A DNA stretch of 54,484 nt from Candidatus Aegiribacteria sp. (GTDB lineage: Bacteria > Fermentibacterota > Fermentibacteria > Fermentibacterales > JCC-6). The DNA lies in the NCBI GenBank assembly GCA_021108005.1, contig JAIORS010000115.1, positions 1 to 54,484 of the forward strand, read 5' to 3'. A model generated the notes under the pieces. The model did not search any database and was not told the origin of the DNA. It saw nothing but the letters and a program-made list of their open reading frames with translations. Made by a program: the position numbers and the translations under genes. Positions 1 through 54,484 of this stretch are shown here, piece by piece; the stretch's first letter is position 1, and every line of letters starts with the position of its first letter.

Positions 1-90
1 TATTCTATTAAATGCAAGGAAAAATATAGCGCCTGTTTCCCGGCGTTTATATCCTGTTCAATATCACAGGTGTCCCACGTTCATTAGCTT

Positions 91-285
91 CTATTCTAAA
101 CGCAGCAACTTACTTCTCATTTTGATCGCCTCTTGGTAACCAGCCCCAATGAAGTAATTGGAATTATGAAAGATCGAGCCTTTTGTGATATATCCGCAAC
201 AAAGCAATCCCTTACTTATGAGATTGTATAACGCATTCCAACAGTGATATATAAACTCTATCACTCCTGTTCTCCGAGTAATCAA
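91..285 (-). pseudogene. short ORF, possible truncated cyclase-like protein fragment
   Basis: A 64-codon reading frame starting from TTG with no clear ribosome binding site. I do not recognise it firmly. The stretch from about residue 27 to 52 (GYITKGSIFHNSN, then G-G-E-A spacing) resembles the pattern G-x-I-x-x-G-x-I-x-H-x-x-N-x-x-x-G-x-G-x-x-E-A seen in a family of nucleotide-cyclase-like hypothetical proteins. Those proteins are several times longer, so this would be a broken internal piece. The DNA just upstream on the - strand has stops in the frames I read and does not extend the similarity. It may equally be non-coding. It sits at the edge of an AT-rich accessory region. Confidence 0.2.
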
Positions 286-396
286 TCAGTTATCCAATAG
301 TATTCATCGTCTATTATGAATTTCCAGACTGTTGTATCATCATGTATTTCAGAATTATATGTCGCTCAATGCTTGCATCATGTTCAAGAATAAGCT

Positions 397-1476
397 ATGT
401 TCATCAAAGTCGAAACAGACAGTTATAATGAACAAAGAAATGAGTTTGTCATGAAATTGACTCATCGAAATCGCGATAGGGAAATACTACAGATAGCACT
501 CAAGAAACTTAACGAGGAATTACCTGTTGGAAATTGTGAAGTACAATGGGAGATACCCATGGGTATTATGGGCATCAAACATGATGCCGTACTCAAATTC
601 GAGAAAATACTCCATGAATATTATGTTGAGATTCGCAGGAACATTGATCTCAAAATGCTTGATGTTATGGAATTCTACCAGGCTGCAACCGATAGAACCC
701 TGCTACTAGTAACAGATGTAGCAACAAATAGGATTGCAAGAGATCTGAGAAGAAGGAAAATTCAATTCATTGACACTTTGGGGAACATGTATCTTACTCA
801 GCAAGATCCCTTCATTCGAATTTTTGTAATCGGTAATAGACAACAGGACACAGCTATCCAGAAACCGGTTAACATGTTTATTGGCACAAGACTTCAGGTC
901 ATATTCACTCTGCTAGCAATCGAGAATGCTGTAAATCTCCCCTATAGAGAAATCGCAAAGCTGGCGGGAGTAGCTTTGGGAACTGTAGGATTGACATTCA
1001 AGGATTTGAAACAGCTTGGATATATTCGAGCTTACAAGCACAATCGAAAAATCATAAAGCGTGACAAACTTGTAGCTAGATGGTTAGAAGCATATCCTGT
1101 ACAGATCCGTCCAAAACTCAATCCAAGACGCTTCGATGTTCTGGAGAAAAACTGGTGGATAAATATAGATCTCAACCAATATGGAGCAGTACTTGGTGGT
1201 GAAACAGCAGCCGCAGTTCTTACAAAGTATCTTCACCCAGAGCATGGAGTTATTTACATGCAAGGAAGCATTCACGAACTGGCTATTGCCTTGAAGCTAA
1301 AAGCTAATCCAGAGGGAAACCTCACTATACTCAGCAAGTTTTGGGACAATGAAAACTTACATGTCAATCAAATCCCTATAGTCCCTCCCCTGCTTGTGTG
1401 TGCGGAGTTGTTAGCTGAAGGTGGAGAAAGAAATAGAGAGACTGTAAAAATGATTATGGGAGATTGGGATGTATAA
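397..1476 (+). CDS. AbiEi-like antitoxin/regulator of a type IV toxin-antitoxin pair
   Basis: A 359-residue protein resembling the COG4861/AbiEi group, winged-helix proteins that repress their own operon and counteract an AbiEii nucleotidyltransferase toxin. The N-terminal third is a charged alpha/beta region; a helix-turn-helix-like stretch follows at about residues 175-215 (LPYREIAKLAGVALGTVGLT), then a C-terminal domain of unknown fold. The first in-frame ATG at 397 lacks a good Shine-Dalgarno sequence. The ATG at 451 (MKLTHRNRDRE) fits the usual family N-terminus and may be the true start. Its 3' end overlaps the next gene by 8 bases (shared bases 1469-1476), a typical toxin-antitoxin arrangement. 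Autoregulation is expected from the family but no operator was identified. Confidence 0.72.
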   Translation: MFIKVETDSYNEQRNEFVMKLTHRNRDREILQIALKKLNEELPVGNCEVQWEIPMGIMGIKHDAVLKFEKILHEYYVEIRRNIDLKMLDVMEFYQAATDRTLLLVTDVATNRIARDLRRRKIQFIDTLGNMYLTQQDPFIRIFVIGNRQQDTAIQKPVNMFIGTRLQVIFTLLAIENAVNLPYREIAKLAGVALGTVGLTFKDLKQLGYIRAYKHNRKIIKRDKLVARWLEAYPVQIRPKLNPRRFDVLEKNWWINIDLNQYGAVLGGETAAAVLTKYLHPEHGVIYMQGSIHELAIALKLKANPEGNLTILSKFWDNENLHVNQIPIVPPLLVCAELLAEGGERNRETVKMIMGDWDV

Positions 1477-2320
1477 GGTAACTATCGATGCAGATAGAAG
1501 GAAAATACTTTCTGCCATAAATGCCATATCCACGGAGCTAAGCATTACCTGGTTTCTCTGCGGTGCTTATTCCAGGATTCTGCTTTTCGAAGAAATTTTA
1601 GAGGTTTCAGTTGGTCGAGCAACAATCGACCTTGATATAGCTATTTGCGTAAAATCCCTTGAGGACTTCTACAATTTCAGGGATAATCTTCGTAGAAAGT
1701 ATAACTTCAAACAAGATCGTTATAATGAACATAGACTTATTCATTCAAGTAATTTACGTTTGGACATAATTCTCTTCGGACGTTTCGCTGAGCCTGATGA
1801 AATGTACCGTTGGGGAGATGATGACGAATTTGAAATGAATGTTCAGGGTTTTGCAGATGCTTACTCATCCAGTATAAGCATAAGTATTAATGACGAGTTT
1901 GAGATCAAATCAGCCGGTTTTGCTGAGCAGTTTGTCCTTAAATTGCTAGCATGGAAGGATAGGCATTCGATACGTGGAGTCGACGATGCTGGTGATCTCG
2001 CTTACTTTCTAGTTAATGCAATACACTCTTTCCCGGATGATGAACTCTATAATAAGTATGATTCCGTTATGGAGGAAAATGAGTATGATGCCGAACTCAC
2101 TTCTTGTTTCGTCTTAGGAAAGCAAATCAAATCAGTGTTCTCCGAAAAGACATGTAACACCTTACTTGAACTCCTCCATAACGAGTTACAGAAAGCTGAG
2201 GACTCTGCACTTATATCAGATATGTACGAGAAATTCACCTCTTGGCCTCAACCGGAAGAGCGAATATCCGACCTATTCACGCAGCTCCTTAATGGTATCT
2301 GTACAATCATTGTTGGCTAG
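1469..2320 (+). CDS. AbiEii-like nucleotidyltransferase toxin
   Basis: A 283-residue protein of the AbiEii/COG4849 nucleotidyltransferase group. The polymerase-beta-type core is visible: a glycine motif near residues 32-36 (GAYSR), the paired acidic residues in ATIDLDIAI (D54, D56) and a third candidate metal ligand, D99, in LRLDII. Related toxins (AbiEii, MenT) transfer nucleotides to RNA targets such as tRNA 3' ends or hydroxylated substrates; the substrate here is unknown. GGGAG at 1458-1462 lies 6 bases before the ATG, inside the upstream antitoxin gene, so translation is probably coupled. All three acidic residues are present, so the toxin looks catalytically intact. It lies inside the AT-rich segment that ends at tRNA-Arg. 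Confidence 0.75.
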   Translation: MYKVTIDADRRKILSAINAISTELSITWFLCGAYSRILLFEEILEVSVGRATIDLDIAICVKSLEDFYNFRDNLRRKYNFKQDRYNEHRLIHSSNLRLDIILFGRFAEPDEMYRWGDDDEFEMNVQGFADAYSSSISISINDEFEIKSAGFAEQFVLKLLAWKDRHSIRGVDDAGDLAYFLVNAIHSFPDDELYNKYDSVMEENEYDAELTSCFVLGKQIKSVFSEKTCNTLLELLHNELQKAEDSALISDMYEKFTSWPQPEERISDLFTQLLNGICTIIVG

Positions 2321-2387
2321 GAAATTTGTTCTGATTGTGTTATCCATACGTTCCCGGTCAATGCCCATCAGCATGTAAGGAAAGTTT

Positions 2388-3434
2388 ATGAAGCTCATAT
2401 CAGCCGTTCTTCTACTCCTGTTTGCAGAATCAGCAAATTCAGTCACTATCGATATTCTTTCAGAGCATTCATGTCCTGTCGAAATTATGAGATGGAGTCC
2501 AATCCGGATCGACAGCTGTCAGTTTCTGGAATCGGGAGGAATGAGAATCTCTACAAATCGGGCTGTTCCTTCTGGTGATTCTTTATTCAACACTGAATTG
2601 TGGACGATTGTAATTGATTCAGCTGGATGTCCGGTATCATCTGAAGTAGTTGTTCTGGATATCCCTGATAACCGGCTCATACTGAGTTTTTCCCAACTTG
2701 GGGGATCGAACGAGATATGGATGATTGCCTGCACAGAACAGAATGACACGGTATGGACATGCGCTCTTGAGGGAACGGATGAATTCAGCAATTATCAGGC
2801 TGTAACGAAGCTCCCGGATGGCGGATATCTGATAAACAGCCCTCCCGATTGCCATTCCACCTACACGGAGATCCAGAGTGTGTCATCTGCCGGCGAGATG
2901 ATATTTCACTACTCACTTGGTACCTGCTATCTACTGGACCTGCCTGGGGTTATCGGTGAGGTATCGCCGGGCGTCAGATTCCTCAGGAAGACATCAAGCG
3001 GAGATATTCTTGCCGGTGGTACTGTCTCGCAGTTTCTCACAAGCCCTGACGCCTGGTTCGTATGCCTTCTGGATGGTGATACCGGCAATCCCCGGTGGAA
3101 GACAACAGGCTATGCCCTCGGAATGGCCGGAGTTTACGAGGCTATCGAAGCTTCTTCGGGCTTGATAGTAGCTGTAGGTGCTACAGCGAGGATCGTTATA
3201 CCCGAAGGGTACCCTCGTTCCGCCTGGGGATCAAAACTGCCGTTCATCACCGTTCTTGATTGCACGGGAGCATTTCAGAAAACGGTTGTGTGTGATCTCG
3301 ATTTCGCCGATTGGTTCTACAGCATCATCGAGACGAACCCTCTGGAGTCCGAGTTCCTGATTACCGGGGAGGATACTACATCGAATGAACTTGTGCTTCT
3401 CAGAGCAAATATTTCCACCGAACAGGATAACTGA
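2388..3434 (+). CDS. exported protein of unknown function, probable beta-propeller
   Basis: 348 residues beginning with a clear signal peptide (about residues 1-18, ending in the region SANS) and preceded by an AAGGAAAG ribosome binding site. The mature part is rich in repeated short beta-strand units of the kind D-G-G-Y/I-L-x-x-G (for example DGGYLINS and SGDILAGGT), with tryptophans and aspartates spaced as in bacterial WD/PQQ-like propellers that read out as 'value recorded, value displayed' repeats. No catalytic motif is visible. It follows the toxin-antitoxin pair by 67 bases. A secreted or periplasmic binding role is inferred only from fold appearance; no precise family is assigned. Confidence 0.6.
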   Translation: MKLISAVLLLLFAESANSVTIDILSEHSCPVEIMRWSPIRIDSCQFLESGGMRISTNRAVPSGDSLFNTELWTIVIDSAGCPVSSEVVVLDIPDNRLILSFSQLGGSNEIWMIACTEQNDTVWTCALEGTDEFSNYQAVTKLPDGGYLINSPPDCHSTYTEIQSVSSAGEMIFHYSLGTCYLLDLPGVIGEVSPGVRFLRKTSSGDILAGGTVSQFLTSPDAWFVCLLDGDTGNPRWKTTGYALGMAGVYEAIEASSGLIVAVGATARIVIPEGYPRSAWGSKLPFITVLDCTGAFQKTVVCDLDFADWFYSIIETNPLESEFLITGEDTTSNELVLLRANISTEQDN

Positions 3435-3932
3435 CGCTTAGTCAACCAGAATTTTCGTTGGTACGGAATTTTGAACCGGGTCATAACCTTTTTCGTGCCG
3501 GAATATCGGAAGAATGAGTGAATTCCGGTGAGATTTCAATAGAAAACACGACCGCAGCGCACCGCTGAGATTCTGCCGATCGGCCCGAATACCTTCCGGC
3601 TTTCATTGATTTCACTGCTTCATTGAGTAATATTGGAATATATCTGACCTGTCAAAGAACCAACCTCCCCGATGGGAAGCGGAACCCCTCCCCGGAGCGC
3701 ACACTCCTCCTGATGCCGGGCGGATACAATCTCACCCAACCTCTATCTCCGGGACGTCATCCTTCCAGGGAAGGTAGTTCGCGTCAGGCTCACAGACCAG
3801 AAATAGTGCCTTCCGACCCGAGGTGAAAGCTTATCTTGACTCAAGGGTATGGAACCATTCAATATACGCAGGTGAATCATACTCTCAGTGACGGTATTAT
3901 ATTACTCAAAATTAAGAATGGAGGCTACAATA
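3435..3932. other. intergenic stretch without a supported gene
   Basis: About 500 bases between the exported protein and the GNAT gene. Base composition is richer in G and C than the flanking accessory genes, especially at 3660-3830. Short frames occur but have neither ribosome binding sites nor recognisable protein. A run at about 3733-3810 reads on the + strand as a strand-like tail (NLYLRDVILPGKVVRVRL, then a stop) and could be the eroded C-terminus of a lost exported protein; this is a guess. No clear terminator hairpin was seen. Confidence 0.3.
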
Positions 3933-4976
3933 ATGTACGGGTTTACAATTGTTCCCTTCTCAGTCGCTTCCTCGAACCAGAAACAGATAGACGCCTGGTA
4001 CGCTCTGCGGAGTAGCCTTCGCAAGGAAACGCTCCCTGACGAGTCTGTTTTAACCATGGAGATACTGCTTGCACATAACCGCGCCATGCAAGAGCTTCTG
4101 GAGTCTGTTGAATGGTGCATCTGGCATGGTGAAGATGAGGTCATGGTCGGGCTTGCTGGTGTCCATTTCTCAAAGGAGGGTTCAGAAAGCGACCCCGCCT
4201 ATTTCACCATACAGATCGATCAAAACTACAGACGCAGTGGAATTGGCAGTACATTTCTGAGAAAAATAGTTCAAACTGCAACAGAACGGGAAAGGAAGAT
4301 ACTTCGCGTTCAAACAAATGACAGGTGTCTGCCCGGTGAGAAATTCATCGCTCCAACAGGGGCAGAAACTGTCCATAAGGGACACTTCAATATTCTTGTT
4401 CTAAAGGATGTGGAGGAAACCCTTATCAATTCATGGCTTGGGCTTCCGATGCAGGGATTCAATGAGGTCACCATTGGTAACTGGGAAGGATTAACTCCGG
4501 AACATCGGATCCAGGAGATATCTGACTTCTATCAGGTGATCTATGACGCAGGGAAAGAACAGCACGGGGATTCTGGTTATAAATTCACTCCGGAGAATGT
4601 TCGAAAAGGTGAAAATGTTTCGATTTCGATGGGTAAAAAAGTTCATGCAATTTACGGTGCTGATGCCGAAAGTGATCGTCTGCTTGGGCTTACGAAGATA
4701 TCTTGGTTCTCTTCACGACCATCGGTTGTTTTACAGGGGTACACAGCTGTTCTTCCCGATGCCAGAGGAAAAGGAATAGGGAGACGGCTCAAGGCCGAAA
4801 TGCTGAAGAAAGTGATTCGGGACATGCCCGAGGTTGAGTATGTGAAAACGGGAAACGCAGACAACAACGATGCCATACTGAAGATCAATGCTGAGCTGGG
4901 ATTCATACAGCAAATGGCAACAAAAACCTGGCAGATAGAAACGGCTGCTTTAGAGGAGTATCTCAGTGTGCTTTAA
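3933..4976 (+). CDS. tandem GNAT-family N-acetyltransferase
   Basis: 347 residues holding two GNAT acetyltransferase modules in one chain. Each has the acetyl-CoA pyrophosphate-binding motif A: RRSGIG at about residues 100-105 and ARGKGIG at about 277-283. The second module also has the typical asparagine-rich NADNNDAILKIN segment followed by a GFI-type strand. Such fusions acetylate small molecules or antibiotics, but no substrate can be read here. The start at 3933 is chosen because GGAGG (3920-3924) lies 8 bases upstream; ATGs at 3888 and 3918 in the same frame lack this. The gene is on the AT-rich accessory side of tRNA-Arg and has no obvious operon partner. Confidence 0.75.
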   Translation: MYGFTIVPFSVASSNQKQIDAWYALRSSLRKETLPDESVLTMEILLAHNRAMQELLESVEWCIWHGEDEVMVGLAGVHFSKEGSESDPAYFTIQIDQNYRRSGIGSTFLRKIVQTATERERKILRVQTNDRCLPGEKFIAPTGAETVHKGHFNILVLKDVEETLINSWLGLPMQGFNEVTIGNWEGLTPEHRIQEISDFYQVIYDAGKEQHGDSGYKFTPENVRKGENVSISMGKKVHAIYGADAESDRLLGLTKISWFSSRPSVVLQGYTAVLPDARGKGIGRRLKAEMLKKVIRDMPEVEYVKTGNADNNDAILKINAELGFIQQMATKTWQIETAALEEYLSVL

Positions 4977-5052
4977 TTTTGTGAGATTAAGCTTGCATCA
5001 GTTAAAGAAACAACTTAAGAAATTTGGAAATAGAAGGGTCTGGGGTCGAAAC

Positions 5053-6141
5053 ATGAAATTTGCAAGAACCGTAATACTGTATCTCTGTGCCCTATGTATT
5101 TCATGCTCAGAGAATCAACAATCCGAAACGCTTTCATCAGTTCCTTATGACACTTTGCAAATAGTAGATTCAATTGGAGTTATGTATGGAGATAGCAATT
5201 ACATATTCGGAACAATATCAAATGTTGATAGAGACCAGCAAGGCAAAATATTCGTTCTTGATAGCATTAGAAATTGTATCCTTATCTTCTCCCCAACAGG
5301 TGAGTTTATTCATCAGATAGGACGTTATGGAGAAGGACCAGGCGAGTTCAATGATCCGCTTGCACTTGAGATTACCGGTGATGGATCGATATGTGTTGTT
5401 AATAGACAATGGTTTCGCTTCAACAGTGAATGGGAGTATTTAGATGCGGAGTTGCTCGACAATTCTAGAATTTCGCAAATGGAATCATGCGGCCCTGATG
5501 CAATCGTTGGAATTGTAAATATACTGGACATGACAAATGCTGGCGTGTCTATCGACAGAAGAATAACAATGTGGAGTGAATTCGATCCAAATCAAGAAAT
5601 CGCTGTTTACTATCAGGCAGACTATATTGCCAATGTTCCAAACGATATATTTACCATAGATCTTTATCATTATGTGAAATACACAGTTATTGATAGCACC
5701 ATATTTGTAGCGCCGAATCCTCTAACAGAGCCATTGCTCTACTCCTTTGATAAAGACGGTACTCCTCGGGATACTCTGTTGCTTCCTTATTCAGCTGTTG
5801 AGAAATCTTCCGAAGATATTGCTGAAGAGAAAGTATTCATTGAAGGTTCTCTGTACTCCGCTACATCAGGTGAAAGATCAATCGAATGGGAGCCGTATCC
5901 ATATAGAGCAATGATTGGTGAGCTTGGCACTGACAGCCTCGGCAGATTGTGGGTTCAGCGAGGATTTGAGGATATTGCTGTATTCGATATTATTGATCCC
6001 GACAGCCTGGAAGTCGTCAAAACGGTTATCATTCCAGATATTGATGGTGTAATAAACTGGAAATTCCACATATCGGAATACGGGATACTGGGGATTCCCA
6101 AGTACGAGTATGACTACCCGATAATCTATATTATCAAGTAA
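5053..6141 (+). CDS. lipoprotein with six-bladed beta-propeller-like repeats
   Basis: From the ATG at 5053 the protein is 362 residues with a lipoprotein signal (KFARTVILYLCALCISC, lipidation expected at the cysteine of the ISC lipobox). The same frame is open back to 4966 but that extension is not signal-like. The mature part resembles the 6-bladed NHL-type propeller lipoproteins common in Bacteroidetes and relatives: a 'DRDQQGKIFVLDS' blade, then 'FSPTGEFIHQIGRYGEGPGEF', a characteristic blade signature, and later 'DSLGRLWVQRG'. These proteins sit on a membrane surface and bind unknown ligands. A 7-bp inverted repeat follows directly after the stop codon. Confidence 0.7.
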   Translation: MKFARTVILYLCALCISCSENQQSETLSSVPYDTLQIVDSIGVMYGDSNYIFGTISNVDRDQQGKIFVLDSIRNCILIFSPTGEFIHQIGRYGEGPGEFNDPLALEITGDGSICVVNRQWFRFNSEWEYLDAELLDNSRISQMESCGPDAIVGIVNILDMTNAGVSIDRRITMWSEFDPNQEIAVYYQADYIANVPNDIFTIDLYHYVKYTVIDSTIFVAPNPLTEPLLYSFDKDGTPRDTLLLPYSAVEKSSEDIAEEKVFIEGSLYSATSGERSIEWEPYPYRAMIGELGTDSLGRLWVQRGFEDIAVFDIIDPDSLEVVKTVIIPDIDGVINWKFHISEYGILGIPKYEYDYPIIYIIK

Positions 6142-6160
6142 TATCTCCATTCAGGAGATA
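6142..6160 (+). terminator. hairpin directly after the propeller lipoprotein gene
   Basis: A perfect 7-bp inverted repeat (TATCTCC, loop ATTCA, GGAGATA) begins immediately after the TAA stop. No T-run follows, so it is at best a weak or factor-dependent terminator or a 3'-end stabilising hairpin. Confidence 0.3.
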
Positions 6161-6782
6161 GCCATGGGTCCTCTAAACACTCCACAATCCGGTTTCAAAC
6201 GCAGATCCAATATCAACAGGAACAGAACGATTTTGCCATATAGAGACATTATATTTCACATCTGCAGCATATTTGAACATGCTATTCTCTACTGAAGTGA
6301 TACAACCCAAATCCACTCCGGGAGATCAAATGATATATGCAAGTCAATTGTTATAAATCAATGATTTCTGAATATATGATTAAGTCCAATTCTCGATCTG
6401 AGATACCGAGTCCACAATGCAATACGAAATAGGGGCGGAGGTAATTAGATATTTAAATTCTGAAATTTGGTACCCCTGATGATTTCCAGTTGGAAACCGT
6501 TCTTGGATTGGATCATAAGTGTTGCTGAGCTGCAGAAAGCCTATACTGCGTGATATTAACACCTTAGCAGGTCATTATCTTAAAGTACTATTTATAGGCT
6601 ATCATCTGCCAAATGGGATTGGAACTGGTACGAGTGATGAAAACATAATAAAATAAGTTACTATTTGAAGGATTGTCCTTCCTACAGTAATAAGTATCAA
6701 TAATCAGACTAGACGAATGTCAATTAAGCGATAATAATAGATTGATGTTTTATTGGGTTATTACTGAAGGAGATATTTTATT
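6161..6782. other. AT-rich intergenic region containing a tRNA-derived direct repeat
   Basis: About 620 bases without a supported gene. The only reading frame over 50 codons (6380-6562, - strand) shows no start signal or family resemblance. The notable element is the 19-base copy of the tRNA-Arg 3' boundary at 6458-6476. The last 20 bases hold the AAGGAGAT ribosome binding site (6767-6774) of the next gene. Confidence 0.5.
6458..6476 (+). repeat. direct repeat copy of the tRNA-Arg 3' boundary (candidate att remnant)
   Basis: The 19 bases TTCTGAAATTTGGTACCCC are identical to 8746-8764, where they span the 3' CCA end of tRNA-Arg(CCG) and 10 bases of flank. Orientation is the same and the copies are 2288 bases apart. 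After base 19 the match degrades (TGATGATTT against CGACGGGATT). A duplicated tRNA 3' end flanking accessory DNA is the classic footprint of tyrosine-recombinase integration. Confidence 0.6.
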
Positions 6783-8717
6783 TTGCGTAGTTTCGTTTTC
6801 CTTTTCGCTCTAACACTCTCTTTCATTTCTCATGCTGCTGAAACTAATCAAAGTACAGAGCCAGAAACTGGCACAATCATTGGGCGTGTTACAGTTGCCC
6901 ATATAAACGAGTTATATGGTGTTGAAGATGCAGTAGCAAACGCAAGAGTAATGGTGCGAGGAACACTATTCGGTGCTATGACTGATTCATTGGGTTATTT
7001 CGCGATCAGTAATCTACCAATGGGGGCCTACGACTTGACCGCCCATGTAATGGATTATTCTACTTTCTCCCCTTTCAGTATACAAGTTTTATGCAACGAC
7101 ACTACTGATGTTGGTGATGTTTTTGTATCTCCACAATGGCCTAATCGTGGTCACTACTTTATATGGCCCTATTTTGAAAATACTATGGAAGTTGAAGTAG
7201 AACTCATCTCTGACAGTATCCTGAACCACATAGGGGACTTGGTTCAATTCTATACTGTATCTACTTGCCTACCAAGTACCAGATCTGGTCACACCTATAG
7301 AATCAGCCTGAACGATAGTAGCAATAGTCTTCATCTCAGAATTCCTGGATTCTGGGAGTTAAGTATAAACTTTGATGACGCTCGATATACTAACGGAGTA
7401 TACCGGATTAAACTAGATTATCTGCTTCATCAATCAAGTGGATTTTCGTCCGATTCGCAATCACGCCAAACTCCGGATGTTTTTCATAATTCAATACCTG
7501 ATGAATGGCTTGCAGAAGAGTATCAGGCAGATCATGAATACATAGATATAACGCAGTGGGGTAATAGCGATTTAATCAACTGGGGCTTTATAGGTCACAA
7601 GGTAATCTTCGATGAATTGGATAATCGAAGTATTCTTCTGATATACCATCATCGTGCAGTATTACTTCGAAGTAATCAAGAACCAAAGGTGATAGAATTC
7701 ACATATCCAGTGAAAGTCTTTCGTTCTTCTCCTAATGGCAGATATGTTCTTGCAATGGAATCAGTTGGTTTCCTTTTTCAGGGCGGAAATGCTGAATTCA
7801 TCGACATGATCACGGGAAACTCAACCTGTTTCGACCCGTCTCCCGAACTACAAGAGCCCGATAGAGCTGTAAGCCTTGATATGGCTTGCTATATAGCTCC
7901 ATTCTACTTTATTGGAAATTGTGGAAGATTAGTAAGGGTTGAAGACGATAGAGTACATTTTTATAATGAAGATTTCACTCTTGATTCATTAATACTGTTA
8001 GACAATCTAACCCTCCCTCGCTATTGTAGAAATCGGGAGCGTTTGACGCCAGATGGTGATTATCTGCTGCAAGTCGGATTGTATGAAGATAACAAGTATG
8101 TATTGATATTTATGAATAGTGATGGAAACCATACAAAAATGATAGATCTCGAAAACCGGAATGAAAGGGGTGAGTTAACTGCACTCTCAATGGACGGCAA
8201 TTGCAAATATGTTCTACTTTTCCAATACTCCCCCTACTCCCCTGGGAGAACACGCCTTTTCAATGCATCAACAGGTCAGATCCTGAAAGAATGGAATGAG
8301 AGAACCGTTCAAGCAGTTTTCTCCCCATCTGGTAATCTTGTATGCAATCATTTCGAATTGAGTGAAACACCATATTTGAGTGTTCTTTCCACTGAAACAC
8401 TTGAAAATGTACTCATCATACCCGATGCTCATCCCGAAAATTATGAAGATCTCTCAATCTTTAGAGCCATACTAGGACTTTCAGACAATGGATATATTTT
8501 CGCAGAGTTACTCTCAGAACAGAGAAACGATATTGAACTCAGGTATGCTCTATTTGATGATATGATGAATCCTATTTGGTTGAGTTCCTGTTTCAGCTAT
8601 GGTAACACACCGTCTTTCGACTATCGCAGGAATCATCCCACTCTATCCCCAGACGGAACCAGACTTTCTTATATGGATGGTAGATACCTTCACCTGATAA
8701 CTTTTTCAAATCTGTAA
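6783..8717 (+). CDS. exported protein: carboxypeptidase-regulatory-like domain plus propeller-like domain
   Basis: 644 residues starting at TTG, supported by AAGGAGAT 8 bases upstream. Residues 1-18 form a signal peptide (FLFALTLSFISHA). Residues about 30-110 match the CarboxypepD_reg/Ig-like pattern (GTIIGRVTVAH, then DSLGYFAISNLPMGAYDLTAH), a beta-sandwich common in outer-membrane and secreted proteins of this superphylum. Residues about 250-640 contain repeated blades such as SPNGRYVLAM, TPDGDYLLQVG, SMDGNCKYVLLF, SPSGNLVC and SPDGTRLSYMDG, typical of a WD40/TolB-like propeller. No enzyme motif is visible. It is visibly AT-rich compared with genes beyond 8.8 kb and lies between the two 19-base repeats, so it may be cargo of the integrated segment. 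Function unknown. Confidence 0.7.
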   Translation: MRSFVFLFALTLSFISHAAETNQSTEPETGTIIGRVTVAHINELYGVEDAVANARVMVRGTLFGAMTDSLGYFAISNLPMGAYDLTAHVMDYSTFSPFSIQVLCNDTTDVGDVFVSPQWPNRGHYFIWPYFENTMEVEVELISDSILNHIGDLVQFYTVSTCLPSTRSGHTYRISLNDSSNSLHLRIPGFWELSINFDDARYTNGVYRIKLDYLLHQSSGFSSDSQSRQTPDVFHNSIPDEWLAEEYQADHEYIDITQWGNSDLINWGFIGHKVIFDELDNRSILLIYHHRAVLLRSNQEPKVIEFTYPVKVFRSSPNGRYVLAMESVGFLFQGGNAEFIDMITGNSTCFDPSPELQEPDRAVSLDMACYIAPFYFIGNCGRLVRVEDDRVHFYNEDFTLDSLILLDNLTLPRYCRNRERLTPDGDYLLQVGLYEDNKYVLIFMNSDGNHTKMIDLENRNERGELTALSMDGNCKYVLLFQYSPYSPGRTRLFNASTGQILKEWNERTVQAVFSPSGNLVCNHFELSETPYLSVLSTETLENVLIIPDAHPENYEDLSIFRAILGLSDNGYIFAELLSEQRNDIELRYALFDDMMNPIWLSSCFSYGNTPSFDYRRNHPTLSPDGTRLSYMDGRYLHLITFSNL

Positions 8718-8745
8718 AGGGGATCTATGCTCTGAATCTGAGTGT

Positions 8746-8764
8746 TTCTGAAATTTGGTACCCC
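8746..8764 (+). repeat. direct repeat at the tRNA-Arg 3' end (candidate attachment site)
   Basis: Partner of 6458-6476, 19 of 19 bases identical. It covers the CCA end and first acceptor-stem bases of tRNA-Arg (8756-8764) plus 10 downstream bases. Insertion here would leave the tRNA gene intact, as expected for an attB within a tRNA 3' end. Confidence 0.6.
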
Positions 8765-8831
8765 CGACGGGATTCGAACCCATGCTTCCGGCTCCGGAGG
8801 CCGACGCTCTATCCAGCTGAGCTACGGGGGC
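8756..8831 (-). tRNA. tRNA-Arg, anticodon CCG
   Basis: Read on the - strand: 76 bases with a full cloverleaf. The acceptor stem GCCCCCG pairs with CGGGGGT (one G-U pair at the end), D arm GCTC/GAGC, anticodon stem TCGGC/GCCGG with loop CTCCGGA giving anticodon CCG, T arm ATGGG/CCCGT with loop TTCGAAT, then A and an encoded CCA. It reads the CGG codon. No T-rich terminator is evident on its 3' side, which is the side abutting the accessory region. Confidence 0.95.
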
Positions 8832-8860
8832 ACCTTTTATTTAATATGCACTGGAATCAG

Positions 8861-9346
8861 TCAGAAGGATATCTTTTCTACTAATGGCTTTTTGCCTTTC
8901 TCAAGAGTAAGAAGTGCCATTGTTCTGCTTCCAATTGATCCTGATACTGCGCCGGGATTCAGTCTAAGTACACCATCTTTGATATCATTGCAGAATACAT
9001 GTGAATGACCAAAAATGATTATTTCCGGATTACGGGACTTGAACCTTTTGAAGATCCTGTTCTCTATTCCGAATCTTGCTCCTGTCCCATGCGTCATGCA
9101 TATCCTTTTTCCTTCGATCTCCAGTTCAAGACTCTCAGGATACTTACTGAAGATATCGTATGGGTCCATGTTGCCATGAACAGCTTTTACCGGCGCAAAT
9201 CTTTCAAGGTCAATAATTACGCTTTTATCGACCATGTCTCCTGAATGCAGAATGAGATCACATTCTACACAAATCTCATACACCCGGCCGGGGATTGCCC
9301 CCAGCCTTGTGGGTATATGAGTATCTGAAAGAACAGCTATTTTCAA
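8861..9346 (-). CDS. YfcE/MJ0936-family metallophosphoesterase
   Basis: 161 residues, the usual length for the family of small cytosolic calcineurin-like phosphodiesterases. Dimetal ligands are visible in order: D8 and H10 in LSDTHIP, D in HSGDMVD, N and H in VHGNMD, H in MTHGTG and the terminal GHSH. Family members hydrolyse phosphodiester model substrates; the physiological substrate is uncertain. The start codon is TTG, placed directly after the TAA of the upstream 31-codon gene (TAATTG), so translation is probably coupled to it. It forms the third gene of a hup-led unit. Confidence 0.88.
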   Translation of the reverse strand: MKIAVLSDTHIPTRLGAIPGRVYEICVECDLILHSGDMVDKSVIIDLERFAPVKAVHGNMDPYDIFSKYPESLELEIEGKRICMTHGTGARFGIENRIFKRFKSRNPEIIIFGHSHVFCNDIKDGVLRLNPGAVSGSIGSRTMALLTLEKGKKPLVEKISF

Positions 9347-9442
9347 TTACTTGTTTTTCTTCTTATGCCTGTTAGCCCGGCGTCTTTTCTTCATTTTATG
9401 TTTTGCTATCTTTTTACGTTTTTTCTTTTTCCCGCTGGGCAT
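9347..9442 (-). CDS. AURKAIP1/COX24-domain small basic protein (candidate small-subunit ribosomal protein)
   Basis: A 31-residue, extremely basic protein: it begins MPSGKKKKRKKIAKHKMKK and continues with RRRANRHKKKNK. It matches the AURKAIP1/COX24 family, whose mitochondrial members belong to the small ribosomal subunit and whose bacterial homologues in Bacteroidetes start MPSGKKRKRHK. Its ATG abuts the TAG stop of hup (TAGATG) and its own TAA abuts the TTG start of the phosphodiesterase gene. It lies below normal ORF length cut-offs and is easily missed. The family match rests on the conserved PSGKK...KI..HK..K..R..RHKKK pattern. Confidence 0.8.
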   Translation of the reverse strand: MPSGKKKKRKKIAKHKMKKRRRANRHKKKNK

Positions 9443-9724
9443 CTATTTTGCGACCTTGTTTTTCACAATTCGTGAAGGTTTGAAAACAGGTACTTTCCTT
9501 CTTGGGACTTCAACAGCGTCGCCTGTGTGTGGATTTCTCGCAATACGCTTCTTGCGGTCTACAACCTTGAATGTACCAAAACGTCTGATCTCAACGTGAT
9601 CATGACTGTAAAGAGCTTCTCTGATTTCTTCAAGAAATCCATCGACCACTAAAGCAACATCCTTTTTATTGAGGCCGATATTATTACGTGCTGCAATCTT
9701 CGATACGATGTCAGCTTTTGTCAT
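9443..9724 (-). CDS. hup: HU family DNA-binding protein
   Basis: 93 residues, the standard HU length. It starts MTKADIVSKIAARNNIGLNK and carries the conserved FGTF motif, the beta-arm signature RKKRIARNPHTGD and the closing VPVFKPSRIVK. HU binds and bends DNA non-specifically as a dimer in the nucleoid. GGAGG lies 6 bases before the ATG, and a promoter-like pair is found about 90 bases upstream. It leads a compact three-gene unit with the COX24-type protein and the phosphodiesterase. Confidence 0.95.
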   Translation of the reverse strand: MTKADIVSKIAARNNIGLNKKDVALVVDGFLEEIREALYSHDHVEIRRFGTFKVVDRKKRIARNPHTGDAVEVPRRKVPVFKPSRIVKNKVAK

Positions 9725-9816
9725 TTTTTTCCTCCGTTAACTGATTAGTGTTTACCGGCAAACATGATTCCGGTATCGTTATTCGAATTCTCTTTCATCT
9801 TTTCCGTAGAAGCGTT

Positions 9817-9845
9817 AAGATAGAAAATAACAATGAGTTCGGCAA
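9817..9845 (-). promoter_or_regulatory. sigma70-like promoter candidate for hup
   Basis: On the - strand TTGCCG (9840-9845) and TATCTT (9817-9822) are separated by exactly 17 bases. Each box matches the consensus at four of six positions, and the pair lies about 90 bases before the hup start. Confidence 0.35.
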
Positions 9846-10034
9846 GGGTCAGAATGAAATCGCTTAATTTTCTACTTATATTCCAAATAGTTCTTATTGG
9901 AATTATTAATCTGTTCTAATATTTATTATTTTAGCATTTTGCGCTGACATGAAATTTTTCAACTCGCTTACTATCACTCACGATAGACTTAAATATTTGT
10001 TTTAATTCCTCATACAAATGAAAGCTGAGAGCAA

Positions 10035-10067
10035 AACCTCCCGCATTCTGGTGGAGCTGACGGGAGT
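10035..10067 (-). repeat. duplicated tRNA-Ala 3' end and flank (copy 1)
   Basis: 33 bases identical to 10146-10178. The repeat contains the last 19 bases of the tRNA-Ala gene (from CCA inwards) and 14 bases of downstream flank, including the ascending arm of its terminator. The copies lie 111 bases apart in direct orientation. The remainder of the tRNA is absent here, so this is a fragment and not a second gene. Confidence 0.85.
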
Positions 10068-10102
10068 TCCTTCGACTCGCTCCGCTCGCTCAGGATAAAC
10101 TC
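10068..10102. repeat. dispersed-repeat-like GC-rich element
   Basis: The sequence TCCTTCGACTCGCTCCGCTC followed by GCTCAGGATAAACTC resembles short interspersed repeats of the form TCCTGAGCGAGCGGAGCGAG that I recall from many environmental genomes. It contains an internal direct repeat CTCGCTC. I see only one copy in this window. It occupies the gap between the two copies of the tRNA-Ala 3' duplication. Confidence 0.4.
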
Positions 10103-10130
10103 ACCCTTGATGGTTCTCCTCCCTGAAACT

Positions 10131-10155
10131 AAAAGCGGGAGGCTGAACCTCCCGC
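10131..10155 (-). terminator. intrinsic terminator of tRNA-Ala
   Basis: On the - strand GCGGGAGG, loop TTCAG, CCTCCCGC forms a perfect 8-bp GC-rich stem followed by TTTT. It begins 5 bases after the tRNA-Ala CCA end, exactly where a terminator for that gene is expected. Confidence 0.75.
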
Positions 10156-10178
10156 ATTCTGGTGGAGCTGACGGGAGT
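10146..10178 (-). repeat. duplicated tRNA-Ala 3' end and flank (copy 2, within the gene)
   Basis: The intact copy of the 33-base direct repeat, identical to 10035-10067. It overlaps the last 19 bases of tRNA-Ala and one arm of the terminator stem. Confidence 0.85.
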
Positions 10179-10236
10179 CGAACCCGTGACCCCCTGACTG
10201 CCAGTCAGGTGCTCATACCAACTGAGCTACAGCCCC
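10160..10236 (-). tRNA. tRNA-Ala, anticodon GGC
   Basis: 77 bases on the - strand. The acceptor stem GGGGCTG pairs with CAGCTCC (one G-U pair), D arm GCTC/GAGC, anticodon stem CCTGA/TCAGG with loop CTGGCAG (anticodon GGC), T arm ACGGG/CCCGT with loop TTCGACT, discriminator A and encoded CCA. It reads GCC (and GCU by wobble) alanine codons. Confidence 0.95.
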
Positions 10237-10291
10237 TCTGAAGTAGGTAACACTACGAAAACGATGGTGAAAGTCAATAGGGATTTGTTCT

Positions 10292-10714
10292 TTATCGTGG
10301 TATATCCAGCTTCCAGAATGTTCCTCCCGCCGGTACTCTTACGAACTCATTATCAAATTCAAGCATTACAAGTTCGATGGTCATTGAAACAGTACCATTG
10401 AAAAGATGCCCCCCCTTTACTGACATGTCTTCTTCCGCGAGGCTCACATGAAGGTGAACGAATGGTTTACCTTCTTTCATAGATACATTGCCCTGAAGAG
10501 ACAGTATCTCCGAAGATGGCAGAACAATCTGTTTTACGTATTCCTTACCGTTGTATCGTCCGATTTCTATGTTCTCAAGCATTCCGATGCCTGCCACAAT
10601 AGCGGCCGATTCCACTCTCTCCTTTTCGCACCAATCTGCGAGTGTTTCGGGAAATTTCTCGCCTATATCAAATCTAATAACAGTTCTTTTATTATTCCTG
10701 TAGAGTACTTTCAT
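10292..10714 (-). CDS. PCC/DUF296-domain protein
   Basis: 140 residues covering one complete PCC (DUF296) domain, the size of stand-alone bacterial members. Visible family marks are SAAIVAGIGM, IGRYNGKEY, LSLQGNVSMKEGKPFVHLHVSL and GGHLFNGTVSMTIE; the paired histidines of HLH and the one in GGHLF are the conserved putative metal or ligand-binding residues. In plants the domain is fused to AT-hook DNA-binding proteins; the bacterial role is unknown. Its ATG lies 23 bases inside the end of the upstream lipoprotein gene, with GGAAGG 8 bases before it, so the two are coupled. Confidence 0.85.
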   Translation of the reverse strand: MKVLYRNNKRTVIRFDIGEKFPETLADWCEKERVESAAIVAGIGMLENIEIGRYNGKEYVKQIVLPSSEILSLQGNVSMKEGKPFVHLHVSLAEEDMSVKGGHLFNGTVSMTIELVMLEFDNEFVRVPAGGTFWKLDIPR

Positions 10715-11072
10715 CTAAGTAACCTTCCGTCCAGCTTCTTCTTCCCGTGTCTATGAATCCGTGTCCAGACGGGCAGCTTACCACATAACCACTATCTGAC
10801 GACTCCAGGAGATACTCCTCCCCTGTTTCCGGACATGTAAGAGTTTGCAGTCTTCCTGCACATTCATTCAACTGTTCTATAGTAGTTGCCCATTCACCGT
10901 TGACATCACAATATCTTGCCTGATCTGTGCATAGATTGTTCATATTAGCTCTGCAAGTTCGCCGTTTTGAGATGTCAATCAGCGTTTCTGAATTACTGCC
11001 ATTGCAGGCTGTGAACAGGATAATGATGAAAGAGGCCGCAACAATTTTCAGTATTAATGATTTTTTATTCAT
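10692..11072 (-). CDS. lipoprotein of unknown function
   Basis: 126 residues with a lipoprotein signal: charged NKK start, a hydrophobic run and lipobox FTAC at about residues 20-23. The mature part has six further cysteines, including a CPETGEEYLL segment and C-PSGHGF near the end. These resemble the C-terminal minipilin-like pattern of proteins that carry a CP.tG..Y strand, but no pilin methylation motif is present. It overlaps the C25 peptidase gene by 8 bases at its start and the PCC-domain gene by 23 bases at its end. Function is not predictable. Confidence 0.65.
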   Translation of the reverse strand: MNKKSLILKIVAASFIIILFTACNGSNSETLIDISKRRTCRANMNNLCTDQARYCDVNGEWATTIEQLNECAGRLQTLTCPETGEEYLLESSDSGYVVSCPSGHGFIDTGRRSWTEGYLDESTLQE

Positions 11073-13449
11073 CAGTTATAACAACCATCTGTCTTGTTAT
11101 CGGGTCTGTACCCGTGGCAGTGAACCTTGCGAAATATATTCCCGAAGGTACACGCTTTCCATCAGTGTCAATACAGTTCCAAACCAGTGTTCCCGCTTCC
11201 GCGGAACCCGTATCAACCGTTTTTACGATTCTACCCGCAGCATCGAAAATGCTCACAGTAGCTGAGCCTTCGGTAGCGCTCCAGTTAAAGGTGATAGAAC
11301 TGGATGCCGGATTGGGAGAGGGTCCTGAAAAATAAGGGAATATCGCAGGTACACCAGCATCTGCAATCCCTGTACCATATACAAGTATCTCTTTTGTTCT
11401 CAGTACGTGATTTCTGCTCCATACCGTTAATGCCACCGTATCGTAGTCGTCGGTTGCATTTATATTCATTGTGATCTGACCTGCGGCATCGGTGTAATCT
11501 ACAGCGTACATCACTGAGTTATCCCATTCCCCCTGAATAAAACATACTCTGGCATCTTCCACAGAACCGGAGTTATCCGCCACCGTAACCGTAACGCTGT
11601 TCATTCCCGGCGACAGTGTATCCGGAGCGGTAATCTGCAGCTGTCCATCGGGTGCTTGAGACCAGACAGGTAACTCAGGGTCACCGAAAAGGGTAATAGA
11701 TTTTGCTATCCAGTCGTAATGCGTATCGGTTGATATCAATGGTACGAACTCGTCCCAGGCCATTGAATGCGCGACACCAAGGTTGTACAGGTCTTCAGTA
11801 AATAGATTGGCGAAGAACTCCTGGTCAACCAGTTCGCTCCATTGGTCTCCGGGTTCTGAGGGCTCTCCCCATCCGTATCTTGTATTCATCATGCAGAAAC
11901 CGCCGCCACCGGGTGATCTGATCCAGAATTCAGCGAGACAGGTACCCGTATCGAAGGAACCGGAAAGACAGGCTATTGTATTGAATATTGATACCCTGCC
12001 GTGTGCAGAGATATTGGTGAGTCCCATAAAATCGTCGCTCACAAGGCTTTCGTCGCCTATCGACAGCATTCCCTCACTGCCGTGCCCGGCATGATTGATA
12101 AGGTTCATTCCCGTATTGAGCATCTCCATCGTAGCGCTGTAGCTCTGGGTGCCGTTACTCTCATAATGCTTGACGACAGGTTGCCATTCTGTGGGTGTGT
12201 AGAGAGTGTCAACTTTTTCTTTGCCTGCACTTCCGGGACAGAAAGGAACCCACCAGAGTATACCTGTAGTGAATCCCATGGAGGTAAACCACGGGTCTGT
12301 GTCTTCACTGTCAGCAAGTTCGGGAATTTCGTAGGCGAGAACCTTGTTTACGAAAATATTGGCCTGCGTACCGTTCTCAACTGAAGCTCTTCCGATAATG
12401 TAATCAGGATGATAATCCATTACATCACCGCTGAGCTCTCCCCAGACGCCGTTATTGTTTGCATCCCACTGGTCCGAACCAACCGTCAGGTCGTTCATGT
12501 CCTGGTAGTAAATATCAGCCGCGGGAAACGCTTCGTAACCTTCGGCGGTCGCATAGCAGTTCCTGTGTGGTACGAGGGGCGTATCTCCGCCCAATAGAAC
12601 GTAAGTCGGGGGTGATTGGGTGTATATATCTCTCAGAAAGAATCTGAGCTTCTGTGCGGCGTCAACGCCGGTGTAATTCGATTCTATATACTCCATGGTT
12701 ACCACAGCTGCCGGAATTCCTTTCATGGTTTTAAACTGCGCAAGGGGCTCAAATACTGAAACCAACGAATCCCTCGTAACGATAAGGTATTCCCCCCATG
12801 GAAGATCGTCCGCCGGTACAGCAGATATTCGGCTCATACTCAGTTCTTCGGGATTCAGAACCTGACTGCTGATAATATCCTCAGATATCCTGAGTCCTTC
12901 CGCTCCCCTGCCTTCCGGAGTACACATCATATCTTCGTAATGGTAATGGATGATCATGGAGATGGAACTGGTCAGAACAGCTCTGCCGGAAGATGGATAC
13001 CATACTATCGGAGATATTCTCATGTTCAGGATATTGTATCCCATGAGATTACCCTGCGATACGGGTATTATTAAAGGATTGCTTGCGGTTTCACTGTAGG
13101 ATTGAGCATTCCTGGGAGTCACCGAAAAGAGTTCCGGACTGGAAATTGGAACACCGTGCTGAACGGGTTTGAGATCGTAATATCCATGTAGTGCGATCTC
13201 ATCAAAGCTCACAATGGATACGGAATCAACCTTTGCGGCGGTTGGCAGCAGTACTGAAACCGGAAACACCGGAAGAGTCGGACTACCCGGAACCCCGGTA
13301 TTCACAGCACCTTCCAGATAGAAGTACTCACCAAGAGTGCTTTCCATGACTGTTATATCTGCTACGGTACTTTCCCAGTTAATAAGCATTTCACCCGCAG
13401 ATACCGTGAAAACGATAACAAACATAGTAAATACGGTTATTTTTCTCAT
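11065..13449 (-). CDS. gingipain-like C25 family cysteine peptidase with C-terminal sorting domain
   Basis: 794 residues. Residues 1-19 are a signal peptide. An N-terminal propeptide-like region (about 20-215) precedes the C25 catalytic domain (about 216-595). The catalytic histidine is H456 in NHAGHGSEG and the nucleophile is C494 in NTIACLSGSFD. Calcium-type acidic loops such as DANNNGVWGE are present. An Ig-like beta domain follows (about 600-695), then a C-terminal FlgD/type A sorting-like domain (about 705-794: PSPNPASSSITFNW, GRIVKTV, GIYFARF, RQMVVI). Such proteins are exported through the Por/type IX system and act at the cell surface as endopeptidases. No other Por secretion gene is adjacent except a PorV-like gene at 38.3 kb. 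Confidence 0.9.
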   Translation of the reverse strand: MRKITVFTMFVIVFTVSAGEMLINWESTVADITVMESTLGEYFYLEGAVNTGVPGSPTLPVFPVSVLLPTAAKVDSVSIVSFDEIALHGYYDLKPVQHGVPISSPELFSVTPRNAQSYSETASNPLIIPVSQGNLMGYNILNMRISPIVWYPSSGRAVLTSSISMIIHYHYEDMMCTPEGRGAEGLRISEDIISSQVLNPEELSMSRISAVPADDLPWGEYLIVTRDSLVSVFEPLAQFKTMKGIPAAVVTMEYIESNYTGVDAAQKLRFFLRDIYTQSPPTYVLLGGDTPLVPHRNCYATAEGYEAFPAADIYYQDMNDLTVGSDQWDANNNGVWGELSGDVMDYHPDYIIGRASVENGTQANIFVNKVLAYEIPELADSEDTDPWFTSMGFTTGILWWVPFCPGSAGKEKVDTLYTPTEWQPVVKHYESNGTQSYSATMEMLNTGMNLINHAGHGSEGMLSIGDESLVSDDFMGLTNISAHGRVSIFNTIACLSGSFDTGTCLAEFWIRSPGGGGFCMMNTRYGWGEPSEPGDQWSELVDQEFFANLFTEDLYNLGVAHSMAWDEFVPLISTDTHYDWIAKSITLFGDPELPVWSQAPDGQLQITAPDTLSPGMNSVTVTVADNSGSVEDARVCFIQGEWDNSVMYAVDYTDAAGQITMNINATDDYDTVALTVWSRNHVLRTKEILVYGTGIADAGVPAIFPYFSGPSPNPASSSITFNWSATEGSATVSIFDAAGRIVKTVDTGSAEAGTLVWNCIDTDGKRVPSGIYFARFTATGTDPITRQMVVITDE

Positions 13450-13464
13450 TTTTTCCCTACTGTA

Positions 13465-14562
13465 TCAGGTTTCCATTAAGGCTGTAATCCACCCTTTACC
13501 GTGTATTTCCTCCAGCATTACTTTCAACATAATCGTAATAGGCACCGCGAGTATCATACCCCACGCTCCCCATAGCCAGGCCCATGCAATAACCGCCAGA
13601 AGAACGGTAACCGAACCTATTGGAAGTTTGAACTGCATCAGTTTTGGCTCTATTGCATTTGAGACTGTGATGTTAACGGCCATAACAACGATTATTACCG
13701 GCCATGCATCAAGAAAGCTGCCGTGTTCGAAAACGGCCATCGTATAAAGAACAACGCCCGCACCTGCAATAAGCGAACCGTAAATCGGGATGAAGTTCAT
13801 AACGAAACATATTGATCCCCATATCAGTGCGTCCTGGGGATTGAGAAATAGCATAAGACCAAGGCCGATACATATACCGGTGATAGAACTGGTTGCAAGT
13901 TTTACTAATATGAACTTACGTGTATTGGATTCTATTTTTTCAGATATCTTCATTATCCTTTTGTAGTTGGATAATTTGAGATTCTTCTCAAGGTTCTCTT
14001 CAAGCTTTTTTCTTCCCATCATAAGGAAGGTAGTGAGAAAGAGTATCATTACGAAAGTAAATACACCGGAAATAATTGGTTTTGCAGCATTTGGAGCTAT
14101 GCTCATTGCAGATTCAGCAAGGCCGTTTATGTAGTTGGTTACAGCCGCCGAATCACCGAATATTCCGCTTGAAACCAGCCAACTCTTAATGGGCACAACG
14201 ATATTGTTCATGATCTCGTTGCTCTTGCTGAGAATAAGAGCTATCTGCCCTCTTACAAGCAGATATACTCCAAGTGAAAGGGCTACGAAGAGCAGTATTA
14301 CGAAAATAACTGAGAATATCACAGCGAGTTTGGACTCTTCACTGATATGCTCCCTGCCTAATTGGCCGATTATCCGGGACAGCATTTTGTCTGTCATACT
14401 TGCCGTTCTGTTCGCCACGGGCTGGAGAAGCAACATAAGGAAGAATGCGACTGTCACGGGTACAAATACCCCTGAGACACTTTTAAGAATAGTACCGGCA
14501 GCAACAATACCAAGGAGTACAATAGCCATTCTGAAAATTCGGCTGCTATAATCGTCTGTCAT
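13465..14562 (-). CDS. AI-2E family transporter (YdiK/PerM/TqsA-like membrane protein)
   Basis: 365 residues from the ATG at 14562, chosen because GGGAGGG lies 7 bases upstream and the codon overlaps the TGA of the preceding amidase gene (ATGA). Hydrophobic segments occur as an N-terminal pair (VLLGIVAAGTIL, VTVAFFLMLLL), another near residue 80, and a cluster in the second half containing the family signatures PIYGSLIAGAGVVLYT, ITVSNAIEPKLMQ and AWAWLWGAWGMILAVPI. The family forms inner-membrane transporters or Na+/H+ antiporters of diverse substrates; the autoinducer-2 assignment applies only to TqsA and is not implied here. Confidence 0.88.
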   Translation of the reverse strand: MTDDYSSRIFRMAIVLLGIVAAGTILKSVSGVFVPVTVAFFLMLLLQPVANRTASMTDKMLSRIIGQLGREHISEESKLAVIFSVIFVILLFVALSLGVYLLVRGQIALILSKSNEIMNNIVVPIKSWLVSSGIFGDSAAVTNYINGLAESAMSIAPNAAKPIISGVFTFVMILFLTTFLMMGRKKLEENLEKNLKLSNYKRIMKISEKIESNTRKFILVKLATSSITGICIGLGLMLFLNPQDALIWGSICFVMNFIPIYGSLIAGAGVVLYTMAVFEHGSFLDAWPVIIVVMAVNITVSNAIEPKLMQFKLPIGSVTVLLAVIAWAWLWGAWGMILAVPITIMLKVMLEEIHGKGWITALMET

Positions 14563-15356
14563 AAATACCCTCCCTGGCTGTTCCATGTACCGTATTCTTC
14601 AGGCCTGCGGTCTTCAAGACAGTTAATGCGACTTCGCATATCCTTCACGTCCGATAGATCTATCTCGAAATCACTGACACCTTCAGTTACACTGCGAGCT
14701 TTGATCATTTTTCCGCCTGGGTGGACTACTCCGCCCCCGCCTCCGAACAGGACCCCAAGATGTTCACCGCCCAGATTGCATCCAACAGTGAATATCTGGG
14801 CTTCAGCCGCTCTGGCCCTGAGCAGTGATCTGAACAGACCCAGCCTGCCGCTTGGCCACTGAGCCGGAACGAACAGTATCTCAGCACCATCCAGAACAAG
14901 CCTTCTGCCGAGTTCGGGGAATCTCAAGTCGTAACAGACCATCCCGGCAGCTGTTGTTCCCATAAAGGGGAATGTTCCACCGCATTTGCCCGGGATAAAT
15001 GCCTTATCTTCCCCCATCTGCTTGAACAGATGGACTTTTTCCGTCTGATACGCAATCGTTCCCTCAGGTGAGTATACAACCATTCTATTCACTACTCCAG
15101 CTTCGGTCTTCACTGGAAAGGTTCCACCTATAATCCAGATACCGTTGTCCTTCGCAGCTGCAGCGAGTGGAATACTTTTTAAATCTACTTCTGAAAGGGC
15201 AAAGGATGGAATGCTGTCAAGAGCGTAGCCTGTTGTAAACAATTCAGGCAGTGCAGCTGCGTCAGGGAGTGGTGGTGTAACAGCAGCTTCAGAGAATCTG
15301 TGTATGTCTTCAGCCGGAGAACCTTCTATGCCAAGCTCAACAAGTCTAAGGATCAT
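14559..15356 (-). CDS. nitrilase-superfamily carbon-nitrogen hydrolase (omega-amidase-like)
   Basis: 265 residues with the Glu-Lys-Cys catalytic triad of the nitrilase fold: E38 in LPELFTTGY, K107 in TEKVHLF and C141 in GMVCYDLRFPEL. The VCYDLRFPEL signature is typical of Nit2/YafV omega-amidases, which hydrolyse alpha-keto-glutaramate or -succinamate left by glutamine transaminases. This suits the aminotransferase gene divergently placed 125 bases away. ATG at 15356 is preferred over TTG at 15359 because GGAG then sits 5 bases upstream. The gene overlaps the following AI-2E family gene by 4 bases. Confidence 0.85.
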   Translation of the reverse strand: MILRLVELGIEGSPAEDIHRFSEAAVTPPLPDAAALPELFTTGYALDSIPSFALSEVDLKSIPLAAAAKDNGIWIIGGTFPVKTEAGVVNRMVVYSPEGTIAYQTEKVHLFKQMGEDKAFIPGKCGGTFPFMGTTAAGMVCYDLRFPELGRRLVLDGAEILFVPAQWPSGRLGLFRSLLRARAAEAQIFTVGCNLGGEHLGVLFGGGGGVVHPGGKMIKARSVTEGVSDFEIDLSDVKDMRSRINCLEDRRPEEYGTWNSQGGYL

Positions 15357-15482
15357 CAAATCTCCGTATCGTATCGGTTTTCTTCGTTGATTCTATAATA
15401 TACTATTCAAATCATTCTCAGTATAATACATTGAATAAAAAAATTATCGAAATAGTCTCATCATTCAGAAGGGAAATCAGCA

Positions 15483-16688
15483 ATGACCACTCCTAATATC
15501 AGCAGAAGGGGTGATTGCATTCAGGAATCACCAATACGCAAACTCGCCCCGCTGGCGGCAGATGCAATCAAAAGAGGTGTTAGCATTCACCATCTGAATA
15601 TAGGCCAGCCGGATATCCCGACACCGGTTGAGTTCTGGGACATAGTTAAACTCAAGATGAACAACGTGCTTGCATACGGCCCCAGCATCGGTATTCCCGA
15701 ACTGAGGGACGCCATATGCGGTTATTACTCAAAAGCTGGTATTATGATCGAATCGGACCAGGTGATGATAACAACCGGAGGCTCTGAGGCAGTCATTTTC
15801 GCAATGATGGCAACCTGCGACCCCGGCGATGAAATAATCTGTTTTGAGCCTTTCTACACGAATTACAACGGTTTCGCCACACTTTCGGGAGTGAAGCTCG
15901 TTCCTGTCACTTCCAGGGTAGAGAACGGCTTTCACCTTCCGCCTTCCGAGGAGATCACCTCACGCATTACCGAAAAAACAAAAGCGGTGCTCATATGCAA
16001 TCCCAATAATCCCACCGGTACCATACTGAGCGATACGGAAATAGCGGAACTCGCAGACATCGTAATCAATTACAACTTGTATCTGCTTGCTGATGAAGTA
16101 TATCGGGATTTCGTATTCGATGGAAGGGAACACTCATCCATTCTGGAATTTCCTGACATAGCAGACCGCGCTGTGGTCATGGATTCAATATCCAAGAGGT
16201 TCAGCTCATGCGGAGCGAGGCTTGGCAACATTATAACCCGTAACAGGTCTCTTATGACAGCGTTCGTGAAATTCGGTCAGGCGAGGCTCTGCCCTCCAAC
16301 TCTGCCGCAGTACGGCGCCGCCGCGATGTACAAATCCCTGACGGAGCAGTATTTCAGTTCGATAGTATCGAAATATCAGTACAGGCGCGACATACTGATG
16401 GAGGAGCTTCATGGGAGAGAAGGAATATTCTTCCTTGAACCAGAGGGAGCTTTCTACGCTACAATAAGGCTTCCTATTGAAGACACCGATGATTTCGCCT
16501 CCTGGATGCTTACGGATTTCTCAGTTGACGGGTGGACCACTATGGTCGCTCCCGCTGAAGGATTCTACGCCACTCCTGGCATGGGGCTTAATGAAATAAG
16601 GATTGCATACGTCCTTGAAGAGAAAAAGATGCGGTCCGCGCTTGAAATCCTTAAGTCAGGACTGCAGGAATACAAATCGAAAAGATAG
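15483..16688 (+). CDS. class I/II pyridoxal-phosphate aminotransferase
   Basis: 401 residues, the normal size of the aspartate/aromatic aminotransferase fold type I family. Marks in order: HLNIGQPDIPTP near the N-terminus, the PLP-contacting TTGGSEA, the NPNNPTG loop with its substrate-binding asparagine, DEVYRDF with the cofactor aspartate, and the Schiff-base lysine in DSISKRFSSCGARLG. It lacks a diagnostic for one amino acid. It is the only + strand gene between 8.8 and 51.4 kb. GAAGGGAAA lies before the ATG. Divergent pairing with an omega-amidase suggests a glutamine-transaminase type role, which is inference. Confidence 0.88.
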   Translation: MTTPNISRRGDCIQESPIRKLAPLAADAIKRGVSIHHLNIGQPDIPTPVEFWDIVKLKMNNVLAYGPSIGIPELRDAICGYYSKAGIMIESDQVMITTGGSEAVIFAMMATCDPGDEIICFEPFYTNYNGFATLSGVKLVPVTSRVENGFHLPPSEEITSRITEKTKAVLICNPNNPTGTILSDTEIAELADIVINYNLYLLADEVYRDFVFDGREHSSILEFPDIADRAVVMDSISKRFSSCGARLGNIITRNRSLMTAFVKFGQARLCPPTLPQYGAAAMYKSLTEQYFSSIVSKYQYRRDILMEELHGREGIFFLEPEGAFYATIRLPIEDTDDFASWMLTDFSVDGWTTMVAPAEGFYATPGMGLNEIRIAYVLEEKKMRSALEILKSGLQEYKSKR

Positions 16689-16767
16689 GTCAACAGGTTA
16701 TTGCAACGTTGGCGCTTCTGGAACAATGAGTTTTAATTCTGTAAGTGTCGCTAATGAAGTCCGACCC

Positions 16768-17157
16768 CTAGTAGGATACCGCGTCGGGTGAAAGTCTGTT
16801 GTTCTCATCGGATACGATTATGAAAACACCTGACGGAACGCATACGGCCATATCTCCCGGACCGCTCAACCAGCCCTGCCTTACACAGTCCTGCCCCGGA
16901 CAGGGTGATGATGATATTCTTGCCCTGTAGTTTTCTATGCTGATCTTCATCTCACCCAGGTTCCCCATGACAGTGAACATGGTATCCACTCCAAGCTGTA
17001 ACCGGTACATTTCCTCTCCGGTGTGAATTTCCAGGCAGCATTCCGAAATGTTCTCCGATTCATCGTTGAAGCTCAGCATGAGAAAAGCTATGACAACAAA
17101 TACCGGTATCGTGAGATCGCCTATTTTAAAAAAGGAATAATGTTTAACTGATTTCAT
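16768..17157 (-). CDS. membrane-anchored NusG domain II-containing protein
   Basis: 129 residues. A hydrophobic segment (IPVFVVIAFLML, about residues 17-28) anchors the protein, and the rest is a NusG_II-type beta domain with the hallmark CPGQDCVRQGWLSGPGDMAVCVPSGV, resembling C-PxxDCV-xxGW-xxPGxxxVC-P in stand-alone members. These are not the transcription factor NusG; in other bacteria they are found next to ApbE and Rnf-type or flavin-transfer genes. Here apbE lies two genes upstream. Its start overlaps the radical SAM gene by 14 bases. Role unknown. Confidence 0.85.
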   Translation of the reverse strand: MKSVKHYSFFKIGDLTIPVFVVIAFLMLSFNDESENISECCLEIHTGEEMYRLQLGVDTMFTVMGNLGEMKISIENYRARISSSPCPGQDCVRQGWLSGPGDMAVCVPSGVFIIVSDENNRLSPDAVSY

Positions 17158-18163
17158 GGACGATGTTCAGTTCGCCACCGCAGGAAGCGCATCTCCCCTT
17201 GTTCATTCCCTCAGTATTCACTGACCATCCGGTTCTCTCTATGCAGACAAATCCACAGTCCGGACACACGGTATTGGAATTCTCCATAGAAACGTTTCCT
17301 ATGTATACATTATGGAGTTTTTCAGAAAAGATGTCTCTGGCTTTCACCAATGTATCAAAAGGGGTTGGTTTCCGCTCCAGTTTGTATCTTGGAAAATATC
17401 TGGATATGTGAAGAACCGTGTCAGCCCCGCATTCGCCCGAAATCCATTTCGCCATTTCCTGCCATTCCGCGGTATCATCGTTCTCCTCCGGTATCACAAG
17501 GAACGTTATTTCAAGGTGACATGATGAACGAGCAAGTGTCTTGATTGTCTGCAGAACGGTGTCTCTGTGTCCTCCGCAGTGTTCCCTGTAAAAATCATCT
17601 GACCATGATTTAAGGTCTACGTTCCAGGCATCCGTAACCTCGATGAGTTTCAAGAGAGGATCGGAGTTTATCTCGCCGTTGGAAACCATTACAACCGCTC
17701 CGCCCTTCTTTCGCACAATTGGCGAACAGTCGGCTATGTATTCGAACCAGATGGTTGGCTCGGTATATGTGAAAGCGATTCCACTGCTTTTTCCGCCTGT
17801 AGCCATTTCAGCCAGTTCCTCAGGCGAGACATACCTTGTCGGAACGTTCCTGCCCTGTGAAATCGACCAGTTCTGACAGAAATCACAGGTCAGATTGCAA
17901 CCTGCCGGACCTGTTGAGAAAATGTACGAACCGGGAAGGAAATGATAAAGGGGTTTTTTCTCTATCGGATCTATCGAAAGGGAAACACATTCGCCGTATC
18001 CTGGAAGGTACGGTTTTCCATTCTTAAGACCTCTGACCCTGCAGAGCCCGAGGACGGATGAATCCGCTTTGAAAGAACAGCCCTTCGGACAGAGAAGGCA
18101 TTTCCAGCTTTCCTTATCCCTCCTGAACCATTCGGCATCCCTCATATGCTTCCTCTTCTCCAT
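17144..18163 (-). CDS. amrS: AmmeMemoRadiSam-type radical SAM enzyme
   Basis: 339 residues. An N-terminal cysteine cluster (CLLCPKGC, then GLCRVR, residues 22-41) precedes the radical SAM motif CNLTCDFC (C89, C93, C96), which binds the 4Fe-4S cluster that cleaves S-adenosylmethionine. A C-terminal zinc-ribbon pair is visible (CPDCGF and CASCGG). The length and double-cluster layout match the PflA-like COG1180 enzymes of the AmmeMemoRadiSam system, whose partners AMMECR1 and Memo are absent from this window. The substrate is unknown. The gene overlaps apbE (22 bases) and the NusG_II gene (14 bases). Confidence 0.86.
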   Translation of the reverse strand: MEKRKHMRDAEWFRRDKESWKCLLCPKGCSFKADSSVLGLCRVRGLKNGKPYLPGYGECVSLSIDPIEKKPLYHFLPGSYIFSTGPAGCNLTCDFCQNWSISQGRNVPTRYVSPEELAEMATGGKSSGIAFTYTEPTIWFEYIADCSPIVRKKGGAVVMVSNGEINSDPLLKLIEVTDAWNVDLKSWSDDFYREHCGGHRDTVLQTIKTLARSSCHLEITFLVIPEENDDTAEWQEMAKWISGECGADTVLHISRYFPRYKLERKPTPFDTLVKARDIFSEKLHNVYIGNVSMENSNTVCPDCGFVCIERTGWSVNTEGMNKGRCASCGGELNIVHEIS

Positions 18164-19149
18164 TCCCCTATCTCTCCGTTCTCATCTTCCGTTATCACGA
18201 TGATAAGGCTGAAAAGAGAATCTGGTATACTCGCAGCAGTGTCAATACCGCCTACCGAAATGGCTGTCGCAAGGGCATCGGAGATTGCCGCGTCATCGGA
18301 CACTACTGTAACTGAAGCTACTCCGGACTCCGGATATCCTGTCCGCGGGTCCAGAATGTGACAGAAGCGCACTCCATTATCGAAGAAGTAACTCTCGTAA
18401 TCCCCCGAGGTTGCCACCGCACCGCTTTCAATCTCAAGCATCTCAAGTATGTCTTCCCCCCTTGGGTTTCTGACCGCGAGCCTCCAGAGCCTTCCCGTTT
18501 CAGCATCCCCTCCGCAGCGAATCTCTCCGCCGATCTCAACCAGTGCGGCGCTTGCTCCCATGCTTCTTGAATGGCTGTAAATCCTGTCGGCCGCGTATCC
18601 CTTCGCTATGGCTCCGAAATCAAGGTTCGTTCCGCTGACAAGGTAGAGCGTGTCTCCCGATATACTGACATTCTTCAGACCACTCAGGGCTATCGCGCTG
18701 TCTATTTCGGTGCTGTCCGGAAGACGGGGGGCGTGTGGAAAACCCCATGTATTGACAAGAACACCCATCGCCGGGTCAAAGAGAGAATCTGTAACTGATG
18801 AGATGAACAGTGCTTTTTCGAGAAGGATTTTCATATCCGAAGATAGTTCAGGTATAAGGACGTAACCCCTCATATTAAGGGTAGATAACTCGCCATAACC
18901 GAACACCCCGAGTTCGTTGTCCAGATATCTTGCCAGAGAATCCATCGATGAAAGAATTGTGCCCGCAGCTTCGCTCTCCGCTATTACAATGTATGTGGCG
19001 AAAGTACCAAGCACAGGAGTTCTTTTTCTCATCTCCAGAAGCTCATCGCAACTGAAGACAACCGCGCGAAGGAACACTGCCGCCGCAAGACTTCCCAGTA
19101 AAAGTGTCAGAAGAGTACCGGAATTGAGTATTTTTCGGTCAGGCGTCAC
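18142..19149 (-). CDS. apbE: FAD:protein FMN transferase (ApbE)
   Basis: 335 residues. An N-terminal hydrophobic segment (LLTLLLGSLAAAVFLRAVV) targets the protein to the membrane or periplasm; the ApbE catalytic core follows. Recognisable marks are DFGAIAKGYAADR, LVEIGGEIRCGG, the region SGDYESYF, CHILDPRTGYP with the conserved catalytic/Mg-binding histidine-aspartate region, and SDDAAISDALATA. ApbE attaches FMN covalently to threonine or serine of target flavoproteins such as Rnf/Nqr subunits. No target with an FMN-binding domain is seen in this window. The start is GTG, overlapping the upstream stop by four bases (GTGA). Confidence 0.93.
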   Translation of the reverse strand: MTPDRKILNSGTLLTLLLGSLAAAVFLRAVVFSCDELLEMRKRTPVLGTFATYIVIAESEAAGTILSSMDSLARYLDNELGVFGYGELSTLNMRGYVLIPELSSDMKILLEKALFISSVTDSLFDPAMGVLVNTWGFPHAPRLPDSTEIDSAIALSGLKNVSISGDTLYLVSGTNLDFGAIAKGYAADRIYSHSRSMGASAALVEIGGEIRCGGDAETGRLWRLAVRNPRGEDILEMLEIESGAVATSGDYESYFFDNGVRFCHILDPRTGYPESGVASVTVVSDDAAISDALATAISVGGIDTAASIPDSLFSLIIVITEDENGEIGEWRRGSI

Positions 19150-19463
19150 TCGGACCCCCGTTCCTCCTCCTCTTTCATGATGTCAAGATGGTACCTGCAA
19201 TATTTGGATCCGGGTACCGAAGGCCTTCCACACTCTACACACTTCAGTGTTTCTCCGGCCTTTCGCCTTGTATCCTGGGGAGCCTCGCCTAATCTCGTTA
19301 GCATCATTACCAGTAGAATCACTCCCGATATAGGTGCCATATAGGCCGCAAAACCCGCAAGGGACCAGGTAAAAGACATTCCGCTTCCCAGAACGAATCC
19401 CAGAGTCCAGATCAGAACACCGAAAACAAGGCACATTTTAAGAATCTTCCTGAGTCTCCTCAA
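19146..19463 (-). CDS. small membrane protein with a zinc-ribbon-like tail
   Basis: 105 residues with two transmembrane segments (about 10-30 and 35-57) and a cytosolic tail carrying C-x2-C and C-x3-H cysteine/histidine pairs (CVECGRPS and KYCRYH), a likely zinc ribbon. I do not recognise the family. It is coupled to apbE by a GTGA overlap and lies 17 bases after the preceding gene, so it belongs to the same transcript. Confidence 0.6.
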   Translation of the reverse strand: MRRLRKILKMCLVFGVLIWTLGFVLGSGMSFTWSLAGFAAYMAPISGVILLVMMLTRLGEAPQDTRRKAGETLKCVECGRPSVPGSKYCRYHLDIMKEEEERGSE

Positions 19464-19480
19464 TTGACTGTTTCCTTCCC

Positions 19481-20266
19481 TTAGAACAGGTCTATAAAAC
19501 TAACAAGATGATTAACGCCCAGCACAGCTATGCCCGTCTCATTTTCACCGGTTGCTATCAGTGCAATTCCTCCCGCTTCTACTGCGATATTCAGCCACCC
19601 TATTCCCCTTCCGGCTGAGATCTGACCCCATCCGGGGAAAAGAAGTGATTTCCAGGGTTGAGAGGAAATCGCGGCGGATTCCGGTACAGAATTAACTGGA
19701 ATGCTATCACCGGCAATGCTCCACTGTGGAACCAGAGGCCTTCTCATATCCGTTTGAAAGCATGCTGTTCCAACTTCGAATTCCCTGAGTTCAGCGTTCT
19801 GCCAGAATGCTTCATGGCTCAACGTTCCGTTCAGTACACTGTCAATACTGGCTATGCTGCATTTTATACCTATCCAGCTCAGGTCACTTGTATCAACCAC
19901 ATCGAGGGCAAGATCTGTAATTCCCATCCCCGGAAACCGGTTCATACAATCTGAGAGCACTGAGAATACACGATTGACCGTATAAACAGGTATCTGCGCC
20001 TTATACTCAACAAGCCCTGAGAATACTACGTAGTCTGGTGTGGATGAATCAGGGAATACCGAATGCTCACCCTGCATAATCATACCGGCTCTTGTTGTAA
20101 GCTCAAGCTGTGTTCTACCGGATTCCGGTACACCAGCGTTGATTTTTATACGAATAATGCTTACAAAGGGTTCGCCTCCAACCAGTTCCTGAACAACCGC
20201 GAACTCGAATGGGGTCTGAGCCATAGCCGTAGACGCAAGTATGAGTACCGCAAGTATATAACGCAT
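19481..20266 (-). CDS. exported protein with DUF5683-like C-terminal membrane hairpin
   Basis: 261 residues with a cleavable signal peptide (ILAVLILASTAMAQ). A beta-rich periplasmic region fills the middle. Near the C-terminus, SLLFPGWGQISAGRG leads into hydrophobic helices (WLNIAVEAGGIALIA and GIAVLGVNHLVSFIDLF), a pattern found in DUF5683 and related FCB proteins (KSLLFPGWGQ...G). No catalytic motif is visible. Gaps of about 16 bases on both sides place it in the same transcription unit as the dipeptidase and apbE genes. Function unknown. Confidence 0.6.
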   Translation of the reverse strand: MRYILAVLILASTAMAQTPFEFAVVQELVGGEPFVSIIRIKINAGVPESGRTQLELTTRAGMIMQGEHSVFPDSSTPDYVVFSGLVEYKAQIPVYTVNRVFSVLSDCMNRFPGMGITDLALDVVDTSDLSWIGIKCSIASIDSVLNGTLSHEAFWQNAELREFEVGTACFQTDMRRPLVPQWSIAGDSIPVNSVPESAAISSQPWKSLLFPGWGQISAGRGIGWLNIAVEAGGIALIATGENETGIAVLGVNHLVSFIDLF

Positions 20267-20282
20267 TTATCCGATCTCCATT

Positions 20283-21131
20283 TCAATTATCAAGAAGAAC
20301 TCTCTTCCAGTTATTTCCCGCAACGGAAGCTATGTCATGTACACTCCACCCTCTTCTGTCAAGAAGTTCCATGAGCTCCGGCCACACAGTGCAGTCCTTC
20401 ATACCCGAGGGAAGTTTTATAACCCCGTCGAAATCACTGCCGAAACCCGCATTGCTTATGTCCGTAAGTTCAACCAGATATTCAAGATGGTCAGCGATGC
20501 TGTCAAGTGAAGCTTTACAGGCAAGAAAATCGGGTACGAATGTAATGCCAACAACTCCTCCTGAAGCGGCTATTTCCCGTATATCCTCATCCGGAAGATT
20601 CCTGGGAAAGTCATGCACAGCCCTGCAATTGCAATGAGTGGCCACTGTACGCAGCCCCATCGATAGAATATCTCTCCTGGAACGGTCACAGAGGTGTGAA
20701 ACGTCCAATACCACACCAGCATGGTCGAGTTCCACCGCCAGCTGCTTTCCTCTTTCCGTTAGCCCTGTGTCAGTTCCTATTCCGCCCCCAAGACTGTTCT
20801 CTCCATTCCAGGTTAATGTCGCTACGGAGAGCATCGTGATGATCTCATTTCTATTCGGCAGGTTAACAAGTGGCTGGCACCCCTCAAGCATAAGAAGCAA
20901 TTCTATTGAAGACCTGTCATACAAGTCTCTGTACATCGAAATACCACGGTGGAATGCTGGAATTGGTTCCTTTTCAGCTTCCGCGCAGATGGCCGTTACC
21001 AGGTGTGTTACACCACTCTTCAAAGCTCTGGGCATGTCCAGTTGCGTCACTGAGTTGCCTTCAAGGTATTCCTCGGAAGACTTCAGACGCATAAGAGTAT
21101 CCACGTGAGCATCAAAAATGTGATACTTCAT
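20283..21131 (-). CDS. membrane dipeptidase-like enzyme (peptidase family M19)
   Basis: 282 residues, somewhat shorter than typical 320-400 residue renal-dipeptidase homologues. The metal-binding pattern is present: H9 and D11 in FDAHVDT, E in LMLEGCQPL, H in VLDVSHLCD, HCNCRAVHDFPRNL and the aspartate in GFGSDFDGV. The family hydrolyses dipeptides, including those with D-amino acids, using two zinc ions. No signal peptide is present, so it is probably cytosolic. Its start overlaps the small upstream membrane protein gene by four bases (ATGA). Confidence 0.9.
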   Translation of the reverse strand: MKYHIFDAHVDTLMRLKSSEEYLEGNSVTQLDMPRALKSGVTHLVTAICAEAEKEPIPAFHRGISMYRDLYDRSSIELLLMLEGCQPLVNLPNRNEIITMLSVATLTWNGENSLGGGIGTDTGLTERGKQLAVELDHAGVVLDVSHLCDRSRRDILSMGLRTVATHCNCRAVHDFPRNLPDEDIREIAASGGVVGITFVPDFLACKASLDSIADHLEYLVELTDISNAGFGSDFDGVIKLPSGMKDCTVWPELMELLDRRGWSVHDIASVAGNNWKRVLLDN

Positions 21132-21319
21132 TCGGGGTGATTCTCCTCAACTGTGGCTGAATTGTCTGTGGAAAAGAATATTTTACTGAAACCGTTTACG
21201 AACGTGTTTGCTTTTAAAATCAGGAACACTATCATGAGAAGCAGAAAAATGTACAGTATCAGCCTGCCTTTCCCGGATTTCCTCTGGTGTTTCTCGCGCC
21301 AGTCATCAATTAGAGCCAT
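21128..21319 (-). CDS. small single-pass membrane protein
   Basis: 63 residues: a basic N-terminus (EKHQRKSGKGR), one strong transmembrane helix (LILYIFLLLMIVFLILKA) and a short acidic tail. No family is recognised. It overlaps the upstream gene by one base and the dipeptidase gene by four, which supports its being real and translated in series. The topology (basic residues inside) predicts a short periplasmic tail. Confidence 0.55.
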   Translation of the reverse strand: MALIDDWREKHQRKSGKGRLILYIFLLLMIVFLILKANTFVNGFSKIFFSTDNSATVEENHPE

Positions 21320-21708
21320 TAATTATCATGCCTCATGGGTTTCTCAATACGGAGCTGGCGGTGTAGAGTTGGGAATCCCGGGAATTCGATGGAATCAGCA
21401 TAAGATACTATGTACAAGTCGCCTTCGAAGCCGTTGCCGGGATACATGCATGATGCTGAAACAGCATCGGAACATTCGTCCGATCTGCGATATCTGCCCC
21501 ACTCTCTGAGGAATTCAGCTTTCAAAACTTCCAGCGGTCTCACATCATCAACCCTGCTGTATGTCTCCTCCAGTTCACTGCCCACTTTCGCGGGTGTCAG
21601 CGAAACCATACCCACATATTTGATAACTACGCTCACGATCATCACAAGAACCACAAGAAGTAAAGTGAAAACTCCACTTTTACCTGAGAATAAATCTGAC
21701 ATATCCAC
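21319..21708 (-). CDS. membrane-anchored protein of unknown function
   Basis: 129 residues with an N-terminal transmembrane anchor (VFTLLLVVLVMIVSVVIKYVGMV) and a hydrophilic domain with two cysteines (DECSDAVSASC). I do not recognise the family. It starts directly after the LptE-like gene ends (adjacent bases 21708/21709) and overlaps the next small gene by one base, so it is co-translated with its neighbours. An envelope function is suggested only by position. Confidence 0.55.
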   Translation of the reverse strand: MDMSDLFSGKSGVFTLLLVVLVMIVSVVIKYVGMVSLTPAKVGSELEETYSRVDDVRPLEVLKAEFLREWGRYRRSDECSDAVSASCMYPGNGFEGDLYIVSYADSIEFPGFPTLHRQLRIEKPMRHDN

Positions 21709-22215
21709 CTACCATCCTGAAAGGCATCTTCTGACAACATCTTCCGCTGATTCCTCCAGCAGTCTGTTCCGGGCATCGATCTCTGTTTCGTTATCAGGAT
21801 CGTAAACCAGCCATGTTGTTACGCTTTCGTTACCGATAATATCCGTTTCATGAATAAGATCGATAAACGATATTTCAATCCTGACTTCAAGCTTGTACTC
21901 TTCAACAACCTCTGCTGAAGTATACGAATAAGGGGTTTTACTGTACGCCGCGACCGTACCCTCAATTTCTGAATCCTGATTCTCGATAGCTACGGCGAGT
22001 CTTCCATCCCTCACTATCATTTCTATCACCCGCGAGGTGATATCCTGCTCCAGTCCATACTGCGAGACTCTGCTGCGAAAAGGTATTACTTTGACCGACT
22101 GGATGTATTCCGGAAGACTGCCTCTAAAACCGTAACTGCATGATACGCTGAGCATGATGAAAACAAGTACGCTCTGAATGCTTGCAAGATTTCTGTTAAC
22201 GCCCGGAATGGCCAA
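21709..22215 (-). CDS. LptE-like outer membrane LPS-assembly lipoprotein
   Basis: About 168 residues from the TTG at 22215 (the frame is open to another TTG at 22257, inside dut). A hydrophobic signal ([14 protein letters not shown]) ends in a cysteine, then [21 protein letters not shown], the usual opening of LptE-family proteins, and [19 protein letters not shown] with the [13 protein letters not shown] strand typical of the fold. LptE plugs and chaperones the LptD translocon. The lipobox is imperfect (SVSC). It overlaps dut by about 20 bases. LptD is not in this window. Confidence 0.7.
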
Positions 22216-22642
22216 ACCCCCCTTCACCCCTCCTGGTTTCAGGTACGCTTTCCACAACCTTGAATCTGGGGTACATAACAGGTGTGAGAACCGCCTGGGC
22301 TATCCTGTCACCCCGCTTTATTCTGAATGGTGATTTGCCAAGGTTCGCAAGAATTATCTTCACTTCTCCCCTGTAATCTGAATCTATTGTTCCGGGGGTA
22401 TTCAGTACGGTAATACCATATTTCAGCGCGTTACCGCTTCTGGGACGTATCTGCCATTCGTAGCCCGCGGGTATGGAAACTTTCAGTCCTGTCGGAACCA
22501 GTTCGGTGTTTCCGGGTTTAATCGTAATTTCCGATTCAACTGCGGCGCACAGGTCTACACCACTTGAACCGGATGTTGCTCTTGATGGAAGGGGAAGATT
22601 AGATGCGTGCTCAAGAATCTCAAGCAGTACATCCAGTTCCAT
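22196..22642 (-). CDS. dut: dUTP diphosphatase (trimeric dUTPase)
   Basis: 148 residues from the ATG at 22642 (GGAGG 8 bases upstream; a TTG lies at 22657). All five dUTPase motifs are visible: [22 protein letters not shown], the motif with the catalytic aspartate in [24 protein letters not shown] and the C-terminal glycine-rich arm [11 protein letters not shown]. The enzyme hydrolyses dUTP to dUMP, keeping uracil out of DNA and supplying thymidylate synthesis. It lies 25 bases after pnp and overlaps the LptE-like gene. Confidence 0.95.
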
Positions 22643-22667
22643 ATCCTCCCCCTCCAATTTCAGAAGA

Positions 22668-24776
22668 CTAACTATCTTTGTTCTGCTCGACGCCCTTCAT
22701 CGTAAGATCAATCTTGCCATCGTTCTTAACAGCTTTGACCTTTACTCGCACATGCTGTCCGCGCTTGAGGACATCTTCCACATTCTCAACCCGGTTTTCG
22801 CTTATCTGGCTTATATGCACAAGACCATCGGTTCCGGGCATTATTTCAACGAATGCTCCGAAGTTCATGATATTCGCTACAACACCGTCGTATATCTGTC
22901 CGAGTTTTGGTTTCCCGGTGGACATCTCGATAAGTTCAAGGGTTCTATTGGCCGCATCCGCATCATCTGAGAGGACAACTACCGTACCGTCATCATCGAT
23001 GTTTATATCCGCGCCGGTTTCTTCGGTAATAGCTCTGATGTTCTTGCCCCCCGGGCCGATCAGTTTACCGATCATGTCCTTCTCAATCTGAATCGTGTAG
23101 ACCCTTGGCGCGAATTCACTGAGTTCATCGCGTGGACTGCTTATCACGGAATTCATCTCGTTCAGGATGTATTCCCTGTTCCCCTTCGCTCTGATCATGG
23201 CCTCGCTCAGAATGTCAAGGGATATTCCTTCAACTTTCAGATCCATCTGAATTGCTGTAATGCCCTTCGTAGTCCCGGCGATTTTCAGATCCATGTCACC
23301 CAGATGATCTTCGACTCCGGCTATATCCGAGAGAATTATGTAATCTTTTCCATCTGTTACGAGACCAAGAGCCACGCCCGCCACAGCGTCACTTATGGGT
23401 ACTCCCGCATCCATCAGGCTCAGGGAGCCTCCACAAATGGTCGCCTGACTGGAGGAACCGTTTGATTCGAGAATGTCGGAAACTATTCTTACAGTGTAAT
23501 TGAATTTTGTTTTATCCTCAGGCATAACACCTGCCAGAGCAGTTTCAGCAAGATGTCCGTGCCCGATTTCCCTTCTTCCGGGTCCGCGGGCGGGTCTGAC
23601 TTCTCCAACACTGAATGAGGGAAAATTGTAATGAAGCATGAAATCCTTCATGTATTCTCCCAGAAGACCGTCTATCCTCTGTTCGTCTCTGGCTCCTCCC
23701 AGTGTAACCGCCACAAGAGCCTGCGTTTCTCCTCTTGTGAAGAGTGCGGAACCATGGGGTCGCGGTAATACACCCACTTCGCAGGTTATCTTCCTTACAT
23801 CGCCCTCATTACGGCCATCAGGACGCATGCGATCTACAAGAAGCTTCTGCCTTGCGAAGAGCTTCTCAGCTTCGTTTACAGCATCGGAAAGTATCCTCGC
23901 CAGCAGCTTTTCATCTTCAATTTCGGTGTATTTACTTGCAAGTTGATCAGTGGCCTTCTCTTTCGCGATTTTACCCGCTTCGGAGAGAGCGTTCTTCATG
24001 CCGTTTCCATAAACCTTCCCAAATTCCTGGAAGGCAATAGCGTTTACCGCTTCCTGAAGTCCATCGGGAACCTCAAAGGCCTTTTCGGGCTGGCGTTTTT
24101 CTCTGCCGACAGCTTCCCGCAATTCCATCTGCAGATCGTTGATCTTCGAAGCTTCGGAGGCAGCCAACCTGATAGCGTCCATGACCTCAGTTTCCGAAAG
24201 CTGCATGGTTGAACCCTCAAGCATTACAACATCGGTGCCCTTTACCGCGACTACAAGGTCGATATCGCTGTTTTCAAGCTGGTCAATAGTAGGATTGACT
24301 ACGAACTCACCGTTCACCCTGCCAATTTTCACTGATGATACGGGGCCATCCCATGGGATATCGGAGATCATCAGTGCCGCTGAAGCCCCGAGCATACCAA
24401 GAAGACTTGGATCGTTCTGATCGTCGGAACTGAGGACCAGGATAAATACCTGTGTCTCTTCCATGTAATCGTTAGGAAAGAGAGGCCTCAGGGGTCTGTC
24501 TATGAGCCTCGCGGTAAGTATTTCAGTCTCCTGCGGTCTGCCTTCTCTTTTAAAGAAACCTCCAGGAATTTTACCTGACGCGTATTTTCTTTCACGGTAT
24601 TCGATTGTCAGTGGAAAGAAGGGTAGATCCCTCAGTCCGCCCGATGTGGCAGCTACAAGTACCGCTGATCCTCCATACGTTATGTAGACAGCGCCGTCGG
24701 CCTGTTTCGCCATTCTTCCGGTTTCAATTGAAAGTGTCCTGCCTGCTATTTCTCTTTGTTTAACTACTTTTGCCAT
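22668..24776 (-). CDS. pnp: polyribonucleotide nucleotidyltransferase (PNPase)
   Basis: About 702 residues from the ATG at 24776 ([13 protein letters not shown]); the frame extends to 24818, but that extension runs into a hairpin and is not protein-like. Two RNase PH-like cores are visible, the first with [26 protein letters not shown] and the second with [15 protein letters not shown] and [13 protein letters not shown], then a KH domain ([23 protein letters not shown]) and an S1 domain ([20 protein letters not shown]). PNPase degrades RNA 3' to 5' with phosphate and takes part in RNA turnover. It follows rpsO, the arrangement found in E. coli, with a hairpin in the spacer. Confidence 0.97.
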
Positions 24777-24809
24777 TATTCTTGATTTTCCTTTTCTTTT
24801 TCTTTCACA

Positions 24810-24828
24810 TCCCGGCACTCTGCCGGGA
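24810..24828 (-). promoter_or_regulatory. hairpin in the rpsO-pnp spacer
   Basis: TCCCGGCA, loop GAG, TGCCGGGA forms a perfect 8-bp stem about 35 bases before the pnp start. It is followed by an A/G-rich stretch and not a T-run, so it is not a standard terminator. In E. coli this spacer carries an RNase III site used for PNPase autoregulation; a similar role here is inferred from position. Confidence 0.5.
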
Positions 24829-24897
24829 AGAATTTACTACAGGCACTACTTCAATTGAACCCATAATTCCATCAGTGTGCTGTATTTCACTGAGATG

Positions 24898-25167
24898 CTA
24901 TCTCCTCAGTCCAAGATCCTTAACTATCGTTCTGTACCGTTCTATATCCTTACTGCTTAAATAATTGAGCAGTTTCCTCCTCTGTCCCACCATCTGAAGG
25001 AGCCCTCTTTTACTGTTGTTATCCTTCTTGTGAAGCTTGCTGTGCTCGGTCAGGTTTTTTATCCTTTCTGTGAGAATCGCTATCTGTACTTCAGACTTTC
25101 CGGAATCATTCTCACTGTCTCCGAATTTTCCAATTAATTCTGCCTTTTTATCGGCTGTAATGCTCAT
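24898..25167 (-). CDS. rpsO: 30S ribosomal protein S15
   Basis: 89 residues, exactly the usual S15 length. Conserved segments include the [28 protein letters not shown] block and [17 protein letters not shown], with the final [12 protein letters not shown]15 binds 16S rRNA early in 30S assembly. Its start overlaps the end of ribF by four bases (ATGA). Confidence 0.97.
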
Positions 25168-26051
25168 CTTTTCAGATCCTCCATCCGTTCTTTCTTTTTA
25201 GCGTACTGCCTGACTGTTTCTACATCGTCCGCAATAAGCTCTCTCAGCTCCTCAGTGTTCAATGAAGATGCTGTCATTCTAAGCTTCTTTACGAAACTCA
25301 CTTTCATTATACTGCCGTAAACATCTCCCGACCGATGGTTGACAAGATGCGCTTCCACCGGCCCGGTGGCGCTGTCGGGAACAAATACGGCTGCGGGCAT
25401 GTGCCCATTTACATCGCCGGAATCTACGTAACCCGCATAACTGCCCGATTCGGGAAGCAGTTTGCACGCTGGAACCCTGATATTAAGTGTAGGGAACCCG
25501 ATCTGTTTTCCAAGACCTTTGCCCCTCGAAACCACTCCAATCACCGAATAGTGCCTTCCCAGAAGCTTCTCGGCAGCCTGAAGCTCACCATTTTCAAGAA
25601 GCAGCCGGATCCTTTCACTTTTAACAGGTCCCTCGTCACATTCCAACGGAGGTACAATAATAGTATCTATTTCCCTTGAAGTACACCATTGACTGAGGTA
25701 TTCCACTGAACCTGACCTGTTTCTGCCAAAATGAAAATCGTATCCTACCACGATTCTGTTGATATATCCCCATTTTAAAAGTTCATACAGAAACTCATCC
25801 GGTGATTTTTCAACAGTTTCAGTATCAAAGGGAATGAGATGAATATTCGACATTCCCAGCTTTTTAAGAATAGTTGCCCTTTCGAACGAAGTAGTAAGGC
25901 GCCTGCTCCATGTATTATTCGTAAAATACTGACGTGCCACAGGTTCAAAACAAACCAGTCCTGTTTCACCGCCAAAGGACTTCGTTCTTTCTATCACCTT
26001 CAGATGTCCTTTATGTATTCCATCAAAATTACCTATTGTAATTGTATCCAT
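25164..26051 (-). CDS. ribF: bifunctional riboflavin kinase/FAD synthetase
   Basis: 295 residues from the ATG at 26051 ([16 protein letters not shown]), placed 5 bases after the truB stop; the frame also opens at 26069 inside truB. The N-terminal FMN adenylyltransferase domain shows [10 protein letters not shown] and [14 protein letters not shown]. The C-terminal riboflavin kinase domain shows [19 protein letters not shown] and GSYAG. It makes FMN and FAD, the cofactor that the ApbE enzyme encoded in the same gene string uses as donor. Confidence 0.95.
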
Positions 26052-26055
26052 AGTT

Positions 26056-26916
26056 TCAGTATCCCGCAAATACGCATAATGGTTTCAGTATATTTCCGTC
26101 ACCCTCCGCTACGGCCAGCAGATTATCATATTCGTCCATCAGAGCTATTGTACCGATCAGTTTGCCTTTCAGCCTTCCACCGTGCAGCACGGTCTTACGC
26201 TGTTCTTCATCCAGCACAATCCTATCGTATTCCCGAAGGATATCCGACATACTCAGCATGGCTTTTTCGTCATCGTTTTCGCGTGAAGCCTCTTCAACGC
26301 TGAATGCTCCTACAGACGTTCTTCTGATGTCAAAGGCCGCTCCGCCGGTTCCAAGTTCGTTCCCGATGTCCCTGGCGAAAGCTCTGATATAGGTTCCTGA
26401 GCTTACGGTAACAGAAAAACGAATCTTTGACCCCAGGAATTCCTCCAGCTTCCAGTTTTCGGCATACACCTCTCTAACAGGTGTAGAGGGCTTCAATCCC
26501 TCTCTCGCCATGGAATATGCTCTTCTACCATCTATCTTTACAGCTGAATAGTCCGGAACCTTCTGTTTTATGAAGCCGGTATAGTTACCTGTTATCCGGT
26601 GTATATCCTTCTCGCTGATATCCTGAACGGGTTTCCTCTCCAGGATTCGTCCGCTCGTATCATCGGTGTCGGTTCTTATTCCCAGTTCAATTCCAAAACT
26701 GTAGGTTTTCACGGAAGAAAGGAGAAATCTGGAAAGGCGTGTTGCCTTACCCATCAGGACGATAAGAAGCCCTGTAGCGTCGGGGTCAAGTGTTCCAGCA
26801 TGACCGAATTTTCTGTAACCCCAGTGCTTCGCGACTCTTGCAGCTGTCCTTCTTGAAGAAATGCCGGCTGATTTGTCAAGAAGATATGCCGCACCGGAAA
26901 TTCGGGGTAATGTCAA
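26056..26916 (-). CDS. truB: tRNA pseudouridine(55) synthase TruB
   Basis: 286 residues. The catalytic aspartate is D44 in HAGTLDPDATGLL, and the family signatures KTYSFGIELGIRTDTDDTSG, VPDYSAVKIDGRRAYSMAREG and VSSGTYIRAFARDIG are all present. TruB makes pseudouridine 55 in the T loop of tRNAs. The start overlaps rbfA by four bases (ATGA), consistent with one transcript. Confidence 0.96.
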   Translation of the reverse strand: MTLPRISGAAYLLDKSAGISSRRTAARVAKHWGYRKFGHAGTLDPDATGLLIVLMGKATRLSRFLLSSVKTYSFGIELGIRTDTDDTSGRILERKPVQDISEKDIHRITGNYTGFIKQKVPDYSAVKIDGRRAYSMAREGLKPSTPVREVYAENWKLEEFLGSKIRFSVTVSSGTYIRAFARDIGNELGTGGAAFDIRRTSVGAFSVEEASRENDDEKAMLSMSDILREYDRIVLDEEQRKTVLHGGRLKGKLIGTIALMDEYDNLLAVAEGDGNILKPLCVFAGY

Positions 26917-27257
26917 TCGGTATCCAGTTCTCTCATGATATTCAGAACTCTGTCACCCTTTTTGCCCGAGTCATCCTTGACAAACGATAGAATGGGAACA
27001 GTACGCATCTGTATCATGGATGCAAGCTTCGATCTGAGATAGCCTTTTGCCGATTCCATCGCTTCGAAGGCTTCCTGCTGTTCTTCTTCGGCACCTGATA
27101 TTTCAAAGAACAAGGTGGCGTTTGAACCATCGCGGGATAGTTTTACCCTTGTTACACTGAGATTCTTCAATCTTTCGTCCGATATATCTCTGGACAGTAT
27201 TTCTCCAACATCCTCACGGATATCAACTTCAAGCCTCTGTCTTCTTCTTTCTTCCAT
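26913..27257 (-). CDS. rbfA: ribosome-binding factor A
   Basis: 114 residues with the single KH-like RbfA fold: opening RRQRLEVDIREDVGEILSRDI, then LSVTRVKLSRDGSNATLFFE and the C-terminal LRSKLASMIQMRTVPILSFVKDDS, with IQMRTVP.L.F.. as hallmark. RbfA helps the final maturation of the 30S subunit. Located 22 bases after infB. Confidence 0.95.
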   Translation of the reverse strand: MEERRRQRLEVDIREDVGEILSRDISDERLKNLSVTRVKLSRDGSNATLFFEISGAEEEQQEAFEAMESAKGYLRSKLASMIQMRTVPILSFVKDDSGKKGDRVLNIMRELDTD

Positions 27258-27279
27258 GTGAAATCCTTCCGTGAACCCG

Positions 27280-29427
27280 TCAGAGTTCCCTTGCTATGGA
27301 AATAATATCGAAGCTCTCAATTACATCGCCCACCTTTATATCGTTAAAGCCAGAGATGCCTATGCCGCATTCAAAACCGGATTTTACCTCTTTTTTATCT
27401 TCTTTGAAGCGCTTCAGGGAACTTACGGTACCTGACCATATGTCAACTCCGTTTCGCACAAGCCGTAACTTCGCGTTTCTTTTTATGACTCCGCTGATAA
27501 CATAAGATCCTGCTATGATGCCGATCTTCGGAACCCTGAAAAGATCCCTTACCTCGGCCGATCCGAGGAACTCTTCCTTTTCCTCTGGTTTAAGCAGGCC
27601 TGAGAGCGACTTTTTGACGGTATCCTCAACCTGATGAATAACGCTGAATGTAGCAATTTCCACATCCTGAAGTGTGGCTTCTTCTCGGGCTCTCACATCC
27701 GGACGAACCCTGAAGCCGATAATCACAGCATTTGACGCGGCAGCAAGATTTACATCGTTTCCAGAAATGCCACCTGCACTGCTTCTTATGATGTTAACCG
27801 AAACTTCTTCATTTCCCAGCTTGCTCAGAGTGTCTACAATAGCTTCCGCCGTTCCCTGAACATCCGCTTTTACTATAAGATTCAGTTTGTTATGGGTCTC
27901 GTCGGATTTTTTCCAGAAATCCTCAAGAGATACCATTTCGCCCGAATGCAGTTCCCTTTCCCTCTGTACAAGCTGGCGTCTTCTGCTTATTCGCTTGGCT
28001 TCATGTTCGGAATTCAATGCGACTACAGACTCTCCCGCATCGGGGACGTCGGAACAGCCAAGTATCTGAACCGGGATTCCAGGACCGGCCTCATCAATCT
28101 CGTTCTCATTTTCGTTGTACATAGCACGGACTCTTCCGTGGAATTTGCCGGCAACAAAATAATCCTCAACTCTCAGGGTACCGTCCTGAATTATCACATT
28201 TACGACCGTTCCCCTTCTTGGATCAATCTCTCCTTCAAGAACGATCCCTTTTGCGGACCTGTCTGGAAATGCTGTCAATTCCAGCATTTCCGCTTGAAGC
28301 ATCAACTTCTCCATAAGGTCATCGATATTTTCACCTGTGATCGACGAAACCTCCGAGCAGAGAATATCCCCTCCCCACTCCTCTATCAAAACATCGTGTG
28401 CCGCCAGGTCATTCTTGATCAGATCAGTATGCGCGGTGGGAAGGTCAATTTTCGTAATCGCAACGACTATAGGAACTTCCGCGGCCCTGGCGTGGTCAAT
28501 AGCCTCTTCAGTCTGAGGCATAACCCTGCTGTCAGCAGCAATAACCAGAATAACTATATCGGTTATCCTCGCGCCCCTTGTTCTCATTGCGGTGAAAGCT
28601 TCATGCCCAGGTGTATCTATGAATGTAATAGATTTCCCATCAGGGAGTTTTGAGACGTATGCACCGATATGCTGCGTTATGCCTCCTGACTCCGTAGCAA
28701 TGACATTTGTTTTTCTTATCCTGTCAAGAAGCGCTGTCTTACCGTGATCAACATGACCCATAACGGTAACAATCGGGAATCTTGCGGTTTCGGTACCACC
28801 GAAACTGACACGCTTTCTCTCAATCTCGCTGGCTCCGTAGCTCGCAACCGTTTCGACTTCAAAATTGAATTCGCCTGCTACCAAAGATACAGTTTCAACA
28901 TCAAGCCTCTGATTGGCGGTAGCCATCACACCGAGTTCCATGAATTTCCCGATTACTTTGTTCAGCGGAATATCCATAAGATCGGATAGTTCTGATGGGT
29001 TTGTATATTCGGTTATTCGAATTGTCCGGGTAACGCTGTCATCAACAATATCCTGTTGTTTCTCGCTTTTCTCTTCTCTGTATTTTTTTCGCTTCTTCTG
29101 CCTGGTACGTCCCCCACCTGAATCAATTTTCGCGAGAGTGTCTTTAACAGTTTTAACTGCTTCCGCAGTCACTCTGGGTTTATGACGGCGTCTTCTCTTC
29201 TTCTTTTTCTTTTGAACTGTTTTTGTTCTTGCAGCCTTCTTCTCCTGGTCAAATCTGTTCCTTACCTCAAGTATTTTTTCAGGGGTGAGCGAACTCATAT
29301 GGCTCTTAACAGATATCTTCATTTTCTTAAGAATCTCTATAAGCGCCTCACTTGACAGATTCAGCTCCTTGGCCATTTCGTATACTCTTATCTTCTTCCC
29401 ACTGCTTTTTTCAGCCAAGGGAATCAC
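27280..29427 (-). CDS. infB: translation initiation factor IF-2
   Basis: 715 residues, at the short end for IF-2. An N-terminal IF2_N domain (KIRVYEMAKELNLSSEALIEILKKM, residues 12-36) is followed by a reduced, very basic linker (KKKKKRRRRHKPR, about 73-86), a second IF2_N-type segment (about 140-185), then the G domain: GHVDHGKT (224-231), DTPGHE, TKID. Domains C1 and C2 complete the protein. IF-2 places initiator tRNA on the 30S subunit. The start is GTG at 29427, with AGGAAG just upstream; TTG at 29418 is an alternative. Confidence 0.96.
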   Translation of the reverse strand: MIPLAEKSSGKKIRVYEMAKELNLSSEALIEILKKMKISVKSHMSSLTPEKILEVRNRFDQEKKAARTKTVQKKKKKRRRRHKPRVTAEAVKTVKDTLAKIDSGGGRTRQKKRKKYREEKSEKQQDIVDDSVTRTIRITEYTNPSELSDLMDIPLNKVIGKFMELGVMATANQRLDVETVSLVAGEFNFEVETVASYGASEIERKRVSFGGTETARFPIVTVMGHVDHGKTALLDRIRKTNVIATESGGITQHIGAYVSKLPDGKSITFIDTPGHEAFTAMRTRGARITDIVILVIAADSRVMPQTEEAIDHARAAEVPIVVAITKIDLPTAHTDLIKNDLAAHDVLIEEWGGDILCSEVSSITGENIDDLMEKLMLQAEMLELTAFPDRSAKGIVLEGEIDPRRGTVVNVIIQDGTLRVEDYFVAGKFHGRVRAMYNENENEIDEAGPGIPVQILGCSDVPDAGESVVALNSEHEAKRISRRRQLVQRERELHSGEMVSLEDFWKKSDETHNKLNLIVKADVQGTAEAIVDTLSKLGNEEVSVNIIRSSAGGISGNDVNLAAASNAVIIGFRVRPDVRAREEATLQDVEIATFSVIHQVEDTVKKSLSGLLKPEEKEEFLGSAEVRDLFRVPKIGIIAGSYVISGVIKRNAKLRLVRNGVDIWSGTVSSLKRFKEDKKEVKSGFECGIGISGFNDIKVGDVIESFDIISIAREL

Positions 29428-29513
29428 CCGCTTCCTTCAATTATTCTATCCTGCAATTCATTCGATCTTAGTTATTCCATACAACAGTATCGCCAATGCG
29501 CTGCGGCTGGTCG

Positions 29514-30911
29514 TCACTCCTCTGTGGTTTCAATATCTCCAACCGATTGTTCATCAGCAGCTTCATTTTCAAGCTCAGCTTTTCTGGCTTCCTCTTTCCT
29601 TGTTTCAACTACTTCACTTCTTGTCTCTATCTGCTCAGCGGCTTCCTTCAGGAGTTGTTTTATTTTCACCGGGCCCACTCCCTGAACACCACGAAGTCTA
29701 TCCATTGAACAATCGATAAGTGTATCAGCAGAATCAAATCCTGCGCGGGTCAGTCTTTCAGCAAGCTGACTGTTGACGCATTCGAATTCCGAAATGTCAA
29801 CTCGCAGCATTTCCTCCCACCGCTTTCTTTCCTCCCAGATAGATTTTTCCTCGATTTCAATCCTGTATCCTATTAATTTGCCGGCCAGTCTTACGTTATG
29901 GCCGCCCTTGCCTTTTGCTCTTCCTATCTCGTCATCAGGAACTGTAGCTACCATTATACTCTCTTCTTCACCGGTCTCGTGGTTTATCCTGGTATCCATC
30001 GTTACCTTGAGAACGGTTGCCGGGAGAAGAGCGCTGGTCACAAGGAGCTTCCTGTCTATTGTCCAGGAGATAATATCGATTCGCTCACCGTTTAACTCAC
30101 GCATAACGGACTGTACTCTCATGCCCTTCATTCCGACAAAGGTACCTACAGCATCAACCCTGATATCGTTACTTGCCACAGCTATCTTCGTTCTGACGCC
30201 AGCTTCGCGGGCAATGGCCTTAATCTGTACCACGCCCTCGTCGATTTCAGGAGCTTCCCGTTCGAACAGCCTTTTAACAAGCAGTGGATTAGCTCTTGAA
30301 AGAACAAGCTGAGGATCGGTACTCTCCGGGCTGAGAACCTCAACAAGCACAGGAAGCACGGTATCACCGTGTTCAAACCTCTCACCCCTGGCCCTTTCTT
30401 CAGGTGGTATGACAGCGTCTATCTGTCCGGCTACACGGACATTGACCCTGTTTCTGTAAACCTGCTGAACCACGCATCTTGGAATGAGCTGGCCTATCCT
30501 GCTTGAATACTCATCGTAAACCTTATCTCTCTCCGCGGATCTCTCAAGAGTGTGAAACTCATTCCTGAATACGTTTATCGCAGAACGACCGAAATCATCG
30601 AAATCGATTGGTATTCCAACTTCATCACCGTAATCGGCCTCGGGGTTGTACTTCCTTGCTTTTCTTCTTGTGATCTGAAGATGAGACCACGCAGGATCAA
30701 CTTCCCTGACCACTTCCACAAGAGCAACGATAACAACATCATCGGTCTTCTGATTCCATGTTATCTTAATATTCTGAGGTGAACCGAATTCTTTCTCGGT
30801 TGCTTCCATCAGCCCTCTTTTAAGCCATTCCAGAAGAAGTTCCTGATTCGCGCCTTTACTTTCCCTTATCACAGCAGCCAGGGCTTCTATTCTCTGATAA
30901 TTGTCTGACAC
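29514..30911 (-). CDS. nusA: transcription termination/antitermination protein NusA
   Basis: 465 residues: N-terminal RNA polymerase-binding domain (about 1-130), S1 domain (about 135-200), two KH domains with the markers GMKGMRVQSVMRELNGERIDI and AKGKGGHNVRLAGKLIGYRIEI, and a C-terminal helix-hairpin-helix (LRGVQGVGPVKIKQLL) ending in an acidic tail. It modulates pausing and termination. It stands in the usual rimP-nusA-infB order; no YlxR gene is found in the 86-base gap to infB. Confidence 0.96.
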   Translation of the reverse strand: MSDNYQRIEALAAVIRESKGANQELLLEWLKRGLMEATEKEFGSPQNIKITWNQKTDDVVIVALVEVVREVDPAWSHLQITRRKARKYNPEADYGDEVGIPIDFDDFGRSAINVFRNEFHTLERSAERDKVYDEYSSRIGQLIPRCVVQQVYRNRVNVRVAGQIDAVIPPEERARGERFEHGDTVLPVLVEVLSPESTDPQLVLSRANPLLVKRLFEREAPEIDEGVVQIKAIAREAGVRTKIAVASNDIRVDAVGTFVGMKGMRVQSVMRELNGERIDIISWTIDRKLLVTSALLPATVLKVTMDTRINHETGEEESIMVATVPDDEIGRAKGKGGHNVRLAGKLIGYRIEIEEKSIWEERKRWEEMLRVDISEFECVNSQLAERLTRAGFDSADTLIDCSMDRLRGVQGVGPVKIKQLLKEAAEQIETRSEVVETRKEEARKAELENEAADEQSVGDIETTEE

Positions 30912-30952
30912 TTTAATCTCCTCGCAAATCCTATAACTTAAAACAGTTTCAG

Positions 30953-31372
30953 TCAGTCCAGTACTTCCACTGCCCTCACAATATCATCGGCGGTTACTAT
31001 CCTGCCTTCCCTGAACTTAAGGCACCCTTCACTGTATCCTTCAAGCCAGTCGATGAAATCTTCATCCTCTATCTGTACGGAAAGTTTTCTTCCAACTGAT
31101 CTTTCCCAGTCAACCTCCGTACTGAGAAGACGTCCTATTCCGGGTGAACTCACTTCCAGCCTGTAATTCAGTTGAAGCATGTTTCCATCAAGGTGGTCCT
31201 TAATACTTCTTGAGAGTTCAGCGCATTCCTTGATGGTAACCCGCTCCGGTTTGTCAACAAGGAGCCTTATAATGTGGCTTCTGCCAATGTTCTTCATGGT
31301 AAAATCAACCAGCATTAGACCGGCTTTATCAACAAATTCATCTATATCTTCAAACAAATCAGAGGTTTCCAT
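30953..31372 (-). CDS. rimP: ribosome maturation factor RimP
   Basis: 139 residues, close to the normal RimP size. The family features are the acidic N-terminal domain (GLMLVDFTMKNIGRSHIIRLLVDKP), ECAELSRSIKDHLD and the YRLEVSSPGIGRLL signature. It assists 30S assembly. AAGGAG lies just before the ATG. It is the first gene of the long translation/RNA string; the terminator at 31399-31420 separates it from the upstream polysaccharide locus, so its promoter should lie at about 31373-31476. Confidence 0.92.
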   Translation of the reverse strand: METSDLFEDIDEFVDKAGLMLVDFTMKNIGRSHIIRLLVDKPERVTIKECAELSRSIKDHLDGNMLQLNYRLEVSSPGIGRLLSTEVDWERSVGRKLSVQIEDEDFIDWLEGYSEGCLKFREGRIVTADDIVRAVEVLD

Positions 31373-31398
31373 ATCTCCTTAATTCTACAATATAAAAT

Positions 31399-31420
31399 AA
31401 AGGCGGAAGATACCGCCTTT
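31399..31420 (-). terminator. intrinsic terminator between the polysaccharide locus and rimP
   Basis: On the - strand AAAGGCGG, loop TATCTT, CCGCCTTT forms a perfect 8-bp stem followed by the T-rich ATTTTATATT. It sits 57 bases after the stop of the ligase gene and 27 bases before rimP. It would end transcription of the polysaccharide genes. Confidence 0.75.
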
Positions 31421-31476
31421 TGAATCTTTTGATTCTTCTAGCGCACTCGTTAAGTAAATCTAGTTTTTCTCAGCGT

Positions 31477-34400
31477 TTATGGCAAGTCAGGCCGGCTGAT
31501 TCTTCCCGTAACAAGATCGCTCCTGAGAGCTTCTAATTGAACCGTAGACCTACCTCCGGCCAGGAAGCGTGATCGAATTGAAAGATCATTGAGCATACTG
31601 CCTATCTGGTAGTGCGCTTCATCTTCTCCAATAATATCAACCAGTCTCATTCGGGCATCAATAAGAAGTGAAAGTATCTGATCAGACTGAACAGCGCTGT
31701 AGTAAGGTATGCTGCTGAGTGACGAACAGAAAAATACGTAAAGCCACTGGATCTCAAGCTTTATCAGTTCCGCATTCAGTGAATCCTGTGATTCCAGTGC
31801 AAGCAGTCCTGAGTACGAGTCTTCCAATAATGACATCTCCCTCATGGCCGGGGTTCCGGTCTGATCATCCCTCATATTCATGAAACAGTACAAAGGACCT
31901 CCAATATGCCACCATATGGTTTGCAGCTTATCTTTCACGTCCGCAACTTCGTACTGAAGAAAAGGTGATGAATCTATGAAGCTAATGACTTCAAATATGC
32001 GTCTGTCAAAAATCAGCATACTGGTTTCATTTAAAATGTACATTCGTCTCTCTTCGGATTCATTCAGCCCGGTGCTCAGGAGTGCTTTATTCAATTCGTT
32101 CACCATCCGCGATATTTCGATGGGCCATGCTGTTAAATCCTCAAAATCGATTCCGTTTAAAAGACCAAGAATTTCACTTACCATTCGCATGCCCTCAATA
32201 TCGCCCTTTGAAGCTTGTATTAGTCCCTTCACCGCCTGGTGAATTGGCAGCACATCGAGTTCATCCTGATGAATACTGTTGAGATCCCTTATCACTCCGG
32301 CTGTATCTCCCTCTTCAAACCGCTGAAGTATATCCATACCTTCATGCATCCGCTGTACCTGTATGTCGGTGCATTCTTTTATTCTGGAAGCATAGTCCGG
32401 CTCTCTGCTGCTCAGTAGCATGTTGAGCTCATGGTTAAGGCTGTCCGCTGAATCCGCATATCTGAGGAATGTGGTGCCGAAGTCGAACAACAGCATTCTT
32501 AATATTGAATCCTCATCATCAATCCCACAGCTTTCTTCTCTCAATTTGCTCATCAATACGATTGACGTCTGCCATTTCAGATATACACCGTCAACGGACT
32601 CGGTAAGGATATTCAGAAAGTTGATCTTTTCCGAATAGTCCATTCTATTGTGGGCATGAAGGTCCCATGAGTTCCGCATTGAGGCAAGAGCACTGTCGGG
32701 AAAACCGAGACTTATCCATACAATGGAAAGGTTGTTATGAACCTCAGCATAATTCGGAGCCCTTCTGGTAAGCGAATCGTAAGCTGCCAGTCCAAGCCTC
32801 ATGTATCGGTCAGCTTTTTCGTAATTCTCCGCTTGTATACCGTTTATGGTGAGAACTGAGTTTAATGAAGGCGAGATATTCTGATACAGTCTGGCATTTG
32901 ATATGTATGCGCTTCCCAGCGCGTACCATCCCCCGAGTTCATCAGGATTCGTTTCAACACACTTTTCGCACCATGTCACAGAGCTGTCCGCTATCTGTCT
33001 TGCGTTATTGTAGCAGTGAAGTGCCGTCCGCATAGATTCGTCGTTTCCGTTTGCTTTCCATTCGTTGGAAGCCCTGACAGCGTTCGCCACTTCAAACTGT
33101 ATACGTGTCAGGTATATATCTTTTCCTGTGAACAGCTCTCTGCCGGATCTCATTGCCCTCAGGTAAACCGGAAAAGAAACGGTTCCAAGAATAATCGCTA
33201 TAAGAAGAAGCACAGCTGCTGAACCATATCTCCTGAGACTTTTCAGAGGAGCGAATTTGGATGGAATGGAAGCAAGAAGCAAAGCGGTAAACAGAGCGAG
33301 AAGCAATTCTGATGAAGGCCATCTCAAAGCTACCGATACTGAAGCCTCAGCCAGAAGAGCGATAATGCCGGCCAGAAGACCCAGAATTAGCCATTCATTG
33401 CCAGATACCTCCGGTTTTTCGATATTTTCGGAAATAGATTTCCATTTTCTGTACACTATCCTGAATATTGAATAAGCCACAGCTGCCCAAAGAAGCAACC
33501 CTATAATTCCAATATCACCAAGTATTTCCATATATTCACAATGTGCGTGAAGTGTGTTGTGGCTGACACCAAGAAGGAAATACTCCGGATTTCTGAACGC
33601 TGGAAACAATATCTGGAATGATCCCGGCCCGTTCCCAAGAACAGGATTACTGAGAATCATGGAAAGCGCACCGGACCATATCAACTGCCTGACCTGCAGA
33701 GTACCTGTATCAGTATGAACAAGCTCTTCCATACGGCTGCCCAGAAAGAGAACTGAGCTGCCTATAAGAAACAGCAAAACCAGAATCGTCAGAGCAAATC
33801 TTCGTTTGTTTTTTCTTACGAATGGAATGAAAGGAAGAATGACCGTGATGGCCAGAAGCCCTATCAGACTTCCCCTGGTTTTGCTTGCGAGCATTGCACC
33901 CGTGCAAAGCATTACAAAAACTACAGCAGATATGTAACGGAATCTCGAAAGACGTGATCTGCTCAGGAGAAATCCGGCACCGGCAGGCAGCATTGCCATT
34001 GCAAAACTCCCGAGAAGGTTCGCGTTCCCCATTGTGCCCGAACTTCTTGCCATTTGCGTAAGACCTGCGTCCCATTGAAATAATATTATGCCGAAGGACT
34101 GAAGGATTGCGTATATGGATAAAAGAATAGTGGAAACCACCATAACCCACAGAATACCGTCCCTGGCGCTTTTCGTGAACGTGGCTGCTATTACGATAAC
34201 CAAGCCGGCGAGGGCAATTGTACTGTATATGTACTTCATGCCATTGACGGATTGAATCCCTGCGTAATGCCTGAATATCATCCACAGCATAAGAAGACAG
34301 AAGGACACTGCCAGAGACCTGCTGAATCTCTCCAATGCGATTCTGCCGTCTATTACTATACACAAAGACGCGACAAGCAATGCAAGCGCAGCGCCTCCAA

Positions 34401-34518
34401 CGTAGACTGCTTCCTTTATCAGTATACTGCTTCTGCTGTTCGTCTGAACGAGAAATATCGACCCGAGTATTGTAAGGACGATGATTATCTGAATAACGGT
34501 TCTCGGAATACTCCTCAT
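31477..34518 (-). CDS. O-antigen ligase/polymerase-like (WaaL/Wzy) membrane protein with long TPR-like C-terminal domain
   Basis: 1013 residues. The first ~440 contain about a dozen transmembrane helices and the Wzy_C/WaaL loop with VSHNTLHAHCEYMEILGDIGIIGLLLW (conserved His and Glu-x-x-Gly). After a last helix near residue 435-450 come about 560 residues of soluble, helix-rich sequence with TPR-like repeats (AYDSLTRRAPNYAEVHNNLSIVWISLG; GWYALGSAYI). Such proteins ligate lipid-linked glycans to lipid A or protein, or polymerise them, on the periplasmic side. The tail is unusually long for the family. It overlaps the WecA-like gene by four bases and ends the locus. Confidence 0.8.
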   Translation of the reverse strand: MRSIPRTVIQIIIVLTILGSIFLVQTNSRSSILIKEAVYVGGAALALLVASLCIVIDGRIALERFSRSLAVSFCLLMLWMIFRHYAGIQSVNGMKYIYSTIALAGLVIVIAATFTKSARDGILWVMVVSTILLSIYAILQSFGIILFQWDAGLTQMARSSGTMGNANLLGSFAMAMLPAGAGFLLSRSRLSRFRYISAVVFVMLCTGAMLASKTRGSLIGLLAITVILPFIPFVRKNKRRFALTILVLLFLIGSSVLFLGSRMEELVHTDTGTLQVRQLIWSGALSMILSNPVLGNGPGSFQILFPAFRNPEYFLLGVSHNTLHAHCEYMEILGDIGIIGLLLWAAVAYSIFRIVYRKWKSISENIEKPEVSGNEWLILGLLAGIIALLAEASVSVALRWPSSELLLALFTALLLASIPSKFAPLKSLRRYGSAAVLLLIAIILGTVSFPVYLRAMRSGRELFTGKDIYLTRIQFEVANAVRASNEWKANGNDESMRTALHCYNNARQIADSSVTWCEKCVETNPDELGGWYALGSAYISNARLYQNISPSLNSVLTINGIQAENYEKADRYMRLGLAAYDSLTRRAPNYAEVHNNLSIVWISLGFPDSALASMRNSWDLHAHNRMDYSEKINFLNILTESVDGVYLKWQTSIVLMSKLREESCGIDDEDSILRMLLFDFGTTFLRYADSADSLNHELNMLLSSREPDYASRIKECTDIQVQRMHEGMDILQRFEEGDTAGVIRDLNSIHQDELDVLPIHQAVKGLIQASKGDIEGMRMVSEILGLLNGIDFEDLTAWPIEISRMVNELNKALLSTGLNESEERRMYILNETSMLIFDRRIFEVISFIDSSPFLQYEVADVKDKLQTIWWHIGGPLYCFMNMRDDQTGTPAMREMSLLEDSYSGLLALESQDSLNAELIKLEIQWLYVFFCSSLSSIPYYSAVQSDQILSLLIDARMRLVDIIGEDEAHYQIGSMLNDLSIRSRFLAGGRSTVQLEALRSDLVTGRISRPDLP

Positions 34519-35588
34519 CCCCTTTTCTCCCTGGTTTCAGCACGGTTTATGAAAAATGCAAACAGACATATGAGACCCAGGGCATGTATGAAAAGAAGTA
34601 CTGCCTGATACGGTTCCAATGTTGGCAGAAGCAGAGCCAATGTGCCCATCAGAGCCGAAAGAACCAGCAAGACAACTACGGATTGATTATGGGTTAATCC
34701 AAGCCTCATGAGACGGTGAGCAAGGTGATTCCTGTCAGCGTTGAAAAGCGGTTTCCGTGTTTTCCATCTGTATCTCAGTACAAAAGCGGTATCTATCAAA
34801 GGAAGGGCAAGAATAAATATCGGAGTGAAAACGGCAATTTCCCGGATCGACCCTTCCGAAGTGTAAACACCAAGCACAGCGATTATTCCAAGCATAAAAC
34901 CCAGCATATTGCTTCCGCAGTCACCCATGAAAATCGAAGCCGGATTGTAATTGTAGAAGAAGAATCCGATTGTCGCCCCTGCAAGTGCTGCGCTGATGAA
35001 TGCGATAGAGTAATTCCCCGCGAGTACATTAAGAACTGAAAAGAATATAGCCGCGATAGCGCATGTTCCCGCGGATAGACCATCAGCATGATCAAGCAGG
35101 TTGACAGAATTAGTGATACCCACAAGCCAGATCAGAGTCAGTGGTGCGGTAAGCCAGGCAAGACTGCTTCCAGTAAGGAACACGCTCAGCAAAGCTCCCT
35201 TTGTAATGAAAATGAAACTCACAAGAATCGCGGCTATAGTATGAAGAATGAGTTTGATAATGGGAGAAAAGCCGAAGACATCATCCACAAATCCCATGAT
35301 CGACATCAATCCTGCTCCGGTTATAACCATAATGCAGAGTGTTTTCCAGTCGATTGGAATCATGCTGCAGTCACCGCTGAACAGCAGCATGCCTGCAAGA
35401 ACTGCTGCTCCGAAAGCCAGATAGATCGCCATTCCTCCCAGGAGCGGAGTGGTCATGAGATGCCTTTTTCTTCTATCCGGTTTATCCACGAACCCATACT
35501 TAAGAGCAACCCGCTTTGCCATCGGCGTTAGAATCACACTTACGCTAAGGGCTGCAAGAAAAGCGAACCCGATTTCTTTAATACTCAA
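34515..35588 (-). CDS. WecA/MraY-family undecaprenyl-phosphate glycosylphosphotransferase
   Basis: 357 residues, polytopic (about 10-11 helices). Family motifs: DKPDRRKRHLMTTPLLGG near the N-terminus, the catalytic aspartate segment NLLDHADGLSAG, FMGDCGSNMLGF and the cytosolic loop RNHLAHRLMRLGL. The family transfers a sugar-1-phosphate (GlcNAc-1-P in WecA) onto undecaprenyl phosphate to prime glycan synthesis. The NHLAHRL histidine motif fits WecA/TagO-type rather than MraY. It lies between the ligase gene (overlap 4 bases) and the orphan MalK-type ATPase gene (directly adjacent). Confidence 0.9.
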   Translation of the reverse strand: MSIKEIGFAFLAALSVSVILTPMAKRVALKYGFVDKPDRRKRHLMTTPLLGGMAIYLAFGAAVLAGMLLFSGDCSMIPIDWKTLCIMVITGAGLMSIMGFVDDVFGFSPIIKLILHTIAAILVSFIFITKGALLSVFLTGSSLAWLTAPLTLIWLVGITNSVNLLDHADGLSAGTCAIAAIFFSVLNVLAGNYSIAFISAALAGATIGFFFYNYNPASIFMGDCGSNMLGFMLGIIAVLGVYTSEGSIREIAVFTPIFILALPLIDTAFVLRYRWKTRKPLFNADRNHLAHRLMRLGLTHNQSVVVLLVLSALMGTLALLLPTLEPYQAVLLFIHALGLICLFAFFINRAETREKRG

Positions 35589-36686
35589 TTACTGAACAAC
35601 CGTATCCAATTCGCCCGCCTTTTTTTCTGAATCAAACTGCATGCGTAAGCCATCCATATCGAAAAGATGACATCTTCCAAATTCAACCGAAAATCCGAAC
35701 ATATCTCCTGGAACAACCTTCACTGTCGGGCTGCATCTCACAGCGAACTGCTTTCCAGCGAATTTCATGTAGATGATATTTTCATTACCAAGGGTTTCAA
35801 CAACTTCGACTTCACCTGCAAACCGGCTTTCCTCAGATTGATGAATATCTTCCGGCCTTACTCCGAAAAGGTATTCGCCGTTCGGCAGGGCTGCATAGGG
35901 AGTATTCTCCATAACCATATCACCCGCTCGGAGCGTGCCGTTTTCCAGTTCAACATTCAGAATATTCATTGAAGGGCTGCCTATGAACCCGGCAACAAAG
36001 CTGTTATCAGGATTATCGTACAGGTCGAGAGGTGTGGCAATCTGCTGAATATATCCATCCTTCAGCACCACTATTCTGTCTCCGAGTGTCATCGCTTCAG
36101 CCTGATCGTGTGTTACGTATATCATGGTTGAGCCCAGCTTTGTGTGGAGCAGGCTCAGTTCATTCCTCATCTGTACCCTGAGTTTGGCATCAAGGTTCGA
36201 AAGGGGTTCGTCGAAAAGAAAAACAGCTGGATGCCTGACTATTGCTCGTCCCAGGGCAACCCTTTGACGCTGCCCCCCTGACAATTCCCTTGGTTTTCTC
36301 TGCAGATAATCTGAGATCCCCAGAATTTCAGCAGCGTCTTTCACGTTTTTATCTGTCTCTCCTACCTGCATTTTCTTCATCTTCAGTGAAAAAGCCATAT
36401 TGTCGTAAACGGTCATGTGGGGATAAAGAGCATAATTCTGGAAAACCATAGCTATATCTCTGTCCTGTGGCTTCACGTCAGTTACATTCCGATCACCTAT
36501 GAAAAGCTCTCCCGTGGTTGGTTCCTCGAGCCCCGCCAGAACACGAAGAGTTGTCGATTTTCCGCATCCGCTGGGACCTACGAGAACAAGGAACTCCCCG
36601 TCCATGACTTCAATATCGAATTTGGCAAGAGCAAGGATATCTTTCTGATAGGTTTTACTTACTCCCTGAAATTTTACAGAAGCCAA
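35589..36686 (-). CDS. ABC transporter ATP-binding protein, MalK/UgpC/MsmX type
   Basis: 365 residues. Walker A GPSGCGKST (37-45), Q-loop in VFQNYALYPH, signature LSGGQ (135-139), Walker B VFLFDEPLSNLD and H-loop THD are all intact, followed by a TOBE/OB domain that includes FGVRPEDI, typical of carbohydrate-importer ATPases. No permease or binding protein is encoded nearby, so it is an orphan that probably energises one or several sugar importers encoded elsewhere, as MsmX does. It is directly adjacent to the WecA-like gene. Confidence 0.92.
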   Translation of the reverse strand: MASVKFQGVSKTYQKDILALAKFDIEVMDGEFLVLVGPSGCGKSTTLRVLAGLEEPTTGELFIGDRNVTDVKPQDRDIAMVFQNYALYPHMTVYDNMAFSLKMKKMQVGETDKNVKDAAEILGISDYLQRKPRELSGGQRQRVALGRAIVRHPAVFLFDEPLSNLDAKLRVQMRNELSLLHTKLGSTMIYVTHDQAEAMTLGDRIVVLKDGYIQQIATPLDLYDNPDNSFVAGFIGSPSMNILNVELENGTLRAGDMVMENTPYAALPNGEYLFGVRPEDIHQSEESRFAGEVEVVETLGNENIIYMKFAGKQFAVRCSPTVKVVPGDMFGFSVEFGRCHLFDMDGLRMQFDSEKKAGELDTVVQ

Positions 36687-36703
36687 AAATCACTTCCTTT
36701 CAA

Positions 36704-37078
36704 TCAGTCCGGAATCATGATAACGGAAACAATTCGACCTTCAAAAGCAGCTGTTTCGGGATTAGCCGGATCTCTTATCCATTTGTATCCATTCACAAAA
36801 TAGGCGTACCTGTAAACCCCGGCCGGCAACCCCTCGATGTCCAGTATCCAGGATCCGCTTTCGTCTCTTTCCATTCTTCCAGTTATCGGGTCTATCAAAC
36901 CACCTGCTGCAACGGTCGAGCCCCAGTCATTCCAGTCAGAGAGTACCTGAACCGAAGATGCTCCGGGCAACCAGAGAACAAGTGCATTACCCTGTTCGTG
37001 TGGTCTTTCCCTTGGAATGAAAAGCGAGCATCCGACCAGACAGAGCAGGACCATGGATACGGTGAATATTCTGATCAT
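36704..37078 (-). CDS. lipoprotein with CBM48/AMPK1-like carbohydrate-binding (early-set) domain
   Basis: 124 residues from the ATG at 37078, which overlaps the stop of the upstream gene (ATGA); the longer frame to 37189 is not signal-like. The signal MIRIFTVSMVLLCLVGC ends in a lipobox LVGC. The remaining ~100 residues form one E-set/CBM48 domain: VLWLPGASSVQVLSDWNDW, DESGSWILDIEGLPAGVYRYAYFVNG and WIRDPANPE, the same pattern as in AMPK-beta and glycogen-debranching N-domains. The conserved tryptophans suggest glycan binding. A role in envelope glycan sensing or handling is inferred from the locus. Confidence 0.8.
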   Translation of the reverse strand: MIRIFTVSMVLLCLVGCSLFIPRERPHEQGNALVLWLPGASSVQVLSDWNDWGSTVAAGGLIDPITGRMERDESGSWILDIEGLPAGVYRYAYFVNGYKWIRDPANPETAAFEGRIVSVIMIPD

Positions 37079-38337
37079 CTCAGCAATCCTCTCAAATCTA
37101 TCCGAAAGGAAGGAGAATTCGCGTAGTCCCAGTCTATTCTCACAAGGCCCGTTACAGGACCAAGCGCCGCGGATACAGCAAGACCGCACGCGGGTTGAAG
37201 ACTGTCATCAATATCGCCTGAAACAGATAACTCCGCGCATACATCGACCCTTGGAGAATAGGAAGCGCTCCCTGTAACCCTTGAGCTGTCGTTCATTATT
37301 TCTACTGCTATCCCTGCGGAAGCGTAGGAATCGGAAGTGATGGAAGACATAACTGCTCTGTAATCTCCATCGGAGTAATAATCAAAGATCATATCCCATG
37401 CTATCCCAATCTCCGATAGTAACCCCGCAGATGCCGAAATTCCACTCAGGCTGTCACTTTCGAAGTCAACCATACCCTTAATACCGGCTGAGGCAAAATA
37501 TCTGCTTGATTCAAGAAACGCGCCAAGCGTAATTACCCTCTGCCCGGGCACGAAAGCGCTTCCTGGAAATTCAATACTTTCTCCGGCGAAGTGGATTCCA
37601 GGAACGATTTCTATCCTTCCCCACCGTGTGTTAAATGGAGAGTAGTCGCGGATTTCACCTGATACAGCCCATTCACCCGCTTCTCCTTCAGCTCCGGCAA
37701 CGATAAGCCATGGGCTGAAGTAACGGAAATCCCCTCTGACTGACAATGCATTAACAACGATATTTTCATCCGGTATGGAATCAGTGGTGCGAAGCTGTGC
37801 CCTTGCGTAGTCCAGAGCAACGAATCCCATCCATGGTGAACGCACGTTCAACTGTGTAAGCGTATCGCCCCGGGTAAGCTGAATAAGGTACTCTCCACGG
37901 AAACCAAGGATACCGCCGGAAGACAAACCGTAACCCCGAATGGAGTCTATATCCACCCAACCCCATTCAACCACCGGATTTGACAATCCTGCTATGAAAG
38001 GCTGCTGATCGTTCAGGTAAACACCCGCGCCTATCCATGGAGTACCCGGCCATTTCACGACACCCCTGCCCCTCCTGAACAGAACCTCTGAAATAGAATC
38101 ACTTTGAATCGCTCCGGTTGCCAGAAAATCAACTTCCGGTGATTCGATCCGTACCGAAACGGCCGCGTCAATATTCGTACTGTCAATTATCGGATGATTG
38201 CTTTTCCAGCTCCCCCCGGCGGAAGCGTCAAAAAGACAGTCGTAACCGAATATCCAGTTCTCGGGAATAATAGAAACATTCGTTGAATCCGTACTGCCGG
38301 CAAAGAGAATCATAGAAGCTAAGAATGAAATATTCAT
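37075..38337 (-). CDS. exported beta-rich protein of unknown function, possible outer-membrane barrel
   Basis: 420 residues with a short signal peptide (ISFLASMILFAGSTDS). The sequence alternates hydrophobic and polar residues in strands ending with aromatic residues and closes with SFRIDLRGLLR. It resembles outer-membrane barrel proteins in texture, but no named family is recognised. It overlaps the CBM48-like lipoprotein gene by four bases and the PorV-like gene by one, so the three are likely translated as a set and may form one envelope complex. Confidence 0.55.
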   Translation of the reverse strand: MNISFLASMILFAGSTDSTNVSIIPENWIFGYDCLFDASAGGSWKSNHPIIDSTNIDAAVSVRIESPEVDFLATGAIQSDSISEVLFRRGRGVVKWPGTPWIGAGVYLNDQQPFIAGLSNPVVEWGWVDIDSIRGYGLSSGGILGFRGEYLIQLTRGDTLTQLNVRSPWMGFVALDYARAQLRTTDSIPDENIVVNALSVRGDFRYFSPWLIVAGAEGEAGEWAVSGEIRDYSPFNTRWGRIEIVPGIHFAGESIEFPGSAFVPGQRVITLGAFLESSRYFASAGIKGMVDFESDSLSGISASAGLLSEIGIAWDMIFDYYSDGDYRAVMSSITSDSYASAGIAVEIMNDSSRVTGSASYSPRVDVCAELSVSGDIDDSLQPACGLAVSAALGPVTGLVRIDWDYANSPSFRIDLRGLLR

Positions 38338-39113
38338 TAATAGCCTCCCGGGGATACGGAAATGCCAATAACCTGCCTGCAGTCATGCTCGTTCAACAGT
38401 ACTGCCCAGTCCAGTCTCAGCCACTCATGCTCGATGGATGCTCCCGAATTCCAGGATGAGCCATCGGTCCCTGTTCGCACCGTTAGCCAGTCATTTACTC
38501 CCAGATCGAAACCAACAGCGCTCTTGCCATCCGTTACCGAGAAATGCCCGCGAAATCTTCTGTCAAATACTGTTGAAAAACCGTAACCGATAACTCTATC
38601 GTTAAGTCTGTCGCCGTAGAGCCTGAGATCAGAGACATTCGCGCCAATTGCTATGGTGGGGAATACTGAGAACTGAAAACCAAAGCCTGCGGAAAGCATT
38701 TCACCGTTCTCTACCGAATCGTCATCTGTAACGGTCAATCCCAGTTTCCCGCCTATTGAGATACTCGGCCCGAACACCCCTTCCATAAAACCGACAGGAT
38801 CACCTCTTACTGTCCTGGCTGCGATTACAGCCGCCTGAAGAGTATCAGGTTTTGATTCTGACCTTATCCATCCGGCTGCGGCGCCGTAGTTATACGATCC
38901 CAGTTCCATGACTCCCGCTGCGAATATGTTGTTATTCTCCATGTTACTGGCAGTTGAATAAACTGAGAACTGGGTTCCGGTAATCCTCACCAGCCCGGCA
39001 GGGGCAATAAGACATGACGACGCGTCGTCAGACCATGCGTAAGGTCCACATGCACATCCCGCAGTTCCCGGAGCATCCGGAAAAGATTGCAGTGAAAGAA
39101 GAAATAGAAGCAA
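38337..39113 (-). CDS. PorV/UPF0164-like outer-membrane beta-barrel protein
   Basis: 258 residues with a short signal peptide. The mature start, GPYAWSDDASSCLIAPAGLVRITGTQFSVYS, follows the PorV/PorQ pattern in which A..DDASS..NPAGL begins the barrel, followed by strands of 9-12 alternating residues and DGKSAVGFDLGVNDWLTVRTGTD. PorV is the shuttle and attachment factor of the Por/type IX system. This protein is shorter than PorV (about 380 residues), so the assignment to the wider family is moderate. A sorting-domain peptidase is encoded at 11-13.4 kb. Confidence 0.6.
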   Translation of the reverse strand: MLLFLLSLQSFPDAPGTAGCACGPYAWSDDASSCLIAPAGLVRITGTQFSVYSTASNMENNNIFAAGVMELGSYNYGAAAGWIRSESKPDTLQAAVIAARTVRGDPVGFMEGVFGPSISIGGKLGLTVTDDDSVENGEMLSAGFGFQFSVFPTIAIGANVSDLRLYGDRLNDRVIGYGFSTVFDRRFRGHFSVTDGKSAVGFDLGVNDWLTVRTGTDGSSWNSGASIEHEWLRLDWAVLLNEHDCRQVIGISVSPGGY

Positions 39114-39121
39114 GCAGCCGA

Positions 39122-40513
39122 TCAGTATGCACCCCTTCCCTTGAATATCGTTGCGATAGTTTTTACAAATATCGTAAAATCAAGCATCAATGACTGGTTC
39201 CGAATATAGTAGTAATCATATTCCAGATTGTCATGAAGGGGAAGCTCCTTTCTGCCCATTATCTGCCACATCCCTGTCAACCCCGGTTTTACATCCAGCC
39301 TATGTCTCTGCCAGCTGGTGTATCTTTTTACAATGAATGGCATTTCGGGTCTCGGGCCAACAAGACTCATTTCTCCGCGGAAAACGTTAAAAAGCTGAGG
39401 CAGTTCGTCAAGGCTTGTTCTTCTGAGAAATTTTCCGATACCGGTAACCCTTTCGTCATCTATTGAAATCGGAGCTACTTCGTACTCGTCGGATTCCGGT
39501 TTCATCGTCCTGAACTTGTAAAGGGTAAATTCCATCCCACTGAGTCCCACCCTTTTCTGACTGAAAACAGGTGAACCGCTCTTGCTGATAAGCTGGATAA
39601 AATATATCACAGCCATCAGAGGAAAAAGAAACAGAATAAGAAGAAAGGATATCGATATATCCATGATCCTTTTAGTTATTCTGTGTAATGTACCCGGTTC
39701 ACCATACCCTATTTCAACAATTGGCAATTTCGCCAGTTCATCAACGTCTGTGACTCCAAGAGCTATTTCAAACAGATCAGTTACGAGCCTGTAATGAATG
39801 TTTTTATTCTTAACAAGAGAAATAATCTCAAGTATCCTCGAACGTTCCAGTTCAGGCGCGGCAAAGAAAACCTCATCAACGTTCATCCGGTCTATTTCCT
39901 CAACGATACTATCCAGTGAAGTTATTATCGTTATTCCTTCGAACCGTTCGTCCTCGTTAGCTATAGAAGAAATCACTCCAACAAGTTCGGGGGGGTTTCC
40001 CGGAAGCCTTCTCAGCGCACTGATAACCCTCGCGGCAACTTCACCTGTACCAACAACCAGAATCCTTGGAACCTCTCTTACCGGAGCTATTGCCTGAGCT
40101 ACCTTTCTTGCCAGAAACCTTGAAAACACCGTTACGGGTATTGAAATTCCTATGAACATGAAGAGGATCACCCTTGAAAATTCCATCCTTGCAAGGTAGC
40201 TGGCGGCCATTAGGGCAACAAGAAGGAATACGAAGGCCTTCAAAAGCTGCTGGAGTTCACCCATGTTACCAAGATACCTCCTCGGGCTGTACAGACCGGT
40301 CCTGGCGAAGGAGAATACCCAGAGGACCGCAACCACCGGCATAATCATTATGTACAAACTCAAATGATGATAGAATCCGGGAAGTACATTTACAAAAACG
40401 TCAGTTCTCAACACCCATGTAAGCATGAATACGAACGGAATGGTTATTAAGTCAGCCGCAATCAGAAGAATCATCAGTATACGGTCCGATCTTCGTACCG
40501 GCGCTAGCTTCAT
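39122..40513 (-). CDS. polyprenyl glycosylphosphotransferase (WbaP/WcaJ type)
   Basis: 463 residues. Four N-terminal helices (about residues 12-140), a CoA-binding-like/Rossmann middle domain (RILVVGTGEVAARVISALRR) and a C-terminal catalytic domain of the bacterial sugar transferase family: KRIMDISISFLLILFLFPLM, SPVFSQKRVGLSG, FTLYKFRTM, LRRTSLDELPQLFNVFRGEMSLVGPRPEM and WQIMGRKELPLHDNLEYDYYYI. The Asp-Glu pair of the SLDELPQ motif is intact. It primes glycan synthesis by moving a hexose-1-phosphate onto undecaprenyl phosphate. The locus thus encodes two kinds of priming enzyme. Confidence 0.94.
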   Translation of the reverse strand: MKLAPVRRSDRILMILLIAADLITIPFVFMLTWVLRTDVFVNVLPGFYHHLSLYIMIMPVVAVLWVFSFARTGLYSPRRYLGNMGELQQLLKAFVFLLVALMAASYLARMEFSRVILFMFIGISIPVTVFSRFLARKVAQAIAPVREVPRILVVGTGEVAARVISALRRLPGNPPELVGVISSIANEDERFEGITIITSLDSIVEEIDRMNVDEVFFAAPELERSRILEIISLVKNKNIHYRLVTDLFEIALGVTDVDELAKLPIVEIGYGEPGTLHRITKRIMDISISFLLILFLFPLMAVIYFIQLISKSGSPVFSQKRVGLSGMEFTLYKFRTMKPESDEYEVAPISIDDERVTGIGKFLRRTSLDELPQLFNVFRGEMSLVGPRPEMPFIVKRYTSWQRHRLDVKPGLTGMWQIMGRKELPLHDNLEYDYYYIRNQSLMLDFTIFVKTIATIFKGRGAY

Positions 40514-41451
40514 TCGTTCACCCCTTTAGAGGTGAATATACCTCTGCAAAGACCTGAAAACAGAGCACAGCTCCTTAAGAACGCGAAAATGGGGATTACG
40601 GGAACCAGCAATTTATCCATTCTGAATGCTGTCAGGACAAGGGGAATCGTAGTTAGAATGAAAACCGCGGCCCATAACACGGAGATCAACGGATTAACGG
40701 GTAAAAGCAGTAACGCCGGAAGCATAAGCGGACAGAGAAGTATCTGGATTTTCATGCATATCGGTGTGTAGGAATCAGTTCCTGTTTTCCGGGGAAATCT
40801 TCTAAGGATCTTCATCCTCCATCTGCCCCTGGAAAACTTCATCCGCAGATATGTCTTCCATGTATCCCTGTGTGTGTGAGCTACCTTTGCCTCCGGGGCA
40901 AAACGTAAAATGTATCCTTCTTCAGCCATTCTATAGGAAAGGTCTACATCCTCATGGTCAGGAAATGGAAATGTTTCATCGAATCCCCCTGCCTCCATCA
41001 GTACTCCGCGCCGGTAACCCGCGGAATAAGTATCTATCATATCTATAGTATCGGACTTCGAAAGGAGCCTGTACCTTTCTTCGAATTCCACCTGCGCCAG
41101 CCTCTGTATAATCTTTCCGCCCCCGAATGAATAAACTCCCTTCACAGCATCAGCTCCCGCGGTGAGTACATTCAGCATCTCCTCCGCCCAGCCCGGATCC
41201 GGTACACAATCGGAATCTGTGAATAATATCGGGTTCCCGTCAGTTCCCTTCCATCCCCGGTTCCTTGCCGCAGCTGGTCCTTCGTGCCTGCCTTCAATGA
41301 TTTTATCAGCCTTTGCCCTCATTCGTCCGGGTAACGATTCTCCGCCATCGAGGGATACGATGATTTCCAGTCTGTCTCTTACAGTCTGGTTGCCGAGGGC
41401 ATCCAGACATCTATCCAGCCGCTTGAAATCGTTGTACGCAGGTATGACCAC
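40510..41451 (-). CDS. family 2 glycosyltransferase
   Basis: 313 residues. The GT-A nucleotide-sugar-binding domain opens VVIPAYNDFKRLDRCLDALGNQ and contains the DXD-type TDSDCVPDPGW metal site and PDHEDVDLSYRMAEEGY. Two or three C-terminal hydrophobic segments (about residues 238-300) tether it to the membrane. It adds a sugar during glycan synthesis; donor and acceptor are unknown. It overlaps the priming transferase gene by four bases. Confidence 0.88.
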   Translation of the reverse strand: MVIPAYNDFKRLDRCLDALGNQTVRDRLEIIVSLDGGESLPGRMRAKADKIIEGRHEGPAAARNRGWKGTDGNPILFTDSDCVPDPGWAEEMLNVLTAGADAVKGVYSFGGGKIIQRLAQVEFEERYRLLSKSDTIDMIDTYSAGYRRGVLMEAGGFDETFPFPDHEDVDLSYRMAEEGYILRFAPEAKVAHTHRDTWKTYLRMKFSRGRWRMKILRRFPRKTGTDSYTPICMKIQILLCPLMLPALLLLPVNPLISVLWAAVFILTTIPLVLTAFRMDKLLVPVIPIFAFLRSCALFSGLCRGIFTSKGVNE

Positions 41452-41477
41452 ACATGCTTTTTCAGATGAAATGGATC

Positions 41478-42929
41478 TTACCTCCGCCTTGAATTCCTGA
41501 AGAGATATTTTCTGAAAGTCGAAAACGCAAGGAACGTTCTTTTTCGCTCATCTCTGTCGATAAGGCTCCTCCAGAGTTTTCTGAGGATATAGGAAGGTCT
41601 GAGGTAAAATCTGCGCCTTGCGTAATCGCAGAAATCAACCAGTTCCGCTGAAGAAAGACTTTCCGTCCTTATCACGCAATTATGCAGCCCCTCTTCCGTA
41701 AGCCAGTCTCGCCAGTTGTCCGCGAGCAGGTTTCCCGATTCAAGTGCCTGCCTGTAGGCTTCAGTGCCGGGATAGACCATCATGGGGTAGAACTGTGCCG
41801 TATCAGGGTTTATTTCAAGCGCGAATTTCAGTGTTTTTCGCATCGTGTCATTGTTCTCTCCACGTGTTCCCACCATGAAGCATCCATGAACCAGTATTCC
41901 CGCCTTTTGCGCGTTTTCAGCGAACCGAGATGACATATCAGTAGTTATTCCCTTGCGCATCTGCGTTAGCATTTTGTTGCTTCCGCTTTCGAATCCCACG
42001 CATACTGTCCGCAGTCCTGCCTTTCTGCAGAGCATGAGTGTTTCAAAATCAACATCCGCCCTCATGTTCGATGTCCATGAAACCGATACTCCGTTTTCAA
42101 TAAAGGATCCGGCAAGTTCCCTGAGCCGCTTTCTGTCAACGGATATGGTATCATCCTCGAAAAATACCGCCCTTACCTCTGGCATGTTATTCTGAATCCA
42201 GAGCATCTCACCAGTTATATTCTCAACCGATCTTCGTCTGAACTTCCTTCCCTGAAGTGTTTGCGGGAATACACAAAAAGTGCATCTATGAGGACAACCT
42301 CTGCCCCCCATTATCATCACCTGGGGATGAAGAGCATTTGGATTGTTGTACTTAACTACATTGAGGTGTTTCGCATAAACGCTGCTGACGTACGGCAGTG
42401 AGTCAAGATCGTTCACTTTTTCCGCTTCACCCGTAAAAACAGGTTCGCCGTTTTCCTGCCGCAGGCACAGGCCCCTGACCCCCGCGGGATCTCTCGTATG
42501 TTCAATCGCTTCCGCCAGTTCCGTAAGTGGATTCTCGTATTCACCTATGACAACGCCTGCAAACTTTTTTCCCAACTTCAGTGTATCATCAGGCAGGGCG
42601 GATGGATGCGTCCCTGTGAGTACAACGAACCTTCCTTTTCCAACGATTGAGTCCGCAAATCGCACGTCGGATTCGATGGAAGGGGTGGAAGTCTCCACAA
42701 TCACCAGTCCAGGATCAAAACCATGTATCCTGTCAATGGTCCGTTCAGCATCCAGCCCATCAGCCGGAGAATCGACCAGATCAACTTCATGGCCAGCCTT
42801 CTCAAGCGCGCCTGTTGCGTATGCCAGCCAGATTGGATAGTACAGAGTCCCGCTTTTTGTAACAGCCGGACTTCGCTGCCCCCTGCTGTAACCCGGGATA
42901 AAAGGAGGGTTAACTGCCGTAATTCTCAT
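41478..42929 (-). CDS. B12-binding radical SAM protein
   Basis: 483 residues. An N-terminal cobalamin-binding Rossmann domain (about 1-150, with LAYATGALEKAGHEVDLVD and VVLTGTHPSALPDD) precedes the radical SAM domain whose cluster motif is C212-x3-C216-x2-C219 (RGCPHRCTFC), with a GGRGCPH lead. Members act as methylases or ring-contracting enzymes on lipid-linked or envelope molecules (for example HpnJ) and can also methylate glycans. The GT neighbours and a ChbG-type deacetylase are reminiscent of the hopanoid HpnI-J-K set, but no squalene-hopene cyclase is seen. It overlaps the GT9 gene by 20 bases. Confidence 0.88.
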   Translation of the reverse strand: MRITAVNPPFIPGYSRGQRSPAVTKSGTLYYPIWLAYATGALEKAGHEVDLVDSPADGLDAERTIDRIHGFDPGLVIVETSTPSIESDVRFADSIVGKGRFVVLTGTHPSALPDDTLKLGKKFAGVVIGEYENPLTELAEAIEHTRDPAGVRGLCLRQENGEPVFTGEAEKVNDLDSLPYVSSVYAKHLNVVKYNNPNALHPQVMIMGGRGCPHRCTFCVFPQTLQGRKFRRRSVENITGEMLWIQNNMPEVRAVFFEDDTISVDRKRLRELAGSFIENGVSVSWTSNMRADVDFETLMLCRKAGLRTVCVGFESGSNKMLTQMRKGITTDMSSRFAENAQKAGILVHGCFMVGTRGENNDTMRKTLKFALEINPDTAQFYPMMVYPGTEAYRQALESGNLLADNWRDWLTEEGLHNCVIRTESLSSAELVDFCDYARRRFYLRPSYILRKLWRSLIDRDERKRTFLAFSTFRKYLFRNSRRR

Positions 42930-43941
42930 TTATAACTTCCTGTACTGCGATCCAGACCTCTTCAGTCTCAATGGAATTCATACATATGGCCTTTTCATGA
43001 ACACATCCCGGAAAAAGGCTGTTCGAATAGCATGGCGAACATTCGATATCAGCCTTGACAGGTCTGATAAGACCCGGGGCAAAGAGGTATTGCGGAGATG
43101 ACGGGCCGAAAATAACAACCGATGGTATTTTCCTTGCCGCCGCAAGATGGGCGGATCCGCTGTCTACACCCAGAAACCCGCAGCACTGATCAAAAATTGC
43201 CGCGGTCTGTCCCCATGTTGTTTTCCCGGTCATGTCGATTACTGCGGCCCTGCACAGTTTCGAAGTCTCCTCCGAAATCTTTATATCATCTTCCCCCCCG
43301 ATAAGAACGATATTGAATCCAGCGGCCGAGAGCCTGTCAATTATTATCGCGAACCTGTCGGGAAGCCATCTTTTCTCGATTACGGTATCCCGGGGGTTCT
43401 TCCCCCCTCCCGCAGCTATGGCAAACAAAGGCCGGGGAAAGCGCAACTTTAAAACCCACTCCTTTTCTGCTTTCCTTACCGGAAAAACAGGTCGCCAATC
43501 GTCTGGAATTACACCGGCTGTTTTCGAGTAGGATCTGCCCGCGAATTCCTTTTCAGACATGGGAAATACACTCTCCCATTTACCTATGGGCTTTCCGCCT
43601 GATGATCTCATAGTTGCTCCCGTAAGGTACCGTACCCATCTCCTGATGGCCGGTGAGCCCTGAAACACCAGTGTTTCCTTTACATTTTTCAGGAGTTTTC
43701 TGTTCCTGACGGACCACCCCAGGAGCTTCAGGTAACCACCGGTGCCCGAGGGAGGTACTGGAGCCACAAATACTTTCTTTATTCCTGGAAATCGCTCCCA
43801 CACATCCGCTGCTGAATCACCTGTAAGAACCCAGAATTCCGTTTCCTCTCTCCCTGCGAGTTCTCTTACCGAAGGAGTACAGAGCAATGCGTCACCAAAG
43901 GCATGCGTCTTTACCAGAAGAACGGGATATTTATCCGGCAT
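42910..43941 (-). CDS. family 9 glycosyltransferase (heptosyltransferase-like)
   Basis: 343 residues from the ATG at 43941, chosen for the GGAAGGA sequence 8 bases upstream and because it overlaps the preceding stop region. The GT-B fold signatures are LVKTHAFGDALLCTPSVREL at the N-terminus and, in the C-terminal half, FNIVLIGGEDD, FLGVDSGSAHLAAARKIPSVVIFGPSSP and the cysteine-rich CSPCYS. The family transfers heptose or related sugars from ADP-heptose to lipopolysaccharide core. A core-oligosaccharide or glycan role fits the location. Confidence 0.9.
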   Translation of the reverse strand: MPDKYPVLLVKTHAFGDALLCTPSVRELAGREETEFWVLTGDSAADVWERFPGIKKVFVAPVPPSGTGGYLKLLGWSVRNRKLLKNVKETLVFQGSPAIRRWVRYLTGATMRSSGGKPIGKWESVFPMSEKEFAGRSYSKTAGVIPDDWRPVFPVRKAEKEWVLKLRFPRPLFAIAAGGGKNPRDTVIEKRWLPDRFAIIIDRLSAAGFNIVLIGGEDDIKISEETSKLCRAAVIDMTGKTTWGQTAAIFDQCCGFLGVDSGSAHLAAARKIPSVVIFGPSSPQYLFAPGLIRPVKADIECSPCYSNSLFPGCVHEKAICMNSIETEEVWIAVQEVINENYGS

Positions 43942-45388
43942 ACTTCTGTTCCTTCCATGCAAGGTATCTTCGTACCGAGTATCTCACACCGCACATCGCC
44001 GCTATGGCCATTGGGAAATCGATGGCTACTCTGTGCGGAGTTCCGGAAGCCGTAAGAAGGTGCATTAGTGAATATCCCGCTACAACTGTGGCAAGGAAGA
44101 AACCTTCAGCTCCATTTTCCAGCAAGCATCTTACCGCTCCTCCCCACAGAAAGAACAGTACCCAGAAAAGCACAAGCAAACCTGCAATCGTGTAAAACGG
44201 CGAGAATGAATTAAGAGGAAATGGTTTAAAGAACTCCACAAAACGAAGGGAGATCAGCCTCAGTGTCAGTACGGGGTTATCAAGCATAAAACGGATATTT
44301 CTCTCGTAGAGTATGCTGTCCCTTACCCACTCCGGCTCATCCCTGAATTCAGGGAACTCCGCGAGTTCGGGAGAATTGAGCCTGTCAATGTACTCATCAC
44401 GAAGATCGCTGTACAACAGTAACGCGCCCCGGGCTTCATTAAGGAAGTGATCCGTAAATATTCTTCCGTTGTACTCCCACAGATTGACTCCGCCCTGAGC
44501 AGGCATGATGCGAAAAGTTCCGGAAATCCTGCTATTCCGGATTCCCCATGGAAGCATGAGAAGAGAAAATACAACCAGGATTGTAATCGCCGCCAGTAAA
44601 CCATTTCTGGAGAACCACTGCTTTCCCCTCCTCTTTTCGAAAGTACCCCTGAGCCTGTCGATAAATCGCTTCAGAAGCGGTGTGAACGGCAATATCATGA
44701 GCAGCCAGACCATTACGGGCAGGGAAGCTGGACGCGCGTAGAAGGCAGCAGCCCATACAACACCGTCCAGTGCCGATATCATAAAATATCTGCCCCCGTT
44801 TAAGCTGCGTTCCATTATCCTGAGCGATACGAATATTCCAAGAAGAAACAGGAGCGAAAACAGCGCCTGTGTTGCCGGCAAAGCTTCGTAGTAAAGTTCA
44901 AATGGATCTAGAGCGAAGAAGAGCCCGGCAAAGTATAGATATCGGCCTGAAAGAAACCTTCCCGCTATTTTTAGACCGATAAGCACCGTTAATAAACCGA
45001 GGAGCAGCTGAATTCCCCTTACAGCAAGGTAATTCCCCTGTCCGAACACGGCAAATATTCCCGCCATGAAAAACGCGTATCCGGGTACAAGGAACATCGT
45101 CGGCTGTTCCGGCCTTAATGCCCCGTAATAGCCGTCTACCCTCCTGTAGAATTCAATGGACTTTCGGAACATCGGAGGAGCGTTTTCCTCCTCAATTGGA
45201 TGCATCATGCTTCGGGAAATCATGAACCCTCTTCCCCCTAGAAGGTTCTCCGCCAGATTTGCCTGTGTTCTGCCTTCTCCAATCAGGAAGATACCCTGTG
45301 AAGCGGCACCGAATACGATAATCCGGGCGATAAGTGCAAACAGCAGGATTTTTCTTGTCAGTGCTTTTTCAACCATTCGGCAAACCAT
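43931..45388 (-). CDS. GT39-like polytopic membrane glycosyltransferase
   Basis: 485 residues with about 10-12 transmembrane helices. The first periplasmic loop holds GEGRTQANLAENLLGGRGFM, the acidic/arginine loop characteristic of ArnT/PMT-type (GT39/GT-C) transferases that use polyprenyl-phosphate sugars on the periplasmic side. Start is 45388 or ATG at 45376. It overlaps the deacetylase gene by 31 bases and the GT9 gene by 11. It is one of a pair with the gene at 46077-47414. Confidence 0.8.
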   Translation of the reverse strand: MVCRMVEKALTRKILLFALIARIIVFGAASQGIFLIGEGRTQANLAENLLGGRGFMISRSMMHPIEEENAPPMFRKSIEFYRRVDGYYGALRPEQPTMFLVPGYAFFMAGIFAVFGQGNYLAVRGIQLLLGLLTVLIGLKIAGRFLSGRYLYFAGLFFALDPFELYYEALPATQALFSLLFLLGIFVSLRIMERSLNGGRYFMISALDGVVWAAAFYARPASLPVMVWLLMILPFTPLLKRFIDRLRGTFEKRRGKQWFSRNGLLAAITILVVFSLLMLPWGIRNSRISGTFRIMPAQGGVNLWEYNGRIFTDHFLNEARGALLLYSDLRDEYIDRLNSPELAEFPEFRDEPEWVRDSILYERNIRFMLDNPVLTLRLISLRFVEFFKPFPLNSFSPFYTIAGLLVLFWVLFFLWGGAVRCLLENGAEGFFLATVVAGYSLMHLLTASGTPHRVAIDFPMAIAAMCGVRYSVRRYLAWKEQKYAG

Positions 45389-46080
45389 TCCGACCGCATC
45401 AGTTCAAGCTCGTCAGTCTGTGTTGATGTCCAGACAGGCTCCGTTGCCGGGTGCATTACCAGTTCAGCAACACCATCACCCTTTATGCTTCTGCCAATGC
45501 TCTCGAGATATCCCCTGGTAACATTACCACTTCTGGAGAAACCCAGTAACAGATCCGGGGTTATAATTCCTCGTCTGACCGCTGATTTTGCGAATTTCCT
45601 TCCAAGTCTGTTAAGTACGAAGCACGAGGGACTTTTCCACTTTTCTGGAAGCACAGCTCCTCTTACCGTTCCTATTCCGTACTCATCCGCGAGGTCGAGT
45701 ATAACATTCCTCAGTCCCCTGGCGTTATGGATATGCTGGTGGCTGTCCAACTTCGTTACCATAAGCCCTGTAGAAAGAACCTTCTCTATCTGGCTCCTCC
45801 ATTCGTTTTTTACCCTGTCAGCAAGTTTTCTTCCCTTTCTGAACCACGTTATATGTGAAGAGGGAAAGTCTTTCTCAACAAGAAAGGGAGGTTTCACGCA
45901 GTTCAGGTGAACTGATACCGCTACGTCCAAACTGGAGGCAAGTGCAATCGCTCCATCCAGATCCGGGCCGGTAGCCATGATACTCAAGCCATCAATAACT
46001 CCCTTCGGAAGAAGTATTTCAACGCTTCTGTTCACGCCTGCGGCCATTCCAAGGTCATCTACAGTTACAAATACCTTCAT
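45358..46080 (-). CDS. YdjC/ChbG/HpnK-family carbohydrate deacetylase
   Basis: 240 residues. The metal-binding acidic pair in VTVDDLGMAAGVNRS (D8, D9) and the histidines of VSVHLNC and KLDSHQHIHN match the family. The family removes N-acetyl groups from glycans (ChbG from diacetylchitobiose, HpnK from a hopanoid sugar). Overlap with the GT39-like genes on both sides (4 and 31 bases) puts it in the glycan path, probably deacetylating an N-acetylated sugar of the lipid-linked glycan; that target is inferred. Confidence 0.88.
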   Translation of the reverse strand: MKVFVTVDDLGMAAGVNRSVEILLPKGVIDGLSIMATGPDLDGAIALASSLDVAVSVHLNCVKPPFLVEKDFPSSHITWFRKGRKLADRVKNEWRSQIEKVLSTGLMVTKLDSHQHIHNARGLRNVILDLADEYGIGTVRGAVLPEKWKSPSCFVLNRLGRKFAKSAVRRGIITPDLLLGFSRSGNVTRGYLESIGRSIKGDGVAELVMHPATEPVWTSTQTDELELMRSEWFAEWLKKH

Positions 46081-47414
46081 ACCTTTTTATCTTTCCCCCT
46101 TTCCGTGTATTCCTCTATCCGTTTTTTCTCGCTCCAACCCAATTTCCTACCGATAAACAGCGATGTGAATACAATAAGAATCGTATCAACGGGCAGCCTG
46201 TACCGTACTCCGCCGTGAGCGATTGAGTGAAGTGCCAGATAGAGTAAAAAACAGCAAACAAGAAAAATAATTCTGCCGTCCTTTCTCCTCCTTATCGCCT
46301 CCCGGATAGCTATAAGAAGCATGGGGAGATAAATCAGTATTCCAGCCAGTTTTGCGGCTGCGTTTTCCATCGTTCCGCCGATAGGAGACAGGAAAAGACC
46401 GGCTCTAACTACTGTGAGATAAGTGAACAACATGGGATTCGCAAAAACGAACTCCCTGGCTCTGCTCATGATGATATTGCTTCTTTCGAGCTCCGTTTCA
46501 AGCCCGTCCATTGGAAGATAATCAAGAAGGTCCCTTCTGTTTATCCCGTTCTCGATGAAATCCGGAATGTTTATCCCTTCAATAGTCAGCATGGAAGGAT
46601 TGTTCCTCATCCAGAGATTGAGGGAACCTTTTGTCGGTAAAAGGACAGGGCTTCCAAGAACTGCGTAGTTTCTTATTACCCAGGGAATGCAGCAAAGAAC
46701 AAAACCGGTCAGTAGCAGAAGAGCTGCCCTCCATCTTCTTTTGAAAAACAGCCAGGCCAGCTGCAGAGGTACCGTGAACAGAATTGTGCTTCTTATGAGA
46801 AAGAGAATACCCGTCGCGATTCCAGCGGCAAAACCCATCTTTGGTTTGGAAGCGGACCGCAATGTAAGCAGCGCGATAACCGGAAGAAGAGAAATGTGAA
46901 TCATATCTGTCATGGCGTAGGCACTGTAATAAATGTAGTATGGATAAAGCGACCATATCAGGGTTGCAAGCATGGCCTGCTTTTCTCCCCAGTTCTCCGA
47001 TACCAGTTTCCAGACAGCCCATGCTCCCAGTATCGCAAAGATGGAATTCAGAAGAAAAACGGCTCCTGTGCATGGCCCTGTTATCATGAAAAGAGCCGCC
47101 AGAAGGATAGGATACCCCGGTTCTATTGCTGCCGTGGGAGTCTCTACCGGTACTATGCCGAAGATATATTTCGGATCCCGTGTCCAATTGTCAAAGGATT
47201 CCATCTCCCTGCCCATTACGCTTTTGACCAGGCCCATTTCTCTGCTGAATGATATCCCTTCGCCTTCAGCCACCCTTCCGGCCATGGATATGTAAAATAC
47301 CTGATCCCGCGCGGGTTTCGGCAGATCACCACCAAGAAGAACGAACCACGCAATCCTCGGTAGAAGAACCGCAATGACGATAACGATGTATCTGTATTTC
47401 AGTGGTAGTTTCAT
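46077..47414 (-). CDS. GT39-like polytopic membrane glycosyltransferase
   Basis: 445 residues, about 10 transmembrane helices. The first large loop (YISMAGRVAEGEGISFSREMGL) carries the acidic signature region of GT39/ArnT-type enzymes, and the chain ends with a basic cytosolic tail. It resembles the gene at 43931-45388 in layout (an initial helix, a long loop, then a WVIRNYAVLGSPVLLPTKGSLNLW segment against GIRNSRISGTFRIMPAQGGVNLW), suggesting the two are paralogues that add different residues or one sugar to two acceptors. ATGA overlap with the Wzt gene. Confidence 0.82.
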   Translation of the reverse strand: MKLPLKYRYIVIVIAVLLPRIAWFVLLGGDLPKPARDQVFYISMAGRVAEGEGISFSREMGLVKSVMGREMESFDNWTRDPKYIFGIVPVETPTAAIEPGYPILLAALFMITGPCTGAVFLLNSIFAILGAWAVWKLVSENWGEKQAMLATLIWSLYPYYIYYSAYAMTDMIHISLLPVIALLTLRSASKPKMGFAAGIATGILFLIRSTILFTVPLQLAWLFFKRRWRAALLLLTGFVLCCIPWVIRNYAVLGSPVLLPTKGSLNLWMRNNPSMLTIEGINIPDFIENGINRRDLLDYLPMDGLETELERSNIIMSRAREFVFANPMLFTYLTVVRAGLFLSPIGGTMENAAAKLAGILIYLPMLLIAIREAIRRRKDGRIIFLVCCFLLYLALHSIAHGGVRYRLPVDTILIVFTSLFIGRKLGWSEKKRIEEYTERGKDKKV

Positions 47415-48613
47415 TCATGCTTCCAGATCGCTTGAGACAGCCTCAGAGGTGGATTCTTCCTCTCTTCTATCAATGTGATGGGATAGAAGAACTCCTGCCA
47501 GTGATAATCTTTGCCTGCTTCCGGATCTGTAAGGGCAATGCCAAGAAGATAGGTTCCAGGTTCTCTGATATCCAGGTCTATTCTGATGCTGGATTCGAGC
47601 GAACCGGTGAAACTCAGCAGGGGCTGGTTCATTTCAAGATTATTCGTTCCGATTACTGTTTCACCGTCTGTTCTATGAATGGAAAAACCGAAAACCACAT
47701 TATCTACCCTCGAGGGAATACGGCTCTTTATGACCGTATCTACAATAATCCCTTCCCCTTTTCTGAATGTTCTGGTTGGAATACCATCCGAGTTTCTCAG
47801 TTTGACCGAATCGAACCAGATTTCCCTGCTGCCCCATTCTTTCTGAGTCGCGGTTGTGGATACATCGTTCATTCTCGCCGATACATTCTGCAGGTACCCT
47901 GACAGAACGTCCTCCGCGTCGGAATCCATCTTAATCCTGCCTTCATTCAGCCAGATGGCTCTGTTGCACAGCTTTGACACGGCTTCAAGGTCATGTGAAA
48001 CGAAAATTATCGTCTTTCCTCTTTTCCTGAAATCCCATATTCGCTGGTGGCATTTCTGCTGGAACTCCGCGTCACCCACAGCAAGTACTTCATCAATCAG
48101 CAGTATATCCGGATCTACAGCCGTCGCAAGGCTGAAACCCAGCCTCATGAACATACCGTTGGAATAGTATTTCACGGGAGTATCCATGAATCGGGAAAGC
48201 TGGGCGAAATCCGCAATTTCGGGAACGAGCAGCTTCATATCGTTCCTGCACAGACCAAGCATGGCGCCATTAAGCATCAGGTTTTCTTCGCCTGTAAGAT
48301 CGGGGTGAAAGCCAACCCCAAGATCCAGAAGGGACGCAATCCTTCCGTATGATACCGCGGTTCCCGATGTAGGCCGGTATATTCCTGCCAGTATTTTGAG
48401 AGTGGTTGATTTCCCCGCGCCGTTCGATCCGATTATCGCCACTGATTCGCCCTGATCAATATTGATACTGACATCTTCAAGCGCTCTGAAGTTTTCCGTC
48501 CTTGTTTTTCTATTGAACAGATTCAGCATTGTTTCCCGCAGTGATACAGCCCTGTCATGGTAAAGCCTGTAATCCAGCGTAACTTCATTCATGCGGATAA
48601 AGCCGGTATCCAA
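47411..48613 (-). CDS. polysaccharide ABC exporter ATP-binding protein (Wzt-like)
   Basis: 400 residues. The ABC domain has Walker A GSNGAGKST (62-70), a C-loop YYSNGM typical of the Wzt/TagH group, Walker B DILLIDEVLAVGD and the switch histidine SHD. The remaining ~130 residues (from about 265) form the beta-sandwich Wzt C-terminal domain that recognises the modified end of the glycan (TDGETVIGTNNLEM; LDIREPGTYLLGIAL). TTG is the start codon at 48613, with AAAGGAG 7 bases upstream, one base after the Wzm stop. Together with Wzm it exports lipid-linked polysaccharide. Confidence 0.92.
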   Translation of the reverse strand: MDTGFIRMNEVTLDYRLYHDRAVSLRETMLNLFNRKTRTENFRALEDVSINIDQGESVAIIGSNGAGKSTTLKILAGIYRPTSGTAVSYGRIASLLDLGVGFHPDLTGEENLMLNGAMLGLCRNDMKLLVPEIADFAQLSRFMDTPVKYYSNGMFMRLGFSLATAVDPDILLIDEVLAVGDAEFQQKCHQRIWDFRKRGKTIIFVSHDLEAVSKLCNRAIWLNEGRIKMDSDAEDVLSGYLQNVSARMNDVSTTATQKEWGSREIWFDSVKLRNSDGIPTRTFRKGEGIIVDTVIKSRIPSRVDNVVFGFSIHRTDGETVIGTNNLEMNQPLLSFTGSLESSIRIDLDIREPGTYLLGIALTDPEAGKDYHWQEFFYPITLIEERKNPPLRLSQAIWKHE

Positions 48614-48614
48614 A

Positions 48615-49412
48615 TTACAACTCCTTTACAACCACTGGCTCGGCTTTTCTGAAGACTGCGATGCCAATAAACAGCAGCACGAAGGACCAGGAGCCCAGGG
48701 ATATCCAGCACCATAATGGCGGCCATGTACCCGCATAAAAAATCGAATGCATTATCTCCATGAAACCTGAAACGGGATTGAATTTAAGAATAGCCACCAG
48801 CTTCTGAGACTGAATTATATCAACACCAATTGAATCCAGTGGATAAATAATCGGGGACGCGTAGAACCAGGCAAGAAGCAGAACTTCTATGAACTGTTTG
48901 ACGTCTCTGTAGAAAACATTTCCGATGGAAACCAGCATTCCGATTCCCACTGTCATCATCGTCAGAAGGATTAAAGCCGGAAGTATTAAAACAATAGAAA
49001 TCCCCGGATAGTGCCCGAATATGATGAGAACAACTTCCAGTACAACAAGTGCAAGGAGCAGGTGAACAAGGTTGGCCGCTACCTCGGCCGCCGGAAGAGC
49101 CATCCTGGGAAAGTATATGCTCCTTATCAGCCTGTGGTTATCCAGAAGGCTCGATGTGGTTGCGGAAAGAGATGAGGAGAAGAAATTCCATGGCAGCAGT
49201 CCTGTCAGCAGGAAAAGTGAGAAGTGTTGTATCGCCCCGCCGAACCGCAGTATCCGTGTAAATACAAAATAGTATACAACCATGCTGAACAGGGGTTTCA
49301 GAAGAAACCAGGCAAAACCAAGTACAGACCTCTTGTAGCGTACTTTCAGATCCTTGGCCACCAGGCTTTCCATCAAAAGGACCAGTCTTGCTATACCCCA
49401 TTTATCAGCCAT
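48615..49412 (-). CDS. polysaccharide ABC exporter permease (Wzm-like)
   Basis: About 265 residues from the ATG at 49412 (GTG at 49421 is an alternative). Six hydrophobic segments with the ABC2 permease pattern: DLKVRYKRSVLGFAWFLLKPLFSM before helix 1, then LPWNFFSSSLSATTSSLLDNHRLIRSIYFPR, the conserved NH2-terminal coupling region, and later FYRDVKQFIEVLLLAWFYASPIIYPL. It exports undecaprenyl-linked O-polysaccharide across the inner membrane. Partner of the Wzt-like gene one base downstream; its start overlaps the end of plsY. Confidence 0.92.
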   Translation of the reverse strand: MADKWGIARLVLLMESLVAKDLKVRYKRSVLGFAWFLLKPLFSMVVYYFVFTRILRFGGAIQHFSLFLLTGLLPWNFFSSSLSATTSSLLDNHRLIRSIYFPRMALPAAEVAANLVHLLLALVVLEVVLIIFGHYPGISIVLILPALILLTMMTVGIGMLVSIGNVFYRDVKQFIEVLLLAWFYASPIIYPLDSIGVDIIQSQKLVAILKFNPVSGFMEIMHSIFYAGTWPPLWCWISLGSWSFVLLFIGIAVFRKAEPVVVKEL

Positions 49413-50034
49413 CTTTCCCACCGCGAAAACTGAATTTGTCTTCTTCCCCCCTCAGTAATCGTACAATATTCGATTTATGTCTTACAATAATAAGAACGGC
49501 AACAAGACATATAATTATCTGGATGGAAGGCTCACCGGGCTCCAGAATGAAAACCGCAGGTATCATCGCCACTGCCGCCGATATTGAGCCGAGAGATACG
49601 TATCTTGCGGTTGAAAGAACAAGGATAAACACGGCAAAACCAACTGCGACTGTCAGAGGTGATAAAATCAGCAGAACACCAAGAGTTGTAGCGACACCTT
49701 TACCTCCGCGAAATCCAAGCCAGGGGCTGAAAACATGCCCTATAACAGCGAAGACGGAGGAGGCGGCCAGAACCCATTGCCCGGCTGGAAGCGTGAAACC
49801 CGTAATTCCATACTTCGCGGCAAGAACGGGCAGTGCTCCCTTTAGAGCATCCAGAAACAACCCGGCAAAGCCTACTCGTCTGCCGCATACCCGAAACAGG
49901 TTCGTAGCGCCTGTGTTACCGGAACCCTCTTTCCTTATATCAACGCCCCGGAGTTTACCCAGAAGCCATGACCAGGGTACGGAACCGGAAAAAAAAGCGA
50001 ACAGAATGTAGAAAATACCTGGCCAGAGGATCAT
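49405..50034 (-). CDS. plsY: glycerol-3-phosphate acyltransferase PlsY
   Basis: 209 residues, five hydrophobic segments. PlsY signatures: SVPWSWLLGKLRGVDIRKEGSGNTGATNLFRVCG, AVIGHVFSPWLGFRGGKGVATTLGVL and the C-terminal IIVRHKSNIVRLLRGEE. It transfers acyl from acyl-phosphate to glycerol-3-phosphate, the first step of phospholipid synthesis. It follows der by one base and precedes Wzm with overlap. Confidence 0.95.
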   Translation of the reverse strand: MILWPGIFYILFAFFSGSVPWSWLLGKLRGVDIRKEGSGNTGATNLFRVCGRRVGFAGLFLDALKGALPVLAAKYGITGFTLPAGQWVLAASSVFAVIGHVFSPWLGFRGGKGVATTLGVLLILSPLTVAVGFAVFILVLSTARYVSLGSISAAVAMIPAVFILEPGEPSIQIIICLVAVLIIVRHKSNIVRLLRGEEDKFSFRGGKDG

Positions 50035-50035
50035 A

Positions 50036-51337
50036 TCAATGCTTCCTCTTTCTGTAGATAACTTTCAGGGGAACCCCTTTCATTCCAAGACAATCCCTAA
50101 GGTTATTCTCAATATAGCGCCGGTAATTCTCCGGAATATCCTCGGGACGATTTGAGAATATCAGGATCTTCGGAGGTTTCTGCCCTACCTGGGTGGCATA
50201 GAATAGCTTGACCAGTTTCCCTCTTGGTGATGGAGGCTGAACATCTTCTACTGCCTTCTGTATTCTTCTGTTCACCTCGGGGGTTGAGAATTCCGATTCC
50301 CGCATTTCCCCGACCTTGACAACTGTTGGGAGTATTCTGTCCGCACCTTCCCCGGTCAGAGCGGAAAAGAAAAGAATCGGGATGTTCTTCGCCTGGTTGA
50401 AACGTTGAATGATGCTGTCTATCCAGAGTTCCCTGTTTATCCCCAGGTCGATCTTGTTAACACCTATTACAACACCCTTGCCCATATCCCAGGCTTTTGC
50501 CGCAATGCGAATGTCCTGCTGAACAGGATACTCCGTCCCATCCATCAGAACCAGAACCACATCCCCGCGGGAGATGGATTTCCAGGCTCTCACTGTGCTG
50601 TAGAACTCCACATCATCCATTTTGCGTGATTTTCTTCGCAGTCCTGCCGTATCAACAATCTTTATCTCATTATCATGCCATGTAACCATGGTGTCTATAG
50701 AATCCCTGGTGGTTCCCGGAACGTCTGTTACGATATTCCTTTCTTCCCGGCATAACCTGTTGACTATCGAGCTTTTTCCGACATTCGGCCTTCCAACCAC
50801 TGCCATAGAAAGTCCCGTGTACTCGCTTTTTACAACGGCAGGAAGAACGGCGATCACAGCATCAAGCAGATCACCCGACCCGTGGCCATGCAGCCCGCTT
50901 ACCGGCCATGGATCTCCCAGACCCAGTCTGTAGAATTCCGGCACAAGATCCATTCTCTGATTGTTATCGATTTTATTCACGGCAAGAAATGATGGCAGAC
51001 CCGTTTTCCGCACAAGTTCCGCAGCCTCAATATCGAAAGGATGAATCCCTGATACCGCGTCAACCACAAGAATTACGGCATCAGCTTCCAGAAGAGCAAG
51101 GTTTATCTGACGTTCAATACTCTCCTGAAAAGCATCTTCACTGCCTGGCTCCAGCCCGCCGGTGTCAATGACAAGAAAGTCGTAGCCTGACCAGTTTGCC
51201 CAGGTTATCTTCCTGTCTCTCGTAACCCCGGGCTGATCGTCAACTATCGCTATGCGTCCTCCCGCGATGCGGTTGAACAATGTTGATTTTCCCACATTTA
51301 CTCTGCCCACTATAGCGACAGTCGGTAAACTGGACAT
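50036..51337 (-). CDS. der: ribosome-associated GTPase Der (EngA)
   Basis: 433 residues with two consecutive GTPase domains: GRVNVGKST (11-19) with DTGG and NKID, then GRPNVGKSS (about 182) with DTAG and NKID, followed by the C-terminal KH-like domain (IFSNRPEDIPENYRRYIENNLR). Der acts in 50S ribosome assembly. It is divergently transcribed from the + strand gene at 51435, with the shared promoter region at 51338-51434. Confidence 0.96.
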   Translation of the reverse strand: MSSLPTVAIVGRVNVGKSTLFNRIAGGRIAIVDDQPGVTRDRKITWANWSGYDFLVIDTGGLEPGSEDAFQESIERQINLALLEADAVILVVDAVSGIHPFDIEAAELVRKTGLPSFLAVNKIDNNQRMDLVPEFYRLGLGDPWPVSGLHGHGSGDLLDAVIAVLPAVVKSEYTGLSMAVVGRPNVGKSSIVNRLCREERNIVTDVPGTTRDSIDTMVTWHDNEIKIVDTAGLRRKSRKMDDVEFYSTVRAWKSISRGDVVLVLMDGTEYPVQQDIRIAAKAWDMGKGVVIGVNKIDLGINRELWIDSIIQRFNQAKNIPILFFSALTGEGADRILPTVVKVGEMRESEFSTPEVNRRIQKAVEDVQPPSPRGKLVKLFYATQVGQKPPKILIFSNRPEDIPENYRRYIENNLRDCLGMKGVPLKVIYRKRKH

Positions 51338-51434
51338 GCTTTCACCCCATTTCGTAGATTACAGACGAACAACAATTATACATTTTGCGGGTTTGATAAG
51401 GGAGTCCGTAATATACCATAACCTGGAGAGAAAT

Positions 51435-51890
51435 ATGTTTTTGCATTGTGTTTACTCAATAATGATATTCGCATCGATAACCGATTCAACCGAAATTGTA
51501 CCGGCATTCAGGGATTCGATCCTTGCGGGAAACGTGTCAGCTGCCGTTGATATGATTTCCATAGAAGCTCTCCTTGATGTAGATTCCGTTCTTACGCAGA
51601 ATCCTGATCAGATTTCCAATGTGCTTTCTTATTTCGGCCTTCAGATGGAAATCCGGGAGATGCAGGGAATGGATGGAAAGCAGTTGCTTCTTGAGATACT
51701 ATCAAGTCCAAACGTTTTCGGTGCCATTGTTCTTTTTGGTATTTCACCCGAAGAACCAGTGAAATCCGCAGAAAGAACGTTTGTTCCTGTTGGTTACGGG
51801 TTGTTCGGAGAAAGGGACACGATATACCTTGAAATAGTATCCGAGAGCGGACACTGGAAAATAGACGATTTCTTTGAAACCGTTCCCTGA
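51435..51890 (+). CDS. small exported protein of unknown function
   Basis: 151 residues from the ATG at 51435 (GGAGAG 4 bases upstream); the frame is open further back into der but without a start signal. The N-terminus FLHCVYSIMIFASITDS is a signal-like hydrophobic run. The remainder (DSILAGNVSAAVDMISIEALLDVD, then RTFVPVGYGLFGERDTIYLEIVSESGHWKIDDFFETVP) has the NTF2/SnoaL-like texture of an alpha+beta cone ending in a W-K-I-D-D strand. No ligand or activity can be assigned. It is the first + strand gene in the right-hand block. Confidence 0.55.
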   Translation: MFLHCVYSIMIFASITDSTEIVPAFRDSILAGNVSAAVDMISIEALLDVDSVLTQNPDQISNVLSYFGLQMEIREMQGMDGKQLLLEILSSPNVFGAIVLFGISPEEPVKSAERTFVPVGYGLFGERDTIYLEIVSESGHWKIDDFFETVP

Positions 51891-51958
51891 ATTCATCCAC
51901 TCCCCCGAGGTATCTGAACATGTTAGATTAGATTTTGAAGGTATACAGTCTTTGTTAC

Positions 51959-51971
51959 GTACGAAACGTAC
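51959..51971 (+). promoter_or_regulatory. short inverted repeat upstream of the HD-GYP gene
   Basis: GTACG, spacer AAA, CGTAC, a perfect 5-bp inverted repeat 31 bases before the HD-GYP start codon, in the 110-base gap that should hold its promoter. It could be a regulator site or part of the promoter; nothing else supports it. Confidence 0.2.
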
Positions 51972-52001
51972 TGAAACAGTCCTCTATATCACGGAGACGG
52001 A

Positions 52002-53120
52002 ATGCTCTTTAAAAACGGAAACGTAGAAGCTGTCCAGATGAAATCCCTGTTAAGAATCAACAGGGCTATAAGCCGTGTCAGAGACCTGCACTCCCTTGTT
52101 ACTCTTCTCGCGTCGGAAACCAGCAAGGTTCTTGATGTTGAGAGATCTACCGTGTTCCTTTACAGCAGAAAAACCGATGAACTCTGGTCTTACATCGCAG
52201 AGGGCGAAGCGGAAGAAATACGTTTCGACGCCAGCCAGGGCATCGCCGGTTCAGTATTCCGAAGCACGAAGACTTTGATCCTGCACGATGTCTCCGATAA
52301 CGAGCAATTCAACAATACAATTGATGCAACAACAGGTTTCATCACAAGGAACATGATAACAGCACCCATTATCAACCCTTCCGGTGTCTGTATCGGTGTA
52401 TTCCAGGTCATCAATAAAAAGGAAGGTAATTTTAACTCGAAAGATGCTGAATTCCTTGAAATAGTATCTTCTGAAACCGCCGTAACCATTGAAAACGTCA
52501 GGCTTCTTGAAAGCCGCAAACGTATGTTCGAAAGCCTTATTAAAGCTCTCACCATCTCCATTGAAGCAAGGGATCCACTCACAGCGGGACACAGTTTCGA
52601 CGTTACTTTTCTGGCAGGCAAAATAGCTGAATACATGAACATCGACAGCGATACCCGGGAAGCGATTTATTACGCCGCCCTTCTGCACGATTACGGAAAG
52701 ATCGCCGTTCCCGACAGTATACTCAAGAAACCTGGGAAACTGTCTGAGGACGAAATCGTTATACTCAGAAAACATGTGCAGCATACGAAGATAGTTCTCT
52801 CTTCGATAGAATTCGCTGAAAAACTTGAGCAGGTTCCCCTATTCGCGGCGCATCATCACGAAAGGATTGACGGAAAGGGGTATCCTGACGGCCTTAAAGG
52901 CTCTGAGATATCCATAGGAGGCAAGATAATAGCAGTCGCTGACGTATTCGAGGCACTTACAGCCAAAAGGCACTACCGTGAACCCTACACACTGAAGAAA
53001 ACTCTTAACCTTATAATCGATGGAATCGGCACTCAATTCGACAAAGACGCTGTACTCGCCCTGAGGAATTATTTCCTGGACATTGGAAAACTGAAGCCCG
53101 AGGAAGTACCGGTTGGCTGA
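52002..53120 (+). CDS. GAF-domain HD-GYP phosphodiesterase (c-di-GMP type)
   Basis: 372 residues. A GAF domain spans about 20-170 (VLDVERSTVFLYSRKTDELW, IAGSVFRSTKTLILHDVS, TAPIINPSGVCIGVFQVINK). The HD-GYP domain spans about 175-365: GHSFDVTF, HD pair H229-D230 in LLHDYGKIAVP, and HHHERIDGKGYPDGLKG with the GYP signature (293-295), then GGKIIAVADVFEALTAKRHYR. The metal ligands look intact, so c-di-GMP hydrolysis is expected. Its end overlaps the cyclase gene by 8 bases if TTG 53113 is used. Confidence 0.9.
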   Translation: MLFKNGNVEAVQMKSLLRINRAISRVRDLHSLVTLLASETSKVLDVERSTVFLYSRKTDELWSYIAEGEAEEIRFDASQGIAGSVFRSTKTLILHDVSDNEQFNNTIDATTGFITRNMITAPIINPSGVCIGVFQVINKKEGNFNSKDAEFLEIVSSETAVTIENVRLLESRKRMFESLIKALTISIEARDPLTAGHSFDVTFLAGKIAEYMNIDSDTREAIYYAALLHDYGKIAVPDSILKKPGKLSEDEIVILRKHVQHTKIVLSSIEFAEKLEQVPLFAAHHHERIDGKGYPDGLKGSEISIGGKIIAVADVFEALTAKRHYREPYTLKKTLNLIIDGIGTQFDKDAVLALRNYFLDIGKLKPEEVPVG

Positions 53121-54484
53121 TTCAGGAAGAATGCTGAAGGTTCTTCTCATCGGTGTACTTGCGACGGTATCGATCTTTGGTATTTCAAGACTCGAGTTCT
53201 TCGACAATTTCGAACGCAGTACTCTTGATTTGCGTTTCAAGCTTTCAGCATCACCCGCAGAGGCTGACAGCAGTATAATCCTTGTTCTTCTCGATGGTCG
53301 GTCCATGGATCAGCTGCCCTGGCCCGTACCAAGACAGCTTTACTCTGATGTTCTCGGTCTTCTTCAGGACTGGGGAGCCAGTGTAGTTGCATTCGACATT
53401 CTCTTTGACCTTCCATCCGTTTATTCAGTTTCAGAGGACAGCATCTTTGGAACTCTCGCATCCGGGGGGAATACCACATTTGTCATGGCCATGCTTCAGC
53501 GTGAAGGATCTGAGATACCTGAAAACGCTGTTTTAGATGTTTCAATGAACTCATCCGAACTTGATTCCGCCTGGTTCTGCACACCACCTACTCAAATGAT
53601 CGCCAGGGGTGCCAGTATCCTCGGAAGCACCAGCGACAGGCAGGATCCTGACGGTGTTTTCAGAAGCATCCGTCTTCTCACTTCGACACCTCATGGAATT
53701 GCCCCCTCGCTTCCAGTAGCCATCGCATGGCTTGCCCTTGGACGTCCCGACATTTCAGTCAGCGAGAACACATTCACCATCGGCAATATCGCATTGAGTA
53801 CTAGCGGCAACTGCAGGCTTCAGCTCAGGTTTCACGGAACCGCCGGAACGTACACCAGTGTTCCACTTGCAGACCTTACCGCAGCACTTAACGCCCGTGC
53901 AATGGGACAGCCCTGCCCTGTTGACACGACTATTTTCAACGACGCTGTTGTTCTTATAGGTTACGCAGCTCCCGCCCTTTACGATCTTAAACCTACTCCA
54001 TATTCTCCTCAATGTCCGGGTGTTGAAGTAATCGCTACAGCTGTTGATAACATCTTGAATGATAATTACATAAAAATGTACCCTTTATGGGTATCATTTC
54101 TTGCAGCTCTTATTGTTTCACTCCTTTCCGCAATCTTCCTTTCCGCTGTCAAACACATACCTCTTGGTACTGTTCTCGCGGCTCTTCCAACCCTGCTGCT
54201 TCTTCTGGTTTCCCTGTTTTTGTTTCGCAACGGCATATGGCTTGAAACCGTATTTCCCGCTTCTTCGGGAATACTGACCATTCTCGCCGGCGGCATTTAT
54301 CTTTTCAGTTCCGAGAACAGGAGAAAGCAGGAGATAAGAAACGCGTTTTCCCAGTACCTTTCACCCGATGTCGTATCGCAGGTGACGGAGCATCCTGAAA
54401 CGCTGGTTCTTGGTGGAGATAAAAGATATATGACTTCCTTTTTCTCCGATATCAGAGGATTCACCGGGTTTTCGGAAAAGCTTA
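53113..54484 (+). CDS. CHASE2-domain class III adenylate/guanylate cyclase (partial, runs off the window)
   Basis: At least 457 residues are visible. The start is TTG at 53113 (AGGAAG 6 bases upstream, inside the HD-GYP gene) or ATG at 53131. One N-terminal helix (LKVLLIGVLATVSIFGI) leads into the CHASE2 sensor domain (LEFFDNFERSTLDLRFKLS, VAFDILFD, SLPVAIAWL, VVLIGYAAPALYDLKPTPYSP). Three transmembrane helices follow (about 320-395), then a linker AFSQYLSPDVVSQV and the cyclase catalytic start FFSDIRGFTGFSEKL, with the metal-binding D of SDIRGFT. The rest is beyond base 54484. It would sense an extracytoplasmic signal and make cAMP or cGMP. Confidence 0.88.
   Translation, partial: MADSGRMLKVLLIGVLATVSIFGISRLEFFDNFERSTLDLRFKLSASPAEADSSIILVLLDGRSMDQLPWPVPRQLYSDVLGLLQDWGASVVAFDILFDLPSVYSVSEDSIFGTLASGGNTTFVMAMLQREGSEIPENAVLDVSMNSSELDSAWFCTPPTQMIARGASILGSTSDRQDPDGVFRSIRLLTSTPHGIAPSLPVAIAWLALGRPDISVSENTFTIGNIALSTSGNCRLQLRFHGTAGTYTSVPLADLTAALNARAMGQPCPVDTTIFNDAVVLIGYAAPALYDLKPTPYSPQCPGVEVIATAVDNILNDNYIKMYPLWVSFLAALIVSLLSAIFLSAVKHIPLGTVLAALPTLLLLLVSLFLFRNGIWLETVFPASSGILTILAGGIYLFSSENRRKQEIRNAFSQYLSPDVVSQVTEHPETLVLGGDKRYMTSFFSDIRGFTGFSEKL

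Follow-up and report, generated by a model that had tools for sequence, protein, structure and literature searches.

The tRNA-Arg(CCG) locus and its flanks

The window analysed here, a complete contig of 54,484 bases, carries a tRNA-Arg(CCG) gene on the minus strand (8756–8831; ARAGORN; Rfam RF00005, 65 bits), the 3′ end of which is the anchor site of an array. A scan of the window located two exact copies of the 19-mer TTCTGAAATTTGGTACCCC on the plus strand, at 6458–6476 and 8746–8764, the positions given in an earlier sequence-only reading; 0.02 copies are expected in the window by chance, allowing up to three mismatches. The right copy comprises 10 bp of cassette end and 9 bp of tRNA, and that reading was likewise correct in having it span the tRNA 3′ end. 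The inserted piece carries the direct repeat of the tRNA end (19 bp, of which 9 bp are tRNA) at its end distal to the tRNA, and the insertion at the tRNA 3′ end has left the tRNA preserved. The 19-mer is not scattered over many sites of the 3.21-Mb genome, which holds the two exact copies and one copy with two mismatches. Each exact copy contains the core GGTACCCC: at 8757–8764 (plus strand) it lies within the tRNA 3′ end, as the crossover region, and recurs at many sites in relatives; at 6469–6476 (plus strand) site search and alignment identify it as the core of the cassette's own recombination site.

Between the two same-orientation sites lies a putative mobile gene cassette, running core to core on the plus strand (6469–8764) with one core common to the tRNA, in a region where relatives differ. 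Its cargo is a 644-residue exported protein (6783–8717, plus strand) with a carboxypeptidase-regulatory-like domain (Pfam PF13715/PF13620) and a propeller-like body. The left end of the cassette is formed by a conserved cassette-end module, here termed form 3 (6466–6625, plus strand), with similarity extending to 6775 in one relative (G012:C25). Used as a query, 6466–6625 found matches in 15 of 19 same-genus genomes, the longest of which begin at the core. Form 3 encloses a micro-ORF, MISSWKPFLDWIISVAELQKAYTA (6479–6553, plus strand), whose frame is kept in most of 20 copies from two genera. The micro-ORF copies (window 6479–6553, L296, L297, L299, L280, L285, L152, L075, L080) share the motif M(I/F)xSWxPFLxW..., and their third codon positions are slightly more variable.

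Left of the cassette, profile search identified a gene for a 391-residue six-bladed propeller lipoprotein-like protein of the DUF5128 family (4966–6141, plus strand), and further left lies an AbiEi-like regulator gene (397–1476; PF09952, 102 bits) overlapping a gene for a 283-residue partner (1469–2320), both on the plus strand. An orthologous pair, 59–62% identical to this AbiE pair (397–2320), occupies the same tRNA-Arg hotspot in another genus (G046; L299). Genes left of the tRNA are all on the plus strand and those to the right mostly on the minus strand, as had been claimed. The AT-rich left block of the same reading stands for 1–2000 and 5000–9000 (G+C 38–42%) and does not for 2000–5000 (45–50%, backbone-like), and 9001–10000, right of the tRNA, is equally AT-rich (39%). 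Neither site search nor a cassette-site position weight matrix (PWM) run over the window, which was built without form 3 so that decayed form-3 sites could escape it, revealed a further cassette site at 1–6458. The block is therefore not divisible into cassettes by these means and is variable DNA. Entry at the tRNA, which had been proposed for either the 2.3-kb propeller-gene piece or a larger block to its left, is borne out by flank comparison for the former, where right flanks are conserved and left flanks differ in relatives; this support does not carry over to the latter, with no further site at 1–6458, although an AbiE pair recurs at the same hotspot in another genus.

Right of the tRNA lies a conserved backbone on the minus strand (8861–15359), which encodes a phosphoesterase, HU, tRNA-Ala, a PCC domain protein, a 794-residue protein and further products. 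We compared the locus with 41 phylum-mates, probably of Candidatus Fermentibacterota (an assignment taken from one distant named match), as draft genomes with one genome per species. To the right of the tRNA, gene order is the same in eight species of the genus, at 50–88% amino acid identity. Left of it the content differs in every same-genus species whose left side is readable, and no accessory block with the same flanks in all relatives was seen; contigs end at the tRNA 3′ end in G018 and G007, and within 250 bp of it in four others. The left side is variable across 14 loci in four genera; compared between species, the tRNA locus is conserved and the content on its left varies. In these other species, each represented by one genome, the cassette itself appears to be absent.

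Cassette sites, anchors and transferred units

A 34-bp stretch, from the tRNA T-loop to 10 bp beyond the tRNA end, recurs off tRNA genes in relatives. The site family derived from 40 fetched stretches of relatives follows the pattern GGTACCCC-N(4-14)-TTNGAAC or TTGGAA, which occurs 114 times versus 3 in shuffled DNA; in a further 20 stretches, mostly from a sister genus, the counts are 52 and 3. Four right-hand forms can be distinguished: the tRNA T-arm, two related forms of the type GTRGTGGA...TTNGAACT, and form 3, TRATGATTTCCAGTTGGAAACC, to which the window site at 6469 belongs. Cassette-type sites have identical spacing in 88 of 95 cases and the consensus TTTGGTACCCCGTAGTGGANNCNTTTNGAACT, and left of the core nearly nothing is conserved. 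This places the outer 10 bases of the 19-mer outside the essential site; what had been taken as a 19-bp attachment repeat reduces to the common core GGTACCCC, flanked by variable cassette ends. A T precedes the core in 107 of 119 sites and, in the tRNA orientation, restores the CCA. Among adjacent sites less than 5 kb apart, 51 share orientation and none are opposed, as in the same-orientation arrays of integrons with one site per cassette. At five loci (L057, L058, L060, L164, L169) several cores continue into a CTTCGACTCGCTNCGCTCGCTCAGGATAAACTC-type repeat fused to a T-arm fragment.

Arrays in the relatives run in one orientation with one site per unit, and are typically anchored at one end by the 3′ end of a tRNA-Arg gene or by a stray duplicate of it. 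Around the stray T-arm copies, sequence to the right is conserved from species to species and sequence to the left varies. Long contigs of the sister genus (538 and 249 kb) hold arrays of up to nine sites ending at a stray anchor. The arrangement has an integron topology in which the tRNA-Arg 3′ end, or its copy, takes the part of attI. tRNA-Arg fragments of several lengths were found, including near full-length degenerate ones, which suggests, as far as sequence comparison can indicate, that the anchors derive from tRNA duplicates. Longer degenerate tRNA-Arg-like anchors are located at L093:4329, L096:7494, L074:10577 and L091:10061.

Cassette core and tRNA covary. In g5, a sister genus, tRNA-Arg(CCG) ends mostly in GGTATCCC instead of GGTACCCC; cassette sites beside a GGTATCCC tRNA carry GGTATCCC in 8/8 cases, 7/8 of them with form 3 like the window site, versus 0/35 in other g5 arrays (Fisher p = 7e-9). 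Such covariation would fit site-specific recombination by an enzyme requiring identical crossover regions.

Consecutive sites enclose 29 units of 0.6–3.9 kb, most with one to three genes on either strand. The cargo consists mainly of secreted FG-GAP, PQQ, RCC1 and carboxypeptidase-regulatory proteins, often with a Por_Secre_tail domain; AbiE, HipA, HicB and Fic toxin-antitoxin or defence genes also occur. A 1895-bp cassette with a Fic gene is 98.5% identical, core to core, between G018 and G006 (L079:11933–13827 and L152:11790–13684) and has different neighbours on both sides, whereas the xerC locus of the same two species shows 86% identity. Contamination as the source of the 98.5% match was rejected, the flanks and neighbouring cassettes diverging at species level. 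Three further shared units have 96.2–98.3% identity, some with one end decayed or deleted; overall, shared cassettes stand at 96–98.5% versus 86–88% for one chromosomal marker in the same species. At the sharpest unit ends the exchange point falls within GTACCCC. Single cassettes have, on this comparative reading, apparently been transferred between species as whole units. The near-identical Fic-protein cassette in two species is a good marker of recent transfer. A conserved gene of about 388 codons overlaps the xerC start in many genomes of the genus (L112:1597–2763 and orthologs).

Read in the tRNA direction, the window shows the tRNA end GTTCGAATCCCGTCGGGGGTACC and then a unit ending in the same-core site GGGGTACC. 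Very probably, 6469–8764 is one mobile gene cassette recombined site-specifically into the tRNA-Arg(CCG) 3′ end. A recombinase acting in trans would fuse a free circular cassette with the anchor through their cores, and recombination between two adjacent cores would excise it again. In nearly all cassettes the core is preceded by a T, which would keep the tRNA CCA end intact, and the circular junction would consist of the cassette end, GGTACCCC and a GTAGTGGA-type or form-3 arm. The earlier picture of an island whose integrase was lost, or lies left of the window, gives way to that of a single unit in a cassette system that spans the family.

Candidate recombinases and rival explanations

The window shows no recombinase, and the 25 commonest families listed for site-bounded units include none save one IS110 transposase. 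IS110 was rejected as the mover: the gene lies in one cassette only, with a homolog at one other place only. The internal tyrosine recombinase that marks tycheposons and genomic islands was not found inside the cassettes. Xer-like recombinase genes are present in these genomes, and a tyrosine recombinase acting in trans would be the likeliest class of mover. Candidate movers comprise IntI, a third Xer-like protein (e.g. G000:C117:38450) and uncharacterised DNA-binding proteins. Conservation of the sites is confined to one flank of the core, an unusual pattern for the core site of a tyrosine recombinase.

One alternative is repeated insertion of ordinary integrative elements or phages whose integrase is specific for tRNA-Arg, the present units being their decayed, integrase-less remnants. 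Such elements classically insert at tRNA 3′ ends and leave short direct repeats, and the tRNA-Arg fragments of several lengths, some near full-length and degenerate, would also fit. However, the units are small, of few genes and with uniform ends, integrase relics were not found in them, the 1.9-kb Fic unit moved between species as such, and the tested site patterns had no match in viral contigs. We regard this account as unlikely.

A second alternative, which we consider rather improbable, is that the IntI of these genomes moves the cassettes via unusual secondary sites. The window's own genome does encode IntI (TIGR02249, 366.6 bits; cut-off 265), and, within the set of genomes that are 90% complete or better, a full IntI goes with a higher number of cassette sites (mean 5.8 versus 1.3; Mann-Whitney p = 0.001), although ancestry and general gene exchange confound this correlation. 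Against this, the surroundings of intI contain an attI-like site with a GTT core and canonical attC-type repeats, both unlike GGTACCCC, and the crossover falls at GTACCCC and not at GTT. Recognition of attC depends on folding; the cassette sites fold no better than control DNA (z 0.13 versus −0.12). In addition, G003 and G002, both incomplete genomes, have many sites and no IntI above the cut-off. No intI lies beside the anchors: IntI is encoded on different contigs (G000:C204) or is separated from them by kilobases and intervening genes. Canonical attC sites are absent from the window, L152, L058 and L079, whereas the integron locus of a relative does have attC-type repeats. The arrays thus lack an adjacent intI, foldable RYYYAAC/GTTRRRY attC sites and a GTT-core attI; their resident site is the tRNA-Arg end with core GGTACCCC, and the attI-like site lies elsewhere. 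The gene at G000:C204:239–1432 (L170) encodes a true IntI with an N-terminal extension of about 85 residues, and has a LexA-like box and an attI-like site. It has relatives at L089, L061, L175 and L176. Contigs often break just upstream of intI, and the window's genome contains two broken intI copies (G000:C35 and G000:C69).

REP-like palindromes adjoin many cores, and one 69-bp unit occurs in tandem, which could point to a dispersed REP/MITE-like family with a tRNA-derived end, homologous recombination between its copies shuffling the genes. This is highly improbable, however: the left arms differ freely, the 7–8 bp common at some exchange points are too short for homologous recombination, site orientation is uniform, and core and tRNA vary together. 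The presence of only two exact copies in the window's own genome would suit a coincidental repeat or an immobile duplicate of the tRNA end, but either origin is scarcely credible given the chance expectation and the recurrence of the same structure in relatives.

Set beside these alternatives, the site-specific cassette system is integron-like in its working yet, by the properties examined, outside the integrons, and the 2.3-kb piece very probably represents one unit of this widespread system in a little-studied phylum. More tentatively, and with somewhat less than even confidence, we propose a second, non-IntI cassette-capture system operating in parallel to the true integrons: a dedicated recombinase might use tRNA-Arg 3′ ends and their dispersed copies as attI-like docking sites for single-gene cassettes with double-stranded sites of about 29 bp that mimic the tRNA end, reshuffling the secretome.

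Relation to known cassette systems

The likeness to integrons lies in the single site per cassette, the uniform orientation, the distinct resident site at one end, and a cargo of toxin-antitoxin and unknown genes. In contrast to integrons, there is no integrase beside the anchor and no foldable attC, the core is GGTACCCC and not GTT, the genes lie in both orientations, the cassettes are larger, and a tRNA 3′ end acts as the resident site. A literature search returned no paper on Fermentibacteria with integrons. The present system, found in an uncultured phylum and loaded mainly with secreted proteins, would amount to integron logic that relies on a tRNA end and dispenses with a folded attC.

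The nearest kind, and the one to which the present case belongs, is that of tRNA-targeted cassettes and additive flexible genomic islands, as these are described in the available text of the reports. Candidatus Actinomarinales have tRNA-targeted gene cassettes with tRNA direct repeats (PMC7771536), and in Candidatus Methylopumilus an additive island is preceded by repeated copies of the final 20 nt of tRNA-Lys (PMC10872708). Shared features are tRNA hotspots, small cassettes, direct repeats of partial tRNAs at the ends, and growth by addition. In contrast to those islands, as far as that text describes them, the cassettes here end in a conserved site of about 29 bp that is non-tRNA except for the core, many stray tRNA-Arg end anchors lie off the tRNA gene, and the core covaries with the tRNA. 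What is new relative to that text is the defined site, the dispersed anchors, the core covariation and the exact unit ends. There, the earlier cassettes of streamlined marine bacteria were noted by their direct repeats, with the movable unit and its site left undefined; here, unit ends, the 29-bp site, dispersed anchors, covariation and single-unit transfer can all be read from the sequence. With such units and sites, the growth of additive islands, a long-standing question, becomes directly testable.

Tycheposons, elements of 4–200 kbp with an internal tyrosine recombinase (PMC10872708), are likewise tRNA-associated cargo elements in genomic islands. The units described here, in contrast, are single-gene units without a tyrosine recombinase inside. 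The dif modules (pdif/XerCD) of Acinetobacter plasmids resemble the present cassettes as discrete gene modules, including toxin-antitoxin genes, with short sites served in trans. Sites of dif modules alternate in orientation and resemble dif, whereas the sites here are all direct and not dif-like. Such modules are described in PMC13141974.
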